Of a stretch of DNA of 64,000 nt, positions 1 through 64,000 are shown in pieces. The translations under genes were made by a program, and so were the position numbers. The notes beneath the pieces were generated by a model, which worked only from the letters and a program-made list of their open reading frames with translations, was not told the origin of the DNA and made no database searches. Origin of the DNA: Microbacterium sulfonylureivorans (lineage in GTDB: Bacteria > Actinomycetota > Actinomycetes > Actinomycetales > Microbacteriaceae); the NCBI RefSeq assembly GCF_003999995.1, contig NZ_RJAD01000001.1:434001-498000 (forward strand), written 5' to 3'. Positions within the stretch are counted from its first letter, which is position 1. Each line of letters starts with the position of its first letter.

Positions 1-149
1 CCAAGCTCGTCATCCTGATCGCGATCGGCGCACTGCTCGGCATCGGCGCCGGCCGCCAGCGCAAGTCCGGCTCGGTGCCGCCGGCGATCTTCTGGTCGAT
101 CGGCGTCCTCACGCTCGCGAACGCGGCGATCGCCGTGCTCTGGCGCTGA
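1..149 (+). CDS. Hypothetical membrane protein, C-terminal part
   Basis: This is the 3' end of a gene that begins before the window. The open frame runs from base 3 to the TGA at 147-149 and gives 48 residues. Two hydrophobic stretches are visible: an Ile/Leu/Gly-rich one right at the edge, and a second just before the C-terminus ending in LWR. A short basic linker (RQRKSG) separates them, which looks like a two-helix hairpin with a cytoplasmic turn. Nothing identifies a family. A strong hairpin terminator follows 15 bases after the stop. Confidence 0.55.
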   Translation, partial: KLVILIAIGALLGIGAGRQRKSGSVPPAIFWSIGVLTLANAAIAVLWR

Positions 150-163
150 CGGCCCCACGCAGA

Positions 164-209
164 ACGACGAGCGGATGCCGCGGCCCGGGTCGCGGCATCC
201 GCTCGTCGT
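164..209 (+). terminator. Rho-independent-type hairpin
   Basis: This is a perfect 19-bp inverted repeat with arms 164-182 and 191-209 and an 8-base loop, placed between the truncated membrane gene and the transporter gene. The arms contain GGATGCC and GGCATCC, the core used by most terminators in this window. No U-tract follows, as is common in high-GC actinobacteria. Confidence 0.75.
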
Positions 210-384
210 GCGTCGGCCGGGCCCCGCGTGCACGCCCGGGAGTAGACTCGATCCTCGTGCCCGGGTGAACGAACCCGTGTGCCCGGTGACCCAGCGCAGT
301 GCCGCCTGACGCGTCACCCCGCGTCAGCGACCGCCCACCGCACGTCCCACAAGGATGCTCCGCCACGCGTTTTACAGGTACTGA

Positions 385-1869
385 ATGTCTTCCCCCACTG
401 CATCCGCCCCTTCCCCGACGACCGTCCCCGCCAATCCCCGCTCGCGCGTCATCACCGCGAGCCTGGTGGGCACCACGATCGAGTTCTACGACTTCTACGT
501 CTACGCGACCGCCGCGGTGCTCGTCTTCCCGATCCTCTTCTTCCCCACCGGAAACGACACCACGGCACTGCTGGCGTCGTTCGGCGTCTTCGGCGCGGCG
601 ATGATCGCGCGCCCCCTCGGCGCCATCGTCTTCGGGCACTTCGGCGACCGCTTCGGCCGCAAGGCGACCCTCGTCGCGTCGCTCCTGACGATGGGCATTG
701 CGACCTTCCTCATCGGCTGCCTCCCGACGTACGACGACATCGGGTGGTGGGCCGCCCTGCTCCTGCTATTCCTTCGCCTCGCGCAGGGCTTCGCGCTCGG
801 CGGCGAGTGGTCGGGCGCCGCTCTCGTCGCGACGGAGAACGCTCCGGCCGGCAAGCGCGCCTGGTACGGCACGTTCCCCCAGCTCGGCGCCCCGCTCGGC
901 TTCATCATCGCGAACACAGTGTTCCTCGCGATCAACTTCCTGCTCCCCCACCCCGACGGCGCCGGACAGCGCTCGGCCGACTTCCTCGCCTGGGGATGGC
1001 GCGTGCCGTTCCTCTTCTCGGCGGTCATGGTGATCATCGGGCTCTGGGTGCGCCTGCGCCTCGTCGAGTCCGAGACGTTCGTCAAGGCGGAGCAGAAGGG
1101 CGCGATCCGCAAGTTCCCGCTCGGCACCGTCGTGCGCAAGCACTGGTGGCACCTGATCCTGGGCACGTTCATCATGCTCGCCACCTACGTGCTGTTCTAC
1201 CTGATGACGAACTTCACGCTCTCGTACGGCACGAAGGCCGCGAGCCTCGAGACCGCCTCAGCCGCGGCGCAGGCGGCCGCCGAAGCCGCGGGGCAGCCCT
1301 TCGACGCGGCCGCGTTCGCAGCGCAGTTCTACCCGGGCCTCGGCTTCGGCTACACCGACTTCGTCATCATGCAGATCATCGGCGTGGTGTTCTTCGGCAT
1401 CTTCACGCTGCTGTCGGGCCCGATCGCCGATGCCATCGGGCGCCGCAAGCTGCTGCTGTGGGTCACCGGTCTCATCATCGTCTTCGGCCTGACGTTCAAT
1501 CTGTTCCTGCTGCCCCACGCCGATCCGAAGTTCACCGGCGCACTCACGCAGGCGTTCCTGATCTTCGGCTTCGTCCTCATGGGCTCGACGTTCGGGCCGA
1601 TGGGCGCGGTTCTGCCGGAGCTCTTCCCCACGAACGTGCGCTACACGGGCTCGGCGATCTCGTACAACCTGTCGTCCATCCTCGGCGCCGCCCTCGCGCC
1701 GATCGTCGCCGTCGCCCTGTGGGCGGGGTCGGGCGGCAACCCGTGGCTCGTCGGCGTCTACCTCTCGGCGATGGGCGTGCTGACCTTCATCGCGCTGCTC
1801 CTCGCTCCCGAGACGAAGGACGTCGACTACGACGCCGACCTCGGCATCGGAGAAACCGCGTCGCTCTGA
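385..1869 (+). CDS. MFS transporter, metabolite:H+ symporter (MHS) type
   Basis: This 494-residue protein has about 12 membrane segments and probably imports an organic acid or osmolyte with protons. Residues 29-40 (GTTIEFYDFYVY) and 84-93 (GHFGDRFGRK) are the characteristic MHS N-terminal signature and MFS motif A; GRRK after GPIADAI marks the second-half copy. Family relatives carry shikimate, alpha-ketoglutarate, citrate or proline/betaine, and the substrate cannot be chosen from sequence. An Ala-rich loop of about 30 residues (around 290-320) separates two helices. Only a weak Shine-Dalgarno is seen before the ATG. The gene stands alone, with a hairpin on each side. Confidence 0.88.
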   Translation: MSSPTASAPSPTTVPANPRSRVITASLVGTTIEFYDFYVYATAAVLVFPILFFPTGNDTTALLASFGVFGAAMIARPLGAIVFGHFGDRFGRKATLVASLLTMGIATFLIGCLPTYDDIGWWAALLLLFLRLAQGFALGGEWSGAALVATENAPAGKRAWYGTFPQLGAPLGFIIANTVFLAINFLLPHPDGAGQRSADFLAWGWRVPFLFSAVMVIIGLWVRLRLVESETFVKAEQKGAIRKFPLGTVVRKHWWHLILGTFIMLATYVLFYLMTNFTLSYGTKAASLETASAAAQAAAEAAGQPFDAAAFAAQFYPGLGFGYTDFVIMQIIGVVFFGIFTLLSGPIADAIGRRKLLLWVTGLIIVFGLTFNLFLLPHADPKFTGALTQAFLIFGFVLMGSTFGPMGAVLPELFPTNVRYTGSAISYNLSSILGAALAPIVAVALWAGSGGNPWLVGVYLSAMGVLTFIALLLAPETKDVDYDADLGIGETASL

Positions 1870-1887
1870 CCGCGGGGAAGGCACGAG

Positions 1888-1921
1888 CGGATGCCGCGGC
1901 CCGAACGGGTCGCGGCATCCG
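1888..1921 (+). terminator. Hairpin after MHS transporter
   Basis: Arms 1888-1898 and 1911-1921 (11 bp, GGATGCC type) pair perfectly, with additional CCCG/CGGG pairing inside the loop. The hairpin lies 18 bases after the transporter stop and before the convergent gene that ends at 1943, so it probably serves both strands. Confidence 0.7.
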
Positions 1922-1942
1922 TCGTCTCGTCGATCATCGCCG

Positions 1943-2353
1943 TCAGACGATCGCGCCGATCGCCGACATGATCCCGCAGAACGCGGTGAACGCCACCGGA
2001 ACACCGAGGACGATCGTTCCCCAGACCGTCATCGCTCGCAGAAACCGCGCGCCTTTGTGCGTCCCGCCGATGGCATTCAACGCGGAGAACGCTGCTGCCA
2101 GCCCGATGACGAACGCTGAAGCCCACGGCATCACCAGCGTTGCACCGACGACCGGGAAAGCGATGAAGGCCCATGAGGTGAATTCATGGCCCACCCCCGT
2201 CGACCGCATCACGGCGACTGCGGCCGACACCGCGACCAGTGCCGAGTTCACGACGGTGAGGATCCGGAACCACTTGACGCGCCAGAGCCCGACGTCGGGC
2301 GCCTGCGCCTCAACGGGCTGCACAGGTCCGAGGGCTGCCGCACCCGTGCTCAT
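1943..2353 (-). CDS. Hypothetical four-helix membrane protein
   Basis: This 136-residue protein has a cytosolic N-terminus of about 25 residues followed by four hydrophobic segments (roughly 30-50, 60-78, 80-95 and 105-135). No catalytic motif or known domain is recognised. Its ATG overlaps the stop of the upstream TetR gene in an ATGA arrangement, so the two are translationally coupled and form a two-gene operon. The membrane protein may be the repressor's local target or sensor partner, but that is inferred from position only. Confidence 0.7.
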   Translation of the reverse strand: MSTGAAALGPVQPVEAQAPDVGLWRVKWFRILTVVNSALVAVSAAVAVMRSTGVGHEFTSWAFIAFPVVGATLVMPWASAFVIGLAAAFSALNAIGGTHKGARFLRAMTVWGTIVLGVPVAFTAFCGIMSAIGAIV

Positions 2354-3027
2354 GCGCGCACCTCCGCGACCAGATCGAGCAGCTCGCGGAGAGGACGCCG
2401 GAGAAGGCGCGAGCGCACGAGCGGCAGCGAGAGCTTCAGCAGACGCAGTCCGCGGTCGAGGAGTCGCTCAGTGCGCGCCTGGCCGGACGATGAGTCGTAG
2501 ACCCAGAACAGCGCGAGCAGCAGGTGGGCGAGCATCAGCGCCGATGGCAGGTCTTCATGGAACTCCGCAGGCAGCCGGTCCTTCGCTCCGGCGACGGCCT
2601 CGCGGAACAAGCCGACGACGATGTCGCGCGACTCCGTGGAATCCGCCGACAGAGGGTTGAGGGAGGAGCGCGGCGAGACGGCCGCCGAGAGGAACTCCGG
2701 CGCGAACGGGTGATAGGGGCCGAGCTGCGCCAGGCCCGTGCGGAAGACGATCCCGAGCCGCTCGACGAGGTCGTCGCTCGTCGTGAGGAGCGGCTCGGCG
2801 GCCGCGCGGTGAGCCTCCTGCACGTCGAGGTAGAGCTCCTGCACGAGATCGTTCTTCGACGCGAAGTGGTAGTTCGTCGTGCCGACCGACACACCCGCCT
2901 CCTGCGCGATGAGCCGGATCGTGGTCTGGTCGTAACCGCGCTCACGGAACGACCGCAGGGCGACGTCTCGGATCAGCGCCCGGGTCCGCTCGCTCTTCGT
3001 AGGGACGGCGACTTCAGAACTGGACAT
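2350..3027 (-). CDS. TetR family transcriptional regulator
   Basis: This 225-residue repressor has its DNA-binding helix-turn-helix near residues 35-60 (TTIRLIAQEAGVSVGTTNYHF) after a basic helix, then a helical ligand-binding half of normal TetR length. I placed the start at the ATG at 3027. A TACTTT -10 hexamer ends exactly 6 bases before it, so the mRNA is probably leaderless; longer upstream frames run through the divergent gene. The start codon lies inside the inverted repeat 3024-3058, which should be its operator. The next gene overlaps its stop by 4 bases. Ligand unknown. Confidence 0.88.
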   Translation of the reverse strand: MSSSEVAVPTKSERTRALIRDVALRSFRERGYDQTTIRLIAQEAGVSVGTTNYHFASKNDLVQELYLDVQEAHRAAAEPLLTTSDDLVERLGIVFRTGLAQLGPYHPFAPEFLSAAVSPRSSLNPLSADSTESRDIVVGLFREAVAGAKDRLPAEFHEDLPSALMLAHLLLALFWVYDSSSGQARTERLLDRGLRLLKLSLPLVRSRLLRRPLRELLDLVAEVRA

Positions 3028-3058
3028 GTTCAGAAAGTACCGTACGATCTGAACATGT
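3024..3058. promoter_or_regulatory. Divergent leaderless promoters within a TetR-type operator
   Basis: A perfect 11-bp inverted repeat, ACATGTTCAGA (3024-3034) and TCTGAACATGT (3048-3058), is separated by 13 bases. Each arm contains the start codon of one divergent gene (ATG at 3027 on minus, 3055 on plus). The spacer carries back-to-back -10 elements: TACGAT (3043-3048) for the plus gene, and TACTTT (3039-3034 on the minus strand). Both end 6 bases before their ATG, so both mRNAs should be leaderless, and a repressor bound here would cover both promoters. Confidence 0.75.
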
Positions 3059-4011
3059 TCAACTCTGACGAGACACAGGCATCGAAAGTCGCGATCACCG
3101 GAGGGACCGGATTCGTCGGTCGGCATGTCGCCGAGCGCATCGGCAGCGGACGGGCCGTCGTCCTCTCGCGCCGCACGGGCGTCGACGTCGAAGACGTCGA
3201 TGCGCTGGCGAACGCGATGACGGGCTGCCACGTCGTCGTGCACTGCGCGGGCATCAATCGTGAGCTCGGCGACCAGACGTTCGACCGGGTGCACGTACGA
3301 GGCACGGCCGCCGTGATCCACGCTGCCCGCCGGGCGGGCGCGCAGAAGATCGTCATGCTGAGCTTCCTCCGCGCCAGGCCGTCGTGTGGCTCCGGGTATC
3401 ACGAGTCGAAATGGGAGGCGGAGCAGATCGTCCGCTCCTCCGGGCTCGACTACACCGTGCTCAAGGCGGGGATGATCTACGGTCGTGGCGACCACATGAT
3501 CGACCACCTGAGTCGGCTCGCCCAGACGATCCCCTTCGCCGCGACAGTCGGCATGCGGGAGCAGTCGATCAGTCCTGTGCCGATCGACGAACTCGTCGAC
3601 GTTGTCGTCGCGGCGATCGACGGGCGGCTGTCAGGCGAGACCGTCGCCGTGACCGGCGGGGAGACCCTCCTCCTCAGCGACGCGGTGCGGCGAGTGGCGG
3701 CGGCCGTCGATCGACGTGTGCTCGTCCTGCCTGCGCCGGTCGCCTTCCATCGGGTCTTCGCCCAGGTCTGCGAGTGGACCATGACGGTGCCGCTCGTCGC
3801 CAAAGCGCAGGCGCGGATGCTCGCCGAGGGCGTCACGACCGCCGCGGGTCCGGCCGGCGACCTGCCCTCGGACCTTCAGCCGCGGCTCCCCTTCGACGAG
3901 ATCCGCATCCGCGCGGCTCTGCCCGACCGAGGCCGTTTCGGCTGCGGTGACCTGCGCACCTCGCGCAAGACCGTCAGTCGAGGAACAGCGCGCGCAGCCG
4001 CTTCGTGGTGA
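3055..4011 (+). CDS. NAD(P)-binding SDR-type epimerase/dehydratase-like protein
   Basis: This 318-residue protein is an atypical or extended short-chain dehydrogenase. The Rossmann motif GGTGFVG is at residues 16-22. YHESK sits where the catalytic YxxxK of the family is expected, followed by a YTVLKAGMIYG segment typical of NDUFA9/NmrA-like members. The true substrate is unknown. I chose the ATG at 3055 because a TACGAT -10 box ends 6 bases upstream and the Rossmann fold then starts at a normal distance. It is divergent from the TetR gene and shares its operator, so it is the likeliest repressed target. Its last 38 bases overlap the convergent ABC permease gene. Confidence 0.82.
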   Translation: MFNSDETQASKVAITGGTGFVGRHVAERIGSGRAVVLSRRTGVDVEDVDALANAMTGCHVVVHCAGINRELGDQTFDRVHVRGTAAVIHAARRAGAQKIVMLSFLRARPSCGSGYHESKWEAEQIVRSSGLDYTVLKAGMIYGRGDHMIDHLSRLAQTIPFAATVGMREQSISPVPIDELVDVVVAAIDGRLSGETVAVTGGETLLLSDAVRRVAAAVDRRVLVLPAPVAFHRVFAQVCEWTMTVPLVAKAQARMLAEGVTTAAGPAGDLPSDLQPRLPFDEIRIRAALPDRGRFGCGDLRTSRKTVSRGTARAAASW

Positions 4012-4798
4012 ACACGAGGCCGATCGCGATCATGACGACGAAATACACCACGTGCCACCACATCTCGGGGCTCAGGATGCCTGTCGTCAAGCCGCGCACG
4101 AGCTCGACGCCGTGCCACAGCGGGAACGCCATGATGATGTGCTGGATCCACTCCGGGTAGACCGAGATCGGGTACAGCGTCGCTGAGAACAGGAACATCG
4201 GCAGCAGCACGAAGTTGATCCAGTCCATGTGCTGGAAGGTCTTCATGTAGCTCGTCACGGCCATGCCGAGGCTCGCGAAGCCGAACGCGATCAGCAGCAC
4301 CGCGGGGATGGCGAGGATCGCGGTCCACGCCAGATTGAGACCGAGGATCTGCATGATGATCATGAACCCGGTCGCGTAGAGCAGACCTCGAAGCAGCGCG
4401 TAGAGGATCTCGCCGAGCGCGACGTCGAGCGGGCCCAGCGATGTCGCGAGCATGCCCTCGTAGAGCTTGCCGTAGTTGAGCTTGAAGAAGACGTTCCACG
4501 TGGAGTCGTAGATCGCGCCGTTCATGGCGGAGACGGCGAGCAGCGCCGGCGCGATGAACGCGGCGTAAGACACCTCGACCCCGCTCGAGGTCTGCACGTC
4601 GCCGATGATCGAGCCGAGGCCGATACCCATCGACGCGAGGTAGAAGACCGGCTCGAAGAACCCGGACAGCACCACGATCCAGCTCGAGGAGCGCGCTGCG
4701 ATGAGGCCGCGCTGCACCACCGACTGCGGGTTGCCGGCCCAGAGTGCGCGCACGCCGCCGACGCGGGTCGGGGCATCCGTCGTCGTCGCCGCGCTCAC
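3974..4798 (-). CDS. ABC-2 type transporter permease
   Basis: This 274-residue integral membrane protein has six predicted helices and the ABC-2 domain architecture of daunorubicin or polyketide exporters (DrrB-like). The conserved region around LFSATLYPISVYPEW and the following membrane helix is typical of the family. The GTG start at 4798 overlaps the upstream permease stop (GTGA), so translation is coupled. It is the third gene of an ATPase-permease-permease operon, and the two permeases probably form a heterodimeric pore. The cargo (drug, lipid or polyketide) cannot be told from sequence. Confidence 0.87.
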   Translation of the reverse strand: MSAATTTDAPTRVGGVRALWAGNPQSVVQRGLIAARSSSWIVVLSGFFEPVFYLASMGIGLGSIIGDVQTSSGVEVSYAAFIAPALLAVSAMNGAIYDSTWNVFFKLNYGKLYEGMLATSLGPLDVALGEILYALLRGLLYATGFMIIMQILGLNLAWTAILAIPAVLLIAFGFASLGMAVTSYMKTFQHMDWINFVLLPMFLFSATLYPISVYPEWIQHIIMAFPLWHGVELVRGLTTGILSPEMWWHVVYFVVMIAIGLVFTTKRLRALFLD

Positions 4799-5712
4799 TT
4801 GGCGAGCCTCTTCTCGAACAGGCGCCGGCCGATGACCAGGCCGCCGATGGCGAGCGTGAGCAGGTACACGACGTGCACCACGATCATGATCGGCGGGGTC
4901 GGCTGGCCGTAGGTGACCACCCTGCCGAGCTCGGTGGCGTGCCACAGCGGCGAGATCCAGCCGATCCACTGCAGCCAGAGCGGGAGTGTCGCGAGGGGGT
5001 AGAACGTGCCGGAGAAGAGGAACATCGGCATGAAGATGAACCGCTGCACCAGGGCGAACTGGCCCTTGTCGTCTTCGATCGAGGCGGCGTATGCCATGAG
5101 CGGAATGCCGAACGAGAGCCCCGCGAGCAATCCGATGAAGATCGCCATCCACGCGGTGCCCGGGCGGGTGGCGTCGGGCTGGAGCCACGCGAAGAACAGC
5201 ACGATGAACACGAAGTAGAGCACGACCGTCACGCCCATGCGCGCTCCTGCGCCGGCCACCACGCCGTTCGCGATCTGACCCGACGACAGCGGCGACGCGT
5301 TGAAGCCGTAGAAGTAGCGGCGCCACTTGAAACCTGCCATGACCGGGTACGTGAACTCTTCCGACGCGACCGCGATCGCCGAGGTCATGAGCAGCGCGGG
5401 CGCGACGAACACGAGGTACGGCACCTGCTCGCCACCGACGTCGATCGGCGCGTCGATGAGCGCCGCGAGGCCGACCGCGAGGCCGAGCAGGTAGAGCACC
5501 GGCTGTCCGAGCGCACCGACGATGATCGTCCAGCCGTACGCGCGCATCGCCCGCACCATGTGCTCGGTGACGTAGAGGGAACCGAGGCCACGGGGCTTCC
5601 GACCCCACTCCATCGCCTCCGCGCGGAGCTCGTCGAGTCCGTCGTCGACGGTTGCGCCGGCGGCGGGCTGAGGCATCCGCTCGCCGTCGCCGGAGGGGAT
5701 GACGCCGCTCAT
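4795..5712 (-). CDS. ABC-2 type transporter permease
   Basis: This 305-residue ABC-2 permease has a cytosolic N-terminal region of about 60 residues and six helices. The segment FMPMFLFSGTFYPLATLPLW matches the equivalent LFSATLYPISVYP segment of the next gene, so the pair are paralogues likely to heterodimerise. The ATG overlaps the ATPase stop (ATGA), and its own stop overlaps the next GTG. An extended N-terminus rich in Gly, Pro and Asp precedes the membrane part. Confidence 0.87.
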   Translation of the reverse strand: MSGVIPSGDGERMPQPAAGATVDDGLDELRAEAMEWGRKPRGLGSLYVTEHMVRAMRAYGWTIIVGALGQPVLYLLGLAVGLAALIDAPIDVGGEQVPYLVFVAPALLMTSAIAVASEEFTYPVMAGFKWRRYFYGFNASPLSSGQIANGVVAGAGARMGVTVVLYFVFIVLFFAWLQPDATRPGTAWMAIFIGLLAGLSFGIPLMAYAASIEDDKGQFALVQRFIFMPMFLFSGTFYPLATLPLWLQWIGWISPLWHATELGRVVTYGQPTPPIMIVVHVVYLLTLAIGGLVIGRRLFEKRLAK

Positions 5713-6650
5713 TCGATCAGCGACCTTCCGGTCAGGCGCAGGAACACGTCCTCGAGGCTCGAGCGCCGCACCAGGCTCGTGACCGGGTGGAGGCCCCGTG
5801 CGATGACCTGCTCGAGCGCCGCCTCGCCGTCGCCGGCGTAGACCAGCACGCGGTCGGGCAGCACCTCGACGCGTTCGCCGATGCCCTGCAGCTGCGGCGC
5901 GACCTGCTCGTTGCGATCGGAGCCGAAGCGCACCTCGAGCACCTCGCGGCTGGAGTGCTCACGGATGAGCGACGCGGGCGTGCCCTCGGCCATGATCCGG
6001 CCCTTGTCGACGACGATCAGCCGGTCGCACAGCTGCTCGGCTTCGTCCATGTAGTGCGTCGTCAGAACGAGCGTCGTGCCGCGCTCCTTGAGCCGGAACA
6101 GGCGGTCCCACAGCACGTGGCGGGCCTGAGGGTCGAGGCCGGTCGTGGGCTCGTCGAGGAGGAGGATGCGCGGGTCGTTGATGAGGCCCCGTGCGATCGT
6201 GAGCCGGCGCTTCATGCCGCCCGACAGCGCGTCGACCTTGCTCTTCGCCTTGTCTTCGAGCGCGGCGAACGCGAGGAGCTCGTCGGCCTTCTGCGCGCAC
6301 ACCTTGCCCGGCAGACCGAAGTACCGGCCGTAGATGTAGAGGTTCTCCCGCGCGTTGAGCTCGCCGTCGAGGTTGTCCTGCTGCGGCACGACGCCGAGCC
6401 GCGAGCGGATCTCGGGCCCGTAGCGATCCGGATCGAGCCCGAGGATCGACAGGTCTCCGGCGGTGCGGGTCGAGACGGCGCCGATCATCTTCATCGTCGT
6501 GGACTTGCCGGCGCCGTTGGGCCCCAGGAGACCGAACGACTCGCCGGGCGCGACCTCGAAGGACAGGCCGTCGACGGCCAGGAAGTCGGGCTTGCCTTTG
6601 ACCTTGTAGGCCTTGACGAGGTTCTTCGCATCGATCACGGGGGCGGGCAC
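5709..6650 (-). CDS. ABC-2 exporter ATP-binding protein
   Basis: This 313-residue ATPase powers the two downstream permeases. Walker A is GPNGAGKS (43-50), the signature is LSGGMKRR (142-149), Walker B is LLLDEPTTGLD (163-173) and the switch His is H199 in TTHYMDEAEQ. The C-terminal 90 residues form the small extra domain seen in DrrA/NodI-type ATPases. The start is a GTG at 6650: a TAGGGT -10 on the minus strand (6662-6657) ends 6 bases before it, so it is probably leaderless and this promoter drives the whole three-gene operon. Confidence 0.92.
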   Translation of the reverse strand: MPAPVIDAKNLVKAYKVKGKPDFLAVDGLSFEVAPGESFGLLGPNGAGKSTTMKMIGAVSTRTAGDLSILGLDPDRYGPEIRSRLGVVPQQDNLDGELNARENLYIYGRYFGLPGKVCAQKADELLAFAALEDKAKSKVDALSGGMKRRLTIARGLINDPRILLLDEPTTGLDPQARHVLWDRLFRLKERGTTLVLTTHYMDEAEQLCDRLIVVDKGRIMAEGTPASLIREHSSREVLEVRFGSDRNEQVAPQLQGIGERVEVLPDRVLVYAGDGEAALEQVIARGLHPVTSLVRRSSLEDVFLRLTGRSLIE

Positions 6651-6798
6651 CGGACAACCCTAACGCCGCCTGTCGACACGGTCGACGTCGGCGGCATCCG
6701 GCCGGCCGACGCCGAACGCGCACGAATCACCGAGCGGATGCCGGGCGAATCGTGAATCGTGCGCTTTCGGCGCTTCTTCGGGGAGGCGACGGGCGGAC

Positions 6799-6843
6799 GT
6801 CAATGATTGTTGACGAGGAGGGACGGCGTCAACTACTGTTGAC
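6799..6843 (+). promoter_or_regulatory. Promoter with two GTCAA-N6-TTGAC operators
   Basis: Two 16-bp dyads, GTCAATGATTGTTGAC (6799-6814) and GTCAACTACTGTTGAC (6828-6843), are spaced 29 bp centre to centre. A promoter fits exactly across them: -35 TTGACG (6810-6815), an 18-bp spacer and -10 TACTGT (6834-6839). One dyad covers the -35 and the other the -10, the classic arrangement for repression, probably by the small HTH protein encoded just downstream. Confidence 0.65.
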
Positions 6844-6844
6844 G

Positions 6845-6873
6845 ACCGGATGCCGCGGGCCGCGGCATCCGGT
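6845..6873 (+). other. 5' leader hairpin of the HTH-ABC operon
   Basis: Arms 6845-6858 and 6860-6873 form a perfect 14-bp inverted repeat (GGATGCC type) with essentially no loop. It lies between the predicted transcription start near 6846 and the Shine-Dalgarno AAGGAGG at 6878-6884. The mRNA would therefore begin with a stable stem next to the ribosome site, which could protect the transcript or tune translation. Confidence 0.55.
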
Positions 6874-6887
6874 CCCGAAGGAGGAAC

Positions 6888-7103
6888 ATGAGCGGCGACG
6901 ATCTCAGCACCCTCATCGGCTCGGCCCCCGGGCGTGAGCCGATCGCCGAGCTGCGACGGCTCGCCGACGTCCGGCGCGAGCTCGCCCGCGCCGAAGAGGT
7001 GCAGGTGCGACGCGCCCGGAACCTGGGCTTCTCCTGGCAGGCCATCGCCGGGGCCCTCGGCGTGACCAAGCAGGCCGTCCACAGGAAGTACGGTCGAAGG
7101 TGA
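6888..7103 (+). CDS. Small helix-turn-helix DNA-binding protein
   Basis: This 71-residue protein has a basic, helical middle (residues 20-45) and a C-terminal helix-turn-helix (FSWQAIAGALGVTKQAVHRKY, about 48-68). It resembles short actinobacterial HTH proteins that consist of little more than the DNA-binding unit. A strong AAGGAGG ribosome site precedes the ATG. Its stop overlaps the GTG of the following ABC exporter, so the two are coupled. Two palindromes over its promoter suggest autoregulation. With no ligand domain, any signal would have to act through multimerisation or a partner. Confidence 0.78.
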   Translation: MSGDDLSTLIGSAPGREPIAELRRLADVRRELARAEEVQVRRARNLGFSWQAIAGALGVTKQAVHRKYGRR

Positions 7104-9085
7104 CCCCCACGCACGAACGAGGTACGCCCATGCCCTCCGCCGAACTCGATGAAGCCCCCGCGACCGGCGCCGCGCCGGATCGACCGCCCCGCGGCCGTCG
7201 CCGCACGAAGGACGACGGTCCTCGCGCGAGCTTCGGGCAGCTGCTGCCCTTCCTCTTCGAGCACAAGGGCACGCTCGTCGTCGTCGCCGTGCTCAGTGTC
7301 TTCAGCGCGATCACCATGCTCGTCCAGCCGCTGCTCGTCGGGCAAGTCATCGACCGCGTGCAGAACAATCTCGACCTCGGGATGCTGCTGTGGGCCCTGG
7401 TCGGCTTCGTGGTGATCGGCTCGCTCATCTCGGGATGGCAGCACTACCTCCTGCAGCGCACCGGCACGGCCGTCGTCTACTCGAGCCGCCGCAAGCTCAT
7501 CTCGCGAATCCTGCACCTGCCGATCAGCGAGTTCGACGCGCGCCGCACCGGCGACCTCGTCTCGCGGGTCGGCAGCGACACCACGCTGCTCTACGCCGTG
7601 CTCACGCAGGGTCTCGCCGATGCGATCGGCAACGCGCTCCTCTTCGTGGGCGCGCTCATCGCGATGGCGATCATCGACCCGATCCTCCTCGCGATCATCG
7701 TCGTCGTGATCGGCATCTCCGTGCTGGGAGTGGTCGCGCTGAGCGGGCGCATCCGCACCGCGTCGACCGAGCAGCAGGAGAAGGTCGGCGAGCTGGCCTC
7801 CGGCGTCGAACGGGCCGTGGGCTCCATCCGCACCGTGCGGGCGTCCGGCGCGACCGAACGCGAGGTCGCCGAGGTGACCGAGCGCGCCACCGACGCCTAC
7901 GTCGTGGGCGTGCGCATCGCGAAGGTCTCGGCCCTCGTCGTGCCGATCGCCGGCATCGCGCTCCAGGTCTCTCTGCTCGTGGTCATCGGGTTCGGCGGAT
8001 ACCGCGTCGCGATCGGCGCGATCCCGATCGCGAGCCTGGTGACCTTCATCATGTTCCTCTTCATGCTGATCGCCCCCCTGGGCTCGTTCTTCGGCGCGAT
8101 CACCTCGGTGAACCAGGCGCTCGGCGCGCTCGGCCGCATCCAGGAGGTGCTCGACCTCCCCACCGAGTCCCAGGACGACGAGGCCATCGCGCGCAGCATC
8201 GAGCGCGGAGCGGATGCCTCGTCCTCTGCCGGCACTCCCGCGATCGAGTTCCGCGACGTGCGGTTCCGCTACCCCGAGGCCGTCGTCGCCGCCCGCCGCA
8301 AGGCGGAGTCGGAGGCCATCGCGGTGCTCGAGAACGCGCACGTCGACTCTTCGTCGATCGTGCGGGACGAGGCATCCGCCGATCTCGTGATCGACGAAGC
8401 CGACGGCGAGGTGCTCCGAGGAGTGTCGTTCTCGGTTCCCCGTGGCGCCCGCGTCGCGCTCGTCGGGCCCTCCGGTGCCGGCAAGAGCACCACGCTCGCC
8501 CTCATCGAGCGCTTCTACGACCCGACCGGCGGCGCGATCCTCCTCGACGGCGCCGACGTGCGCGCCCTCGACCGCGCGGACCTGCGCGCACGCCTCGGCT
8601 ACGTCGAGCAGGATGCCCCGACCCTCGCCGGAACGATCGGCGACAACCTGCGCCTGGCCTCGCCCGAGGCGACCGACGCCGAATGCGAGGAGGTGCTGCG
8701 CGCCGTCAACCTCGGCGAGGTGCTCGACCGCAATCCGCTCGGCCTCGCCGCACCGGTCGGCGAGAGCGGCGTCATGCTCTCCGGCGGCGAGCGCCAGCGC
8801 CTCGCGATCGCCCGGGCTCTGCTGGCCGCTCCCCCGATCCTGCTGCTCGACGAGTCGACGTCGTCGCTCGACGGACTCAACGAGCAGCGCATGCGCGACG
8901 CCATCGATGCCGTCGCCGCCGGACGCACGCTCATCGTGATCGCACATCGCCTGTCGACGGTCGTCGACAGCGACCACATCGTCGTGATGGACCACGGCCA
9001 GGTCGTCGGCCAGGGCACGCACTCCGAACTGGTCGCCTCGACGCCGCTCTATCGCGACCTCGCGAAGCACCAGCTGCTGGTCTGA
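7100..9085 (+). CDS. ABC half-exporter, fused membrane and ATPase domains
   Basis: This protein of up to 661 residues has an N-terminal six-helix exporter domain (about 45-350) and a C-terminal nucleotide-binding domain. Walker A is GPSGAGKS (456-463), followed by LSGGERQR and LLLDESTSSLD and then the switch His in IAHRLST. It should work as a dimer exporting lipids, drugs or peptides. The start may be the GTG at 7100 (GTGA overlap with the HTH gene) or the ATG at 7130. An unusual insert of about 43 residues (8281-8410) separates the A-loop FRYP from the strand leading to Walker A; relatives have only a few residues there. Confidence 0.9.
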   Translation: MTPTHERGTPMPSAELDEAPATGAAPDRPPRGRRRTKDDGPRASFGQLLPFLFEHKGTLVVVAVLSVFSAITMLVQPLLVGQVIDRVQNNLDLGMLLWALVGFVVIGSLISGWQHYLLQRTGTAVVYSSRRKLISRILHLPISEFDARRTGDLVSRVGSDTTLLYAVLTQGLADAIGNALLFVGALIAMAIIDPILLAIIVVVIGISVLGVVALSGRIRTASTEQQEKVGELASGVERAVGSIRTVRASGATEREVAEVTERATDAYVVGVRIAKVSALVVPIAGIALQVSLLVVIGFGGYRVAIGAIPIASLVTFIMFLFMLIAPLGSFFGAITSVNQALGALGRIQEVLDLPTESQDDEAIARSIERGADASSSAGTPAIEFRDVRFRYPEAVVAARRKAESEAIAVLENAHVDSSSIVRDEASADLVIDEADGEVLRGVSFSVPRGARVALVGPSGAGKSTTLALIERFYDPTGGAILLDGADVRALDRADLRARLGYVEQDAPTLAGTIGDNLRLASPEATDAECEEVLRAVNLGEVLDRNPLGLAAPVGESGVMLSGGERQRLAIARALLAAPPILLLDESTSSLDGLNEQRMRDAIDAVAAGRTLIVIAHRLSTVVDSDHIVVMDHGQVVGQGTHSELVASTPLYRDLAKHQLLV

Positions 9086-9160
9086 CACGCAGGCGACGGC
9101 GTGCCGCAACTCCGCCTGCTCCGCCACCCTCGCTCCGACACGCCGCCGGCGGCGCGCCCC

Positions 9161-9290
9161 GGCCGCCGCACAGGCGGAGTTGCAGCACACCCGGCGACGC
9201 ACGGAACGACGGATGCCCCGGCCCGCCGCTCAGGCGCAGTTGCAGCACACCCGGCGACGCACGGAACGACGGATGCCCCGGCCCGCCGCA
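9161..9290. repeat. 60-bp tandem repeat in convergent intergenic region
   Basis: Two 60-bp units repeat with exact period. Bases 9181-9229 and 9241-9289 are identical over 49 positions, and the preceding ten bases differ by one. A third, partial unit appears at 9161-9180. Each unit contains GGATGCCCCGG. A 13-base segment at 9106-9118 is the reverse complement of 9171-9183, so larger stem structures are possible. The array lies after the ABC exporter and before pckG, which converge here. Confidence 0.75.
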
Positions 9291-9312
9291 CAGCGCGGGT
9301 CCGGGGCATCCG
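9270..9312. terminator. Bidirectional hairpin between ABC exporter and pckG
   Basis: A perfect 12-bp stem with arms 9270-9281 and 9301-9312 (CGGATGCCCCGG and its complement) forms at the end of the tandem repeat, ten bases from the pckG stop. It can terminate pckG on the minus strand and the exporter on the plus strand. Confidence 0.7.
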
Positions 9313-9321
9313 CCGAAGACG

Positions 9322-11202
9322 TCAGGCGCGCTGCAGGCGGTACCTCAGCGCGGCCAGCTCCGCCCACAGCGGCGCCGGAACGCGGCCGTCGAACGTGCGG
9401 TAGAACTCCTCGGTGAGATCGGCCTCACGCAGCCACGAGGCCGGGTCGATCGCGAACAGCTCGTCGAGGTCGGCCTGCGGCACCTCGATGCCGTCGAGGT
9501 CGAGGTCCTCCGTGCGCGGCAGACGCCCGATCGGGCTCTCGACGGCACCCACCTCGTTGTCGAGGCGTCGGATGATCCAGTCGATCACGCGCGAGTTGTC
9601 GCCGAAGCCGGGCCACAGGAAGCGGCCGTCCGAGCCCTTGCGGAACCAGTTCACCTGGAAGACCCGGGGCGCGCGGTCGAAGCGCAGCCTCTGACCGACC
9701 TTGAGCCAGTGCCCGAAGTAGTCGGCCATGTTGTAGCCGCAGAACGGGAGCATCGCGAACGGGTCGCGGCGCAGCTCGCCGACGGTGCCCTCGGCGGCGG
9801 CGGTGCGCTCGGACGAGATGTTCGAGCCCATGAAGACGCCGTGCGTCCAGTCCGTCGCCTCGACGACGAGCGGCACGTTCGTGGCGCGGCGTCCGCCGAA
9901 CAGGATCGCGTCGAGCGGCACGCCCTGCGGGGCATCCCAGTCCTCGGCGATCTGCGGGCACTGATCGGCACGCACGGTGAAGCGCGAGTTCGGGTGCGCG
10001 GCAGGACGACCGGATGCCGGGGTCCACGGCTTGCCCTCCCAGTCGGTGAGCTCTGCCGGCGGCTCGTCCGTGAGGCCTTCCCACCAGACGTCGCCGTCGG
10101 GACGGAGCGCGACGTTCGTGAAGATCGTGTTGCCCCACAGCGTCTCGACCGCCGTGACGTTCGTGGACTCTCCGGTGCCGGGTGCGACGCCGAAGAAGCC
10201 GGCCTCGGGGTTGATGGCCCAGAGGCGGCCGTCGTCGCCGGGGCGCAGCCACGCGATGTCGTCGCCGAGCGTCTCGACGCGCCAGCCGGGGATCGTGGGG
10301 CGCAGCATCGCGAGGTTCGTCTTGCCGCAGGCCGACGGGAACGCCGCGGCCAGGTGGTACGCGCGTCCGGCCGGGTCGATGACGCGGATGAGGAGCATGT
10401 GCTCGGCGAGCCAGCCCTCGTTGCGGCCGATCACCGACGCGATGCGCAGGGCGAAGCACTTCTTTGCGAGGATCGCGTTGCCGCCGTAGCCGGAGCCGAA
10501 AGACCAGACCTCGAGGGTCTCGGGGAAATGCACGATGTACTTCTCGTCGTTGCAGGGCCAGGCGACGTCCTGCTCGCCCGGCTCGAGCGGAGCACCGACG
10601 GAGTGGACCGTCTTGACCCACGGCGCCCCGCCGGCGATCTCGCGCAGCACGTCGGTGCCGACGCGGGTCATGATCTCGATCGAGGCGACGGCGTACGCGC
10701 TGTCGGTGACCTGCACGCCGATGTGCGAGAGCGGTCCGCCGACAGGTCCCATGGAGAAGGGGACGACGTACATCGTGCGACCCCTCATCGACCCCTCGAA
10801 CAGGGGGGTGATCGTCGCGCGGATCTCGTCGGGGGCGAGCCAGTTGTTGGTCGGTCCCGCGTCCTCCTCGCGCTCGGAGGCGATGAAGGTGCGTCCCTCG
10901 GTGCGGGCGACGTCGCTCGGGTGCGAGCGGGCGAGGTAGGACCCGGGCCGCCACTCGGGGTTGAGCTTGATGAGCTTGCCCTCGTCGACCATGTCGCGAA
11001 GGAGCGCGTCGTTCTCGGCGCGGGTGCCCTCGACCCAGTGGATGCGGTCCGGCTGCGTGAGCGCGGCGATCTCGCCGACCCATGCCACGAGCTCGGCCAT
11101 CCCGGCGCCCTGGATGGCAGGACGGTCCCCGTAGGTGCGCGTCACCGCCGGCCGCGCGGGGGCAGAGCCTTCGGGGCGGGTGAAGATGTCGGCAAGGGCC
11201 AT
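9322..11202 (-). CDS. pckG: Phosphoenolpyruvate carboxykinase (GTP)
   Basis: This 626-residue cytosolic enzyme converts oxaloacetate plus GTP to phosphoenolpyruvate, the first committed step of gluconeogenesis from the citric-acid cycle. The GTP-PEPCK family is clear from the length, the P-loop FPSACGKTN with its reactive Cys, the FGSGYGGNA segment, and the NWFRKG region near the C-terminus. The ATG at 11202 follows a GGAGGAG ribosome site. It is divergent from a RamB-like regulator across 124 bases. In corynebacteria carbon-source regulators of this kind control acetate metabolism, so local control is likely. Confidence 0.97.
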
Positions 11203-11326
11203 GGTGGTCGCTCCTCCTCGATTCGACGTTCAGATCTGTGGTCTTCCTCCACTTTCGTCGCCAACGGCCGCCTCTTCCGTACAATCGGGGCGTCAAGAGT
11301 TGCGATTCTTTCGCTATCCTCAAGGA

Positions 11327-12763
11327 ATGCCGCCTACGCCGTTGGAACTGTCCACGCTCGGACACCGCATCCGTCACCAGCGCATCTCGCACGGGTACAC
11401 GCTGGACGAGCTCGGCGAGCTGGTCGGGGTCGCAGGCAGCCAGCTGAGCCTCATCGAGAACGGCAAGCGCGAGCCGAAGCTGTCGCTGCTGCAGGCGATC
11501 GCCACCGCCACGGGAGTCGAGGTCGCCCACCTCCTGTCGGCCGAGCCCCCGAACCGGCGCGCGGCGCTCGAGATCGAGCTCGAGCGCGCCCAGGCGAGCT
11601 CGGTTTTCCGCCAGCTCGGGATCGCGCCCGTCAAGGTCACGAAGGGGATGGCCGACGACACCCTCGAGTCGATCCTGGGTCTGCACCGCGAACTCCAGCG
11701 CCGCGAGCGCGAGGCGATCGCCACACCGGAGGAGGCGCGGCGCGCCAACACCGAGCTGCGGCTGAAGATGCGCGCGCTCGACAACTACCTGCCCGACATC
11801 GAGCGACTCGCCGAGAAGCAGCTCAAGGCCGCCGGCCACGTGTCAGGAGCGCTCACGCACCGCACCGTGAGCATCATGGCGGAGCGGCTCGGCTTCGAGC
11901 TGATCTACGTGAGCGACCTCCCCCATTCGGCCCGCTCGGTCACCGACCTCGAGAACGGCCGCATCTATCTCCCGCCGGCATCGATCCCCGGCGGTCACGG
12001 CCTCCGGTCGATGGCCCTGCAGGCCATGGCGCACCGCCTGCTCGGGCACAAGCGTCCGACCGACTACGCCGACTTCCTGCAGCAGCGCCTCGAGATCAAC
12101 TACTACGCGGCCTGCTGCCTCATGCCCGAGACCGCGTCGGTGGCGTTCCTCCAGCAGGCGAAGAAGGACCGCAACCTCGCCGTCGAGGATTTCCGCGACG
12201 CGTTCGGCACGACCCACGAGTCGGCCGGCATGCGCCTGACGAACCTTGCGACGCGGCATCTCGGCATCCCGCTGCACTTCCTCCGCGTCGACGGCTCCGG
12301 CGCCATCACCCGCGTCTACGAGAACGACGACCTGCCGCTCCCGATGGACGTCACCGGCGCGGTCGACGGCCAGATCGCGTGCCGCAGATTCTCGGCCCGA
12401 TCGGCGTTCTCGGAGCAGAACCGCACGACCGAGCACTACCAGTACACCGACACCCCGGCGGGCACGTTCTGGTGCTCGACGCAGACCGGCACGACGTCAG
12501 AGGGCGAGTTCTCGATCACGGTCGGAGTGCCCTTCGACGACGCCCGCTGGTTCCGCGGGCGAGAGACCCAGAAGCGCGCGACCTCGACCTGCCCCGACGA
12601 GTCGTGCTGCCGCCGGGCCCCGTCCGAGGTGACGGCACGGTGGTCGGGCAAGGCGTGGCCGAGCGCGCGCGTGCACATGCAGATGTTCTCGCCGCTCCCC
12701 CGCGGCGCGTTCCCGGGGGTCGACGACAACGAGGTGTACGCGTTCCTCGACCGCCACGCCTGA
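11327..12763 (+). CDS. RamB-like XRE family regulator next to pckG
   Basis: This 478-residue regulator has an N-terminal Cro/C1 helix-turn-helix (about 10-65, with LDELGELVGVAGSQLSLIE and NGKREPK), a middle domain of the IrrE/peptidase-like type (about 150-330), and a C-terminal cysteine-containing domain (CPDESCCRRAP). This is the RamB layout of short-chain fatty-acyl responsive regulators. The ATG at 11327 has a TATCCT -10 (11315-11320) ending 6 bases upstream, so it is probably leaderless. A paralogue with the same architecture lies at 44328-45806 beside the glyoxylate-bypass genes. It is divergent from pckG, its most likely target. Confidence 0.9.
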   Translation: MPPTPLELSTLGHRIRHQRISHGYTLDELGELVGVAGSQLSLIENGKREPKLSLLQAIATATGVEVAHLLSAEPPNRRAALEIELERAQASSVFRQLGIAPVKVTKGMADDTLESILGLHRELQRREREAIATPEEARRANTELRLKMRALDNYLPDIERLAEKQLKAAGHVSGALTHRTVSIMAERLGFELIYVSDLPHSARSVTDLENGRIYLPPASIPGGHGLRSMALQAMAHRLLGHKRPTDYADFLQQRLEINYYAACCLMPETASVAFLQQAKKDRNLAVEDFRDAFGTTHESAGMRLTNLATRHLGIPLHFLRVDGSGAITRVYENDDLPLPMDVTGAVDGQIACRRFSARSAFSEQNRTTEHYQYTDTPAGTFWCSTQTGTTSEGEFSITVGVPFDDARWFRGRETQKRATSTCPDESCCRRAPSEVTARWSGKAWPSARVHMQMFSPLPRGAFPGVDDNEVYAFLDRHA

Positions 12764-12836
12764 GAACGGACGCGGGATGCCTCGGCCAGGCGGGTCGCGG
12801 CCGATGCATGTCCTCGCGGCGGCGTAACCTCGGAAG

Positions 12837-13493
12837 GTGACTCCCGAACTCGCCGCCCGCATCGTCGCGGACTCCCGCGACCGGGTGGCCTGGGTGCGGG
12901 CGCGCTCGCGCGGGATCACGGCGACGGATGTCGCGACCCTCACCTCCGAGAACGCGATCGCCCGCGCGGCCGACGCGAAGCTCATGGGCTCGGGCTTCTC
13001 GGGCAACGCCTACACCGCCCATGGCCGCGCACGCGAGCCCGAGATCGCCGCGTGGGTCGCGGCGACGCACGGCATCGAGCCATCCTCGGCACTGTTCCAC
13101 GCCGTGGTCGAGAAGCGCCACCTCGCGACCCCCGACGGCATCGCGGTCGACGTCGGCGGCCGCGTCACCCTGTGCGAGATCAAGACGACGAACAAGTCGT
13201 GGCGGAGCATCCCGCGCTCCTATCTGCGTCAGGTGTGGTGGCAGCAGCACGTGCTCGGCGCCGAGCGGACGCTCGTCGCGTGGGAGCAGCACGACGCCTT
13301 CGTGCCCGTCGGCGACGAGCCGCGCTGCGCGTGGGTCGAGCGCGACGACGCCGAGATCGCCAAGCTGGTGCGTCTCGCCACCGCTCTCATCGACGAGCTG
13401 TACCACCGCACGACGAAGGGCCGGCCTGCCGAGCGGATGCCGCAGCCTCCGGCGCCCCGCCAGCCCTTCCGCGCGCTCGCCCTCGCCGACTGA
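12837..13493 (+). CDS. YqaJ-like PD-(D/E)XK exonuclease
   Basis: This 218-residue protein resembles the YqaJ/lambda-exonuclease nuclease fold. The order of visible motifs is GRAREPE (conserved Glu), TPDGIAV (catalytic Asp), LCEIKTT (E-x-K) and QVWWQQHVLGA (the Q-x3-Q helix). Such enzymes degrade one strand of duplex DNA and are usually phage or integron-borne recombination factors. Here it stands alone, with no recombinase or phage gene nearby. Start: GTG at 12837, with a TAACCT -10 (12825-12830) ending 6 bases before it, so it is probably leaderless. A Pro-rich tail follows the nuclease domain. Confidence 0.8.
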   Translation: MTPELAARIVADSRDRVAWVRARSRGITATDVATLTSENAIARAADAKLMGSGFSGNAYTAHGRAREPEIAAWVAATHGIEPSSALFHAVVEKRHLATPDGIAVDVGGRVTLCEIKTTNKSWRSIPRSYLRQVWWQQHVLGAERTLVAWEQHDAFVPVGDEPRCAWVERDDAEIAKLVRLATALIDELYHRTTKGRPAERMPQPPAPRQPFRALALAD

Positions 13494-13553
13494 CCCGTCG
13501 CCCCGCCCTGGCGGACGCCTCATCGGCGACGCCGGGCCGCAGCGCGGGGAATA

Positions 13554-13615
13554 GTTGATCCATGTCAACGATTGGGTATATAGTTGACCTACTTCAACTG
13601 TTGACCTGAGTCAAC
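13554..13615 (+). promoter_or_regulatory. Triple MarR-type operator over efflux promoter
   Basis: Three dyads of the form GTTGA-N6-TCAAC are present: 13554-13569, 13583-13598 (extended to AGTTGA/TCAACT at 13582-13599) and 13600-13615. A promoter fits: -35 TTGATC (13555-13560) and -10 TATAGT (13579-13584). The first dyad covers the -35, the second the -10, and the third lies just downstream. The MarR gene at the end of this operon is the obvious binder. Confidence 0.75.
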
Positions 13616-13669
13616 TGATCCTCGCGCCAACGTCGCCGCATCCCCTCCTCATCTCTCCGAAGGACATTC

Positions 13670-15394
13670 ATGGCTACGTCCACCACGGCGACCGGCACGG
13701 TCGCCACTGCAGACGAGAAGCGCCGGCACCGCAAGGTCCTGCAGGCGCTCTCGGGCCTGCTGCTCGGCATGTTCGTCTCGATGCTCGCCTCGACCGTCGT
13801 CTCGACCTCGCTGCCGGTCATCGTCCACGACCTCGACGGCGACCAGGCCGCGTTCACGTGGGTCATCACCGCCACGCTGCTGACCACCGCGATCTCGACT
13901 CCGATCTGGGGAAAGCTCGCCGATCTGTTCAACCGCAAGCTGCTCATCCAGCTCGCGATCGTGATCTTCGTCCTCGCGACCGCCGCAGCGGGCTTCTCGC
14001 AGAACCCCGGCACGCTCATCGCGTTCCGCGCACTGCAGGGCATCGGCGCAGGCGGGCTCGCCGCACTCAGCCAGGTCATCATGGCCGACATCATCAGCCC
14101 CCGTGAGCGCGGTCGCTACATGGGCCTCTTCGGCGCCGTCATGGCCGTCGCGACCGTCGGCGGACCTCTGCTCGGCGGCGTCATCACCGACACGCTCGGC
14201 TGGCGCTGGAACTTCTTCGTCGCCATCCCGTTCGCCGTGGTCGCCCTGATCATCATGCAGCGCACGCTCCACCTCCCCGCCCGCCCCAAGCAGAAGGCGC
14301 GCATCGACTACCTCGGCATCGTCCTGCTCTCGGTGTCGGTCTCCCTCCTGCTGATCTGGGTCACCAACGCGGGCAACTCCTACGACTGGTGGAGCACAGA
14401 GACGATCCTCATGGTCGGCGGCGCACTCCTCGGCATCGCGCTGTTCATCGTCACGGAGCTGCGGGCGAAGGAGCCCCTCGTCCCTCTGACCCTGTTCAAG
14501 AACCGCACCTTCACCCTCGCGGTGATCGCGTCGATCGCCACCGGCATCGCGATGTTCGGCACCTCGGTCTTCCTCAGTCAGTACATGCAGATGGCGCGCG
14601 GCGCGACGCCGACCGAGGCCGGCATCATGACGATTCCGATGATCGCCGGCCTGCTGCTCTCCTCCATCGTCATCGGCGGGCTGATCTCGCGTCACGGCCA
14701 CTGGAAGCCGTGGCTCATCGTGGGAGGCGTGCTGCTCATCGCCGGTTCGTTCCTGCTGTCGACGATCCACTACGACACCAACTTCGCGCTGGTCTCGCTC
14801 TACATGTTCCTGCTCGGTGCGGGTGTCGGCATGACGATGCAGAACCTCGTCCTCATCGTGCAGAACACCGCCAATCCGTCGGAGATGGGCGTCGCGAGCT
14901 CGGGGGTCACGTTCTTCCGCAGCCTCGGCGGCACGATCGGCGTCTCGGTCATGGGCGCAGCGCTCGCCTCGTCGGCGACCACGCTGTTCGGCGACCGCAA
15001 GGCCGACATCGGCGCGGCGCTCGCCAAGCTCGGCGAGCAGGGAGCGGCGATCGGCCAGCAACTGCAGTCGGGCACCATCCCCCAGGTCTCGGCACTGCCC
15101 GAAGGCATCCGGGTCATCATCGAGGACATCTACGCGCAGGCCATCGCGCACTCGTTCCTGATCGCCGTGCCGGTCGCGGTCGTCAGCCTCATCGCGATCC
15201 TGTTCCTGCCGAACATCCCGCTCACCCGCATGACCACGAGCGAGCGCGTCGCGGCGAGCGAGGCCGACCTCGCCACCGTCTCGGTCAGCGAGGGCATGGC
15301 GGTCCTCGAGGCGACCGGCACCGTGCCGACGACGGATGCCGCGGACGCGGACTCCGCCGCCGCGCGGGACGAGGCATCCACCCCCTCCCGCTAG
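13670..15394 (+). CDS. MFS multidrug efflux pump, DHA2 (14-helix) family
   Basis: This 574-residue proton-driven exporter has about 14 membrane segments. It shows the DHA2/EmrB-QacA hallmarks: WVITATLLTTAISTPIWGKLAD with LFNRK (motif A), RALQGIGAGGLAALSQVI (motif C region), and a large loop before the last helix. The C-terminus has an Ala/Asp-rich cytosolic tail of about 60 residues. A GAAGGA ribosome site lies before the ATG. The promoter carries three MarR-type dyads, and the marR gene follows, so expression is probably induced when a toxic substrate releases the repressor. Confidence 0.92.
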   Translation: MATSTTATGTVATADEKRRHRKVLQALSGLLLGMFVSMLASTVVSTSLPVIVHDLDGDQAAFTWVITATLLTTAISTPIWGKLADLFNRKLLIQLAIVIFVLATAAAGFSQNPGTLIAFRALQGIGAGGLAALSQVIMADIISPRERGRYMGLFGAVMAVATVGGPLLGGVITDTLGWRWNFFVAIPFAVVALIIMQRTLHLPARPKQKARIDYLGIVLLSVSVSLLLIWVTNAGNSYDWWSTETILMVGGALLGIALFIVTELRAKEPLVPLTLFKNRTFTLAVIASIATGIAMFGTSVFLSQYMQMARGATPTEAGIMTIPMIAGLLLSSIVIGGLISRHGHWKPWLIVGGVLLIAGSFLLSTIHYDTNFALVSLYMFLLGAGVGMTMQNLVLIVQNTANPSEMGVASSGVTFFRSLGGTIGVSVMGAALASSATTLFGDRKADIGAALAKLGEQGAAIGQQLQSGTIPQVSALPEGIRVIIEDIYAQAIAHSFLIAVPVAVVSLIAILFLPNIPLTRMTTSERVAASEADLATVSVSEGMAVLEATGTVPTTDAADADSAAARDEASTPSR

Positions 15395-15405
15395 TGTCGA
15401 TCCCG

Positions 15406-15864
15406 ATGATCTCCGACGACACCCCCGAGGCGCGTACCGAGGCGGTGCGCGCCCTGGAGGCGGAGTTCGGCGAGCTGATCAACCGATTCCGGCGGATCAT
15501 CACGGAGAACGCGCACCGCGTGAGCCCCGGGATGCTGCCGGGCGCGTACAAGGTCTTCACCACGATCGTGCGCCGGGAGTCGGTCACCCTCTCGACGCTC
15601 GCTGAGGCGCTGATGTCCGACAAGGGGCAGATCAGCCGCACGGTGCGCGAACTCGAGCAGCTCGGGCTCGTCGAACGCACTCCCGACCCCGACGACGGGC
15701 GGTCCAGCCTGCTGTCGCCGACGGCGTTCGGCCTGGAACGGCTGGCGCAGGCGCGGGAGCCTCAGGAGGCCACGCTGATCCACGCTCTGGCGGAGTGGCC
15801 GATCGACGACATCCGCAATCTGTCGCGTCTGCTGCATGCGCTCACCGCCGGCGAATCGCCGTAG
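15406..15864 (+). CDS. MarR family transcriptional regulator
   Basis: This repressor of about 152 residues has a winged helix near residues 55-110: VTLSTLAEALMSDKGQISRTV is the helix-turn-helix and TPDPDDGRSSLL the wing, with the family's DxRs-like signature. It follows the efflux pump by 11 bases and should be cotranscribed. It is likely to bind the three dyads upstream of that pump, giving autoregulation. The start is uncertain: an in-frame GTG at 15394 overlaps the pump's stop and would add four residues; neither start has a good ribosome site. Confidence 0.88.
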   Translation: MISDDTPEARTEAVRALEAEFGELINRFRRIITENAHRVSPGMLPGAYKVFTTIVRRESVTLSTLAEALMSDKGQISRTVRELEQLGLVERTPDPDDGRSSLLSPTAFGLERLAQAREPQEATLIHALAEWPIDDIRNLSRLLHALTAGESP

Positions 15865-15876
15865 GAGAGTCGCGAC

Positions 15877-15915
15877 GCGGAAGGCCCCCGGGACCGGTTC
15901 CCGGGGGCCTTCCGC
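15877..15915 (+). terminator. Strong terminator after marR
   Basis: A perfect 17-bp stem with arms 15877-15893 and 15899-15915 and a 5-base loop is followed by a short T-containing stretch. It starts 13 bases after the marR stop and closes the efflux operon. Confidence 0.88.
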
Positions 15916-16059
15916 CGTTTCGGGGCTGATTCGGGCGGATCCGGGATTCTCGACCCGGTAGCACCCGCGTAACACGGGCGAGACAATCGCGGGGTTGACT
16001 GGCCTCATCGGGGGCAACGAGTGCCGTCGGTGCAGACGCGCAAGCGGAAGGAGCGACCG

Positions 16060-17091
16060 ATGAGATTCCGGCCGCTGCGATCAGCCCCCGCCCCCGACAC
16101 CGAGCGCGTGACGGTGGTCGACCCGCCCGCCACGATGGACGCCGTCGTGTTCCCCGCCGCCGGCGGTCCCGAAGCCCTGCGAACGGCATCGGTCCCCGTC
16201 CCTTCGCCCGTGATCAGCGAGCTGCTCGTGCGCGTCGTGGCGGCGGGCGTGAACCCGATCGACGCGAAGACCCGCTCCGGGGCGGGCGTCTCGGGCCAGA
16301 TCCCGGCGTTCCCCTCCACCCTCGGGTTCGACTTCAGCGGGATCGTCGTGAAGAGCCCCTACGACTCGCACCCGTTCGCACCGGGCACGCCGGTGTTCGG
16401 CATGGCGGCCTTCCCCCGTTCGGGCGGCACCTATGCCGAGTACGCCGTCGTCCCCTCGCTCTCTGTGGCGCGCAAGCCCGCGTCGCTCTCGCACGTCGAG
16501 GCCGCCGGCGTGCCGCTCGCGGCGCTGACGGCGTGGGGCCTCGTGGTCGAGACGGCGCACGCGCACGAGGGCCAGCGCATCCTCATCCACGCCGGCAGCG
16601 GCGGGGTCGGCCACTTCGCCGTGCAGTTCGCCGCCTACTTCGGGGCGCACGTCACCGTGACGGCATCCGCACGGAACGCCTCGTGGCTGCGCGAGCTCGG
16701 CGCGGCCGTGGTCATCGATTACACGACCACGCGCTTCGAGGAGGTGATCGCGGACGTCGATGTGGTCATCGACCTCGTCGGCAACCTGCAGGACCGCATC
16801 GGCGGCCGCTCGCTGAGCGTGCTGCGCCCCGGCGGGCTCTACATCGTGGTGCCCACCGGGTCATGGCCGGGGTACGCGGAGGCGGCGGCCGCGGCGGGCG
16901 TCCGCGCCACGAACTACAAGGTCATCCCCGACGGCGGGGCGCTGGCGACCGTCGGGCGGCTGCTCGACTCCGGCGCCGTGCAGGTCTACATCGACCGGGT
17001 GTTCGACCTGGGCGATGCCGCGGCGGCGCATCGCATGCTCGAGGAGGGCCACACGCGGGGCAAGATCGTGCTCCGCGTCAGCGACGACTGA
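16060..17091 (+). CDS. Zinc-free MDR family NADP-dependent oxidoreductase
   Basis: This 343-residue protein belongs to the quinone-oxidoreductase branch of medium-chain dehydrogenases. The nucleotide motif HAGSGGVGHFAVQFA lies in the middle. The zinc-ligand pattern of alcohol dehydrogenases is absent, and the C-terminal GKIVLRV is typical of the group. It probably reduces quinones or alpha,beta-unsaturated carbonyls with NADPH. A clear GGAAGGAG ribosome site (16046-16053) sets the start at 16060 rather than at an earlier GTG. It stands alone between a terminator and the convergent lysG gene. Confidence 0.88.
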   Translation: MRFRPLRSAPAPDTERVTVVDPPATMDAVVFPAAGGPEALRTASVPVPSPVISELLVRVVAAGVNPIDAKTRSGAGVSGQIPAFPSTLGFDFSGIVVKSPYDSHPFAPGTPVFGMAAFPRSGGTYAEYAVVPSLSVARKPASLSHVEAAGVPLAALTAWGLVVETAHAHEGQRILIHAGSGGVGHFAVQFAAYFGAHVTVTASARNASWLRELGAAVVIDYTTTRFEEVIADVDVVIDLVGNLQDRIGGRSLSVLRPGGLYIVVPTGSWPGYAEAAAAAGVRATNYKVIPDGGALATVGRLLDSGAVQVYIDRVFDLGDAAAAHRMLEEGHTRGKIVLRVSDD

Positions 17092-17168
17092 TCGTCCGGG
17101 CCGGCGTTCGCGGCGCGTTCCGCACGCGGGCGACGGCCGCCCCGGGGCGCGCCGCACCGACCCGAGCG

Positions 17169-18068
17169 TCAGCTCGCCGGCGACGGGGTGAGCACCCTGC
17201 GGCCCTCCGCGACGATCTCGTCGGCGATCGCGTCGAGCAGCGGCGACCGGAGGTTCCACTGCTGCCAGTGCAGCGGCACGTCGATCGGCGGGCCGCCCAG
17301 CAGCACCAGCTCGCCGCGTGCGAGGGCCTCGTGCGACTGGAACCGCGGCAGCAGCGCCCACCCGAGGCCGAGCCGCACCGACGTCGCGAAGTCGCTCGAC
17401 GCGGGGACGTAGTGCCGGGGCGGCCGCGAGGGATCGACCCCCTGCGAGGCCAGCCATTCGTTCTGCAGGTCGTCCCTGCGGTCGAAGTCCACGAGCGGCG
17501 CCGTCTCGAGCGCGGTCGGGAGGTCGCCGTCGAGCGATCGCTCGACGAAGCCCGGAGTCGCGACGGCCTCGTACCTCATCGCTCCCAGGCCGCTGACGCG
17601 GCATCCCGCCACCGGCGTCGCGCGCGAGGTGACCGCGCCCATCACGGTGCCCGCCTCGAGCAGTCCGGCGGTGAAGTCCTGATCGTCGCGGTGGAGCTCG
17701 AAGACGACCGGATGCCGCTGCGACAGCCGTGCGAGGGGCTGAAGGAACCACGTGGCGAGCGAGTCGGCGTTCACCGCGAGCGGCACCGACGTGCGGGTCC
17801 GGTCGTCGGGATCGGCTCCCAGCTCGGCGAGCGTGTCGTGCTCGAGCAGGGCGGCCTGGCGTGCGAGCCGGATCACCGCCGCGCCGGCCTCCGTCGCCCG
17901 GACCGGCTTGGACCGCACGAGCACGACCCGCCCGAGCTGCTCCTCGAGCGCCTTGATGCGCTGGCTGACCGCGGACGGAGTGATGTGCAGACGGCGGGCT
18001 GCGGCATCCAGCGTGCCTTCGTCCACGACGACGGCCACGGTCTCGGCGAGTTCGAACGGAATGCGCAT
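17169..18068 (-). CDS. lysG: LysR family regulator of lysine/arginine export (ArgP/LysG)
   Basis: This 299-residue LysR-type activator has its N-terminal helix-turn-helix near residues 17-40 (LDAAARRLHITPSAVSQRIKALE) and a C-terminal effector domain ending normally. Its divergence from a LysE exporter reproduces the lysEG arrangement of Corynebacterium, in which LysG with bound Lys, Arg or His activates the exporter. I prefer the ATG at 18068; a TTG at 18071 is in frame. A TAGCCT -10 (18082-18077 on the minus strand) ends 8 bases before the ATG, so the mRNA should be leaderless. Confidence 0.9.
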   Translation of the reverse strand: MRIPFELAETVAVVVDEGTLDAAARRLHITPSAVSQRIKALEEQLGRVVLVRSKPVRATEAGAAVIRLARQAALLEHDTLAELGADPDDRTRTSVPLAVNADSLATWFLQPLARLSQRHPVVFELHRDDQDFTAGLLEAGTVMGAVTSRATPVAGCRVSGLGAMRYEAVATPGFVERSLDGDLPTALETAPLVDFDRRDDLQNEWLASQGVDPSRPPRHYVPASSDFATSVRLGLGWALLPRFQSHEALARGELVLLGGPPIDVPLHWQQWNLRSPLLDAIADEIVAEGRRVLTPSPAS

Positions 18069-18139
18069 CAACAGTCAGGCTAATGCACCTGAAGAATGAT
18101 GAGCTGGACTGAATCAGATGTCGCGCCTACCGTCGAAGG
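18069..18139. promoter_or_regulatory. lysG-lysE divergent control region
   Basis: These 71 bases hold back-to-back -10 elements: TAGCCT for lysG (minus) and TACCGT (18128-18133) for lysE. The dyad CAGG-N8-CCTG (18076-18091) and the palindrome-like CTGGACTGAATCAG (18103-18116) are candidate LysR-type binding boxes. The lysG promoter overlaps the first, consistent with autorepression. Confidence 0.5.
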
Positions 18140-18796
18140 GTGCTCCCCACTCTCCTCGCCGGTCTCGGCCTCGGCTTCTCGCTGATCATCGCGATCGGCG
18201 CGCAGAACCTGTTCGTGCTGCGCCAGGGCTTGCGCAGGGAGCACGTCTTCGTGGTCGCGGCGATCTGCGCGGCATCCGATGCGGTCCTCATCGCCCTCGG
18301 CGTCTCGGGCATCGGATTCGTGCTGCAGGCCGTGCCGTGGCTCGTCGACGTCGTCCGCTGGGCCGGCGCCGCCTTCCTCGTCGTGTACGGGCTCCTCGCG
18401 GCGCGGCGCGCGTGGCGCCCGTCCGACCAGGCGCTCACGGTGACGGATGCCGCGTCCCCCGGCTCCGCCGGCGCCACGACGCCGGGGGCCGCCACCACGA
18501 CCCGCACGCGCCTTCTGCCGGTGGTGCTGGCCTGCCTCGCGCTGACGTGGCTGAACCCTCACGTGTACCTCGACACGGTCTTCCTGCTGGGAACGGTCGC
18601 CAGCACCCACGGAGACCAGCGCTGGATCTTCGCCGCAGGCGCGATGGCGGCCAGCGTCATCTGGTTCTTCGGCCTGGCGTTCGGCGCGCGCTACCTCGGC
18701 CGGTGGCTCTCCACGCCCCGCGCCTGGCGGATCCTCGACGCCGTGATCGCCGTCGTGATGATCGGCCTCGGGGTCAGCCTGGTGCTCCCCCACTGA
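18140..18796 (+). CDS. lysE: LysE family basic amino-acid exporter
   Basis: This 218-residue inner-membrane exporter has about six hydrophobic segments. The N-terminal IAIGAQNLFVLRQGL and the central LTWLNPHVYLDTVFLLG are signature regions of LysE/ArgO. A variable loop rich in Ala, Thr and Gly (about 100-125) separates the halves. It should expel excess L-lysine or L-arginine, for example during growth on peptides. The GTG at 18140 is preceded by TACCGT ending 6 bases upstream, so the gene is probably leaderless. It ends 3 bases before the convergent DUF1801 gene. Confidence 0.93.
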   Translation: MLPTLLAGLGLGFSLIIAIGAQNLFVLRQGLRREHVFVVAAICAASDAVLIALGVSGIGFVLQAVPWLVDVVRWAGAAFLVVYGLLAARRAWRPSDQALTVTDAASPGSAGATTPGAATTTRTRLLPVVLACLALTWLNPHVYLDTVFLLGTVASTHGDQRWIFAAGAMAASVIWFFGLAFGARYLGRWLSTPRAWRILDAVIAVVMIGLGVSLVLPH

Positions 18797-18799
18797 CGT

Positions 18800-19153
18800 T
18801 CAGCCCTCGATCTGCACCCTGCGGGCGTTCACGAGCGCGCGCACGACGTCGTCCGGCAGCGGCTGATCGGGCTGGAAGCGGATGGTGCCCTTGTCGAGCC
18901 CGATCCCGGGGTGGTCCGCCAGTGCGTCTGCGACCGCCGACACAGCGGCCGGGCTGAAGGGGTACACGCCGATGTGCTTCTTGGCGCGCATCACCGAGAT
19001 CAGCGGCTTCCCGCGGTACACGAGCGCCGGCATCCCGTAGCCCAGTCCCTGCTCGGCGTCGGGAACCTCCTGGCGCGCGATCGCGTAGAGGTGCGCGATC
19101 GGCTCGCGGTCGGCCGGGTCGAGGTCTGCGAGGAGGTCGTCGACGGTTCCCAT
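18800..19153 (-). CDS. DUF1801 / YdhG-like protein
   Basis: This 117-residue cytosolic protein has the DUF1801 pattern: an N-terminal helical part, then YGMPALVYRGKPLISVMRAKKHIGVYPFS and GTIRFQPDQPLP near the end. Relatives fold like frataxin-type iron proteins, but a real role is not established. The ATG at 19153 is preceded by a CAGGAT -10-like element 6 bases upstream and has no clear ribosome site. It is single and convergent with lysE. Confidence 0.85.
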   Translation of the reverse strand: MGTVDDLLADLDPADREPIAHLYAIARQEVPDAEQGLGYGMPALVYRGKPLISVMRAKKHIGVYPFSPAAVSAVADALADHPGIGLDKGTIRFQPDQPLPDDVVRALVNARRVQIEG

Positions 19154-19212
19154 GCAGGCATCCTGTCACCCTCCCCTCGCGATCGGCACCCCGGCCACGG
19201 CACGATGGAGGC

Positions 19213-19488
19213 ATGAGACGGGTCCACGTGGTCGTGCGCGGCGACGTGCAGGGCGTCGGCTACCGATACACGATGCGAATGGTCGCCCGTGAGGCGGGCG
19301 TGACCGGCTGGGTGCGCAACCGCCGCGACGGCACCGTCGAAGCCGAGGTCGAGGGCGACGACGGGCAGGTCGACGAGGTGCTCGCTTGGATGGCCGAGGG
19401 TCCGCCCGGTTCGCGGGTCGCCGAGGCGACGGTGACGGATGCCCCGCCCGCCGGCGACCGGTCCTTCGAGGTGCGCCCGACCGGGTAG
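19213..19488 (+). CDS. acyP: Acylphosphatase
   Basis: This 91-residue enzyme hydrolyses acyl phosphates such as 1,3-bisphosphoglycerate or acetyl phosphate. Both catalytic residues are visible in conserved context: the Arg in GDVQGVGYRYT and the Asn in GWVRNRRDGTVE. Length is normal for the family. It ends 8 bases before the convergent ABC ATPase gene. GGAGG sits almost against the ATG, and a CACGAT element lies 6 bases upstream, so translation may be leaderless. Confidence 0.95.
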   Translation: MRRVHVVVRGDVQGVGYRYTMRMVAREAGVTGWVRNRRDGTVEAEVEGDDGQVDEVLAWMAEGPPGSRVAEATVTDAPPAGDRSFEVRPTG

Positions 19489-19496
19489 GCGGCCTA

Positions 19497-20315
19497 CTAC
19501 TCCTCGAAAGGGCGGAGGATCCGATCGATGAAGCGACGGGTGCGCTCGTGCGTCGGTGCCGTGAACAGGTCCTTCGGAGCACCCCGCTCGAGGATGACGC
19601 CGTCGTCGAAGAACAGGACCTCGTCGGCGACCTGCCGGGCGAACGCGAGCTCGTGCGTCACGATGACCATCGTCCAGCCCTCCTCCGCCAGCTCCTTGAG
19701 CACGAGCAGCACCTCGCCCACCAGCTCGGAGTCCAGTGCGCTCGTCGGCTCGTCGAACAGCAGCAGCGACGGCTGGAGCGCGAGGGCGCGCACGATCCCG
19801 ACGCGCTGCTGCTGACCGCCAGACAGCTCGAACGGCAGAGCGTCGCGCTTCTCGGTCAGCCCGACGCGATCGAGCAGCGCCTCCGCCCGGGCGATCGCCT
19901 CGGCCTTCGGAACCTTGTGCGCGTGCACCGGACCCTCGATGACGTTCTGGAGCACCGTCCGATGCGGGAACAGGTTGTGGTGCTGGAACACCATCGCCGA
20001 GCGGTCACGGAGGGCGATGCGGCCCGCCTTCGAGACCGGCTTCGCGAAGTCGATCTCCGGTCCGCCCTCGAACGCGAGGATCCCTGCCTCCGGGATCTCC
20101 AGGCCGTTGAGCGAGCGCAGCACGGTGGTCTTGCCCGACCCGCTCGGTCCGATCAGCGCCACGACCTCGCCGCGACGCACGTCGAAGTCGACGCCGTGGA
20201 GCACCGTGTTCGCGCCGAAGCTCTTGGTCAGGCCGCTGACCCGCAGCAGCGGCCGGTCATCGCCCGGAGTGGGCGGGGCGAGAGCGTCGTCGCCGGGGGC
20301 GTCAGTGGGCGACAT
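19497..20315 (-). CDS. Polar amino-acid ABC importer, ATP-binding protein
   Basis: This 272-residue ATPase is of the GlnQ/TcyN class. Walker A is GPSGSGKTT, the family marker VFQHHNLFPHRTVLQNV follows, then LSGGQQQR and LLFDEPTSALD with THELAFARQVAD. A Pro/Asp-rich N-terminal extension of about 30 residues precedes the ATPase. I chose the ATG at 20315, which overlaps the permease gene by 14 bases; an upstream in-frame ATG would overlap it by 41. Together with the permease and binding protein this forms an importer, probably for cystine, glutamate or another polar amino acid. Confidence 0.93.
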   Translation of the reverse strand: MSPTDAPGDDALAPPTPGDDRPLLRVSGLTKSFGANTVLHGVDFDVRRGEVVALIGPSGSGKTTVLRSLNGLEIPEAGILAFEGGPEIDFAKPVSKAGRIALRDRSAMVFQHHNLFPHRTVLQNVIEGPVHAHKVPKAEAIARAEALLDRVGLTEKRDALPFELSGGQQQRVGIVRALALQPSLLLFDEPTSALDSELVGEVLLVLKELAEEGWTMVIVTHELAFARQVADEVLFFDDGVILERGAPKDLFTAPTHERTRRFIDRILRPFEE

Positions 20316-21033
20316 AGCGGTCGAGCCTCCGTTCGATCGCACTCTGCCCGGCCGAGAGCACGAGGCAGAAGAGCCAGTAGATGAGCGCGGCCTCGAGGTA
20401 GATCGCCAGGAACTCGAAGGTGAATGCGGCGATCTGCTGGGCGGTGCGGGTCAGCTCGGTGACGAGGATCACCGACGCGAGCGAGGTGTCCTTCACGAGC
20501 GAGATGAAGGTGTTCGACAGCGGCGGCACCGACACCCTCGCGGCCTGCGGGAGCACGATGCGGGTCAGGGTCTGCGTCGGCGAGAAGCCGACCGTGTGCC
20601 CGGCCTCCCACTGGCCCTTCGGCACCGAGAGGATGGCCGCCCGGATCACCTCGGCTGCGTAGCCGCCCACGTTGAGGGAGAACGCGATGATCGCCGCCGG
20701 CCAGGGGTCGATCACCACCCCGATCGATGGGAGGCCGTAGAAGATCACGAACAGCTGGACGAGGAGCGGCGTTCCGCGGATCACCGACACGTAGAACCGG
20801 GCGATGCTCGAGAGCACCGGGTTCGGGGAGAGCCGAAGCAGGGCGACGGCGAGGGCGATCACCAGTCCGAGGGCGAACGACGCCAGCGCGAGCGGGATCG
20901 TCGCGGTCAGGCCCGCGAGCAGCAGCGGCCAGAACGAGTCGACGAGCAGCTGCCACACGTCGTCGCCCGAACCGGCGGTCTCCGCCGGCGCCGGCGACAG
21001 CACGTGGACGAGCAGCGTCCGAGTGTCAGCCAT
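20302..21033 (-). CDS. Polar amino-acid ABC importer, permease
   Basis: This 243-residue HisM/GlnP-type permease has about five helices. RGTPLLVQLFVIFYGLP is the family's signature, and the EAA-like coupling loop lies at GQWEAGHTVGFSPTQTLTRIVLPQA. The start is set at the ATG at 21033 by an adjacent GGGGAAGGA ribosome site; an upstream ATG has none. It is separated from the binding-protein gene by a hairpin at 21068-21094. Confidence 0.93.
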   Translation of the reverse strand: MADTRTLLVHVLSPAPAETAGSGDDVWQLLVDSFWPLLLAGLTATIPLALASFALGLVIALAVALLRLSPNPVLSSIARFYVSVIRGTPLLVQLFVIFYGLPSIGVVIDPWPAAIIAFSLNVGGYAAEVIRAAILSVPKGQWEAGHTVGFSPTQTLTRIVLPQAARVSVPPLSNTFISLVKDTSLASVILVTELTRTAQQIAAFTFEFLAIYLEAALIYWLFCLVLSAGQSAIERRLDRYVAH

Positions 21034-21067
21034 ACACGGTCCTTCCCCGAAGCGGCCGAACATGCCG

Positions 21068-21094
21068 CCGCCCGCCCCAAACTAGGGCGGGCGG
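21068..21094 (-). terminator. Intra-operon hairpin between binding protein and permease
   Basis: A perfect 10-bp GC stem has arms 21068-21077 and 21085-21094 and a 7-base loop. It lies 10 bases after the binding-protein stop and before the permease ribosome site. Such hairpins partly terminate or protect the upstream message, giving more binding protein than membrane parts. Confidence 0.6.
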
Positions 21095-21104
21095 GGCGGG
21101 AGGT

Positions 21105-21908
21105 CTACTCGGTGACGTCGGCGCCGAAGTACTTCTCGCTGATCTCGGCGAGAACGCCTTCCTCGCGCAGCTCCGCGAGCGCTCCGTCGATCGCCTCGAC
21201 CAGTGCGTCCTTGTCCTTCGTCAGCGCGAAGGCGTTGTACGCGGGGTCGTCGGTCTCGGCGGCGATCTTGAGCCCGGTCGGACCCTCGCTCGTCTCGTAG
21301 TCGAGGAACGTGAGGTTGTCGTTGATCGTGGCGTCGACGCGGCCTTGCTGGAGCAGTGCGACGGCCTGGGCCCAGCCCTCGACGGCCTCGACGGTCGCGC
21401 CGCTCGCCTGGGCGAGCTCGTACCAGTTGCTCGTCAGCGACTGCGCGGTCGTCTTTCCGGCGAGGTCGTCGAAGCTCGAGATCGAGTCGTCGTCCTCGAG
21501 CACGACGATGACGCCGGGCGAGACGGTGTACGGCTCGCTGAAGAGGTACTTCTCCTCGCGCTCCGGGTTGATGGAGACCTGATTGGCGATGACGTCGAAC
21601 CGTCCGGCGTCGAGCCCGGCGAAGATCGCGTCCCACTGCGTCTCCTCGAACGCGATCTCGAGCCCGAGCTTGTCGGCGACGGCCTCCGCGATCTCGACGT
21701 CGAACCCGACGAGCCTGCCGGTCTCGTCGTGGAACGTGAAGGGCCGGTAGGTGCCTTCGGTGGCGACCGTGAGCGTGCCCTCGGTGGTGAGGCCGTAGTC
21801 GTCGCCTCCGGCGGACGCGGAGGGCTCCGGCGACGCGGAGCTGCACGCCGACAACGTGAGGGCGGCAGTGGCGGCGAGGACGAGGGCGGTGATGCGACGG
21901 CGAGACAT
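21105..21908 (-). CDS. Polar amino-acid ABC importer, substrate-binding lipoprotein
   Basis: This 267-residue extracytoplasmic protein has a lipoprotein signal (basic MSRRR, hydrophobic core, lipobox LSAC with Cys22). The SBP family 3 fold is evident: GTLTVATEGTYRPFTF, GFDVEIAEAVADKLG, WDAIFAGLDAGRFDVI and the late DYETSEG region. The ligand pattern resembles cystine/polar amino-acid binders, but the substrate is not certain. The ATG at 21908 starts directly at the signal peptide. It is first in a three-gene operon. Confidence 0.93.
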   Translation of the reverse strand: MSRRRITALVLAATAALTLSACSSASPEPSASAGGDDYGLTTEGTLTVATEGTYRPFTFHDETGRLVGFDVEIAEAVADKLGLEIAFEETQWDAIFAGLDAGRFDVIANQVSINPEREEKYLFSEPYTVSPGVIVVLEDDDSISSFDDLAGKTTAQSLTSNWYELAQASGATVEAVEGWAQAVALLQQGRVDATINDNLTFLDYETSEGPTGLKIAAETDDPAYNAFALTKDKDALVEAIDGALAELREEGVLAEISEKYFGADVTE

Positions 21909-22045
21909 GGCTGATTCCTGGTGCTGTTTCGAGCGGGCGTGTGGCCCGCGGAGGACATTCCAGTACAGCACGCTCCCGGGCGCCGGGGGCCATCGCGTTA
22001 CGCTCCGTTGCCGCGCTCTCGGGGTTCAGCCCGGACCTGTCGCGT

Positions 22046-23092
22046 TCAGTCGGGGACGCCCGCGACGAGCTCGTCGAAGACCTCGACGGCATCTTCGCGC
22101 ACCGAGAGGCCCGCCGCCTGGCCCGCCCACAGCGACACGAGATCGCCGTCGCCGCGCCGGCCGGCCTCGGCGCGGAACAGGCCGGTCAGCCAGTTCTGCG
22201 CCGGGAATGGCGCGATGACCCCCGCGGTCTCGATGTGCCGCATGGCGCGATTCGGGATGCCGCGCGCCAGGCGCCCGCTCATCGCCCGGGTCAGCACGGT
22301 GTCGGTGTCGGCCGCGCCGGCGAGCGCACGGCGGTGCGCGTCGGTGGCGGCCGACTGCCGCGTCCGGAGGAACGCGGTGCCGACCTGGGCGCCCTGGGCG
22401 CCGAGCGCGAACGCCGCGCGAACGCCGCGACGATCGGCGATGCCGCCGGCCGCGATGACGGGGACGCGCACCGCGTCGACGACCTGCGGCACGAGCGCGA
22501 ACGTCCCGACGAGGGACTCCTCGGCGCTCCGGAGGAAAGAGATGCGGTGGCCGCCCGCCTCTGCGCCGCTCGCGACGACGGCGTCGACGCCCGCGGACTC
22601 GAGGGCCACCGCCTCGGCGACCGTGGTCGCGGTTCCGATGATCCGGATGCCTCTCCCCCGCGCGGCGTCGACGAGCGCCTCGTCGGGCACGCCGTAGACC
22701 ACGCTCAGCACGGCGGGCGCGGCATCCAGCACCGCCTCCACCTGCTCGGCGGTGTCGGGGAGGAACCGCTCCGGAGTCTCGGGCAGCGCCACGCCTGCGG
22801 CCTCGAGGAGCGGCGCGAGTGCGTCGCGGGCCGGGCCCAGATCGACGTCGGCCGGCATGATCTCGTCGCCTGTCGGAAGCCAGATGTTGAGGGCGAACGG
22901 CCGGGCGGTGTTCTCATGCAGCTGCGCGGCCGTCTCGCGGATGCGGTCGCCCGAGTACCCGTACAGACCGTACGACCCGAGGCCGCCCCGGTCGCTCACG
23001 GCCCCGGTCAGGGCGATCGACGACAGCCCGCCGAACGGGCCGAGGATGATCGGCGCATCGATGCCGAGGACGGTGGTGAGATGCGAGGGCAT
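22046..23092 (-). CDS. Nitronate monooxygenase (2-nitropropane dioxygenase family)
   Basis: This 348-residue FMN-dependent TIM-barrel protein has the segments APIILGPFGG at the N-terminus, ASGAEAGGH with the catalytic-type His, VIAAGGIADRRGV and GAQGAQVGTAFL for phosphate binding. It should oxidise alkyl nitronates or related carbanions to carbonyl compounds and nitrite. The ATG at 23092 has a TAGCGT -10 on the minus strand (23104-23099) ending 6 bases upstream, so it is probably leaderless. It stands alone after the ribosomal-protein terminator. Confidence 0.9.
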   Translation of the reverse strand: MPSHLTTVLGIDAPIILGPFGGLSSIALTGAVSDRGGLGSYGLYGYSGDRIRETAAQLHENTARPFALNIWLPTGDEIMPADVDLGPARDALAPLLEAAGVALPETPERFLPDTAEQVEAVLDAAPAVLSVVYGVPDEALVDAARGRGIRIIGTATTVAEAVALESAGVDAVVASGAEAGGHRISFLRSAEESLVGTFALVPQVVDAVRVPVIAAGGIADRRGVRAAFALGAQGAQVGTAFLRTRQSAATDAHRRALAGAADTDTVLTRAMSGRLARGIPNRAMRHIETAGVIAPFPAQNWLTGLFRAEAGRRGDGDLVSLWAGQAAGLSVREDAVEVFDELVAGVPD

Positions 23093-23150
23093 GCTCCGAC
23101 GCTACTCCGGCGCTGAGCCTGCGGACGCGCGGCGGTCGCCGCCGACGACG

Positions 23151-23180
23151 ACGGGGCCCCACCCGAAGGTGGAGCCCCGT
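23151..23180 (-). terminator. Terminator of the rplK-rplA operon
   Basis: A 13-bp stem with one mismatch, arms 23151-23163 and 23168-23180, lies 18 bases beyond the rplA stop on the minus strand. The arms contain CGGGGC/GCCCCG. Confidence 0.78.
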
Positions 23181-23197
23181 GCGTTCCGATCCGAGGA

Positions 23198-23887
23198 TCA
23201 GATGGAGTTGACGTCCAGCGGGATGCCGGGGCCGAACGTGGTCGACACGGCGCCCTTCTGGATGTAACGGCCCTTCGAGCTCGACGGCTTCAGACGCACG
23301 ATCTCCTCGAGCGCCGCGGCGAGGTTCTCGTCGAGCTGCTCTGCGGTGAACGACGCCTTGCCGACGACGAAGTGCACGTTGGCGTGCTTGTCGACGCGGA
23401 ACTCGATCTTGCCGCCCTTGATCTCCTCCACGGCCTTGGCCGGGTTGGGGGTCACGGTGCCGGTCTTGGGGTTGGGCATGAGGCCACGGGGACCCAGCAC
23501 CTTACCCAGGCGACCGACCTGGCCCATGAGCTCGGGCGTCGAGACGGCCGCGTCGAACGCGGTGTAGCCGCCGGCGACCTTCTCGATGAGCTCGGCGCCG
23601 CCGACCTCGTCGGCACCCGCGGCGATGGCGGCCTCAGCGGCCGGACCCGTCGCGAACACGATGACGCGGGCGGTCTTGCCGGTGCCGTGCGGGAGGATGA
23701 CGGTGCCGCGCACCATCTGGTCCGCCTTGCGCGGGTCGACGGCGAGCTTGAGCGCGACCTCGACGGTCGAGTCGAACTTGGCCGAACCCGTCTGCTTCGC
23801 GAGCGCGACGGCCTCGGTGGGGGTGTAGAACTTGTCCGCCTCGATCTTGGCGGCTGCGGCCCGGAAGGCCTTGGACTTGGTTGCCAT
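23198..23887 (-). CDS. rplA: 50S ribosomal protein L1
   Basis: This 229-residue ribosomal protein binds 23S rRNA at the L1 stalk and is known in bacteria to repress its own operon by binding the leader mRNA. The conserved [36 protein letters not shown] and the KSKAF N-terminus identify it. An AGAGGAA ribosome site precedes the ATG. It follows rplK by 15 bases and is the last gene of the block. Confidence 0.98.
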
Positions 23888-23902
23888 GATTCCTCTTACC
23901 CC

Positions 23903-24334
23903 TCAGTCCTCGACCGTGATGCCCATGGAACGGGCGGTGCCGGCGATGATCTTCGAGGCTGCCTCGATGTCGTTCGCGTTCAGGTCGGGCTGCTTCGCCT
24001 CGGCGATCTGCCGCACCTGCTCCTTGGTGAGCTTGGCCACCTTGGTCGTGTGCGGGGTCGGCGAGCCCTTCTGGACGCCTGCGGCCTTCTTGATGAGCTC
24101 AGCGGCCGGCGGGGTCTTCAGGATGAACGTGAAGCTGCGGTCCTCGTAGACGGTGATCTCCACGGGGATGACGTTGCCGCGCTGCGACTCGGTCGCGGCG
24201 TTGTACGCCTTGCAGAACTCCATGATGTTGACGCCATGCTGACCGAGCGCGGGGCCGATCGGCGGCGCCGGGTTGGCTGCACCGGCGTTGATCTGAAGCT
24301 TGATCAGGCCGGTCACCTTCTTCTTCGGTGCCAT
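23903..24334 (-). CDS. rplK: 50S ribosomal protein L11
   Basis: This 143-residue protein forms the GTPase-associated centre with 23S rRNA and is needed for stringent-response activation on ribosomes. The N-terminal [31 protein letters not shown] is the invariant L11 signature. The ribosome site AAAGGAAAG precedes the ATG. A 102-base gap with several hairpins separates it from nusG. Confidence 0.98.
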
Positions 24335-24354
24335 TCTTCTTTCCTTTCATCGAG

Positions 24355-24427
24355 CGGATGCCGTGAGGCATCCGTTCTCCCGCACACCCGGCGTTTCCGG
24401 GCAGCGGTTCTCCCGGGAGACCCGGGA
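24355..24427 (-). other. Hairpin-rich nusG-rplK intergenic region
   Basis: Three inverted repeats lie between nusG and rplK: 24355-24362 with 24367-24374 (GGATGCC type, 4-base loop), a CCCGG/CCGGG pair near 24388-24401, and TCCCGGG/CCCGGGA (24411-24417 and 24421-24427). They may terminate part of the nusG transcript, or form the rplK leader where L1 feedback could act. Confidence 0.5.
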
Positions 24428-24436
24428 AGTCTGTTG

Positions 24437-25525
24437 TCAGAGCTTGGTGACCTGGTCGAACGACAGCTCGACGGGGGTCTCGCGCTCGAAGAGGGAGACG
24501 AGGACCGTGAGCTTGCCGCTCTCGGGCTTGATCTCGCTGATCGTGCCGGGAAGACCCGCGAACGAGCCCTCCTTGATCGTGATGGTCTCGCCGACCTCGA
24601 AGTCGACCTCGGCGGGGATGACGCGTGCCGCGGCGGCCTGGCCCTTCTTGGCAGCGCCGGCCTTGGTCGGCGCGGTCTCCTTGATCTCGACCAGGCTCTT
24701 CAGCATGTTGAAGGCCTCCTCGAAGCGGAGGGGCGTCGGGTTGTGGGCGTTGCCCACGAATCCCGTGACGCCGGGGGTGTGGCGCACGACCGACCAGGTG
24801 TCCTCGTTGAGCTCCATGCGCACGAGCACGTAGCCGGGGATCCGAACGCGCGTGACCATCTTGCGCTGGCCGTTCTTGATCTCGACGACGTCCTCCATCG
24901 GGACCTCGATCTGGAAGATGTCGTCCTCGACCTCGAGCGTCGACTTGCGCTGCTCGATGTTGGCCTTCACCTTGCGCTCGAAGCCGGCGTAGGAGTGGAT
25001 GACGTACCACTTGCCGGGAAGCATGCGGAGCTCGGTGCGGAAGGCCTCGTAGGGGTCTTCGTCGTCCTCGTCGTCGGACTCTTCCGCCTCGACCTCGTCG
25101 ACCAGCTCGGCCGCGGCATCCACCTCGGCGACGAACTCGGAGTCGAGCACAGGCTCGTCCTCGTCGCCGTTCACGTCGGGACCGTCGTAGGGGGTGACCT
25201 CGTCGGCGGCCTCGGCCTCGAGTTCGGCCACTTCCTCTGCGATGGAGTCGTTGAGGACCTCGGCCGCGGCCTCGGTCTCGGCGGCTTCGTCCAGGTTCAG
25301 TGCGTCGTTCACGATGGCGTCTGCCTCCGGGTCGTCGATGTCGATGTCGTCCAGGTCGGCGTCGTCGTCTTCGGTGTCGTCCACGATGTGGATCGCGACG
25401 TGCTCGGCCGGCGTGTTGGCGGCGTCCTCCTGAGCGAGGACGTTGCCCTCCTGGGCCTCGTCGTCCTCAGAGGACTGCTCTGCCGCCGTCGCCCAGTCGG
25501 CGTCGTCGAAATATCTTTCAGACAC
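24437..25525 (-). CDS. nusG: Transcription termination/antitermination factor NusG
   Basis: This 362-residue protein binds RNA polymerase, Rho and ribosomal S10. The NGN domain begins near [23 protein letters not shown] and contains the [14 protein letters not shown] region; the KOW domain lies at the C-terminus ([21 protein letters not shown]). About 170 residues of Asp/Glu/Ala-rich, probably disordered N-terminus precede the NGN domain; acidic extensions are common in actinobacterial NusG, but this one is long. A GGAAGAG site supports the GTG at 25525. Confidence 0.96.
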
Positions 25526-25606
25526 TGCGTTCTCTTCCGTTCCGTCCGCGGTGGGATGAGACCCCATCCGCGTGGCCCCGCTGCTCGATCAGGGCCTTCA
25601 GGCGAC

Positions 25607-25885
25607 TCAGGCGCCGCCCGGCACTCCGAAGACGTATGCCGTGATCCACACGAACAGCACGTCGAGGCCGTAGACGATCGCCATCATGATGACGACGAAT
25701 CCGAGCACGACCGCCGTGTACTTCAGCAGCTCCTGGCGCGTCGGCGTGACGACCTTGCGGAGCTCTGCGAAGACCTGACGGATGAACATGGCGATCCGCG
25801 CGAAGACGTTGGGCTTCTTCTCGCGGGGTGCGGCGCCCGCAGGGACGACCTCGCCCGTCGGCTCGTCCTGAACCATCGATGCCAC
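25607..25885 (-). CDS. secE: Protein translocase subunit SecE
   Basis: This 92-residue essential part of the SecYEG channel has a soluble N-terminus, the amphipathic EKKPNVFARIAMFIRQVFAELRKVVTPTRQEL segment and a single C-terminal membrane helix. A GGAAGG site lies 7 bases before the GTG at 25885; the ATG at 25876 is a possible alternative. It lies between tRNA-Trp and nusG, as in most bacteria. Confidence 0.96.
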   Translation of the reverse strand: MASMVQDEPTGEVVPAGAAPREKKPNVFARIAMFIRQVFAELRKVVTPTRQELLKYTAVVLGFVVIMMAIVYGLDVLFVWITAYVFGVPGGA

Positions 25886-25931
25886 CTGATTACCTTCCGT
25901 GCGCCGGCGTGGGCCGACTCACTGTGTTGTC

Positions 25932-25958
25932 AACCGTCGACGTTGTCTTGTCGACGTT
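25932..25958 (-). terminator. Possible weak hairpin after tRNA-Trp
   Basis: CGTCGAC (25935-25941) pairs with GTCGACG (25950-25956) around an 8-base loop, with imperfect extension outward. It lies between the tRNA and secE on the minus strand, and may mark the 3' side of the tRNA transcript or an early attenuator of secE-nusG. Confidence 0.35.
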
Positions 25959-25969
25959 GCGCTGACGCG

Positions 25970-26042
<73 letters not shown>

Positions 26043-26187
26043 AGAGGCCCGGAGGCCTCGGAAACCCGCGTTCTCCCCTGTCACCTGAGCGAAAGGGAGC
26101 CGACCCGGACGACGGGCACGGCGAAAGAATGCAGACTTCAACTGCATGGTCCAGTGTACGGCATGCTCCGGGGCCCCGCGAATCCGG

Positions 26188-26625
26188 TCAGTACTGCTGG
26201 ACGCCGTAGCGGTCGGGTTCAGGTCCCCGTTCGAAGGCCCGACCCGACAGCGAGGCCGGCTCGATCCGCACGTACGTGTACTTCAGCGTCGGGATCCAGG
26301 GACGAAGTCCCAGACCATCGGCCCGTTCGACCTCGGCCGAGTCGTCGAGGGCGTGCGCATGGCCGCGAACGATGACACTCCACGCGTCGGTATCGGTGTG
26401 GTCGTCGACCTCGAACAGCACCTCATCGTTCACGGTCAGCTCGAACAGCTTGCTCCCCTCGGCTGTGCGGAAGAGGATGCTCTCGCCGTCGGCGACGAAG
26501 TTGACGGGGAAGATGTCGAGCACGTCGCCGACACGGGTGACGAGCCGGCCGAGCTCCTGCGAGCGCAGCCGCTCCCAGCACTGCGAGTCGGTGAGTGCGA
26601 CGACGGGACCCGGTGTGTCTGCCAT
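26188..26625 (-). CDS. Pyridoxamine 5'-phosphate oxidase-family flavin protein
   Basis: This 145-residue split-barrel protein has the pattern seen in actinobacterial F420/FMN-binding members: CWERLRSQELGRLVTRVGD at the start, FPVNFVADGESILFRTAEGSK, and DDHTDTDAWSVIVRGHAHALDD. The role may be as a flavin reductase or F420-dependent oxidoreductase; the family is broad. Start: ATG at 26625, with GGAGGATGGAGG directly upstream; the GAGGAT 6 bases away also resembles a -10, so it may be leaderless. It is divergent from the TPR gene. Confidence 0.87.
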   Translation of the reverse strand: MADTPGPVVALTDSQCWERLRSQELGRLVTRVGDVLDIFPVNFVADGESILFRTAEGSKLFELTVNDEVLFEVDDHTDTDAWSVIVRGHAHALDDSAEVERADGLGLRPWIPTLKYTYVRIEPASLSGRAFERGPEPDRYGVQQY

Positions 26626-26690
26626 GCCTCCATCCTCCCCCCGCGCGCCCGGGCGCGACACCCCCCGGAAGCCGGGGCTACCATGCGGTC

Positions 26691-27305
26691 ATGACTCTCT
26701 CGCAGTCCGCGCTCGACGCACTGTGGGACTTCGGCGACGCGGCCGGGTCCGAAGCCCGGCTGCGCGCCGCCGCGGAGGCGGAGACGGATGCCGCGGCCCG
26801 CGCCGAGCTCGCGACACAGGTCGCGCGCGCCCTCGGTCTTCAGGAGCGGTTCGACGAGGCCGACGCCGTGCTGAGCACGACTCCGGTGGCCTCACCCGAG
26901 GCATCGGTGCGCATCGCGCTCGAGCGCGGTCGCCTGCGCAACTCGGCGGGCGACACCGCCGCGGCGATCCCGCTGTTCGAACTCGCGGCGGAGGCCGCGG
27001 CATCCGCCGACCTGACGTTCCTCCGGGTCGACGCGCTCCACATGCTCGCGATCGCCGACCCGGACCACGGGGGCGAGTGGACGGCGCGCGCGCTCGACGC
27101 TCTCGACGGCACGACGGACGCCCGCACTCTGCGGTGGGCGGTCTCGCTGCACAACAACGCCGGATGGACGCATCTCGACGCCGGGCGCATCGACGATGCG
27201 ATCGCCGAGTTCGAGCGCGCTCGGGATGCCGCGACCCGCTGGGGCACCCCGCAGCAGGTGCGATGGGCCGACGAGGCTCTCGCCGAAGCCCGCGACGCGC
27301 TCTGA
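26691..27305 (+). CDS. Tetratricopeptide-repeat protein
   Basis: This 204-residue, Ala-rich, all-helical protein has spaced helix pairs. NNAGWTHLDAGRIDDAIAEFERARDAA is a clear TPR unit, and earlier, more divergent units occur around ARALGLQERFDEADAVL and NSAGDTAAAIPLFELAAE. It probably serves as a protein-binding scaffold; the partner is unknown. The ATG at 26691 has a TACCAT -10 (26679-26684) 6 bases upstream, so it is probably leaderless. Confidence 0.8.
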   Translation: MTLSQSALDALWDFGDAAGSEARLRAAAEAETDAAARAELATQVARALGLQERFDEADAVLSTTPVASPEASVRIALERGRLRNSAGDTAAAIPLFELAAEAAASADLTFLRVDALHMLAIADPDHGGEWTARALDALDGTTDARTLRWAVSLHNNAGWTHLDAGRIDDAIAEFERARDAATRWGTPQQVRWADEALAEARDAL

Positions 27306-27319
27306 TCGCCCCTCCCGCC

Positions 27320-27344
27320 CGACGACCGGACCTCCCGGTCGTCG
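27320..27344. terminator. Bidirectional terminator between TPR gene and gabD
   Basis: A 10-bp perfect stem, CGACGACCGG (27320-27329) and CCGGTCGTCG (27335-27344), has a 5-base loop. It lies between two convergent stops. Confidence 0.75.
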
Positions 27345-27356
27345 AGCGAGAGCCGG

Positions 27357-28718
27357 TCAGGCGCCGATGCGGATCAGCTTCTTGTTGACGAACTCGTCGG
27401 CGGCGAGGAGCCCCATCTCGCGCGAGGTGCCGGAGCGCTTCACGCCCCCGAAGGGCAGGCCCGGCTCATCGGCGAGGACGACGTTGACGTACACCATGCC
27501 CGCGTCGATCTTGTCGGCGACGCGCGCTGCCTGGGCCTCGTCGGTCGTGAAGACGTAAGAGCCGAGCCCGTAGCTGGTGTCGTTCGCGATCTTCACGGCC
27601 TCGTCCTCGTCGGCGACCTTGTAGACCACGCCGACGGGTCCGAAGAACTCCTCGCGATAGGCGTCCATCTCCGGCGTGACGCCGGTGAGGACGGTGCCCG
27701 GGTAGTAGGCGCCGTCGCGCGTGCCGCCCGTGACGAGCGTCGCGCCCTGCGAGACGGCCTTGTCGACCTGCTCGGCGAGGCGCTCGGCCGCCGTGAGCGA
27801 CGAGAGCGGTCCGAGGACGGTGTCTTCGGCGAACGGGTCGCCGACCTTCGCCTCGGTCATCTTGGCGGTGAACTTCTCCACGAACTCGTCGTACAGGCCG
27901 TCGACCACGATGAAGCGCTTGGCCGCGTTGCACGACTGGCCCGTGTTGTCGAGGCGTGCGTCGACGGCGGCCTGCACCGCCCCGTCGAGGTCGTGGGTAG
28001 ACAGGAGGATGAACGGGTCCGACCCGCCGAGCTCGAGTGCGACCTTCTTGAGATTGCGGCCCGCCACCTCGGCGACCGCGGCGCCGGCGCGCTCGGAACC
28101 CGTGACCGAGACGCCCTGCACGCGGCGGTCCGCGATCACGGTCGCCGACTGCTCGTTCGTCGCATAGATGTTCGTGTAGACCCCGGCGAGTCCGGCGTCG
28201 GCATAGATCTGCTCGATCGCCGCCGCCGACTCGGGGCACTGCGGAGCGTGCTTGAGGAGGATGGTGTTGCCGATGACGATGTTCGGCGCGGCGAAGCGGG
28301 CCACCTGGTAGTAGGGGAAGTTCCACGGCATGATGCCGAGGAGCACGCCGAGGGCCGTGCGGCGGATGACCGCAGTGCCCTCGCCATCGATGTCGATCGG
28401 CTGGTCGCCGGTGATCTTGTCGGCGTGGTCGGCGTAGTACTCGGTGATGTCGGCGGCGAAGTCGACCTCGCCGAGCGCGGCCTCCAGCGGCTTGCCCATC
28501 TCGCGCACGATGATGGCGGCGAGCTCGTCGCGGCGCTCGCGATGCAGCTCGGCCACCTTGCGGATGCCGGCGGCGCGCTCGGCGACGGGAGTGTCGCGCC
28601 ACGTGCGGTATGCGGCATCCGCTCCGGCGACGGCGGCTTCGAGCGCCTCGTCGGTGATCGTCGGGTAGGTGGCCAGGGTCTCGCCCGTGGCGGGGTTGAC
28701 GACGGCGTAGTCGCTCAT
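27357..28718 (-). CDS. gabD: Succinate-semialdehyde dehydrogenase (NAD(P)+)
   Basis: This 453-residue aldehyde dehydrogenase has PWNFPYYQV, the catalytic Glu in ALELGGSDPF, the catalytic Cys in NTGQSCNAAKR, and the C-terminal PFGGVKRSGTSRE. The overall signature (FPYYQ, GQSC) is that of succinate-semialdehyde dehydrogenases, which complete GABA degradation to succinate. A CGGAGAA site precedes the ATG at 28718. It follows the permease gene on the minus strand with a 38-base gap and is probably the last gene of the amine-use operon. Confidence 0.92.
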   Translation of the reverse strand: MSDYAVVNPATGETLATYPTITDEALEAAVAGADAAYRTWRDTPVAERAAGIRKVAELHRERRDELAAIIVREMGKPLEAALGEVDFAADITEYYADHADKITGDQPIDIDGEGTAVIRRTALGVLLGIMPWNFPYYQVARFAAPNIVIGNTILLKHAPQCPESAAAIEQIYADAGLAGVYTNIYATNEQSATVIADRRVQGVSVTGSERAGAAVAEVAGRNLKKVALELGGSDPFILLSTHDLDGAVQAAVDARLDNTGQSCNAAKRFIVVDGLYDEFVEKFTAKMTEAKVGDPFAEDTVLGPLSSLTAAERLAEQVDKAVSQGATLVTGGTRDGAYYPGTVLTGVTPEMDAYREEFFGPVGVVYKVADEDEAVKIANDTSYGLGSYVFTTDEAQAARVADKIDAGMVYVNVVLADEPGLPFGGVKRSGTSREMGLLAADEFVNKKLIRIGA

Positions 28719-28756
28719 GGGTGTTCTCCGATCGGGTGGTTGGTCAAGTCTGCCGG

Positions 28757-30313
28757 TCAGCGACGTGCGCGTCGAAGGCTCGGCGGTGCATCGAGACTGA
28801 GTGTCTTGCCGCGGAAGAAGGCCGGACGCTTGATCGCCTGCCAGATCATGATCACGACGCCGAGGCCGATCACCACGACGCCGAGGATGAAGACGAGGCC
28901 GAGGCCGCCGATGTTCGAGCCGCTGCCGTAGTCGGGGTCCATGCTGTCGATCAGCGTCTTGCCGAACAGGAACAGCAGGATCAGGCCGCCGATGAGCGGG
29001 AACAGGAACATGAAGAACACGTTCCTGGCCGAGTCGAAGAGCTGCCTGCGGAAGTACCAGACGCACGCGAACGCCGTGATGCCGTAGTAGAAGCAGATCA
29101 TCATGCCGAGCGTCGTGATGGTGTCCCACAGCACGTCCTCGCTGATGAAGCGCATGACGGCGTAGAAGACCGACGCCACGACGGCGGACACGATGGTCGC
29201 GTAGCCCGGGGTGAAGAACCGCGGCGTGACGCTCGCGAACTTCGGCGGAAGTGCGCCGTAGTGGCCCATGGCGAGCAGCGTGCGCGCGGGCGACACGAAC
29301 GTCGACTGCAGCGACGATGCCGAGCTCGTCAGCACGGCGAGCGAAACCAGGAACGCGAACGGGCCGAGGGTCGGTCCGGACAGGTAGAAGAAGACGTTCG
29401 ACTGGATCTCCTCGTTGCCGAGCCCGACGCCCTCCGTGCCCGTCCCGGCGAACGCGAGGAGCGACACCGAGATCAGCAGGTACAGGACCACGATCGTGAT
29501 GACCGTGAGGGTCGCCGCGCGGCCGGGCGTCTTCTCGGGGTCCTTCGTCTCCTCGTTCATGGTGAGGGTGACGTCCCAGCCCCAGAAGATGAAGATCGAC
29601 AGCGAGAGTCCGGCCACGACCGCTGCGAAGTCACCCACCGCGAACGGATTGAACCACGACAGCTCGACGGGGCTCGCGTCGAAGGCGTTTCCGTTGGCCA
29701 CGGCGACGAAAGCAGCGACCGAGAAGATCACCAGCACCAGGACCTGGAACGTGACGAGGAAGTACTGCAGCTTCTGGGTGGTCTGCATGTCGCGGTACGA
29801 GATGAAGGTCGCACCGAGCATGAACAGCAGGCACACCACCACGTTGATGAACGGGTTGAACGCCAGCTCGGCGATCGTGCCGGGGCTCCCCGCGAGCTGA
29901 TCGATCAGAAGGAACAGGAACTCGACGGCGATGCCCGCGAGATTGGAGAGCACGAGGATCGTCGCCGCGATGAGGCCCCAGCCGGCGAGCCAGCCGACCC
30001 ACGGCCCGAACGCGCGCGTCGCCCACGTGAAGGAGGTGCCCGAGTCGGGCATCGCGCGGTTCAGCTCGCGGTATCCGAACGCGACGAGAAGCATCGGGAT
30101 GAACCCGACGAGGATGATCGCGGGGACCTGGAAGCCCACCTCCGACACCGTCGGGCCGAGTGCCGCCGTCAGCGTGTACGCCGGCGCGATGCACGAGATG
30201 CCGATCACGACGGCGCCGATGAGGCCCACCGTCCCGGCGCTCAGGCCCTTCTTGGACAGACCTCCGGACACGGGATCGCCGCTGACGACGTCGGTGTCGT
30301 GCTGACCGCTCAT
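28757..30313 (-). CDS. APC superfamily amine/amino-acid permease
   Basis: This 518-residue transporter has about 12 membrane segments. GISCIAPAYTLTAALGP near residue 38 and GTSFTWATRAFGPWVGWLAGWG are hallmarks of the APC family. The context of putrescine oxidase, gabT and gabD points to uptake of putrescine or GABA, though the sequence alone does not settle the substrate. Its ATG overlaps the stop of the USP gene (ATGA), so it belongs to the puo-usp-permease-gabD transcript. Confidence 0.9.
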   Translation of the reverse strand: MSGQHDTDVVSGDPVSGGLSKKGLSAGTVGLIGAVVIGISCIAPAYTLTAALGPTVSEVGFQVPAIILVGFIPMLLVAFGYRELNRAMPDSGTSFTWATRAFGPWVGWLAGWGLIAATILVLSNLAGIAVEFLFLLIDQLAGSPGTIAELAFNPFINVVVCLLFMLGATFISYRDMQTTQKLQYFLVTFQVLVLVIFSVAAFVAVANGNAFDASPVELSWFNPFAVGDFAAVVAGLSLSIFIFWGWDVTLTMNEETKDPEKTPGRAATLTVITIVVLYLLISVSLLAFAGTGTEGVGLGNEEIQSNVFFYLSGPTLGPFAFLVSLAVLTSSASSLQSTFVSPARTLLAMGHYGALPPKFASVTPRFFTPGYATIVSAVVASVFYAVMRFISEDVLWDTITTLGMMICFYYGITAFACVWYFRRQLFDSARNVFFMFLFPLIGGLILLFLFGKTLIDSMDPDYGSGSNIGGLGLVFILGVVVIGLGVVIMIWQAIKRPAFFRGKTLSLDAPPSLRRARR

Positions 30314-31188
30314 GACCGGGCCCCCTTCTTCTTGCGCGTGCGGGGCACGACGATCATCGGCACCGGCAGTTCGTGGAGCATCTTCGCCGCGGTCGAGCCG
30401 AGGAAGAGCCTCCGCGGCCGCGCGAGCCGGCTCGAGCCGACGACCGCGATCTCACCCGGCTCCCAGCTGAGGTGCGAGACCGCCTCCTCGATGCTGTCGC
30501 CGAGGCCGACGACCGCCTCCGCATCGATGCTCTTCGGGAGCTGGGCACGCGCATGGACGAACACCTCGTCCGCGTGCATGGCGGCGGACTCGTTCCCAGC
30601 CATGCCGGCCGGAAGATCGATCGCCACGAGGGAGACGAGCCGCAGCTCCGCCCCTGTCGCGGTCGCGAGCGCGACGCTCTCCTCGAGCAGCACGTCGGCG
30701 CCGGGACGGAGCCCGATCGCGGCCGTGACGCGCGTGATCCCCGTCGTCGGGTCGATCCGCCGCGCGCCCTCCGGGGCGAGCGCGACCGGAACGTCGGCCG
30801 AGTGCAGCAGCTCGCTGGCCACAGTGCCCAGGCGATGCCTGCCGCGAAGACCGCCGTTCGCGGCGCCGACGACGATCAGGGTCGCTCCGATCTCGTGCGC
30901 GATCTCGAGCAGGCCGCCGGCGAAGGACTCGCCGTAGCAGACGTGCGTGGCCGGGGACACGGCATCCCGGACCGCGTCGGCGGCTTCGTCGAGCCAGGCC
31001 TGCGCCTGGTCCTGCACAAAGCGGTCGTAGCCCGCGTCGGGCGGGGTGATGACGCTGCGGTCCTCTCCGGGCAGCACGACCACGAGGTCGAGCGATGCCC
31101 CGGATGCCGCGGCCAGCCGCGCGCCGAGGGCGACGGCGTCGCGCCCGGCGTCGGTGGCGGTGAACCCGACCACGATGTGTCCGCTCAT
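30310..31188 (-). CDS. Tandem universal stress protein (two USP domains)
   Basis: This 292-residue cytosolic protein is made of two UspA-like domains (1-145 and 150-292). Domain 1 carries VVGAANGGLRGRHRLGTVASE and domain 2 VGSSRLARPRRLFLGSTAAKML, both fitting the ATP-binding G-x2-G-x9-G(S/T) pattern. Its position, coupled by ATGA overlaps to putrescine oxidase upstream and the permease downstream, is unusual. It could adjust transport or protect against the H2O2 and aldehyde made by the oxidase, but that is inference. Confidence 0.88.
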   Translation of the reverse strand: MSGHIVVGFTATDAGRDAVALGARLAAASGASLDLVVVLPGEDRSVITPPDAGYDRFVQDQAQAWLDEAADAVRDAVSPATHVCYGESFAGGLLEIAHEIGATLIVVGAANGGLRGRHRLGTVASELLHSADVPVALAPEGARRIDPTTGITRVTAAIGLRPGADVLLEESVALATATGAELRLVSLVAIDLPAGMAGNESAAMHADEVFVHARAQLPKSIDAEAVVGLGDSIEEAVSHLSWEPGEIAVVGSSRLARPRRLFLGSTAAKMLHELPVPMIVVPRTRKKKGARS

Positions 31189-32546
31189 GCGCGCGTCTCC
31201 TCGACGATGTTCGCGGCGACGAGGCGCCCCATGCGGATCGCGCCGTCGACGTGCTGATAGCCGGCGCCTGCCATGTCGCTGCACGCGAAGTGGATCGGGC
31301 CGACAGGGGTGCGCAGGTCCGCCCCGTAGCGGGAGAGACCGCCGAGGTCGAAGCTGGCGGCGTAGGCGCCCCGCGTCCACTCCTCGGCGCCCCAGTCGCT
31401 CTCGAAGTACACGACCGGGTTCAGGGTCTCGGGACCGAAGTAGTGCGACAGCGACTCGAGGATGCGCGCCTTGCGCTCCTCGGCCGAGACGCGGAAGAGG
31501 TCGTCCGCGTTGCGGTCGGAGACGAAGCCGACGAGCGTGCCGCGCTCATCGCCGTGGTTGGTGTTGTCGTAGGCCTCGTGCGAGATCTCGTACGGGCTGA
31601 AGGCGGTGCCCGACAGCCCGTCTTCCCGCCAGAACGGCCGGTCGTAGACGGCGTGCACCTTGATCACGAAGCCCATCGAGATGTGCTGGTGCATCTGCTG
31701 CTTGAGCCGCGGGAGCGCCGGGTTGAAGTCGATCCACGGGTAGAGGATCGGCGCATGGGCGAGGATCACGAAGCGGGCGTTGACCACGAGGCCGTGGTCG
31801 GTGACGACGCGGACGCCGTCGTCCGACCAGTTCACCTCGGTGACGGGCTGGTCGAGCATGACGTCGTCGCCCAGCCGCTCGGCGAGGAGCAGCGGCACCT
31901 GCTGCAGGCCGCCGACGACGCGCTCGTCGAGGATGTAGTCCGCGTCGACGAGGTTCGAGAAGCTGCCGGCGCTGGCCGCCATGAGGAGCGCCTGCAACGC
32001 GGAGAAGGCGTAGGCGGGCTTGGTGAGCATCGCGCCGGCGATGAAGAGCGCGATGTTGTCGCGTGCCTCCTGGTCGGAGGTCTCGTGCTCGAGCCACGCC
32101 TCGAACGAGATGCGGTCGAGCGCCACGGCGTCGGGGTGCTCCCACGGCCGGTCGGGATCGACCTCGGCGACCATCGCATCGAGCTTCTCGATCAGCCGCA
32201 CGAGCTCCTTCTCCGTCGCCGGAGGAACCGGGAAGATCTCACCGGTGAACCGGGTGAGCTCGCCGGCGCCGTTGACGTAGACGGACTCGCCCTCGCGGTA
32301 GCGGCTGTAGGTCTCGAGTCCGAGTTCGGCGATCGTCTCCTTGAGAGCCTCCTGGTCGGGCGACACCCACTGACCGCCGATCTCGAGCATGGCGCCGTCG
32401 ATCACATCGGTCCACAGGCGTCCGCCGACGCGGTCTCGCGCCTCGAGCACGACGACGGACAGCCCCGCCTTCTTCAGCTCGTTCGCGGCGGTCGTGCCGG
32501 CTGCGCCGGCGCCGACGATGACGACGTCTCGCGTGATCTCGGTCAT
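31185..32546 (-). CDS. Flavin monoamine oxidase, probable putrescine oxidase
   Basis: This 453-residue FAD enzyme should oxidise putrescine to 4-aminobutanal with release of ammonia and H2O2. The dinucleotide motif VVIVGAGAAGTTAANEL is at the N-terminus, EARDRVGGRLWTD follows, and the C-terminal GYQHVDGAIRMGRLVA closes the FAD site, all typical of actinobacterial putrescine oxidases. An AAGGAG site lies 5 bases before the ATG at 32546. It is first in the operon puo-usp-permease-gabD, convergent in purpose with gabT upstream. Confidence 0.9.
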   Translation of the reverse strand: MTEITRDVVIVGAGAAGTTAANELKKAGLSVVVLEARDRVGGRLWTDVIDGAMLEIGGQWVSPDQEALKETIAELGLETYSRYREGESVYVNGAGELTRFTGEIFPVPPATEKELVRLIEKLDAMVAEVDPDRPWEHPDAVALDRISFEAWLEHETSDQEARDNIALFIAGAMLTKPAYAFSALQALLMAASAGSFSNLVDADYILDERVVGGLQQVPLLLAERLGDDVMLDQPVTEVNWSDDGVRVVTDHGLVVNARFVILAHAPILYPWIDFNPALPRLKQQMHQHISMGFVIKVHAVYDRPFWREDGLSGTAFSPYEISHEAYDNTNHGDERGTLVGFVSDRNADDLFRVSAEERKARILESLSHYFGPETLNPVVYFESDWGAEEWTRGAYAASFDLGGLSRYGADLRTPVGPIHFACSDMAGAGYQHVDGAIRMGRLVAANIVEETRA

Positions 32547-32618
32547 GGGACTCCTTCGTCTGGTGTGATCCTCGCCGCGGGCGGGGGTTCGGCGGTCTCC
32601 CGCGGTCCCCCTGTTCGG

Positions 32619-32694
32619 CATGTCCCGATTTCAGCTGTCACCCGACCACTGTTGCGGCCGGTTTCGGGACACGTTCAGCCGATTTCGGGACATG
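32619..32694. repeat. TGTCCCGA interspersed repeat, copy 1
   Basis: One left copy, CATGTCCCGA (32619-32628), is followed by two inverted right copies: TCGGGACACG (32664-32673) and TCGGGACATG (32685-32694). The left and second right arms are perfectly complementary over 10 bp. The same left-right-right plan occurs at 47689-47763. It lies between puo and gabT, both on the minus strand, and could terminate gabT or be a mobile palindromic repeat. Confidence 0.65.
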
Positions 32695-32710
32695 TCGGGT
32701 GGTGGTGGGC

Positions 32711-34069
32711 TCAGTGCGCCGCGAGAGCGGACGCCACGACGTCGATGCCCTCGTGGAGCAGGTCGTCGGTGATGGACAGCGGCGGGAGGAAGCGGATCAC
32801 GTTCCCGTAGGTGCCGCACGTGAGGACGATGACGCCTTCGGCGATGCACGCCTTCGCGACCGCGGCAGTGAGCGCGGCATCCGGCTCGCCCGTCTCGGGG
32901 TCGACGAACTCGGCCGCGATCATCGCACCGTGACCGCGGACGTCGCCGACACGCGGGTCGCCCGCCTGCAGCGCGCCGAGGCGATCCTTCAGCAGCACGC
33001 CGATCTCGCGGGCGCGTTCGATCATGCCGTCGTTCTCGAAGACGTCGATCGCGGCGAGCGCCGCAGCGCAGGCGACGGGGTTGCCGCCGTAGGTGCCGCC
33101 GAGCCCGCCGGCGTGCGACGCGTCCATGATCTCGGCGCGGCCGGTCACGGCCGCCAAGGGCAGGCCCCCCGCGATGCCCTTGGCGGTCGTGATGAGGTCC
33201 GGCACGATGCCGAACACATCGCTCGCGAACATCTCCCCTGTGCGAGCGAAGCCGGTCTGGATCTCGTCGGCGATGAACACCACGCCGTTGGCGCGGCACC
33301 ACTCGACGATCGCCGGGAGGAAGCCCTCGGCGGGGACGATGAATCCGCCCTCGCCCTGGATCGGCTCGATGATGACGGCGGCGAGGTTGTCGGCGCCGAC
33401 CTGCTTCTCGATGACCGAGATGGCCTTCTTCGCGGCATCCGCCCCGCTCAGTCCGTCGCGGTACGGGTACGACAGCGGCGCCCGGTAGATCTCGGAGGCG
33501 AACGGGCCGAAGCCGCTCTTGTACGGCATCGACTTCGCCGTGAGGGCCATCGTCAGGTTGGTCCGGCCGTGGTAGCCGTGGTCGAACGCGACGACGGCCT
33601 GCTTGCCGGTGAACTTGCGGGCGATCTTCACCGCGTTCTCGACGGCCTCGGCGCCGGAGTTGAAGAGGGCGCTCTTCTTGTCGTGGTCGCCGGGAGTGAC
33701 CCGGTTGAGCGCCTCCGCGACGGCGACGTAGGACTCGTACGGCGCGATCATGAAGCACGTGTGGGTGAACTGGGCGACCTGCGCCTGCACGGCGGCGACG
33801 ACCTTGGGGTGCGCGTTGCCGATCGACGTGACCGCGATGCCCGACCCGAGGTCGATGAGCGAGTTGCCGTCGGCGTCGACGATGACTCCGCCGCCGGCCG
33901 CGACGGCCTCGACGGGGGCGGTGTGGCCGACGCCCGCCGCGACGGCCGCCGCCTTGCGGGCGAGCAGCTCCTGAGAGCGCGGGCCCGGGATGCTCGTGAC
34001 CAGGCGCCGCTCCTGCGGCAGGGACGGACCGCCCAGAGGCGTGGTGGCAACGGTGTCGACAGCGCTCAT
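32711..34069 (-). CDS. gabT: 4-aminobutyrate aminotransferase
   Basis: This 452-residue PLP enzyme moves the amino group of GABA to 2-oxoglutarate, giving succinate semialdehyde for gabD. Class-III transaminase features are present: NSGAEAVENAVKIAR, DHGYHGRTN, IADEIQTGFARTG with the PLP-contacting Asp, and TTAKGIAGGLP with the Schiff-base Lys. The ATG at 34069 has TACGCT (34082-34077 on the minus strand) ending 7 bases upstream, so it is probably leaderless. No good -35 is seen, which fits activation by the divergent PucR-type regulator. Confidence 0.96.
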   Translation of the reverse strand: MSAVDTVATTPLGGPSLPQERRLVTSIPGPRSQELLARKAAAVAAGVGHTAPVEAVAAGGGVIVDADGNSLIDLGSGIAVTSIGNAHPKVVAAVQAQVAQFTHTCFMIAPYESYVAVAEALNRVTPGDHDKKSALFNSGAEAVENAVKIARKFTGKQAVVAFDHGYHGRTNLTMALTAKSMPYKSGFGPFASEIYRAPLSYPYRDGLSGADAAKKAISVIEKQVGADNLAAVIIEPIQGEGGFIVPAEGFLPAIVEWCRANGVVFIADEIQTGFARTGEMFASDVFGIVPDLITTAKGIAGGLPLAAVTGRAEIMDASHAGGLGGTYGGNPVACAAALAAIDVFENDGMIERAREIGVLLKDRLGALQAGDPRVGDVRGHGAMIAAEFVDPETGEPDAALTAAVAKACIAEGVIVLTCGTYGNVIRFLPPLSITDDLLHEGIDVVASALAAH

Positions 34070-34115
34070 GGTCGCGAGCGTAGGCCGTGCTCTCGCGCAC
34101 CCGCACCTTCCCGGT

Positions 34116-34151
34116 TGTACATTCTCTGTAGACCGCTGTACAGGTGGTACA
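34116..34151. promoter_or_regulatory. TGTACA repeats between gabT and pucR-like gene
   Basis: TGTACA occurs at 34116-34121 and 34137-34142, and GGTACA at 34146-34151; the first two are 21 bp apart, two helical turns. They lie upstream of the expected -35 of leaderless gabT and over the start region of the regulator gene, a layout suited to activation of gabT plus self-repression. Confidence 0.5.
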
Positions 34152-34162
34152 TCCGGAGGATC

Positions 34163-35698
34163 ATGAACGCCGCAGTCGACGCCCCCACCCTTCGTGCGCT
34201 GCTCACCCGCGCCGACCTGCGGCTCACCCTCGCCGAAGACGACGCACTCGAGCCGGGAGCACTCGACCGGGCCGTGCGCTGGGTGCACAGCTCCGACCTC
34301 GCCGACCCCACGCCGTTCCTCTCGGAGGGGCTGGTGCTGCTGACGACCGGCACGCAGTTCCAGGACGACCCCGACGACGCCGGGTCGTATCGCGCCTACG
34401 TCCGCCGCCTCGCCGCCCGCGGAGTGGTCGGGCTCGGGTTCGGCACGGAGGTCGTCCGCGCCGGACTCCCCCCGGCACTCGCCGAGGCCTGCCGTGACGA
34501 GCGGATGCCGCTGTTCGAGGTCCCCTACCGCACGCCGTTCATCGCCGTGGCGCGCGCCAACGCGGAGGCGATCGCGGCTCAGACCTACGCCCGGCGCAGC
34601 TGGGCCCTGGCCGCGCAGCGCGCGATCGCCCTCGCCGCGCTCCGCCCCGACGGGCTCGGCGCCACCGTGGCAGAGCTCGCGCGTCAGCTCGACACGTGGG
34701 TCGGCATGTACGACGCCGCGGGCGAGCTCTCGCGGGAGCATCCGGTCGACGGGCTCGACCCCGCGACTGCGGCGGCGCTCGGCCGAGAGGTCACCGGCGT
34801 CCTCAACCGTGGGGCGCGCGCCGGGTCGTCCCTGCGCATCGCCGACACGCCCTTCAGCCTGCAGACGCTCGGTCGTGGCGGGCACCTGCGCGGTGTGATC
34901 GCGATGGCGGCGGGCGACCTCGACCAGGAGGGGCGCGGGGTCGTCACCGCCGTGATCGCCATGGCCGGTCTCGCACTGGAGCAGCAGCAGGGACTCAGCC
35001 GGGCACGCGGCGCGCTCCGGGCGGGACTCGTGCACGCGCTGCTCACCGACGATCCCGCCCTCGCACGTCGCATCGCCCGCGAGCTGTGGGGGCCGCTCCC
35101 GGCCGCACCCGTCGAGGTGGCGGTGACGGATGCCGCGGCCTCCCGCATCGACGCCATCGCCGAGCTGCTCGAGCTCCGGGTCGACGAGCGCCGGGGCTCG
35201 CTGTTCTTCGGACGTGGCGACGACGGCCTGGTGATCGTCGTCCCCGTCGGCGAGCGCGGACCGGTCGACGAGGTCGCCGAGCGGTTCGGGGTGCGGATCG
35301 GAGTGTCGGACCCGACCGGGTACGACGGGTTCGCAGCCGCCGTCGGCCAGGCGCGCGTTGCCCGCGATCGCGGCACCGGCCCGGTCACGGCTTTCGCCGA
35401 GGTGGCGCGGTCGGGCGTGCTCTCGGCGCTCTCCGACGAGGCCCGCTCGCTCGCCCGGGCCGAGCTCGCGCCGCTGTCCGCTCACGATGCCGCCGAGGGC
35501 ACGCACCTCGTGGAGACCCTGCAGGCGTGGCTCGACAACGACTGCTCGCACGAGGCATCCGCTCGCGCGCTCGGCGTGCACCGGCACACCGTGCGGACCC
35601 GCCTCGCGCTCGTCGAGCGGGTGCTCGGCCGCGACCTCTCGTCGTTCGCGATCCGCGCCGAGCTGTGGGCCGCGCTGCGCGCCCTCGACCCCGCCTGA
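34163..35698 (+). CDS. PucR family transcriptional regulator
   Basis: This 511-residue regulator has an N-terminal PucR (purine catabolism) domain (about 1-125), a middle GGDEF-like/CdaR region, and a C-terminal HTH_30 (LVETLQAWLDNDCSHEASARALGVHRHTVRTRL). PucR members often activate amine, GABA or purine catabolism, and its divergence from gabT points to control of this cluster by putrescine, GABA or an aldehyde. A CGGAGGA ribosome site precedes the ATG. Codon use matches its neighbours. Confidence 0.9.
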   Translation: MNAAVDAPTLRALLTRADLRLTLAEDDALEPGALDRAVRWVHSSDLADPTPFLSEGLVLLTTGTQFQDDPDDAGSYRAYVRRLAARGVVGLGFGTEVVRAGLPPALAEACRDERMPLFEVPYRTPFIAVARANAEAIAAQTYARRSWALAAQRAIALAALRPDGLGATVAELARQLDTWVGMYDAAGELSREHPVDGLDPATAAALGREVTGVLNRGARAGSSLRIADTPFSLQTLGRGGHLRGVIAMAAGDLDQEGRGVVTAVIAMAGLALEQQQGLSRARGALRAGLVHALLTDDPALARRIARELWGPLPAAPVEVAVTDAAASRIDAIAELLELRVDERRGSLFFGRGDDGLVIVVPVGERGPVDEVAERFGVRIGVSDPTGYDGFAAAVGQARVARDRGTGPVTAFAEVARSGVLSALSDEARSLARAELAPLSAHDAAEGTHLVETLQAWLDNDCSHEASARALGVHRHTVRTRLALVERVLGRDLSSFAIRAELWAALRALDPA

Positions 35699-35718
35699 TC
35701 CCCCCTCACCCCCCGCGG

Positions 35719-35776
35719 TTTGTGTGGAGAAGAGCGCGGTTCGCGCTCCGGGTGAGCGGAACGTACTCCACACAAA
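35719..35776. repeat. Nested inverted repeat after pucR-like gene
   Basis: Outer arms TTTGTGTGGAG (35719-35729) and CTCCACACAAA (35766-35776) are perfect over 11 bp. An inner 7-bp pair, GAGCGCG (35732-35738) and CGCGCTC (35742-35748), sits between them. The element starts 20 bases after the stop and probably acts as terminator; its unusual T-rich outer arm resembles a repeat end. Confidence 0.55.
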
Positions 35777-35848
35777 CGGCCGAGGGCGGAGGGGAAACGA
35801 GACGGATCGGCGTGTCGGCGGCGAAGCGGGCCACGGGAGGATGGGCGC

Positions 35849-37240
35849 ATGACGCAGTCGCAGGTTCCCAACGGAGACGTCTCGTGGTGGTGGCGGCAGC
35901 TGGGCGGGACGCCCGCTCCCCGGGCGGCGCTCGACGGCGACCTCGACGTCGACGTCGCGATCGTCGGTGGCGGCTACACGGGCCTGTGGACGGCGTACTA
36001 CCTGCTGCGCGAGCAGCCCGATCTCCGGGTCGCCGTGCTCGAGCAGCGCTTCTGCGGCTTCGGCGCGTCCGGCCGCAACGGCGGATGGCTGACGAACACG
36101 GTCACCGGCGGCCGCGACCGGTACGCGGCATCCCACGGCCGCGACGCGGCGATCGCGCAGCAGCGCGCGCTCAACGAGACCGTGGACGAGGTCATCGCCG
36201 TCGCCGCACGCGAGGGCATCGAAGCCGACATCGTCCGGGGCGGCGAGTTCGGGGTCGCCCGCACGCCGTCGCAGCTCGCCCGCCTGCGGGCGTCCGCCGC
36301 CGACGAGAGGTCCTGGCCGCACACCGACGTGGAGGAGCTGGATGCCTCGGCCGCGGCATCCCGCATCGCCGTCGACGGCGTGCTCGGCGGCGTGTGGCAT
36401 CCGCACTGCGCCCGGGTGCACCCGGCCAAGCTCGTCGCGGGTCTCGCCGTCGCCGTCGAGCGGGCAGGCGCCACGATCCACGCGCAGACGCGCGTGACCG
36501 AGATCGCGCCAGGCCGGGCCGTCACGGAGCGCGGGGTCGTGCGGGCGACGCACGTGCTGCGCGCGACGGAGGGCTTCACCGCCGACCTCCGCGGCGAGCA
36601 CCGCACGTGGCTCCCGATGAACTCGTCGATGATCGTCACCGATCCCCTGCCCGCCGCGGCCTGGGCGTCGATCGGATGGGAGGGTCGCGAGACCCTCGGC
36701 GACTTCGCCCACGTGTACATGTACGCGCAGCGCACGGCCGACGACCGCATCGCGTTCGGCGGCCGCGGCGTGCCCTACCGCTACGCCTCGCACGTCGACA
36801 GCGACGGCACGACCCAGGAGCGCACGATCGCCTCGCTCACACGCCTGCTGCGCGAGTTCTTCCCCGCAGCCGCCGACGTTCCGATCGCACACGCGTGGGC
36901 GGGAGTGCTGGGGGTACCGCGCGACTGGGCGGCGACCGTGGTCCACGACCCCGCGACCGGGCTCGGCTGGGCCGGCGGGTACGTCGGCACCGGCGTCACG
37001 GCGACGAACCTCGCCGGCCGCACGCTCGCCGACCTGGTGCTCGACCGCGACACCGACCGGACGCGCCTGCCGTGGGTCGGTCACCGCGCGAAGCGGTGGG
37101 AGGTCGAGCCGCTGCGGTGGCTGGCCGTGAACGCGATCTACACCGCGTATCGCGCGGCCGACCGCGCCGAGGCATCCGGGTCCTCGGAGCGCACCGCCTG
37201 GCCCGCGCACGTCGCCGACTTCGTCGCCGGCCGCCACTGA
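35849..37240 (+). CDS. FAD-dependent amine oxidase of the DAO/PuuB type
   Basis: This 463-residue flavoprotein has GGGYTG (40-45) for FAD binding and the family's FGASGRNGGWL segment. The C-terminus GYVGTGVTATNLAGRTLADLV closes the FAD fold. It resembles gamma-glutamylputrescine oxidases and related secondary-amine oxidases. With the putrescine/GABA genes next door it may feed the same pathway by a second route or oxidise a related amine. GGGAGGA lies upstream of the ATG; GAGGAT 6 bases away could also be a leaderless -10. Confidence 0.87.
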   Translation: MTQSQVPNGDVSWWWRQLGGTPAPRAALDGDLDVDVAIVGGGYTGLWTAYYLLREQPDLRVAVLEQRFCGFGASGRNGGWLTNTVTGGRDRYAASHGRDAAIAQQRALNETVDEVIAVAAREGIEADIVRGGEFGVARTPSQLARLRASAADERSWPHTDVEELDASAAASRIAVDGVLGGVWHPHCARVHPAKLVAGLAVAVERAGATIHAQTRVTEIAPGRAVTERGVVRATHVLRATEGFTADLRGEHRTWLPMNSSMIVTDPLPAAAWASIGWEGRETLGDFAHVYMYAQRTADDRIAFGGRGVPYRYASHVDSDGTTQERTIASLTRLLREFFPAAADVPIAHAWAGVLGVPRDWAATVVHDPATGLGWAGGYVGTGVTATNLAGRTLADLVLDRDTDRTRLPWVGHRAKRWEVEPLRWLAVNAIYTAYRAADRAEASGSSERTAWPAHVADFVAGRH

Positions 37241-37279
37241 GACCCCTGCGCAGACGCGGCGCCTAGCACGATCGCGTGC

Positions 37280-37330
37280 CATGGTCGAGGCGGTTCCGCG
37301 CGCGGTCGCGCGCCGTCACCGTGGACCATG
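37280..37330 (+). terminator. Hairpin region after the FAD oxidoreductase
   Basis: CATGGTC (37280-37286) pairs with GACCATG (37324-37330), and inside it GCGCGCG (37298-37304) pairs with CGCGCGC (37307-37313). It lies between the oxidase stop and the sugar-importer promoter and probably separates the two transcription units. Confidence 0.45.
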
Positions 37331-37346
37331 AGGCCATTCTCATTCG

Positions 37347-37378
37347 CTAATACCTTTCATGTGTCAGGTTTTTAGGAT
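37347..37378 (+). promoter_or_regulatory. Importer promoter with shared TetR-type operator
   Basis: The 26-bp element 37347-37372 begins CTAATACCTTTCA and ends in AGGTTTT; outer ACCT and AGGT form a dyad around 10 bases. Its reverse complement matches 44205-44230 at 23 of 26 positions. A -10 TAGGAT (37373-37378) abuts it, so a bound repressor would cover the -35/spacer. It controls the importer operon starting at 37468. Confidence 0.72.
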
Positions 37379-37467
37379 ACGGTTCTCACAGGGCGCTTCC
37401 CCGGCGCCCTCACAGCCGAGGCAAGGCCGCCGCGCTGGCGGCGACGACCAATGGAGGCGTCAGACCC

Positions 37468-38766
37468 ATGAATCGAACTCTCACACGCAGAAGCTCCCGC
37501 TGGGCGGCAGCCGGCGCGGTCGCACTCGTCGGCACGCTCGTGCTCGCCGGCTGCGGCCGCACCGACGGCGGCGGATCGGCCGGCCCCGAGGCCGGCGACT
37601 CCGTCGACGACTCCCCCGCCACCGGCACCGTCGACGTCTGGGCGATGGGCAACGAGGGCGAGGTCCTCGGTGAACTCGCCGCGCAGTTCGAGGAGGAGAA
37701 CCCCGACGTCACGATCAACGTCACTGCCGTTCCGTGGGAGAGCGCGCACGACCGCATCGCCACCGCGATCGCGGGCGGCGAGACACCCGACATCTCGATG
37801 CTCGGCACCACGTGGGTCGGCGAGTTCGCCGCCACGGGCGCGTTCGAGCCCACCCCGGAGGGGCTCGTGGACGAGTCCTCCTTCTTCGAGGGCTCGTGGG
37901 ACACCACGATCGTGGACGAGGTCGCGTACGGCGTGCCGTGGTACGTCGACACGCGCGTGCTCTACTACCGCACCGACCTCGCCGAGGCGGCGGGCGTCGA
38001 GCCGCCCGCGACGTGGGACGAGCTGAAGACCTTCACCGAGGGACTGCAGACCGCCGGCGCGAAGTGGGGGCTCTCGCTGCCCCCGGGCGGCTTCGACTCC
38101 TGGCAGAACGTCACGCCGCTGGCATGGCAGCAGGGCGGTGAGATCCTCAACGAAGACGGCACCGAGTTCACCCTCGACAGCCCCGAGTGGCAGGAGGCGT
38201 TCGCGTACTACGCCAGCTTCTTCGAAGAGGGCATCTCCGAGCCCGTCCGCCTCGAGGGCGGCGAGATCGAGCAGAAGTTCATCAACGGCGAGGTGGGCGC
38301 GTTCTACAGCGGTCCGTACCACGTGAGCCTTCTGCTCGACCAGGGCGGCGAGGAATTCGCCGACAAGTTCGGCGTCGCGATGGTCCCCGGCGAGGAGAGC
38401 CGCACGAGCTTCACCGGCGGTGGCAACCTCGCCGTGTTCGAGGACACCGAGAACCGCGACGCCTCGTGGAAGTTCGTGCGCTGGCTGAGCCAGCCCGAGA
38501 CGCAGGTGCAGTGGTACGACATCTCGACCGACCTCCCCTCCGTGCAGTCGGCGTGGGACGACCCGGTGTTCTCCGACGACCCGTACCTCAGCGTCTTCGG
38601 CGAGCAGCTGCAGGACTCGAAGGCACCGCCCGCGATCCCGACCTGGGCACAGGTGTCCGCCGTCATCGACCAGGAGCTCGAAAAGGTCACCCGCGGCGAC
38701 GCGACGGTCGACGAGGCCCTCGAGTCGGTCCAGCAGCAGGCCACATCGATCGGCACCGGCCAGTAG
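37468..38766 (+). CDS. CUT1 sugar ABC importer, substrate-binding lipoprotein
   Basis: This 432-residue extracytoplasmic lipoprotein has a basic, twin-Arg-containing signal with lipobox LAGC (Cys29). The family-1 binding-protein fold is shown by VDVWAMGNEGEVLGELAAQFEEENPDVTINV, TWVGEFAATGAF and the GPYHVSLLL region. Such proteins bind di- and oligosaccharides; the GH1 and PF10091 enzymes of this locus suggest a beta-glucan oligomer. GGAGG lies 10 bases before the ATG. It is first of four plus-strand genes, 115 bases after the operator. Confidence 0.92.
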   Translation: MNRTLTRRSSRWAAAGAVALVGTLVLAGCGRTDGGGSAGPEAGDSVDDSPATGTVDVWAMGNEGEVLGELAAQFEEENPDVTINVTAVPWESAHDRIATAIAGGETPDISMLGTTWVGEFAATGAFEPTPEGLVDESSFFEGSWDTTIVDEVAYGVPWYVDTRVLYYRTDLAEAAGVEPPATWDELKTFTEGLQTAGAKWGLSLPPGGFDSWQNVTPLAWQQGGEILNEDGTEFTLDSPEWQEAFAYYASFFEEGISEPVRLEGGEIEQKFINGEVGAFYSGPYHVSLLLDQGGEEFADKFGVAMVPGEESRTSFTGGGNLAVFEDTENRDASWKFVRWLSQPETQVQWYDISTDLPSVQSAWDDPVFSDDPYLSVFGEQLQDSKAPPAIPTWAQVSAVIDQELEKVTRGDATVDEALESVQQQATSIGTGQ

Positions 38767-38775
38767 GCCCGAGCC

Positions 38776-39696
38776 ATGACCGCCCTTGCGACATCGGTCC
38801 CGCCGCGCGCCCGCGCGTCGCGGCGGGACCGCCGCATGACCCTCACGGCGTGGCTGTTCGCCACCCCGTTCGTGATCCTCTTCGCCGTGTTCATGGCGGG
38901 GCCGATCGTCGCCTCGTTCGCGATGAGCTTCACCGACCTGACCACCCGTGATCTGGAGACGCCGTTCAACGTCGACATCGTCGGATTCGACAACTACATC
39001 CGTCTGTTCCAGGATCCCCGGTTCACCCGATCGCTCATCAACACGTTCACCTTCACGCTCGTGGGCGTGCCGCTGACGATGGCGCTCGCGCTGCTCGTGG
39101 CCCTCGCGCTCGACAAGGGCATCCACCGCTTCCGCACCGTGTACCGCGTCGGGTACTACGCGCCCGTGGTCACCAGCATCGTGGCGATCGCGATCGTCTG
39201 GCGCTTCATCCTCCAGCCCGACGGGCTTCTGAACGGCTTCCTGGCCTGGTTCGGCATCCAGGGTCCCAACTGGCTCGAGTCGACGACGTGGGCCCTCCCG
39301 TCGCTCATCATGATGGCGGTGTGGCGCAACATCGGCACCCTGATGGTCATCTTCCTCGCGGGTCTGCAGAGCGTGCCGCGCGAGCACCACGAGGCCGCGA
39401 TGGTGGACGGCGCCAACGTCTTCCAGCGCTTCCGCGCGATCACGATTCCGGCACTGCGCCCCACGATCCTGTTCGCCGCGGTCATCACCGGAATCGGGTT
39501 CCTGCAGTTCTTCGAGGAGCCCTACGTCATGACCCAGGGCGGCCCGCTCGACGCGACACTGTCGACGGCGATGTACACCTACGACCAGTTCGGGTTCGGC
39601 AACTACGCCTACGCGTCGGCGGCGAGCTACGTGCTCTTCATCGTGATCGTCGCGCTCGCTCTCATCCAGTTCCGCCTGCTCGGCCGGAAGGACTGA
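38776..39696 (+). CDS. CUT1 sugar ABC importer, permease (MalF-like)
   Basis: This 306-residue permease has six helices. The coupling EAA loop is EAAMVDGANVFQRFRAITIPALRPTI. GPIVASFAMSFTDL and YRVGYYAPVVTSIVAIAIVWRFI are typical of the MalF/UgpA group. It follows the binding-protein gene by 9 bases. No ATPase gene is present in the locus, as in many actinobacterial CUT1 systems that share one MsmK-like ATPase. Confidence 0.94.
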   Translation: MTALATSVPPRARASRRDRRMTLTAWLFATPFVILFAVFMAGPIVASFAMSFTDLTTRDLETPFNVDIVGFDNYIRLFQDPRFTRSLINTFTFTLVGVPLTMALALLVALALDKGIHRFRTVYRVGYYAPVVTSIVAIAIVWRFILQPDGLLNGFLAWFGIQGPNWLESTTWALPSLIMMAVWRNIGTLMVIFLAGLQSVPREHHEAAMVDGANVFQRFRAITIPALRPTILFAAVITGIGFLQFFEEPYVMTQGGPLDATLSTAMYTYDQFGFGNYAYASAASYVLFIVIVALALIQFRLLGRKD

Positions 39697-39697
39697 C

Positions 39698-40597
39698 ATG
39701 TCCACACTCACCCAGGTTCCCGAGGCCCCGGAGGCCTCCGCATTCGTGCCGCAGAAGTCGCGCGGCCGTCGCAGCAGCCTGCGCGGGCGCCCGCGCTGGT
39801 GGCTCTACGTCGTGCTGACCCTCGGCCTGGTCGCGATGGTCATGCCGTTCATCTGGATGATCCTCGGCTCGTTCAAGACGAACGCGGAGATCCGCCAGTA
39901 CCCGACGAACTTCTGGCCGATCGACCCGACGACCGAGAACTACGAGGCGCTGTTCGTCCGACTCGACTTCGCGACGTTCTTCCTCAACAGCATCGTGGTG
40001 GCCGTGTTCGTCACCCTCGGCAACATCGTCTTCTGCTCGATGGTCGGCTACGCCCTGGCGAAGCTGCAGTTCCGCGGCAAGAAGGCGCTGTTCGCCCTGG
40101 TGCTCGGCACTCTCATGGTCCCGGGCGTCGTCACCTTCGTGCCGCTGTTCGTGCTCACCGCGAACCTCGGTCTGGTGAACTCGTACCCCGGCCTCATCCT
40201 GCCCTTCCTCATCACGCCGGTCGGCGTGTTCCTGATGCGGCAGTTCATCATGGGGCTCCCCGACGAGCTCATCGAGGCGGCGCGCATCGACGGAGCCAGC
40301 GAGTGGCGCATCTTCCTGCGCGTCATCATGCCGCTGTGCGGCCCGGCTATCGCGACGCTGACGATCCTCACGTTCCTCGGCAGCTGGAACAACTTCCTGT
40401 GGCCGCTCGTCGTGGCCACGACCGAGAACATGTACACCCTGCCGGTGGCGCTCGCGCTGTACTCGGTGGGCCAGAACGCGGCGCAGTACGGCCTCATGAT
40501 GGCGGGCGCCGTCGTCGTGGTCGTGCCGGTGCTGGTGGTGTTCGTCTGCCTGCAGCGCTACTTCGTCCAGGGCATCTCCCTGACGGGAATCAAGTGA
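39698..40597 (+). CDS. CUT1 sugar ABC importer, permease (MalG-like)
   Basis: This 299-residue permease pairs with the preceding one. MVMPFIWMILGSFKTNAEI opens the membrane domain, and the coupling loop is EAARIDGASEWRIFLRVIMPLCGPAI. The C-terminus RYFVQGISLTGIK is the usual MalG/UgpE ending. Its ATG lies only one base after the previous stop, so the two are coupled. Confidence 0.95.
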   Translation: MSTLTQVPEAPEASAFVPQKSRGRRSSLRGRPRWWLYVVLTLGLVAMVMPFIWMILGSFKTNAEIRQYPTNFWPIDPTTENYEALFVRLDFATFFLNSIVVAVFVTLGNIVFCSMVGYALAKLQFRGKKALFALVLGTLMVPGVVTFVPLFVLTANLGLVNSYPGLILPFLITPVGVFLMRQFIMGLPDELIEAARIDGASEWRIFLRVIMPLCGPAIATLTILTFLGSWNNFLWPLVVATTENMYTLPVALALYSVGQNAAQYGLMMAGAVVVVVPVLVVFVCLQRYFVQGISLTGIK

Positions 40598-40602
40598 CCC
40601 GG

Positions 40603-40622
40603 GCGGATGCCGAGGCATCCGC
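40603..40622 (+). other. Short hairpin between permease and GH1 gene
   Basis: GCGGATGCC (40603-40611) pairs with GGCATCCGC (40614-40622) across two bases. It lies 5 bases after the permease stop, inside the operon, and is another example of the GGATGCC motif. It may reduce readthrough into the glycosidase gene or stabilise the importer mRNA. Confidence 0.5.
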
Positions 40623-40650
40623 TCTCCTCAACGAAAGGACCATCCGCACG

Positions 40651-41811
40651 ATGGACTTCCCCGAAGGCTTCCTGTGGGGCGCGTCGACCGCGGCGCACCA
40701 GATCGAGGGCGGCAACGTCAACTCGGACTGGTGGCAGCGCGAGTGGGGTCATCTCCCCGGCGCCCCCGTCGAGTCACCGTCCGGCGACGCGGCCGACAGC
40801 TACCACCGCTATCCGGAGGACATGGCGCTGCTCGCCGGGGCCGGCCTCGACACGTACCGGTTCAGCATCGAGTGGGCCCGGATCGAGCCGGAGGACGGCT
40901 GGATCTCGCGAGCCGCCATCGACCACTACCGGCGCATGGTGGCGACCGCGCAGGATCTCGGTCTTCGCCCGATGATCACGCTCCATCACTTCACGAATCC
41001 GGTCTGGTTCGCCCGCGAAGGCGGCTGGCACTCGGATGCCGCGGCCACCCGCTTCGCGCGGTACGTCGAGGCGGCGCAGCCCGTGCTCGACGGCGTCGAT
41101 CTGGTGTGCACGATCAACGAGCCGAACATGGTGTCGGTGCTCGCCGATCCCGAGGTCGGATTCCCGTCGATCGGGCTGCCGCCCGGCGTGCCCGAGGTCA
41201 CCGACCGCCTCGTCGACGCGCACAAGCGCGCGGTGGAGATCGTCCGCGGCACCGGCGCTCAGGCGGGATGGTCGGTGGCGACGCAGGCCTACCAGCCGGT
41301 CGCCGGCGCCGAGGAGATCGCCGCCGAGTACGGCCGCTCTCGCGAGGACGACTTCCTCGACGCGGCGCAGGGCGACGACTGGGTGGGCGTGCAGGCCTAC
41401 ACGCGCACACGCATCGGACCGGACGGTCCGCTGCCCATCGCAGACGATGCCGAGCGCACCCTCACCGGCTGGGAGTACTTCCCGCCCGCGGTCGGCGACG
41501 GCATCCGCAACGCGTGGGCTCGCGCCGCGGTGCCCGTCTACGTGACGGAGAACGGCATGGCGACCGCCGACGACGCGCGCCGCATCGACTACACCCGCGG
41601 CGCGCTCGAGGCTGTGCGCGCGTGCATCGACGACGGCGTGGACGTACGCGGCTACCTCCACTGGAGCGCCCTCGACAACTACGAGTGGGGCAGCTACCGG
41701 CCCACGTTCGGGCTCATCGCCTGGGACCGCGAGACCTTCGAGCGCCACCCCAAGCCCAGCCTCACGTGGCTCGGCGAGGTCGCGCGCGCGAACGCCCTCC
41801 TCGAGCGCTGA
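40651..41811 (+). CDS. Glycoside hydrolase family 1 beta-glycosidase
   Basis: This 386-residue TIM-barrel enzyme should cleave beta-linked glucosides, or possibly 6-phospho-glucosides, inside the cell. FPEGFLWGASTAAHQIEGG is the GH1 N-terminal signature. The acid/base Glu is E157 in TINEPN and the nucleophile E300 in YVTENGM. It is shorter than typical GH1 enzymes (about 450), losing loop regions rather than motifs. No signal peptide. As the fourth gene of the importer operon it would hydrolyse the imported oligosaccharide. Confidence 0.93.
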   Translation: MDFPEGFLWGASTAAHQIEGGNVNSDWWQREWGHLPGAPVESPSGDAADSYHRYPEDMALLAGAGLDTYRFSIEWARIEPEDGWISRAAIDHYRRMVATAQDLGLRPMITLHHFTNPVWFAREGGWHSDAAATRFARYVEAAQPVLDGVDLVCTINEPNMVSVLADPEVGFPSIGLPPGVPEVTDRLVDAHKRAVEIVRGTGAQAGWSVATQAYQPVAGAEEIAAEYGRSREDDFLDAAQGDDWVGVQAYTRTRIGPDGPLPIADDAERTLTGWEYFPPAVGDGIRNAWARAAVPVYVTENGMATADDARRIDYTRGALEAVRACIDDGVDVRGYLHWSALDNYEWGSYRPTFGLIAWDRETFERHPKPSLTWLGEVARANALLER

Positions 41812-41839
41812 GCCGCGCGGGCCCTCTACCCCGAGCGCA

Positions 41840-41886
41840 CACACGGCTTGAGCGGGCGCACGTGACTGCGCCGCTCGAGCCGTGTG
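41840..41886. terminator. Bidirectional terminator between GH1 and TetR genes
   Basis: Arms 41840-41855 and 41871-41886 pair over 16 positions with one mismatch and enclose a 15-base loop. The element lies between the convergent glycosidase and TetR genes. Confidence 0.78.
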
Positions 41887-41953
41887 CCGCCGGCGAAGGG
41901 ATGTGCTCTCGCGGGCAGAGGGCTGGACGGCGCAGGGCCGCCGGCAGGACGGG

Positions 41954-42607
41954 TCAGGTTGCGGGAGGCAGAAGGTAGCCGCGCACGAACTCGGCGAACA
42001 GCGCGTTCATGTCGACGCTGTCGTCGAGGAGCCACTGCTGCTGGATGCCGTCCATCACCGCGCTGATGAGGCGTGCGGCGAGCGCGGGGTCGATGTCGGA
42101 TCGCACCTCGCCGTCGGCCTGCGCCGCGACGAGGATCGGCGTCGAGCGCTCGGCGCTCTCGCGGTACCGGCGCGAGAACTCGTCGTGGGCGGGATGCTCG
42201 GAGTCCGTCGCCTCCGCGGAGACCGTCGCGTACAGCGAGGTGAGGCCGCGGGAGTCCTGGTTGTACGCCACGACCTTGACCGCCTGCTGGATGAGCGTGT
42301 GCTCGGAGGGATCGCCCGCGGCAGCCCGGATCTTCTCGTCACGCTGGCGGAGCACCTCGGTGAAGAGCTCCTCCTTGTTGGCGAAGTGGTGCATGAGGCC
42401 GGTCGGGGTGAGGCCGACGCGCTTCGCGATCTCGCGCAGCGATCCGCTGTGGAAGCCGCTCCGGCCGAACACGACCAGCGCCTCGTCGACGATCTGCTGC
42501 CGGCGGGCCAGGCCCTTGGCGTAGCTGCCCCGCGGGGCGCGCACGGCGCGGACCGGGGCATCCGAATCGGGTGTCCCGGTCGCGTTCTCGGAGGCTTCGC
42601 TGCTCAC
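41954..42607 (-). CDS. TetR family regulator of the glycan locus
   Basis: This repressor of 217 residues has its helix-turn-helix near residues 45-70 (GSLREIAKRVGLTPTGLMHHFANKEELF) after a flexible N-terminus rich in Ser and Ala. The C-terminal domain matches a sugar- or drug-responsive TetR in length. The GTG at 42607 overlaps the stop of the upstream hydrolase gene (GTGA), so the two are coupled; an ATG at 42622 would add five residues. It sits between two operons that carry the same 26-bp element (37347-37372 and 44205-44230) and is the natural candidate to bind both. Confidence 0.87.
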   Translation of the reverse strand: MSSEASENATGTPDSDAPVRAVRAPRGSYAKGLARRQQIVDEALVVFGRSGFHSGSLREIAKRVGLTPTGLMHHFANKEELFTEVLRQRDEKIRAAAGDPSEHTLIQQAVKVVAYNQDSRGLTSLYATVSAEATDSEHPAHDEFSRRYRESAERSTPILVAAQADGEVRSDIDPALAARLISAVMDGIQQQWLLDDSVDMNALFAEFVRGYLLPPAT

Positions 42608-44154
42608 TCGCGCGCTTTCCATTCGGAGCTGAAGACCTGTGCGGCCATCGCGGGGCGCAGGCGCTTCTCCATCTCCTTGTCGACGAAGTACCGCTTCAGC
42701 GTATCGCCGGTGAGGTCGTTGCCGATCGCGGCCATGATCATCGACTGGTCGAGCGAGAGGTAGCGCTCGGCGACGGTGCCGCTGCCGACCGCGACCGAGT
42801 CGTAGAAGCCGCCGGGGCCGTAAGCGCCCAGGTCGTCCTCGAGATGCGCGAGGTTCGCCATCACGCCCCTGCGATCGTAGGGCAGCGCGAGGAAGGCCGC
42901 GTGCGGGGTCACGACGCCGTCGCCGAACCCCGGATCGGGGGCGGTCCCCTCGGTGCAGCCGGGACGGTCGATGTCGACGTCGGTCTTCTCGTGGTCGGAG
43001 GGGTAGCCGTCGGAGCGCATGCCGGCGAGGTCGACGCCGTATTCGGCGTAGCCGCCGAACGGGTCGCTCGCGGGCGAGAAGCCCCAGGCACCGTAGCCCG
43101 CGTCGACGAGGCCGTGATGCTTCTGGACCGCGACCGTGATGGGGTGGTTCAGACGCCACGACTTCGCGCCCCACTTCGTCTCGGGCACGAGGAGATCGGG
43201 CATGAGGGACTCGAACATGCTGCCGCCCCAGCTGGGCACGAAGCTCATGCCGGCGTAGGTGTAGACGCCTTCCCACACGTCGAAGCCCTGGTAGGTGCGG
43301 GTGGTGCCGGTGGGGAGCTGCTCCTGCCACGCCCAGTCGCAGCCCGGGGGCATCGTGCGGTGTGTTCCGTAGAGCGCGGTCGCGGGGATCTGCCCGTTCG
43401 CGATGCCGAGGTAGGTCGCGATGCGGCTCTCGCTCACGGTCGTGTCGTAGTGGTGGCAGGTGTAGAACGCCTCTTCGCCCGAGCCGTTGTACATGGGGGC
43501 GGCGACGCTGCAGCCGGGAGGCGCGACCTCCCAGAACCCGCCCCGGTTCGTGCCGGCGGGCAGGCCTGGTGCGCCCTCGGGGTTGAAGAACGCGCCGAAG
43601 TCCATCGAGTCGTAGAGCGCGTCGGCCTGCCCGGCGAGGCTCGGCTCCGCCTCGCGGACGATGCGCAGGGATGCCGCGAGCCACCCGTTGTCGACGGTGC
43701 TGAGGAACGGGTGCACGACGTCGCCGGAATCCGGCCAGATCGTCAGCTTCGCCCCCGTGGCCGGGTCGTACCAGTTGTAGTACATGCCGCTGGCGTCATT
43801 GCGCTCGAGCGTCTCGAGGGTGTCGAGCGTCGTCGCCATCCGGTCACGGGCATCGGACTTCGAGATGATGCCGAGGTCGCGTGCTGTGACCGTGGACCAC
43901 AGGTACCCGCCGATGTTCGTCGGGGATGTGTAGTCCGCGGGGGTCGCGAGGTCGCCGGTGATGTTGTCGGACGGGAGGCCGGTGACCGCGTCGGTCATGG
44001 CGTCGAGCGACGCCCAGGTGTCGTGTGCGTAGCGCTCCAGGCTCTCGGTCCCCGGCCTGCCGTCTCCGCCGCCGGCCGCCGTCGCCGGCCCGGCGAAGGC
44101 CAGTCCTGCGGCGACCAGTCCCGCCGCCGCTGCCGTGCTCACCCATCGCTTCAT
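42604..44154 (-). CDS. Secreted glucoamylase-family (PF10091/GH144-like) hydrolase
   Basis: This 516-residue protein has a cleavable signal peptide (MKRWVSTAAAAGL with ATA-A cleavage near residue 27). The body has the alpha/alpha-barrel motifs of the PF10091 glycoamylase-like family: ASGMYYNWYDPATG, VDNGWLAASLRIV, ESLMPDLLVPETKWG, and SLDQSMIMAAIGNDL near the C-terminus. Characterised relatives in GH144 are endo-beta-1,2-glucanases, so it may cut cyclic or linear beta-1,2-glucans outside the cell. GAGGAG precedes the ATG. The leader carries the shared operator. Confidence 0.8.
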   Translation of the reverse strand: MKRWVSTAAAAGLVAAGLAFAGPATAAGGGDGRPGTESLERYAHDTWASLDAMTDAVTGLPSDNITGDLATPADYTSPTNIGGYLWSTVTARDLGIISKSDARDRMATTLDTLETLERNDASGMYYNWYDPATGAKLTIWPDSGDVVHPFLSTVDNGWLAASLRIVREAEPSLAGQADALYDSMDFGAFFNPEGAPGLPAGTNRGGFWEVAPPGCSVAAPMYNGSGEEAFYTCHHYDTTVSESRIATYLGIANGQIPATALYGTHRTMPPGCDWAWQEQLPTGTTRTYQGFDVWEGVYTYAGMSFVPSWGGSMFESLMPDLLVPETKWGAKSWRLNHPITVAVQKHHGLVDAGYGAWGFSPASDPFGGYAEYGVDLAGMRSDGYPSDHEKTDVDIDRPGCTEGTAPDPGFGDGVVTPHAAFLALPYDRRGVMANLAHLEDDLGAYGPGGFYDSVAVGSGTVAERYLSLDQSMIMAAIGNDLTGDTLKRYFVDKEMEKRLRPAMAAQVFSSEWKARE

Positions 44155-44204
44155 CGCGCGCTCCTCATCGAAAGCGGCTCCGTCGGGCGGAACCGTCGGT
44201 CCGC

Positions 44205-44230
44205 AAAACCTAACAGTTGAAAGGTATTAG
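44205..44230 (-). promoter_or_regulatory. Hydrolase promoter with shared TetR-type operator
   Basis: Bases 44205-44230 (AAAACCTAACA then two bases, then TGAAAGGTATTAG) match the reverse complement of 37347-37372 at 23 of 26 positions. A TAGGTT hexamer on the minus strand lies inside it and may be the -10. It is about 50 bases ahead of the secreted hydrolase gene. Confidence 0.72.
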
Positions 44231-44327
44231 GGGAACCCCCGACGTCCGCTCTCTCACACGCCTCTCACACGCCTCTCACCGCGACGAACCCACCCCCTGT
44301 CGCCGAGAGCGGGCCGGCACGGCGGCG

Positions 44328-45806
44328 TCAGCGGGGAGCGTGCGCCTCGAGGAACTCGTAGACGTCTGTCGTGTCCACTCCGGGGAACGCACCGGTCGGC
44401 AGCGTGGCGAGCAGCGTGCGCGGCGTGCGGACGTTCGGCCACGAGTTCTCGCGCCACGACGCCTCCAGCTCAGCGGGCGCCCGCCGGCAGCAGGCCTCGA
44501 CCGAGTGCTTCGAGACGCCCCGGTTCGAGGTGTCGCGACCGAGGAACCAGCGAGTGTCGTCGAATCGCACCCCCACGCTCACCGAGTGCGCACCCTCGCT
44601 CGACTGCTCGACTCGAGCCGTGCACCAGTACGTGCCGTTGCCGGTGTCGGTGTACTGGTAGTACGGGTTGAAGTGGTCGTCGACGTCGAAGACGACGCGC
44701 GAGGTCCACTTGCGGCAGCACATCTGCCCCTCGATCGAGCCGAGACGATCGGTCGGGAAGTTGACGTCGTCGTTCTCGTACGCCTTCGTGATGGTCCCCG
44801 ACTCGTGCACCTTCAGGAAGTGCACCGGGATGCCGAGATGCACGGTCGCCAGATTGGTGAAGCGGTGCGCCGCCGTCTCGTAGGAGACCGAGTAGGCGTC
44901 GCGGAGATCTTCGATCGAGATCGCGCGATCCTTCTTCGCCTCCTGCAGGAACGGCACGACGTGCGCCTCGGGAATGAGCAGAGCCCCGGTGAGGTAGTTG
45001 GTCTCCACCCGCTGGCGGAGGAACTCCGCGTACGAGGTCGGCTCGCGGTGCCCGAGGATGCGGCTCGACAGCGCCTGCAGCACCGCGGTTCGCGGGTCGC
45101 CTTTGGCAGTCAGGCGACTCGACAGGTACAGGCGGCCGTTCTTGATGTCGGCGACACTCCGGGTGGTCTGCGGCAGGTCGGGCACGTAGTGCAGCGTGAA
45201 CCCGAGGTGCGCGGCGATGTCGGACGCCGTCCGCTGCGTCAGCGGACCGCCGGGGTGGTCGACCGCTTCGAGCAGCGCCCGAGCCTGCTCCTCGAGGTCG
45301 GCGAAGTAGTTGCTCTGGGTGCGCATGAGCCGGCGCAGCGCGACGTTGGCGCGGCGGGCCTCCTCGGGCGTCGCCGCTCGCTCGTCGCGCAGCCGCTCGA
45401 TCTCGGACTGCAGCGCCAGCATCGCCTTGAGCGCCTCGCTGGGCACGGTCTTCCCGATCCGGAACGGCGGGATGCCGAGGGCCTGGAACGTCTGCCCGCG
45501 CATCGCCCGCTCGAGAGAGATCTCGAGCGTGGCCCGCTCGTCGAGCGGCTCCGACTCGAGGATCGCGTCGAGCGACGAGCCGAGCGCCCGGGCGATCGCC
45601 TGCAGCAGCGTGAGCTTCGGCTCGCGGCGTCCGTTCTCGATCATCGACAGCTGGCTGGGCGCGCGGTCCACGGCGGAGGCGAGCTCTTCGAGCGTCATGC
45701 CGCGCTCGGTGCGCAGCTGCCGGATGCGGCGGCCGATGGTGAGGGAGTCCACATCCTCATCGTCGGGGACTTCTGCCCGCGGATCGCGGGTGAACGACGT
45801 TGTCAT
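44328..45806 (-). CDS. ramB: RamB-like regulator of the glyoxylate bypass
   Basis: This 492-residue regulator shares the layout of the protein at 11327: Cro/C1 helix-turn-helix (about 25-85, LEELASAVDRAPSQLSMIE, NGRREPKLTLLQAIA), the middle IrrE-like domain, and a C-terminal Cys-rich region (EACCRRAP). RamB in Corynebacterium represses aceA/aceB and its own gene depending on acetate; here it is divergent from aceB across 208 bases, so the role is very likely conserved. GAGAAT lies 6 bases before the ATG and resembles a leaderless -10. Confidence 0.9.
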   Translation of the reverse strand: MTTSFTRDPRAEVPDDEDVDSLTIGRRIRQLRTERGMTLEELASAVDRAPSQLSMIENGRREPKLTLLQAIARALGSSLDAILESEPLDERATLEISLERAMRGQTFQALGIPPFRIGKTVPSEALKAMLALQSEIERLRDERAATPEEARRANVALRRLMRTQSNYFADLEEQARALLEAVDHPGGPLTQRTASDIAAHLGFTLHYVPDLPQTTRSVADIKNGRLYLSSRLTAKGDPRTAVLQALSSRILGHREPTSYAEFLRQRVETNYLTGALLIPEAHVVPFLQEAKKDRAISIEDLRDAYSVSYETAAHRFTNLATVHLGIPVHFLKVHESGTITKAYENDDVNFPTDRLGSIEGQMCCRKWTSRVVFDVDDHFNPYYQYTDTGNGTYWCTARVEQSSEGAHSVSVGVRFDDTRWFLGRDTSNRGVSKHSVEACCRRAPAELEASWRENSWPNVRTPRTLLATLPTGAFPGVDTTDVYEFLEAHAPR

Positions 45807-45933
45807 GCACCGATTCTCTCACGAAAGCAGAAATAGCCGAAAACTTCACACGCCGAATCGTGGGGTGAGCCCCCGAACTTCACCGCAGAGTGGTCTCACG
45901 CCACACCGACGGTTGATCCAGAACGCGGATCAC

Positions 45934-45975
45934 GGGATGCCCCGACCCGGCGCACACGCCGGGTGGAGGCATCCC
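45934..45975 (+). other. Hairpin upstream of malate synthase gene
   Basis: GGGATGCC (45934-45941) pairs with GGCATCCC (45968-45975), and inner ACCCGGC/GCCGGGT continue the stem. It ends about 40 bases before the aceB ATG and looks like the terminators elsewhere, but no upstream plus-strand gene ends here. It could attenuate aceB or be part of its leader. Confidence 0.5.
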
Positions 45976-46014
45976 TCCATCTCTCACTGCACTCGTTCAC
46001 AGGAAGACAGGGAC

Positions 46015-47679
46015 ATGACACCTGCAACCGCCACGCCGATGCGCACGCGCACCGGCCCCATCCCCACCCAGATCCACGAGCCGTCGATCGAAGTCGCCGG
46101 CCGCATGGGTCCCCGGTACGACGAGATCCTGACGCCCGAGGCCATCGCGTTCCTCACCGAGCTGCACCAGCGGTTCGGAGCGCGCCGGCACGACCGACTC
46201 GCCGACCGCATGCGACGCCGTTTCGAGATCGGCAACGGGCACGACCCGCAGTTCCGCGGCGACACCCGGCACATCCGCGAGGACTCCGAGTGGCGGGTCG
46301 CCGGCGCCGGTCCCGGGCTCGAGGACCGCCGCGTCGAGATCACGGGTCCGACCGATCCGAAGATGACGATCAACGCGCTGAACTCCGGCGCGAAGGTGTG
46401 GCTCGCCGACCAGGAGGACGCCACCAGCCCCACCTGGAAGAACGTCGTCGAGGGCCAGCTGAGCCTGCGTGACGCGATCCGCGGCGAGCTGGAGTTCACC
46501 AGCCCCGAGGGCAAGCGCTACGAGGTCACCGCGACCGAGACCCCGACCATCGTGATGCGTCCGCGCGGGTGGCACCTGCCCGAGCAGCACATCCGGTTCA
46601 CGGACCGCACCGGCCGCACGATGGCCGCGTCGGGCTCGCTGGTGGACTTCGGTCTGTACTTCTTCCACAACGCGCAGCGGCTGATCGCGAACGGCCGGGG
46701 CCCGTACTTCTACATCGCCAAGCTCGAGTCGAGCGAAGAGGCGAAGCTGTGGGACGACGTCTTCACGTACAGCGAGCGGTACGTCGGCATCCCGCACGGC
46801 ACGATCCGGGCGACCGTCCTGATCGAGACGCTGCCGGCGGCGTTCGAGATGGAGGAGATCCTCTTCGAGCTGCGCGACCACATCGCGGGCCTGAACGCGG
46901 GCCGCTGGGACTACATCTTCTCGATCATCAAGAACTACCGTGGCCGGGGCGCCCGCTTCGTGCTCCCGGACCGCAGCGAAGTGACCATGACGGTGCCCTT
47001 CATGCGGGCCTACACCGAGCTGCTCGTGCAGACGTGCCACAAGCGCGGAGCCTTCGCGATCGGCGGCATGAGCGCGTTCATCCCGAACCGCCGTGACCCC
47101 GAGGTGACGGCGACGGCGTTCGAGAAGGTCGCCGCCGACAAGAAGCGCGAGGCCGGCGACGGGTTCGACGGCACCTGGGTGGCCCACCCCGACCTCATCC
47201 CGGTGGCTCGGGCCGAGTTCGACGCGGTGCTCGGCGAGCGGCCGAACCAGCTCGATCGCCAGCGCCCCGAGGTCGATGTGAAGGCTGCCGACCTGATCGA
47301 CGTGCACATCGGGCGGCCGGTCACGGCAGTCGGCGTGCACGCGAACGTCTCGGTGGCGATCCGGTACCTCGAGGCATGGCTGCGGGGACTGGGCGCGGTC
47401 GCCATCGACAACCTCATGGAGGATGCCGCCACCGCCGAGATCTCGCGCTCGCAGGTGTGGCAGTGGATCCACCAGGACCGCACCACCGACGACGGCACCC
47501 CGATCACCCGCGACTACGTCGAGGGTCTGATCACCCGGGTGCTCGGCGAGGTCGAGCGACGCGACGGCGACCGGTACGAGGACGCCGCCGAGATCTTCCG
47601 CGAGGTCGCGCTCGGCCAGGAGTTCCCGGCATTCCTGACGCTGCCGGCCTACTCGCGCTTCCTCATCGAGACCGAGTGA
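46015..47679 (+). CDS. aceB: Malate synthase A
   Basis: This 554-residue enzyme condenses glyoxylate with acetyl-CoA to malate, the second step of the glyoxylate bypass. It belongs to the A isoform (about 530-550 residues): ITGPTDPKMTINALNSGAKVWLADQEDATSPTW, YFYIAKLESSEEAKLW, VLIETLPAAFEMEEILFEL and GAFAIGGMSAFIPNR with the catalytic basic and acidic residues. AGGGAC precedes the ATG. It is followed by aceA 111 bases on, with an interspersed repeat between them, and should be coregulated. Confidence 0.97.
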   Translation: MTPATATPMRTRTGPIPTQIHEPSIEVAGRMGPRYDEILTPEAIAFLTELHQRFGARRHDRLADRMRRRFEIGNGHDPQFRGDTRHIREDSEWRVAGAGPGLEDRRVEITGPTDPKMTINALNSGAKVWLADQEDATSPTWKNVVEGQLSLRDAIRGELEFTSPEGKRYEVTATETPTIVMRPRGWHLPEQHIRFTDRTGRTMAASGSLVDFGLYFFHNAQRLIANGRGPYFYIAKLESSEEAKLWDDVFTYSERYVGIPHGTIRATVLIETLPAAFEMEEILFELRDHIAGLNAGRWDYIFSIIKNYRGRGARFVLPDRSEVTMTVPFMRAYTELLVQTCHKRGAFAIGGMSAFIPNRRDPEVTATAFEKVAADKKREAGDGFDGTWVAHPDLIPVARAEFDAVLGERPNQLDRQRPEVDVKAADLIDVHIGRPVTAVGVHANVSVAIRYLEAWLRGLGAVAIDNLMEDAATAEISRSQVWQWIHQDRTTDDGTPITRDYVEGLITRVLGEVERRDGDRYEDAAEIFREVALGQEFPAFLTLPAYSRFLIETE

Positions 47680-47688
47680 CGCGCTGTC

Positions 47689-47763
47689 CGTGTCCCGATT
47701 TCCACGCCATACGACCGCTCGGGCGGTGGAAATCGGGACACGAAGACAAGTTTTCGGGACACG
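47689..47763. repeat. TGTCCCGA interspersed repeat, copy 2
   Basis: A perfect 17-bp inverted repeat (47689-47705 and 47726-47742; CGTGTCCCGATTTCCAC and complement) is followed by another right-hand copy, CGGGACACG (47755-47763). The same left-right-right plan is at 32619-32694. It lies between aceB and aceA and could stabilise the aceB mRNA or partly terminate it. Confidence 0.7.
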
Positions 47764-47790
47764 AACACCACACCGAGAGAAGGAATTGAC

Positions 47791-49386
47791 ATGACTGCGT
47801 ACCACGACGACATCGAGGCCATCCGGATGCTCAAGGAGCGGCACGGCTCGAGCTGGGATGCCATCGACCCCGAGTCCGCCGCCCGCATGCGGGCCCAGAA
47901 CCGCTTCCGGACGGGGCTGGAGATCGCCCAGTACACGGCCGACATCATGCGCCGCGACATGGCCGAGTACGACGCCGACTCGTCGGTCTACACCCAGTCG
48001 CTCGGGGTCTGGCACGGCTTCATCGGGCAGCAGAAGCTCATCTCGATCAAGAAGCATCTGAAGACCACGAACAAGCGCTACCTCTACCTGTCGGGGTGGA
48101 TGGTCGCCGCGCTCCGTTCGGAGTTCGGCCCGCTTCCCGACCAGTCGATGCACGAGAAGACCTCGGTGCCGTCGCTCATCGAGGAGCTCTACACCTTCCT
48201 CCGCCAGGCCGACGCCCGCGAACTCGATCTGCTCTTCACGCGGCTGGACGAGGCGCGCGTCGCCGGCGACGAGACCGCCGTCGAGTTCATCCAGTCGCAG
48301 ATCGACACCCACGAGACCCACGTCGTGCCGATCATCGCCGACATCGACGCGGGCTTCGGCAACCCCGAGGCCACCTATCTCCTCGCGAAGAAGATGATCG
48401 AGGCGGGCGCATGCGCCATCCAGATCGAGAACCAGGTGTCCGATGAGAAGCAGTGCGGTCACCAGGACGGCAAGGTCACCGTCCCGCACGAGGACTTCAT
48501 CGCGAAGCTCACCGCGGTCCGGTACGCGTTCCTCGAGCTCGGCATCGACAACGGCATCATCGTCGCCCGCACCGACTCGCTCGGCGCCGGGCTCACGCAG
48601 AAGCTCGCCGTCACGCACCGGCCGGGCGACCTCGGCGACCGGTACAACTCCTTCCTCGACGTCGAGGAGATCTCCGAGGACGATCTGGGCAACGGCGACG
48701 TCGTCATCAAGCGCGACGGCAGGCTGCTGCGCCCGAAGCGTCTCGCCAGCAACCTGTACCAGTTCCGCCCGGGGACCGGTGAGGAGCGGGTCGTGCTCGA
48801 CTGCATCACGTCGCTGCGCAACGGCGCCGACCTGCTGTGGATCGAGACGGAGAAGCCGCACGTGGAGCAGATCGCCGGCATGGTCGACGCGATCCGCGAG
48901 GAGATCCCGAACGCGAAGCTCGTCTACAACAACAGCCCGTCGTTCAACTGGACGCTCAGCTTCCGCCAGCAGGCGTACGACGCGCTCGCGGAGCAGGGCA
49001 GGGACGTCTCGGCCTACGACCGCGGCGATCTGATGAGCGTCGAGTACGACGACACGGAGCTGGCGCAGCTGGCCGACGAGAAGATCCGCACGTTCCAGCG
49101 TGACGGTGCGGCCCGCGCAGGGATCTTCCACCACCTCATCACGCTTCCGACCTACCACACCGCTGCGCTGTCGACCGACGACCTCGCCAAGGGCTACTTC
49201 GGCGACGAGGGCATGCTCGCCTACGTGAAGGGTGTCCAGCGCCGGGAGATCCGCGAGGGCATCGCGACGGTCAAGCATCAGAACATGGCGGGAAGCGACA
49301 TCGGCGACAACCACAAGGAGTACTTCGCCGGCGATGCGGCGCTCAAGGCGGGCGGCCAGCACAACACGATGAACCAGTTCAGCTGA
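47791..49386 (+). CDS. aceA: Isocitrate lyase
   Basis: This 531-residue enzyme splits isocitrate into succinate and glyoxylate. The catalytic segment reads DEKQCGHQDGKV, a KQCGH version of the usual KKCGH, found in the longer isocitrate lyases. The N-terminal WDAIDPESAARMRAQNRF, the central IIADIDAGFGNPEATY and NNSPSFNWTLSF are conserved. It is about 100 residues longer than the E. coli type. It forms the glyoxylate unit with aceB; a perfect palindrome terminator follows. Confidence 0.97.
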   Translation: MTAYHDDIEAIRMLKERHGSSWDAIDPESAARMRAQNRFRTGLEIAQYTADIMRRDMAEYDADSSVYTQSLGVWHGFIGQQKLISIKKHLKTTNKRYLYLSGWMVAALRSEFGPLPDQSMHEKTSVPSLIEELYTFLRQADARELDLLFTRLDEARVAGDETAVEFIQSQIDTHETHVVPIIADIDAGFGNPEATYLLAKKMIEAGACAIQIENQVSDEKQCGHQDGKVTVPHEDFIAKLTAVRYAFLELGIDNGIIVARTDSLGAGLTQKLAVTHRPGDLGDRYNSFLDVEEISEDDLGNGDVVIKRDGRLLRPKRLASNLYQFRPGTGEERVVLDCITSLRNGADLLWIETEKPHVEQIAGMVDAIREEIPNAKLVYNNSPSFNWTLSFRQQAYDALAEQGRDVSAYDRGDLMSVEYDDTELAQLADEKIRTFQRDGAARAGIFHHLITLPTYHTAALSTDDLAKGYFGDEGMLAYVKGVQRREIREGIATVKHQNMAGSDIGDNHKEYFAGDAALKAGGQHNTMNQFS

Positions 49387-49397
49387 GTCCGCTCTGA

Positions 49398-49443
49398 AGA
49401 CGACGGATGCCTCGGACCGCGCGGTCCGAGGCATCCGTCGTCT
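49398..49443 (+). terminator. Perfect palindromic terminator after aceA
   Basis: A 46-base perfect palindrome consists of arms 49398-49420 and 49421-49443 (23 bp each) with no spacer bases. It includes GGATGCC/GGCATCC. In RNA the tip would open to a small loop. It follows the aceA stop by 11 bases. Confidence 0.88.
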
Positions 49444-49518
49444 CTCGTCCGATGAGCGGCAGCGGTCGGGCAGACGCCGTGCACGAGTGCGGCTCCCCCA
49501 CCCGTCGGTTCGCCCGGG

Positions 49519-49845
49519 TCAGACCTGCGGAGCCTCGACGCGGGCGCGCGGGGCGAGCGCCTCCGCCTCCTCGGCCCGCATGAGCCGCTGGCCCCGGATG
49601 CCTCCCGCGAGCGCCCATGCGAGCAGCCACGCCCCGGACCCGATGGTCAGGAGCGCCGCGATACGCAGCGACGCATCGGTGTCGAGCAGAGCGGCCAGGC
49701 TCATCAGCGAGACGACGCCGCCGAGCACCGCGCCCGCCGCGCCGATCCTCGTGAGAACGCATCCGCGCGCGAGCCACCACGCGATCCCCCCTGCCATCAC
49801 AAGGACGATCGCGAGCGCCACCGCTCCCCAGACCCATGCACCCAC
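49519..49845 (-). CDS. Hypothetical four-helix membrane protein
   Basis: This 108-residue protein has hydrophobic segments near 5-27, 33-52, 58-78 and a weaker last one, followed by a Glu/Ala/Arg-rich cytosolic tail. No family recognised. The GTG at 49845 is supported by TACGGT (minus strand 49858-49853) ending 7 bases before it, so it is probably leaderless; an ATG at 49837 is out of frame. It lies between the aceA terminator and the divergent aminotransferase. Confidence 0.7.
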   Translation of the reverse strand: MGAWVWGAVALAIVLVMAGGIAWWLARGCVLTRIGAAGAVLGGVVSLMSLAALLDTDASLRIAALLTIGSGAWLLAWALAGGIRGQRLMRAEEAEALAPRARVEAPQV

Positions 49846-49965
49846 GGATCACACCGTACCGGCCGGCCAGCCTGAGCGGCAGTCCCCTCTCCCGCATGCG
49901 GAGTGTCGCGCCCCGCCACGCAATCCGGACGGTGCGCGGCGCGCTCGCGGACTACGCTCGAAGAC

Positions 49966-51165
49966 GTGACAGAACGCGCCCCGCTCTCCCGCAAGCTCTC
50001 CGCCATCGCCGAGTCCGCGACCCTCAAGGTCGATGCCAAGGCGAAGGCGCTGCAGGCCGCCGGCCGCCCCGTGATCTCGTACGCGGCGGGCGAGCCCGAC
50101 TTCGCGACGCCGCAGTTCATCGTGGATGCCGCCGCCGAGGCCCTGAAGGACCCGGCCAACTTCCGCTACACGCCCGCCGCCGGGCTCCCTGTGCTGCGCG
50201 AGGCGATCGCGGCCAAGACCCTCCGGGACTCCGGCCTCGAGGTCGACCCGTCGCAGGTCATCGTCACCAACGGCGGGAAGCAGGCGGTGTACCAGGCCTT
50301 CCAGGCGGTCGTGAACCCCGGCGACGAGGTGCTGCTGCCCGCGCCCTACTGGACGACCTACCCCGAGGCCATCGCGCTCGCCGACGGCGTTCCCGTCGAG
50401 GTGTTCGCGGGTGCCGACCAGGACTACAAGGTGACCGTCGACCAGCTCGAGGCCGCCCGCACCGACAGGACGACCGCGCTCGTCTTCGTGTCGCCTTCGA
50501 ACCCGACGGGCGCCGTCTACACGCCCGAAGAGACCCGCGCGATCGGCGAGTGGGCCGTCGAGCACGGCATCTGGATCATCTCGGACGAGATCTACCAGAA
50601 CCTCGTCTACGAAGGCGTCCGCGCCGTCTCGATCGTCGAGGCGGTTCCGGATGCCGCAGCCCAGACGATCCTCGTCAACGGCGTCGCCAAGACCTACGCG
50701 ATGACCGGCTGGCGCCTCGGGTGGATGGTCGGCCCGAAGGACGCGATCAAGATCGCCGCGAACCTCCAGTCGCACCTGTCGAGCAACGTCAACAACATCG
50801 CCCAGCGCGCGGCCCTCGCGGCGCTGTCGGGGTCGCAGCACGAGGCCGAGCAGTTCCGGCTGGCATTCGACCGTCGCCGGAAGCTCATCGTGTCGGAGCT
50901 GTCGAAGATCGGCGGCGTGACGGTGCCGAACCCGCTCGGAGCCTTCTACGTCTACCCCGACGTGCGGGGTCTGCTCGGACGCGAGTGGCGCGGCAAGACC
51001 CCGGCCACCTCGCTCGAACTCGCCGACCTCATCCTCGAAGAGGCCGAGGTCGCCGTGGTGCCCGGCGAGGCGTTCGGCCCGAGCGGCTACCTCCGCCTGT
51101 CGTATGCGCTCGGCGACGACGCCCTGCTCGAGGGCGTGCAGCGCCTGCAGCGGCTCTTCGCCTAG
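49966..51165 (+). CDS. Aspartate aminotransferase, class I
   Basis: This 399-residue PLP enzyme interconverts aspartate/oxaloacetate with glutamate/2-oxoglutarate. [14 protein letters not shown], the [11 protein letters not shown] segment and the Schiff-base Lys K242 in [15 protein letters not shown] mark the class-I fold. Length is normal. The GTG at 49966 is preceded by TACGCT (49953-49958) ending 7 bases before it, so it is probably leaderless; an earlier ATG frame has no supporting signal. Relatives are often AspC-like with broad specificity. Confidence 0.93.
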
Positions 51166-51254
51166 GCATCCGGCGCCGCCTGTCCGGCGGTGTCGAAAAC
51201 GGGTTCCCCCGTTCGTCGTCCTCACATAGCGTGACAACGAGAAGGGAACGCGCG

Positions 51255-51629
51255 ATGAGATTTCTGCTTCTGGTGTGGGTGGATGCCGCGGCCGAGGCCG
51301 CAGAGCTCCCTCAGGGTGCGATCGGCGCCTGGATCGACGACGTACAGGGGCGGGGCATCCGACTCGTCGGCGGTCCGCTCGCGCCGACCGCAGCCTCCAC
51401 CGTGGTTCGCGAGCGCGGGGGCGAGGTGCTGGTCACCGACGGGCCGCTCGCGGAGGCCCGCGAGTGGATCGGCGGGTTCGACGTCCTCGAGTGCGACACC
51501 GTCGACGACGCGCTGCGCGCGGCGCGGCGGCATCCGATGGTCGGACTCGGATCGATCGAGCTGCGCCCCATCGGCCACCTCGGCGTGCCGGGCGAAGACC
51601 GCATCATCGCCGCGGCGGTGTCGTCGTGA
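51255..51629 (+). CDS. YCII/DGPF domain protein 1
   Basis: This 124-residue protein of the YciI-like/DGPF family shows FLLLVWVD at the start, [37 protein letters not shown] as the DGPF core, and a short tail. DGPF proteins are repeatedly encoded beside ECF42-type sigma factors and may modulate them. A GAAGGGA site lies before the ATG, with a TAGCGT -10 (51227-51232) and a short leader. The next gene's GTG overlaps its stop. Confidence 0.88.
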
Positions 51630-51979
51630 AGTACCTGATGTTCGTGGTGCACGATCCGGCCGGCGAGCCCTACGATCCCGACGGCGACAACCTCGACGAG
51701 TGGGAGGCCGAGATGGGCGCCCGCGGCGTGGTCGGTCCCGAGGGCGATCGGCTCAGGCCTCCGGAAGACGCGACCACCGTGCGGGTGCGCGGCGGCGCCG
51801 TCGTCGTCAGCGACGGCCCGTACCTCGAGGCGAAGGAGTGGGTCGGCGGCTTCGACATCCTCGACTGCCGCGACCTCGACGAGGCGATCGAGATCGCGTC
51901 GAAGCATCCGATGGCCCGATTCGGACTGGTCGAGCTGCGTCCGTTCTGGCCGCTGCGCGCGGAGGAGGAGGCGGTCTGA
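51626..51979 (+). CDS. YCII/DGPF domain protein 2
   Basis: This 117-residue paralogue of the preceding protein has [11 protein letters not shown] at the start and [37 protein letters not shown]. The GTG at 51626 overlaps the stop of gene 1 (GTGA), so they are coupled. Having two copies ahead of the sigma factor suggests a heteromeric regulatory unit. Confidence 0.88.
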
Positions 51980-53256
51980 CCGTCGACGAGGCGCTGGTGC
52001 GCGTCCACCGCGAGGAGTGGACGCGCATCGTCTCGACCCTCATCCGCCTCACCGGCGACTGGAGCCTCGCCGAGGACTCCGCCCAGGACGCGTTCGAGAA
52101 GGCCGCACGGACCTGGCCTCACGACGGCATCCCGTCGAAGCCCGGTGCGTGGATCACGACCGTCGCCCGCAACGCGGCCCTCGACCGCATCCGCCGGGCA
52201 TCCACCGAGACCCGCAAGCTGCAGGAGGTGGGGGTGATGGACGAGCTGACCGGCGGCGCGTTCGCGTCCGACGTGGCCGACCTCGTCGCCCGAACGTGGG
52301 ACGAGCAGTCCGACGACCGGCTGCGGCTGCTGTTCACATGCGCGCACCCGGCGCTGCCGATGGACTCGCGGGTCGCGCTCACCCTGCGCACGGTCGCGGG
52401 CCTCGCGACGGCCGAGATCGCCCGGGCGTTCCTCGTGCCGGAGACGACCATGGCCCAGCGCCTGGTCCGGGCGAAGCGTCGCATCCGCGGAGCCGGCATC
52501 CCGTTCCGGGTGCCCTCCGTCGACGAGCTGCCCGACCGGCTCGATGGGGTTCTGGCCGTGCTCTACCTCGTCTTCTCGGAGGGGTATGCCGCCACGTCGG
52601 GCGACGGGCTGCTTCGCGTCGACCTGTGCGACGAGGCGATCCGCCTGACCCGCCTGACACTCGAGCTCGTGCCCCCGTCCGTCCAGGACGAAGGGCGCGC
52701 ACTCCTGGCCCTCATGCTGCTGCATCACTCCCGCCGCACCGTCCGCATCGGCGTGGACGGCGGCCTGGCCACGCTCGAGACGCAGGATCGCACCGGGTGG
52801 GACCGTCCCGCGATCGCCGAGGCCGTGATGCTGCTCGGCGCCGACCACCGGGTGCGCGGCGCCTACCGGGTGCAGGCCGAGATCGCCTCGGCGCACGCGA
52901 CCGCCCCGGCGCCGGATGCGACGGACTGGGCGCGCATCGCCCGCCTGTACTCCGAGCTCGAGGAGTTCTCGGCCTCGCCCGTCGTCGCACTCAACCGCGC
53001 GATCGCCGTGGGGTTCGCCGTCTCCCTCCAGGCGGGCCTCGCCCTCCTCGGCGAGCTCGAGGCGGACGGAGCCCTCACGGGCCACCATCTGCTCCCGGCG
53101 GCGCAGGCCGATCTGCTCCGGCGTCTGGGGCGAGCGGATGACGCGGCCGACCGCTACCGCGCCGCCATCGCACTCGCACCGACCGCACCGGAGAGGCGCT
53201 ACCTCGAGCGACGGCTGCGCGAGATCGACCGCGGACACACCTCGCGTCAGCCGTGA
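51976..53256 (+). CDS. ECF42-type RNA polymerase sigma factor with C-terminal extension
   Basis: This protein of about 420 residues has sigma regions 2 and 4 in its first 180 residues ([16 protein letters not shown], and the [31 protein letters not shown]), then a long TPR-like helical extension to the end, the layout of ECF42. No anti-sigma gene is seen; the two DGPF proteins upstream probably take part in control. The start is unclear: the best fit by spacing is a CTG at 51976, which overlaps the previous stop (CTGA) and has GGAGGAGGAGG upstream; a GTG at 51997 is the first conventional start. Confidence 0.85.
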
Positions 53257-53347
53257 CCTCCCCGATTCGGACGTCGGGTCCGCCGGTAGGTCGATCCGTG
53301 CCGCTTCCGTTCGTCGTCAGAGATGAGACGAACGGAAGGAGACGCCC

Positions 53348-53485
53348 ATGCGTCCCAGCCTGTCGACGGCCGCCCAGGTGGCCGCCGCCTTCGCCAACCT
53401 GAGCCCGAACCATCGCGACCTGCTCCTCGACCAGGAGCGCGACCTCGACGACGAGTCGGGAGCGCGGGACGGCGCCGCGGGCTAA
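53348..53485 (+). CDS. Small hypothetical protein (45 residues)
   Basis: This short frame encodes 45 residues, helical and acidic in the second half (LSPNHRDLLLDQERDLDDE). A good GAAGGAG site lies 6 bases before the ATG. Its TAA overlaps the murB stop on the other strand. Nothing matches a known family that I recognise. Its position after the sigma-factor gene suggests a possible sigma-controlled small protein, or a chance frame. Confidence 0.5.
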   Translation: MRPSLSTAAQVAAAFANLSPNHRDLLLDQERDLDDESGARDGAAG

Positions 53486-54618
53486 AGCTCGACGTTGACG
53501 AGCACGGGCTCGGGCTGCAGCACCAGGCCGAACTCGGCCTGCACGCGACCCTGGATGTACCGGGCGAGCTCGGCGAGCTCGGCGGCGGTCGCCGACCCGC
53601 GGTTCGTGAGCGCGAGCGCGTGCTTCGAAGACAGCGCCGCACGGGAGCGGGGCAGCTTGAAGCCCTTCCTCAGACCGCTGTGCTCGATGAGCCAGGCGGC
53701 GCTCACCTTCACGTCGGACTCGACCGCCGCAGCGGGCGGCACGTAGCCGTCGAAGGCGGCCAGCGGGATGATGAGCACCGGGTCGAGGTCGGGGGCGACG
53801 GGCCATCGGGGGCACTCGGCGGGGAGGGTGCGCGCGAACGAGGCCGAGACGATCGCGTTCTGGAAGAACGATCCGGCGCTGTACGTGTCGGGGTCGGCGT
53901 CGTCGAGGACCATGCCCTTGCGGGCGCGCGTGCTCAGCACGTGATCGCGCACCCACGCGACCGAGACCGCCTCGCCCGGAGCGAGACCGAGCGCCGTGCG
54001 CAGCTGGTCGCCCGCGATCGGGCGCTCGTCGTGACCGACCTCGGCGAGCTCGAGGGTGACCGACAGGATGACCGCGCGGCGGGCGGGCGCGGACCCGTAG
54101 TGGTGCTTGAGCACCGACGTGCGGAAGCCGAGGCCGAGCTCGGACGCCGGAACGGTCGAGACCTCTCCCGTGCGCTCGTCGATCAGCTCGACCTCGACGA
54201 GCGTCTGGACGATCTCCTGACCGTACGCCCCGATGTTCTGCACGGGAGCCGCGCCGACCGTCCCCGGGATGCCCGACATCGCCTCGATGCCGGCCAGCCC
54301 CTCCGACACGGCGTGGCCGACGAGGGCGTCCCAGTCGTGGCCCGCCTGCACGCGCAGGCGCGCGAAGCCCGGCCGCGGCGACGGCAGCCGCTCGATCCCC
54401 TGCGTGCGGATCCGGACGACCGTGCCGTCGAACGGCTCGTCTCCGACGAACAGATTCGACCCGCCGCCGAGCACGAGCCACGGCTCGTCGTCGGCCCAGA
54501 CGCCTCGGAGCACCGCGACGAGCTCGTCCGATGTGGACGCTTCGAGCAGGCGGGTCGGCGCGCCGCCGGTGCGCAGCGTCGTCAGCCGTGCGAGCGGGAC
54601 GGGGGTGACTTCGGTCAT
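53482..54618 (-). CDS. murB: UDP-N-acetylenolpyruvoylglucosamine reductase
   Basis: This 378-residue FAD enzyme reduces UDP-GlcNAc-enolpyruvate to UDP-MurNAc in peptidoglycan synthesis. GGGSNL with the FAD pocket, GAAPVQNIGAYGQEI, and the catalytic-Ser region SAGSFFQNAIVS are visible; the C-terminus has the NRGSATAAELAEL segment of the type-I enzyme. The ATG overlaps the stop of the MaoC gene upstream (ATGA), forming a three-gene coupled operon. Confidence 0.96.
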   Translation of the reverse strand: MTEVTPVPLARLTTLRTGGAPTRLLEASTSDELVAVLRGVWADDEPWLVLGGGSNLFVGDEPFDGTVVRIRTQGIERLPSPRPGFARLRVQAGHDWDALVGHAVSEGLAGIEAMSGIPGTVGAAPVQNIGAYGQEIVQTLVEVELIDERTGEVSTVPASELGLGFRTSVLKHHYGSAPARRAVILSVTLELAEVGHDERPIAGDQLRTALGLAPGEAVSVAWVRDHVLSTRARKGMVLDDADPDTYSAGSFFQNAIVSASFARTLPAECPRWPVAPDLDPVLIIPLAAFDGYVPPAAAVESDVKVSAAWLIEHSGLRKGFKLPRSRAALSSKHALALTNRGSATAAELAELARYIQGRVQAEFGLVLQPEPVLVNVEL

Positions 54619-55028
54619 GCGGTCCGGACGCGCACCTGCGCCTTGCCCAGGACGGTGGTGTCGGCGTGGGTCACTGTGAGGTCGATGCGCGCCGCACCGT
54701 CTTCGACCACGCCGACCTTCGCGACGATCGTCACGACGGCCCCGGCCTCGGGGTCGACCACGACCGGGCGCGTGAAGCGGACGCCGTACTCGACGATGCG
54801 ACCCGCGTCGCCGAGCCAGGGGACGATCGTCTCGACGGCCAGGCCCATGGTGAGCATCCCATGCGCGAGGACACCGGGCAGGCCGACGGCGGCTGCGACG
54901 TCGTCGCGGTAGTGGATGGGGTTGAAGTCACCGGATGCCCCGGCATACCGCACGAGGGACTCCCGGGTGAGGTGGACCGACCGCTCGGCGACGACGTCGC
55001 CGACGATCAGGGCGTCGAGCGCGCTCAT
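54615..55028 (-). CDS. MaoC-like (R)-hydratase, HadB-type
   Basis: This 137-residue hot-dog protein has the MaoC catalytic pair in SGDFNPIHYRD (Asp and His). It should dehydrate (3R)-hydroxyacyl chains on ACP or CoA. It pairs with the next gene, whose FAS1-like domain lacks this dyad, giving a HadA-HadB-type heterodimer; in mycobacteria such pairs serve fatty-acid or mycolate elongation. ATGA overlaps link it to both neighbours. Confidence 0.88.
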   Translation of the reverse strand: MSALDALIVGDVVAERSVHLTRESLVRYAGASGDFNPIHYRDDVAAAVGLPGVLAHGMLTMGLAVETIVPWLGDAGRIVEYGVRFTRPVVVDPEAGAVVTIVAKVGVVEDGAARIDLTVTHADTTVLGKAQVRVRTA

Positions 55029-55474
55029 TCGCCTGCCTCCCCGACGAGGAGGACCGACGTCGCCGTGACGACATGGCCGCCCTCGGCATCCCGGATCTCG
55101 GCATCGCTGGTGACCATCGCGTTGCCTCCGAGTGTGCGGATGCCGGTCACGGACAGGCGAGCGGTCAGCTCGTCGCCCGCGATGATCGGCCGGGTGTAGC
55201 GGAACCGCTGCTCGGCGTGCAGGACGTTCTGCAGAACGATGCCCGAGTCCGGCTCGGCCAGGAGCTGCTGCAGCGTGAGGTCCTGCACGACCATCGCGAA
55301 GGTCGGCGGGGCCACCACGTCGGCATAGCCGAGCGCCTGGGCGGCGGCGGGGTCGGAGTGCTGCGGGTCGGTGGCGAACACGGCGCGGGCGAACTCGCGC
55401 ACCTTCTCGCGACCGACGAGGTAGGGGGCCGTCGGGGGAAATTCCCGGCCGACGATCTCGGGGTTCACTGGCAC
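55025..55474 (-). CDS. FAS1-like dehydratase domain protein, HadA-type
   Basis: This 149-residue hot-dog protein has the FAS1-like dehydratase layout: PYLVGREKVREFARAV, TDPQHSD, a long central helix, and EQRFRYTRPIIAGDELTARLSV. It lacks the Asp/His dyad seen in the partner, so it probably provides substrate binding. The GTG at 55474 is supported by TAGGAT (minus strand 55486-55481) ending 6 bases upstream, so the operon had-had-murB is probably leaderless; a second GTG at 55468 is possible. Confidence 0.87.
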   Translation of the reverse strand: MPVNPEIVGREFPPTAPYLVGREKVREFARAVFATDPQHSDPAAAQALGYADVVAPPTFAMVVQDLTLQQLLAEPDSGIVLQNVLHAEQRFRYTRPIIAGDELTARLSVTGIRTLGGNAMVTSDAEIRDAEGGHVVTATSVLLVGEAGE

Positions 55475-55483
55475 CAGGCCATC

Positions 55484-56305
55484 CTACCGAGCAGGCCCCG
55501 GCGGGTCGGGTCGGCGGCTGCGGCCGCGGATCGCGCGGACGGCCATCTGGACGGCGATCACGACGAGGAAGGCCGCGAACAGGATGTTGCCGGCCTGCGG
55601 GTCGACGACCGTCGCGATCCAGGCACCGGCCGCCGTCGTCGTGCACGCCGCCACTCCGACGAGCGCCGCGGCGAAGAGGTCGACGTTGCCTCGTCGGACG
55701 TTGCCGATCGTGCCCGAGACCGCGGTGGGGATCATCATCAGGAGGGACGTGCCCTTCGCGATCAGGTCGCTCGTGCCGAAGAGCACCATGAGCGACGGCA
55801 CGACGATGATGCCGCCGCCCACGCCGATGAGGCCCGCGACGATGCCCGTCACCACCCCCAGGGCCACCAGCCCCACGCCGGTCGCGACCGTCAGCTCGAG
55901 CACGGCGTCGCGCGAGGGAACGACGATGAAGAGGCTCACGATCACGACCACGAGGAAACCGACGAACGCCCACCGGAGGATCGTGAGCGACAGGCGCGGG
56001 AGCAGCCAGGTGCCGATCTGCGCCCCGACGACCGCACCCGCGGCGAGGAGGAGGGCCGGGATCCACGCGACAGAGCCGTGGAGCGCGTACGACACGACGC
56101 CCACCGTCGCGGTCGGCACGATCGCCGCCAGCGACGTGCCGGCGGCGAGTCGCTGATCGAATCCGAGTGCGAGCACGAGAAGCGGGACGATGACGGTCCC
56201 GCCGCCGACTCCGAAGAGGCCCGAGAGCAGTCCTGCGACGAGACCGATCCCGATGCAGGTGAGGACGAAGCGCGCATCCCTCTCGCGCGCGGTGGAACCG
56301 GGCAC
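55484..56305 (-). CDS. TauE/SafE family membrane permease
   Basis: This 273-residue transporter has about eight helices in two homologous halves: GLLSGLFGVGGGTVIVPLLV near the start and GLIGVGGGIIVVPSLM in the second half are the TauE repeats. Family members export sulfite or sulfonates, but many are unassigned. The start is a GTG at 56305, with no obvious SD; the previous stop is 3 bases upstream, so translation may be coupled. Confidence 0.9.
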   Translation of the reverse strand: MPGSTARERDARFVLTCIGIGLVAGLLSGLFGVGGGTVIVPLLVLALGFDQRLAAGTSLAAIVPTATVGVVSYALHGSVAWIPALLLAAGAVVGAQIGTWLLPRLSLTILRWAFVGFLVVVIVSLFIVVPSRDAVLELTVATGVGLVALGVVTGIVAGLIGVGGGIIVVPSLMVLFGTSDLIAKGTSLLMMIPTAVSGTIGNVRRGNVDLFAAALVGVAACTTTAAGAWIATVVDPQAGNILFAAFLVVIAVQMAVRAIRGRSRRPDPPGPAR

Positions 56306-56308
56306 AGG

Positions 56309-57160
56309 TCAGTTCGTGATGTCGTCGATGCTGTCGATCACCCAGCCGCCGTCGAGCGGAACGACGACGTACGTGTACTCGAGCTCCTCCGGCTGCGGCG
56401 GGTCCAGCGGGTTCCCGTCTTCGTCGAAGAGCGCGCCGTAGGTCTCCGCGGTCGAGACGACGATGGAGTCGCCTTCGACGCCGATGTCGGTCACGGTCAC
56501 GTCGTAGTCCTCGACACTCGCCGCGAACTCGGAGGCGGTCGACGTGAACGCCTCGCAGTCGGGGAGCTGGGACACCTCGCGGAACGACTCCGTGGTGGAG
56601 GCGACGTACGCATCGCAGTCCACGTCCTGCCACGCGTCGTCGTAGAGCTCGACCGCGGCGACGGCGGCCTCCTGGTCGGCGCCGGACGGCTCGACCGCGG
56701 ACTGCGACGATCCGCTGGTCAGGCTGAGGAAGATCAGCGGGATCACGACGGCTGCGGCGATGACGATGCCGAGCATCACGACGCCGAGCACGACCCACAG
56801 GATCCACAGGTTCGACGTGCGCGGCTCGGTGGCCGCGGTGAACGCGCCGGCCGGGGCATCCGTCCCCGGGTAGCCGCCCGGATACGCACCCTGCGGGTGG
56901 TCGAGGTGGGTGGCGGCCGCAGGGTACTCCGGTGCGCCGGCCGCGGGCGGGACGCCGAACCCCAGAGCGGTGGCCGCATCGACCTCGGCGGCGACCTGGG
57001 CGGTCTCGGCGTCCGACGCGGCGAGGATGTCGGCCTCGGTGGGTGCCGACTCGTCGGTCTCGGCGTCGGGGGTCGCGACGTGCTCCGTCCACTGCGAGCC
57101 GTCCCACCACCGCAGGCCGCCGTGTCCGTCGTCGTACCAGCCGGGGGGTGTCGTCGCCAT
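56309..57160 (-). CDS. DUF2510 membrane-anchored protein
   Basis: This 283-residue protein begins with the DUF2510 motif (PPGWYDDGHGGLRWWDGSQWTEHV), has a low-complexity Ala/Pro/Asp stretch, a single membrane helix near 117-142, and an extracytoplasmic domain of about 140 residues with two Cys likely to pair (VDCDAYVA, PDCEAF), followed by a domain fitting SnoaL/lumazine-like folds. It is typical of actinobacterial cell-envelope proteins. The ATG at 57160 has TAGGGT 6 bases upstream (57172-57167, minus strand), so it is probably leaderless; a TTG at 57166 is not needed. Confidence 0.85.
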   Translation of the reverse strand: MATTPPGWYDDGHGGLRWWDGSQWTEHVATPDAETDESAPTEADILAASDAETAQVAAEVDAATALGFGVPPAAGAPEYPAAATHLDHPQGAYPGGYPGTDAPAGAFTAATEPRTSNLWILWVVLGVVMLGIVIAAAVVIPLIFLSLTSGSSQSAVEPSGADQEAAVAAVELYDDAWQDVDCDAYVASTTESFREVSQLPDCEAFTSTASEFAASVEDYDVTVTDIGVEGDSIVVSTAETYGALFDEDGNPLDPPQPEELEYTYVVVPLDGGWVIDSIDDITN

Positions 57161-57209
57161 GGTCAAACCCTATCCCCCGACCCCCGGGACGGCTGCGGAC
57201 GGCGCCGAG

Positions 57210-57242
57210 CGACGGGATGCCCCGGCACGAGGCATCCCGTCG
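57210..57242 (-). terminator. Terminator after sugar isomerase gene
   Basis: A 12-bp perfect stem, arms 57210-57221 and 57231-57242 (CGACGGGATGCC and complement), has a 9-base loop. It lies 12 bases beyond the stop of the gene at 57255 on the minus strand. Confidence 0.8.
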
Positions 57243-57254
57243 ACCGATGCCGTG

Positions 57255-58256
57255 TCAGCGGCTGCTGAAGGCGGCGTCGAACGCGGCGTCCGGCGCGTCG
57301 AACAGGTTGCGCTTGACGAACTCCAGGGCCTCGGGCGCGCCGATGAGCCGGTCCATGCCGGCGTCCTCCCACTCCACCGAGATCGGACCGGTGTAGCCGA
57401 TCTGGTTGAGCGCCCGGAACGACGCCTCCCACGGCACGTCGCCGCGGCCGGTCGAGACGAAGTCCCACCCGCGACGCAGGTCGGCCCACGCCAGGTGCGA
57501 CCCGAGCCGTCCGTTGCGGCCGTTGCCGAGGTTGAGCTTCACGTCCTTGCAGTCGATGTGGTAGATCCGGTCGGCGAACTCGAGGATGAAGTCCACCGGG
57601 TTCAGCTGCTGCCAGACGAAGTGCGACGGGTCCCAGTTCAGCCCGAACGCCTCGCGGTGGCCGATGGCCTCGAGCGTGCGGACCGTCGTCCAGTAGTCGT
57701 ACGCGATCTCGGAAGGGTGCACCTCGTGCGCGAACCGGACGCCGACCTCGTCGAACACGTCGAGGATCGGATTCCATCGGTCGGCGAAGTCCTGATAGCC
57801 GGCGTCGACGGCCTCCTGCGAGACCGGCGGGAACATCGCGACGTACTTCCAGATCGACGAGCCCGTGAAGCCGATCACGGTCTTCACGCCGAGCTTCGCC
57901 GCGAGCCGGGCGGTGTTCTTCATCTCCTCGGCGGCGCGCTGCCGCACGCCCTCGGGGTCGCCGTCGCCCCACACCCGATCCGAGACGATGTCGCGATGGC
58001 GCTGATCGATCGGATCGTCGCAGACGGCCTGGCCCTTGAGGTGGTTCGAGATCGCCCACACCTTCAGCCCGTTGCGCTCCAGGATGTCGAGGCGACTCTG
58101 CACATACGCCTCGTCATCCCAGCGCCACGGGTCCAGATGGTCGCCCCAGCAGGCGATCTCGAGACCGTCGTAGCCCCACTCGCCCGCCAGGCGCGCCACC
58201 TCCTCGAAGGGGAGATCGGCCCACTGGCCCGTGAACAGAGTGATCGGTCGCGACAT
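57255..58256 (-). CDS. Xylose-isomerase-like sugar phosphate isomerase/epimerase
   Basis: This 333-residue TIM barrel belongs to the AP endonuclease-2/xylose isomerase-like superfamily. Metal-binding residues appear in [26 protein letters not shown] and [10 protein letters not shown], the usual Glu/Asp/His positions. Relatives act on inositol derivatives (IolE-like), ketoses or hydroxypyruvate; the neighbour is a Gfo/Idh/MocA dehydrogenase, so they may work in sequence. A GGAGGA site lies before the ATG at 58256. Confidence 0.87.
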
Positions 58257-58288
58257 TGCGGTTCCTCCGGTTTCCGTATGGACGTGGT

Positions 58289-59458
58289 TCAGTCGTCGGC
58301 GCGCACCCACGCGCTGCCTGCTGACGAGCTGCGCTCGACTGCGTCGAGCACGCGCTGGACGTGCAGTCCGTCGTCGAACGACGGCCGCGGCTGCGTTCCG
58401 TCGCCGATCGCGGTGACGAAGTCGTACACCTGGTGCGAGAAGCCATGCTCGTAGCCGAGCATATGACCGGTCGGCCACCAGGGGGCGAGGTAGGGGTGGT
58501 CGTGCTCGGTGACCAGGATGCGCTGGAAGCCGAGCCCGGTCTCGGGCAGCGTCGCGTCGTAGAACTCGAGCTCGTTGAGGCGCTCCAGGTCGAAGGCGAT
58601 CGCGCCCTTCGAACCCGAGATCTCGATGCGCAGGGCGTTCTTGCGTCCTGTGCGGAAGCGCGTGGCCTCGAACGAGGCGAGCGCACCCGACTCGAGCCGG
58701 CCGGTGAACAGCGCGATGTCGTCGACCGTCACGGGACCGCGTTCGGATGACGCCGTGCCCGACAGGCCGACGCCTTCGCCGAGGAGAGGACGCTCCGAGA
58801 CGATCGTCTCGATGATCCCCGACACCGACGTGACCCGCTGCCCGGTGATGTACTCGGTGAGGTCGACGGCGTGGGCGCCGATGTCGCCGAGCGCGCCGGA
58901 CCCGGCGAGGCTCTTGTCCATACGCCAGGTCAGCGGCGCCTCCGGGTCCATCAGCCAGTCCTGCAGGTACTCGGCGCGCACCTGGCGGATCTCGCCGATG
59001 CGCCCCGCGGCGACGAGGTCGCGTGCGAAGGTGGTCGCCGGCACGCGGCGGTACGTGAAGCCCACCATCGAGCGGACGCCCCGGTCGGCCGCGGCGGTCG
59101 CAGCCCGGGCCATCTCGACGGCCTCGGCGACCGTGTTCGCCAGCGGCTTCTCGCAGAGGACGTGCTTTCCCGCTTCGAGCGCCGCGATCGCGATCTCCGC
59201 GTGGGTGTTGCCCGGAGTGACGATGTCGACGAGGTCGATGTCGTCGCGGGCGATGACCTCCCGCCAGTCCGTCGCGGTCTCGGCCCAGCCCCACTTGCGA
59301 GCGGATGCCTCGACCGCGGCCCCGTTGCGCCCGACGACGACGGTCATCTCGGGCTCGAGCGGGAGATCGAAGAAGCGGGGGGCGACACGCCAGCCCTGCG
59401 AGTGTGCGGCGCCCATGAAGCCGTGGCCGATCATGGCGACTTTCAGCGTCTCGGTCAA
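58289..59458 (-). CDS. Gfo/Idh/MocA family oxidoreductase
   Basis: This 389-residue NAD(P)-dependent dehydrogenase has the Rossmann motif [13 protein letters not shown] near residue 9 and the family's CEKPLA (Lys in catalysis) about residue 100. The C-terminal alpha/beta domain is complete ([10 protein letters not shown]). It probably oxidises an inositol or sugar. I set the start at TTG 59458, supported by GAGAGGA upstream, since ATG codons further in would remove the Rossmann start. A hairpin at 59487-59518 separates it from the binding-protein gene. Confidence 0.88.
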
Positions 59459-59486
59459 CGCGGTGTCCTCTCTCGGGAGGTGAGGC

Positions 59487-59518
59487 GTGGGGCGCCCGCC
59501 TGTCGGCGGGCGCCCCAC
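59487..59518 (-). terminator. Hairpin between binding-protein and dehydrogenase genes
   Basis: A perfect 14-bp stem, arms 59487-59500 and 59505-59518, has a 4-base loop (TGTC). It lies 16 bases after the binding-protein stop on the minus strand. It may end that transcript or favour its stability over the enzyme genes. Confidence 0.8.
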
Positions 59519-59534
59519 GGATCGGTCGTCTGAC

Positions 59535-60575
59535 TCACTCGAAGGAGAGGTCGATGAACTGGTCGACGTTGTCCTTCGTGACGACGGGGGCGTCGAGCAC
59601 GACCCGGTTCGGGATGCTGGGCGTGATCAGGTCGCCCATCGTCTTCTGCTGCGCGATGAGGCGGGCCAGCGCAACGCCGTCGGCGGCCTGGGTCGACGGG
59701 TAGATGACCGTCGCCTTGAGCACGGTGTCGTCCGCCTGGATCGCCTCCATCGCGGAGCGGCTTCCGGCGCCGCCCATCATGAAGAACTCGTCACGGCCCG
59801 CGGAGTCGATCGCCGCGAGGACGCCGATGCCCTGGTCGTCGTCGTGGTTCCAGATGGCGTCGATCTGCGGGTTCGCCGCGAGCAGCTGGGATGCCGCTGC
59901 CTCTCCGCCGGCGACGGTGAAGTCGGCCGCGACGCGGGCGTCGACCTGCAGACCGCAGTCCTCGAGCGCATCAGCGAAGCCCGCCGAGCGGTCCTGGGTC
60001 AGCGGCAGGGAGTCGATTCCCGCGATCTCGGCGACGAAGCCCTCGCCACCGAGCTGCTCGCAGATGTACGTGCCTGCGCTGACGCCCATGCCGTAGTTGT
60101 CGCCGAGGATGGTGCTTCGCGCGGCGAACGGGCTCGAGAACTCGCGGTCGACGTTGATGACCGGGATGCCGGCCTCCATCGCCGCGATCGCGGCCTCGGT
60201 GAGCGCCGCGCCGTCGGTCGGCAGCAGCACGATGGCGTCGACACCGTCGTTGACGAACGTCTCCACCGCCGCGATCTGAGCGATCGGGTCATTGGTGCCC
60301 TCGGCCACGCGCAGCTCGACATCGTCGAAGCTGTCGGCGGCGGCCTGCGCGCCCGAGTTGATGGCGCCGAGCCAGCCGTGGTCGGCCGCGGGTCCCGAGA
60401 AGCCGATGACGACGGTGTCGCCCGACTCCGCGTTCTCCTCGGTCGTGGTGCCCTGGTCGACGACGGTGTCCTCGTCGGCCCCGCCCCCGGTGCAGCCTGC
60501 GAGAAGACCGATGGCTGCGACGACGGCGGTGCCGGTGAGCACGAGTCGCGTGCGCGCCTTCAGGTGTGAGCGCAT
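59535..60575 (-). CDS. Ribose-type sugar ABC importer, substrate-binding lipoprotein
   Basis: This 346-residue lipoprotein has lipobox LLAGC (Cys28) and the family-2 (RbsB-like) fold: VVIGFSGPAADHGWLGAINSGAQ, DAIVLLPTDGAALTEAAIAAMEAGIPVINVDREF and AIWNHDDDQGIGVLAAI. The substrate is a monosaccharide or inositol-like compound. A strong AAGGAGG site lies before the ATG at 60575. It is divergent from its ATPase and permease genes, sharing a 269-base control region. Confidence 0.92.
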   Translation of the reverse strand: MRSHLKARTRLVLTGTAVVAAIGLLAGCTGGGADEDTVVDQGTTTEENAESGDTVVIGFSGPAADHGWLGAINSGAQAAADSFDDVELRVAEGTNDPIAQIAAVETFVNDGVDAIVLLPTDGAALTEAAIAAMEAGIPVINVDREFSSPFAARSTILGDNYGMGVSAGTYICEQLGGEGFVAEIAGIDSLPLTQDRSAGFADALEDCGLQVDARVAADFTVAGGEAAASQLLAANPQIDAIWNHDDDQGIGVLAAIDSAGRDEFFMMGGAGSRSAMEAIQADDTVLKATVIYPSTQAADGVALARLIAQQKTMGDLITPSIPNRVVLDAPVVTKDNVDQFIDLSFE

Positions 60576-60712
60576 GTGTTTCCTCCTTGAATGTGATGCA
60601 GCTAGGACCAGCGTGGTTCTGAGGGGGAGCTGCCCGCACTCGAGGAGTCCACGCTGACGAAGTTCACCGTAGCAGAAGTGCGCCTCGCTTTGGCATCTTT
60701 TGTTTTCCACTC

Positions 60713-60739
60713 GTCAGAAGTCGATGAATCGACTCTGAC
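60713..60739. promoter_or_regulatory. Near-perfect dyad between divergent sugar-importer genes
   Basis: The 27-base sequence contains GTCAGA-a-GTCGAT, then GA, then ATCGAC-TCTGAC: two complementary 12-base arms with one extra A. It lies in the middle of the divergent control region of the sugar importer. The ROK repressor encoded at 63542 is a candidate to bind it. A TACGGT -10 for the binding-protein gene is at 60671-60666 on the minus strand. Confidence 0.6.
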
Positions 60740-60844
60740 CTGCAGAAGTTCCGGCATGTGGGGCGTGAATGCGCGCAGCCGCCGAAACACACGTAGGTGA
60801 AATTGTTCTCGTCGCGCATGCCTAAGACGTGTTATGTTCACCGG

Positions 60845-62365
60845 GTGATCAAAGTTGACCATCAATCGGCATTACTTTCCGTCAAGGGCGTGACGAAGTC
60901 CTTCTCCGGAGTCCGCGCCCTCCGCGGGGTCGACCTCGAGGTCCTTCCGGGCGAAGTCCACTGCGTCCTCGGCCAGAACGGTGCCGGCAAGTCGACGCTC
61001 ATCAAGACGCTCGCCGGTGTGCATCGCCCCGACGAGGGCGAGATCTCCTGGCTCGGTGAGACGGTCGACGTCCCCACCCCCGAAGCCGCGATCGAACTCG
61101 GCATCGCCACGATGTACCAGGAACTCGACGTCGTCGACGGCCTCACCATCGCGGAGAACATCTTCCTCGGCCACGAGCTGGCGCGCGGCGGCTTCACCCG
61201 GCGATCGGAGGCGGCGAAGCAGACCCGCGAGCTGCTGCGACGACTCGGGCATCCGCGCCTCTCGCCGCACGCGGAGGTCGGCTCACTGTCGGCGGCGAAC
61301 AAGCAGATCGTCAGCATGGCCAGGGCGCTCTCGCACGACATCAAGCTGATCATCATGGACGAACCGTCCGCCGTCCTCGACACCGAGGAGGTCAAGAACC
61401 TCTTCCACGTCGTGAAAGAGCTGACGGCCCAGGGAATCGCCGTGGTCTACATCACGCATCGCCTCGAGGAGATCCGCCAGATCGGCGATCGGATCACCGT
61501 GCTCAAGGACGGCCGCACCACCGCTGTCGGGCTTCCCGTGGCCGATACGCCGACGCCGGAGCTCATCCGCCTGATGACGGGTCGCGAGGTCGCCAACGTG
61601 TTCCCGCCCGCCGTGCCCGTGCCCGCTGACGCGCCCACCGTCCTCGAGGTGGAGGGCCTCGGCCTCTCCGGCGTGTTCGAGGGCGTGTCCTTCTCCGTGC
61701 GGGCCGGCGAAGTCGTCGGCCTCGCCGGCCTCGTCGGGTCGGGCCGCTCCGAGATCCTCGAGACGGTGTACGGCGCGCGCCGATCCACTGCCGGGAGCGT
61801 CAAGGTGGCCGGCAAGCGCCTGCGCCGCGGCTCGGTCGTGCACGCCGTCGCCTCGGGGGTGGGACTCTCTCCCGAGGAGCGCAAGAGCCAGGGGCTCGTG
61901 CTCGACGAGCCGATCTTCGTCAACGTCACCCTGTCGTCGATGTCGCGGTTCGCCAAGGCCGGCTTCCTCGATGAGCGCACCGAGCGCAAGGTGACCCGTG
62001 AGCAGATCGACGCCCTCGAGCTTCGTCCCGCAGATCCCGACCGCCCGGCCATGACCCTCTCCGGCGGCAACCAGCAGAAGATCCTGCTCGCGCGCTGGCT
62101 CGTGCACGGCACGCGTGTGCTCCTTCTTGACGAGCCCACCCGCGGCGTCGATGTCGGCGCCCGCGCCGAGATCTATGCGCTTATCCGGCGCCTGGCCGCC
62201 GCTGGCAATGCCGTCGTCGTGGTCTCGAGCGAGATCGAGGAAGTGCTCGGCCTCGCCGACACCGTGCTCGTCGTCGCGGACGGCCGCGTCCTCAAGACCC
62301 TTCCCGCCTCCCAGATCGACGAGCACGGTGTGCTCGATCTCGTCATGAAAGGAACCGCCGCGTGA
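60845..62365 (+). CDS. Ribose-type sugar ABC importer, double ATP-binding protein
   Basis: This 506-residue ATPase carries two nucleotide-binding domains like RbsA. Domain 1 has GQNGAGKST and MDEPSAVLD with a degenerate LSAANKQ signature; domain 2 has a modified P-loop GLVGSGRSE, LSGGNQQK and LLLDEPTRGVD. The GTG at 60845 is supported by TATGTT (60833-60838) ending 6 bases upstream, so it is probably leaderless; an ATG at 60818 has less support. The stop overlaps the permease GTG. Confidence 0.93.
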   Translation: MIKVDHQSALLSVKGVTKSFSGVRALRGVDLEVLPGEVHCVLGQNGAGKSTLIKTLAGVHRPDEGEISWLGETVDVPTPEAAIELGIATMYQELDVVDGLTIAENIFLGHELARGGFTRRSEAAKQTRELLRRLGHPRLSPHAEVGSLSAANKQIVSMARALSHDIKLIIMDEPSAVLDTEEVKNLFHVVKELTAQGIAVVYITHRLEEIRQIGDRITVLKDGRTTAVGLPVADTPTPELIRLMTGREVANVFPPAVPVPADAPTVLEVEGLGLSGVFEGVSFSVRAGEVVGLAGLVGSGRSEILETVYGARRSTAGSVKVAGKRLRRGSVVHAVASGVGLSPEERKSQGLVLDEPIFVNVTLSSMSRFAKAGFLDERTERKVTREQIDALELRPADPDRPAMTLSGGNQQKILLARWLVHGTRVLLLDEPTRGVDVGARAEIYALIRRLAAAGNAVVVVSSEIEEVLGLADTVLVVADGRVLKTLPASQIDEHGVLDLVMKGTAA

Positions 62366-63426
62366 GCGAGCAGACCACCGGGACCGCAGGGGTCCCCACC
62401 GCCAGCGAGGCACCGCCGCCCGCAGGCTCACCCGACGGCGACAAGCAGAAGTCCGGATTCCAGCGGTTCATGTCCGGGTCGGTCGGCCGCAACCTCGGCC
62501 TCGTCGCCGCGCTGCTGGTGCTCGTGATCGTCGGCGCCGTCACCGCGCCGGACACCTTCACGAGCGTCAGCAACATCCTCACGATCCTGCGTCAGGCGTC
62601 CATCATCGGCGTCGTCAGCATCGGAATGACGCTCGTGATCATCTCCGGCGGCATCGACCTGTCGGTGGGCTCCGTGATCGGCCTCGCCTCCGTCGTCGCG
62701 ACGATCGCAGCCGTGCAGGACCTCGCCGACCAGATGCACTGGATCGTCATGGTCGTGTTCGCGCTGCTCGTCGGCTTCGCCGCAGGCCTCATCAACGGCA
62801 TCGTCATCGCGTACGGCAAAGTCGTCGCGTTCATGGCCACCCTCGCGATGCTGGTCGGGGCACGAGGACTCGCCGAGATCATCGCCGAGCGACGCACCCT
62901 TCAGGTCGGCAACCGCGACTTCATCGAGTTCATGAACCTCGACATCATCGGGGTCGACATCCTCATCTGGATCTTCGCCATCGTCGCGGTGCTCGGGTGG
63001 GTCATCCTCAACCGCACCACCTTCGGCCGCCGCACCGTCGCCATCGGCGGCAACCGCGAGGCCGCCCGCCTCGCCGGCATCAACGTCAAGCGCCACACCA
63101 TGTGGCTGTACGCGATCTCCGGCCTGTGCGCCGGCATCGCGGCCGTCATGTACCTCGCACGCACCACCGCCGGCACCTCGACGCACGGCACGCTCCTCGA
63201 ACTGGACGCGATCGCCTCCGTCGTCGTCGGCGGCACGCTCCTCATCGGCGGCCGCGGCACGATCACCGGCACCGTGTTCGGCGTTCTGATCTTCGCGACG
63301 CTCAGCAACGTCTTCGTTCAGAACAACCTCAACTCGTCGGTGCAGGCCGTCGTGAAGGGCATCATCATCGTCGTCGCCGTGCTGCTGCAGCAGCGGTTCG
63401 CGAAGCCCACCGGACGAGCGACCTGA
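62362..63426 (+). CDS. Ribose-type sugar ABC importer, permease
   Basis: This 354-residue permease has about ten helices like RbsC. ISGGIDLSVGSVIGLASVVATIA is the family's signature region, and GGNREAARLAGINVKRHTMWLYAISGL the coupling segment. The N-terminus of about 40 residues is cytosolic and Pro/Gly-rich. The GTG at 62362 overlaps the ATPase stop (GTGA). It completes the importer whose binding protein is divergent. Confidence 0.94.
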   Translation: MSEQTTGTAGVPTASEAPPPAGSPDGDKQKSGFQRFMSGSVGRNLGLVAALLVLVIVGAVTAPDTFTSVSNILTILRQASIIGVVSIGMTLVIISGGIDLSVGSVIGLASVVATIAAVQDLADQMHWIVMVVFALLVGFAAGLINGIVIAYGKVVAFMATLAMLVGARGLAEIIAERRTLQVGNRDFIEFMNLDIIGVDILIWIFAIVAVLGWVILNRTTFGRRTVAIGGNREAARLAGINVKRHTMWLYAISGLCAGIAAVMYLARTTAGTSTHGTLLELDAIASVVVGGTLLIGGRGTITGTVFGVLIFATLSNVFVQNNLNSSVQAVVKGIIIVVAVLLQQRFAKPTGRAT

Positions 63427-63541
63427 TCGGATGTCGCCGCCCGGCGCCCGGACTAATGAACGTTCTCACCGCGCCGGGCCGCGGCATCCCGTCGGAAGTC
63501 ATCGGACTTCGGCGCTCTCACGACTGCCGATAAACTGGAAT

Positions 63542-64000
63542 GTGGCGAAAATGAGCATGGAACCGACACCCAACGTGTCCGGAGTCAGTCAGCTCTTCCA
63601 GCTTCTGCGCGATGGCGTGCCCCGCACCCGCGCCGAACTGGCGAAGTCGACCGGGCTCGCGCGATCGACCATCGCGGCGCGCGTCGACGAGCTCATGCGG
63701 TTGGGCCTCATCACGCCGATCGCCGAGACGGTGTCGACGGGCGGGCGCCCACCCTCGCAGTTCGCCCTGAACCCCCGTGCACGCCTCGTGCTGGCCGCCG
63801 ACATCGGCGCCTCGCACGCCACGCTCGCAGTGACCGACCTGGCCGGCAGCATCATCGCCGACCACAGCGAGCCGCTGGACGTCACGTTGGGGCCGGTGCC
63901 CGTGCTCACGTGGCTGGTCGACAACGCGGTGGCTCTGCTCGAGCGCATCGGCCGCTCGACCGATGACGTCGCCGCCATCGGGATGGGTATCCCCGGCCCG
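63542..64000 (+). CDS. ROK family transcriptional regulator, N-terminal part
   Basis: The gene runs off the window after 153 residues. The N-terminal winged helix-turn-helix (RAELAKSTGLARSTIAARVDEL) is followed by the start of the ROK sugar-kinase-like domain (LAADIGASHATLAVTDL and GMGIPGP). It is a NagC/XylR-type regulator, likely to respond to the sugar imported by the preceding genes. The GTG at 63542 has TAAACT (63531-63536) ending 5 bases upstream, so it is probably leaderless; ATGs at 63551 and 63557 are in frame. Confidence 0.9.
   Translation, partial: MAKMSMEPTPNVSGVSQLFQLLRDGVPRTRAELAKSTGLARSTIAARVDELMRLGLITPIAETVSTGGRPPSQFALNPRARLVLAADIGASHATLAVTDLAGSIIADHSEPLDVTLGPVPVLTWLVDNAVALLERIGRSTDDVAAIGMGIPGP

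Follow-up and report, generated by a model that had tools for sequence, protein, structure and literature searches.

The closest described system is the cluster SGR_2422-2427 of Streptomyces griseus, published in 2025 for the use of beta-1,2-glucan, which combines an importer carrying a Lin1841-like sugar-binding protein (SBP), a GH1 beta-1,2-glucosidase and a GH193 glucanase (PMC12369401). The main text of that paper mentions no regulator, the words "tetr," "regulator," "operator," "laci" and "transcription" being absent from it. Lin1839-1841 of Listeria innocua, to whose Lin1841 the SBP treated here is also related, serves the uptake of sophorooligosaccharides, but the available portion of the same paper lists a GH94 phosphorylase with it, together with a GH3 beta-glucosidase, and no GH1 enzyme (PMC12369401). 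On the regulatory side, the BgrT proteins are TetR-family beta-glucoside regulators of Bifidobacterium and other lineages which, in the available portion of PMC4746261, lie beside sugar genes and control a local regulon through palindromic sites of 18-22 nt. Their targets there are genes for beta-glucosidase, beta-galactosidase, cellodextrin phosphorylase and MFS or ABC transporters; beta-1,2-glucan genes are not named in that portion. Among the literature matches listed, this paper alone treats TetR proteins acting on glucosides, and none describes a regulator for the use of sophorose or beta-1,2-glucan (subscription papers and supplements lay outside the scope of the search).

In the 64,000-nucleotide stretch of DNA analysed here (the window), similar enzymes are encoded in two convergent operons that, unlike the S. 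griseus cluster as published, have a TetR regulator and a palindrome in common. The operon on the plus strand (37468-41811) encodes the SBP of a CUT1-type ABC importer (37468..38766; PF01547/PF13416 and PDB matches), judged by eye to be a lipoprotein, two importer permeases (38776..39696 and 39698..40597; both PF00528) and a GH1 beta-glucosidase, predicted to be a beta-1,2-glucosidase (40651..41811; PF00232, best PDB match SGR_2426). The operon on the minus strand (44154-41954) begins with a hydrolase of the beta-1,2-glucanase clan (42604..44154; PF10091, PF11329), which has a signal peptide recognised by eye, and its gene shares a 4-base overlap with that of a TetR-family regulator (41954..42607; PF00440), predicted from its clade and from site association to bind both palindromes. 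The inverted repeat between the operons (41840..41886; arms 41840-41855 and 41871-41886, 94% complementary) is perhaps a terminator common to both. An initial annotation had given this gene order, which matches the annotated genes, and had supposed a Gram-positive host; the nearest named relatives are Microbacterium, which are Gram-positive.

We consider it highly probable that the two operons form one regulon serving growth on beta-1,2-glucan in a Microbacterium-like bacterium, a model built at the level of sequence from the gene content and the sites, the degree to which both are conserved, and their joint occurrence in other genomes. The secreted GH193 enzyme would, to judge from close homologues, act outside the cell and cut beta-1,2-glucan, the resulting sophorooligosaccharides would enter through the ABC importer, and the GH1 enzyme, presumably cytoplasmic and acting as its close homologues do, would split these to glucose. 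The TetR protein would bind the 24-bp palindrome before each operon and, probably as a repressor rather than an activator, hold down both, its own gene included; its release would come from an imported sugar, sophorose or a short sophorooligosaccharide being the likeliest.

The 26-bp repeat that drew attention to the locus is present as described: positions 37347-37372 (CTAATACCTTTCATGTGTCAGGTTTT) and the reverse complement of 44205-44230 (CTAATACCTTTCAACTGTTAGGTTTT) are identical at 23 of 26 positions, and both copies have the outer ACCT/AGGT dyads. In form the element is an imperfect palindrome of 24 bp (AAWACCTNNCANNTGNNAGGTWTT). Pattern searches and an upstream alignment define operator-like palindrome 1 (AATACCTTTCATGTGTCAGGTTTT; 37349..37372, plus strand), with its end 95 bases upstream of the SBP start codon, and palindrome 2 (AATACCTTTCAACTGTTAGGTTTT on the minus strand; 44205..44228), which lies 50 bases upstream of the hydrolase start codon. 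With up to three mismatches, ACCTTTCANNNGTNAGGTTTT has two matches in the window, where 100 shuffles gave 0.02 on average. The fuller palindrome, searched with the same tolerance, occurs at three places in the 3.79-Mb genome (no mismatches at the two locus sites, three at the third) and the reversed-pattern control at none. The third place (G000:C1:1510002) precedes a DEAD-box helicase gene, a position kept in genome G737, and was rejected as a member of the regulon.

Palindrome 1 is the most conserved 24-column stretch in a 200-base upstream alignment of seven species, 21 of its 24 columns being invariant. On the hydrolase side of the seven-species alignment, the outer arms of palindrome 2 are largely kept and its interior is variable, and conservation is higher in the leader by the start codon than in the palindrome itself. 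Two-fold symmetry extends over 6-10 of the 12 arm positions across 28 sites, with the outer bases kept and the inner ones varying. A conserved promoter core or some other cis element would also fit the position of the element, 50-95 bases before start codons, and its AT-rich composition within a GC-rich stretch; its symmetry with constant outer and varying inner bases, its three genomic places and its company with TetR argue against this reading, which we regard as very improbable, and for an operator. Promoter scans found no sigma-70-like promoter beside either site, and for this reason the way in which binding would block transcription is not visible.

Ten named loci, defined as those holding a TetR relative of 70-90% identity, were compared. 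In six, each of the two operons is preceded by a site, with one mismatch in the hydrolase-side copy of L010 and of L012; three have a single site, with 1 (L014), 2 (L016) and 0 (L017) mismatches to the 18-base core ACCTNNCANNTGNNAGGT inside the 24-bp palindrome; and L018 ends at a contig edge. Agromyces subbeticus has a single site between divergent TetR and importer genes, and a hydrolase was not found there at E 1e-30. Twelve genomes with a close TetR hold 21 places, of which 18 precede TetR, importer, GH1 or hydrolase genes and three lie elsewhere, the control giving none in any of the 12; omitting the four genomes that supplied the pattern leaves 11 of 12 places, in eight genomes, at these genes. 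Six genomes have the hydrolase unlinked to TetR; in five of these a site precedes it even so, 40 to 191 bases away from the edge of the match. Among 398 genomes of the family, sites with at most one mismatch occur in 4 of 10 that have a TetR of at least 54% identity and in 3 of 388 that do not (Fisher p 7e-6); without the pattern-defining G000 and G280 the figures are 2 of 8 and 3 of 388 (p 0.003).

The TetR tree contains a clade of 20 rows (support 100/99), for 18 of which, representing 17 genomes because L014 and L048 are the same genome, a site was seen. The exceptions are G021 (L051), with no site, and L018 at its contig end; the branch on which L196 joins is long. The site counted for L053 (G048) belongs to the unlinked hydrolase, the TetR-side site lying beyond the three-mismatch limit, and in G222, G118 and G173 the recognition-helix region is altered and the TetR-side sites have 2-3 mismatches. 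G021 possesses a TetR of 67% identity and a hydrolase, with no site at up to three mismatches and no GH1 or importer gene beside the TetR, which adjoins a GH3 gene. The expectation that the element accompanies this TetR in related genomes is therefore borne out over the clade, unlinked hydrolase genes included, and fails in G021. Control of both operons by TetR is likely on this comparative evidence. A search of plasmids for the TetR returned 295 records, all below 60% identity. A match to the SBP (E 1e-60) is missing in six of the 12 genomes (G021, G048, G118, G173, G222 and G258), which means that the regulon is not kept whole and that sugar uptake there is unexplained; no alternative sugar importer was found in the one locus examined among the SBP-less genomes.

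Binding of the palindrome by another regulator was also considered, namely a distant LacI protein or a RamB-like HTH protein whose gene (44328-45806) adjoins site 2. The RamB-like gene is present in eight of the ten named loci, though about 6 kb from the hydrolase in L017, and LacI genes occur in three of four other complete SBP-permease-GH1 clusters examined. However, a RamB-like match (E 1e-8) is absent from the 14-18 kb around TetR-side or hydrolase-side sites in G280, G111, G058, G222, G118, G173 and G048, all of which still hold sites and TetR, and the occurrence of sites without the gene disfavours its product as the binder. LacI operators are centred on CG, and the sites are unlike them. 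We hold either protein to be quite an improbable binder and retain TetR.

The hydrolase and P0263, a protein of 751 aa with a second Met at 28 and with D187 and E273, share 64% identity over 477 aa. SkSGL, as printed, has 751 or 724 aa, an offset of 27, D160 and E246; since length, second Met and residue positions fit, we treat P0263 as SkSGL itself or a close copy of it, SkSGL by name being absent from the results of two homologue searches. It is via P0263 that the hydrolase shows the close sequence relation to SkSGL expected of GH193. Residues E242 and D155, invariant in 27 aligned sequences, align with the general acid E246 and the candidate base D160. The initial annotation had called the enzyme GH144-like, and fold matches do place it in the GH144 fold group with the endo-beta-1,2-glucanases CpSGL and XcSGL, which PF10091 also matches. 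CpSGL is nevertheless a weak sequence match (E 1e-4, against 3e-20 for a GH189 domain), and 64% identity to a protein fitting SkSGL makes GH193 the better placement; GH144 was rejected, and the enzyme is most likely a GH193 endo-beta-1,2-glucanase, for which inverting hydrolysis confined to beta-1,2-glucan would be expected. Membership of GH189, the cyclising domain of cyclic glucan synthase (CGS), was rejected as well, since the motif of the nucleophile is not conserved: P361 of the hydrolase, in WGFSPA, is aligned with the Glu of WGISEA in CGS, a residue that we read as nucleophile E1442 of TiCGS, and 156 hydrolase homologues have P (138) or T (1) at this position, the motif being unreadable in 17. 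Unnamed putative glucoamylases match the hydrolase down to 5e-7.

The GH1 enzyme shares 227 of 379 aligned residues (60%) with the beta-1,2-glucosidase SGR_2426, and its E157, M160, Q212, W274 and E300 match E168, M171, Q229, W291 and E318, so that the acid/base, the nucleophile and the subsite +1 residues (M171, Q229, W291) are all kept. Residues M160, Q212 and W274 are retained in 21 of 21 rows of at least 67% identity, from 14 genomes; in rows below 67%, M frequently gives way to I, and in one row L stands in place of Q. Among PDB matches to the SBP the best is 3uor and the second-best Lin1841, which binds sophorooligosaccharides (PMC12369401). The hydrolase and GH1 enzyme, with weaker support from the importer, point to beta-1,2-glucan as the most likely substrate, in agreement with the earlier proposal of a beta-glucan, possibly beta-1,2-glucan, utilisation system. 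TetR might bind the sites and yet answer to some other beta-glucoside or a plant sophoroside: GH3 is a flanking gene of eight of ten TetR relatives tested at 34-49% identity, the S. griseus authors allow alkylated sophorooligosaccharides (PMC12369401), and G280 has the importer and GH1 and no hydrolase match. We think this unlikely, as the hydrolase has the same site and is 64% identical to a protein whose features fit those of a characterised beta-1,2-glucanase, and the GH1 specificity residues are conserved.

The enzymes and the type of regulator are of known kinds; what looks novel is their pairing with this TetR and palindrome, which was not found in print among the matches listed. The initial annotation knew of no system with this composition, a statement that stands for the TetR/site pairing and falls for the enzymes, nearly the same set being present in S. 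griseus (PMC12369401). Likeness to BgrT, judged by the published description rather than by direct sequence comparison, lies in the TetR family, the adjacent sugar genes and a palindromic site before them, whose 18-base core falls within the BgrT range. We lean, by a little, toward the view that the Microbacteriaceae have a dedicated TetR sensor of sophorose or sophorooligosaccharides, that the module passed from LacI control, as in the comparable clusters found elsewhere, to a BgrT-like TetR clade having a palindrome of its own, and that the site keeps unlinked glucanases in the regulon. If so, beta-1,2-glucan use would gain a named regulator and operator, and the locus would be a case of a conserved pathway changing its regulator. 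According to published abstracts, beta-1,2-glucans play a part in contact with the host in Brucella, Agrobacterium and Xanthomonas. A bacterium with the means to detect such glucans and feed on them therefore bears on the question of who consumes them.

The product of bglX is presumably a GH3 enzyme. The GH3 neighbours of the TetR relatives of 34-49% identity (8 of 10) recall bgrT1/2 and bglX as they appear in the available portion of PMC4746261.

The two operons of the locus converge, with a sugar-binding protein (SBP) gene, two permease genes (37468-40597 together) and a GH1 gene (40651-41811) on the forward strand and the hydrolase (42604-44154) and TetR (41954-42607) genes on the reverse, and they meet at an inverted repeat. 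Each outer end of the pair bears one copy of a common 24-bp imperfect palindrome, operator 1 (37349-37372, forward strand) and operator 2 (44205-44228, reverse strand). The initial annotation had placed a shared element at 37347-37372 and 44205-44230, and the window sequence bears out these coordinates exactly. Among named organisms, those closest to the window are Microbacterium. At up to three mismatches the palindrome occurs at three places in the organism's own genome, and the reversed pattern used as control at none. Directly ahead of operator 1 lies a second palindrome, ATGAGGCCATTCTCAT (37328-37343), whose arms are retained in six of seven aligned upstream regions. It has a single exact match in the genome, with three more places at one mismatch, and is possibly the site of a second regulator. 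Upstream of operator 2, direct repeats of GTGAGAG (44251-44279) are in part retained in relatives.

Both the TetR and the palindrome were sought in 398 Microbacteriaceae genomes. A TetR of at least 54% identity is present in 10 of these, and a site with no more than one mismatch was found in 4 of the 10 versus 3 of the 388 others (Fisher p = 7e-6). Two of the four positive genomes, the organism's own (G000) and G280, contributed to the definition of the pattern; without them the counts are 2/8 versus 3/388 (p = 0.003). A stronger test is offered by genomes in which the genes are rearranged. In 12 genomes with a close TetR, the palindrome at up to three mismatches was found at 21 places in 11 genomes (control, 0), 18 of which precede TetR, importer, GH1 or hydrolase genes. 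The remaining three, one each in G000, G737 and G118, lie away from the locus genes and each has three mismatches. The window, together with loci in four of the 12 genomes (G000, G280, G704 and G737), supplied the pattern; among the eight genomes outside this source, 11 of 12 places are at locus genes. The hydrolase is distant from the TetR in six genomes (G021, G048, G111, G118, G173 and G222). Five of these have a site near the hydrolase, separated by 40-191 bases from the match edge. The exception is G021, where the TetR adjoins a GH3 gene. G021 lacks the site at up to three mismatches. G313, G187 and G010 have a site and no TetR of at least 54% identity, and no homologue of the locus was found in the stretches fetched from them.

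Ten named loci with TetR identities of 70-90% were compared. Both operons are preceded by a site in six of these, a single site is found in L014, L016 and L017, and L018 stops at a contig edge. In alignments of seven upstream regions, the importer-side site is the most conserved stretch, with 21 of 24 columns invariant against a mean of 6.6 for all 24-column stretches; on the hydrolase side the outer arms are largely retained, and conservation is higher in the leader close to the start codon than in the site itself.

Eight of the 398 family genomes, counting the organism's own, have a GH1 of at least 65% identity, and all eight have a TetR of at least 54% identity adjoining the GH1 gene or the importer-GH1 run. 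The gene set is not always whole in genomes with a close TetR: an SBP match (E 1e-60) is present in only 6 of the 12, and was not found in G021, G258 or four genomes of one genus, g49 (G048, G118, G173 and G222). In four g49 loci (L090, L091, L093 and L094) the TetR adjoins GH1, the hydrolase is unlinked and has a site, and there is no SBP match. In the Microbacterium locus L017 (12973-14853), the importer lies in a single run with the hydrolase and TetR, and a GH3 gene comes next; no GH1 match was found in this locus, and GH3 may stand in place of GH1.

The structure model of the hydrolase is middling (pLDDT 75, pTM 0.82, 119 of 516 residues below 50). Among its best 20 PDB matches, 16 are named beta-1,2-glucan enzymes and four are uncharacterised putative glucoamylases. 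In sequence comparison, the closest proteins of known structure are cyclic glucan synthases, and a published tree (PMC12102758, excerpt) places the GH189 domain of these synthases near GH193. No GH193 structure appears in the sequence search or among the best 20 of the fold search. The hydrolase is 64% identical over 477 residues to P0263, a 751-aa protein that agrees with the printed description of GH193 SkSGL in length, second Met, and D and E positions (same excerpt). Assignment to GH189 was rejected, the nucleophile motif not being retained by comparison with the TiCGS residues in an excerpt of PMC10834661.

The GH1 protein is 60% identical to SGR_2426 of Streptomyces griseus, which is reported to be specific, among glucooligosaccharides, for the beta-1,2 linkage (PMC12369401, excerpt). 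The catalytic residues and M171, Q229 and W291 of subsite +1 are retained; N228, not conserved according to that excerpt, is replaced by T. The nearest SBP relatives are 3uor, then Lin1841.

In the tree, the TetR clade is well set apart from its paralogues (support 100/99), and among PDB entries the TetR matches the UidR regulator best. Eight of ten TetR relatives of 34-49% identity, those with a large neighbouring gene scanned, lie beside a GH3 gene, reminiscent of the BgrT regulators as described in part of PMC4746261. In L057, a 48% paralogue adjoins a cytochrome bd oxidase gene, not a sugar gene. Both the pathway and the type of regulator are already known; the combination of pathway, TetR and operator was not found in the literature searched. 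Binding by the TetR, repression and the inducer are predictions.

Twenty stretches fetched by GH1 were scanned for SBP, permeases and GH1. Six contain the SBP, both permeases and GH1, and the other 14 have GH1 and no SBP match. Two of the six, L198 and L199, are close relatives carrying the window-type TetR and both sites; GH1 identity is 54-65% in the other four (L187, L195, L196 and L200). A LacI gene adjoins the SBP gene in L187, L195 and L200, which suggests, in a small sample, LacI control in three of four non-orthologous clusters. The L196 importer-GH1 cluster has a 42% TetR and a distinct intergenic palindrome, AACTTAGCAACTGCTTGCTTAGTT (12757-12780). A three-mismatch copy of the window palindrome stands at the same position in two species (L201, near 5003; L202, near 5180), before a DEAD-box helicase gene.
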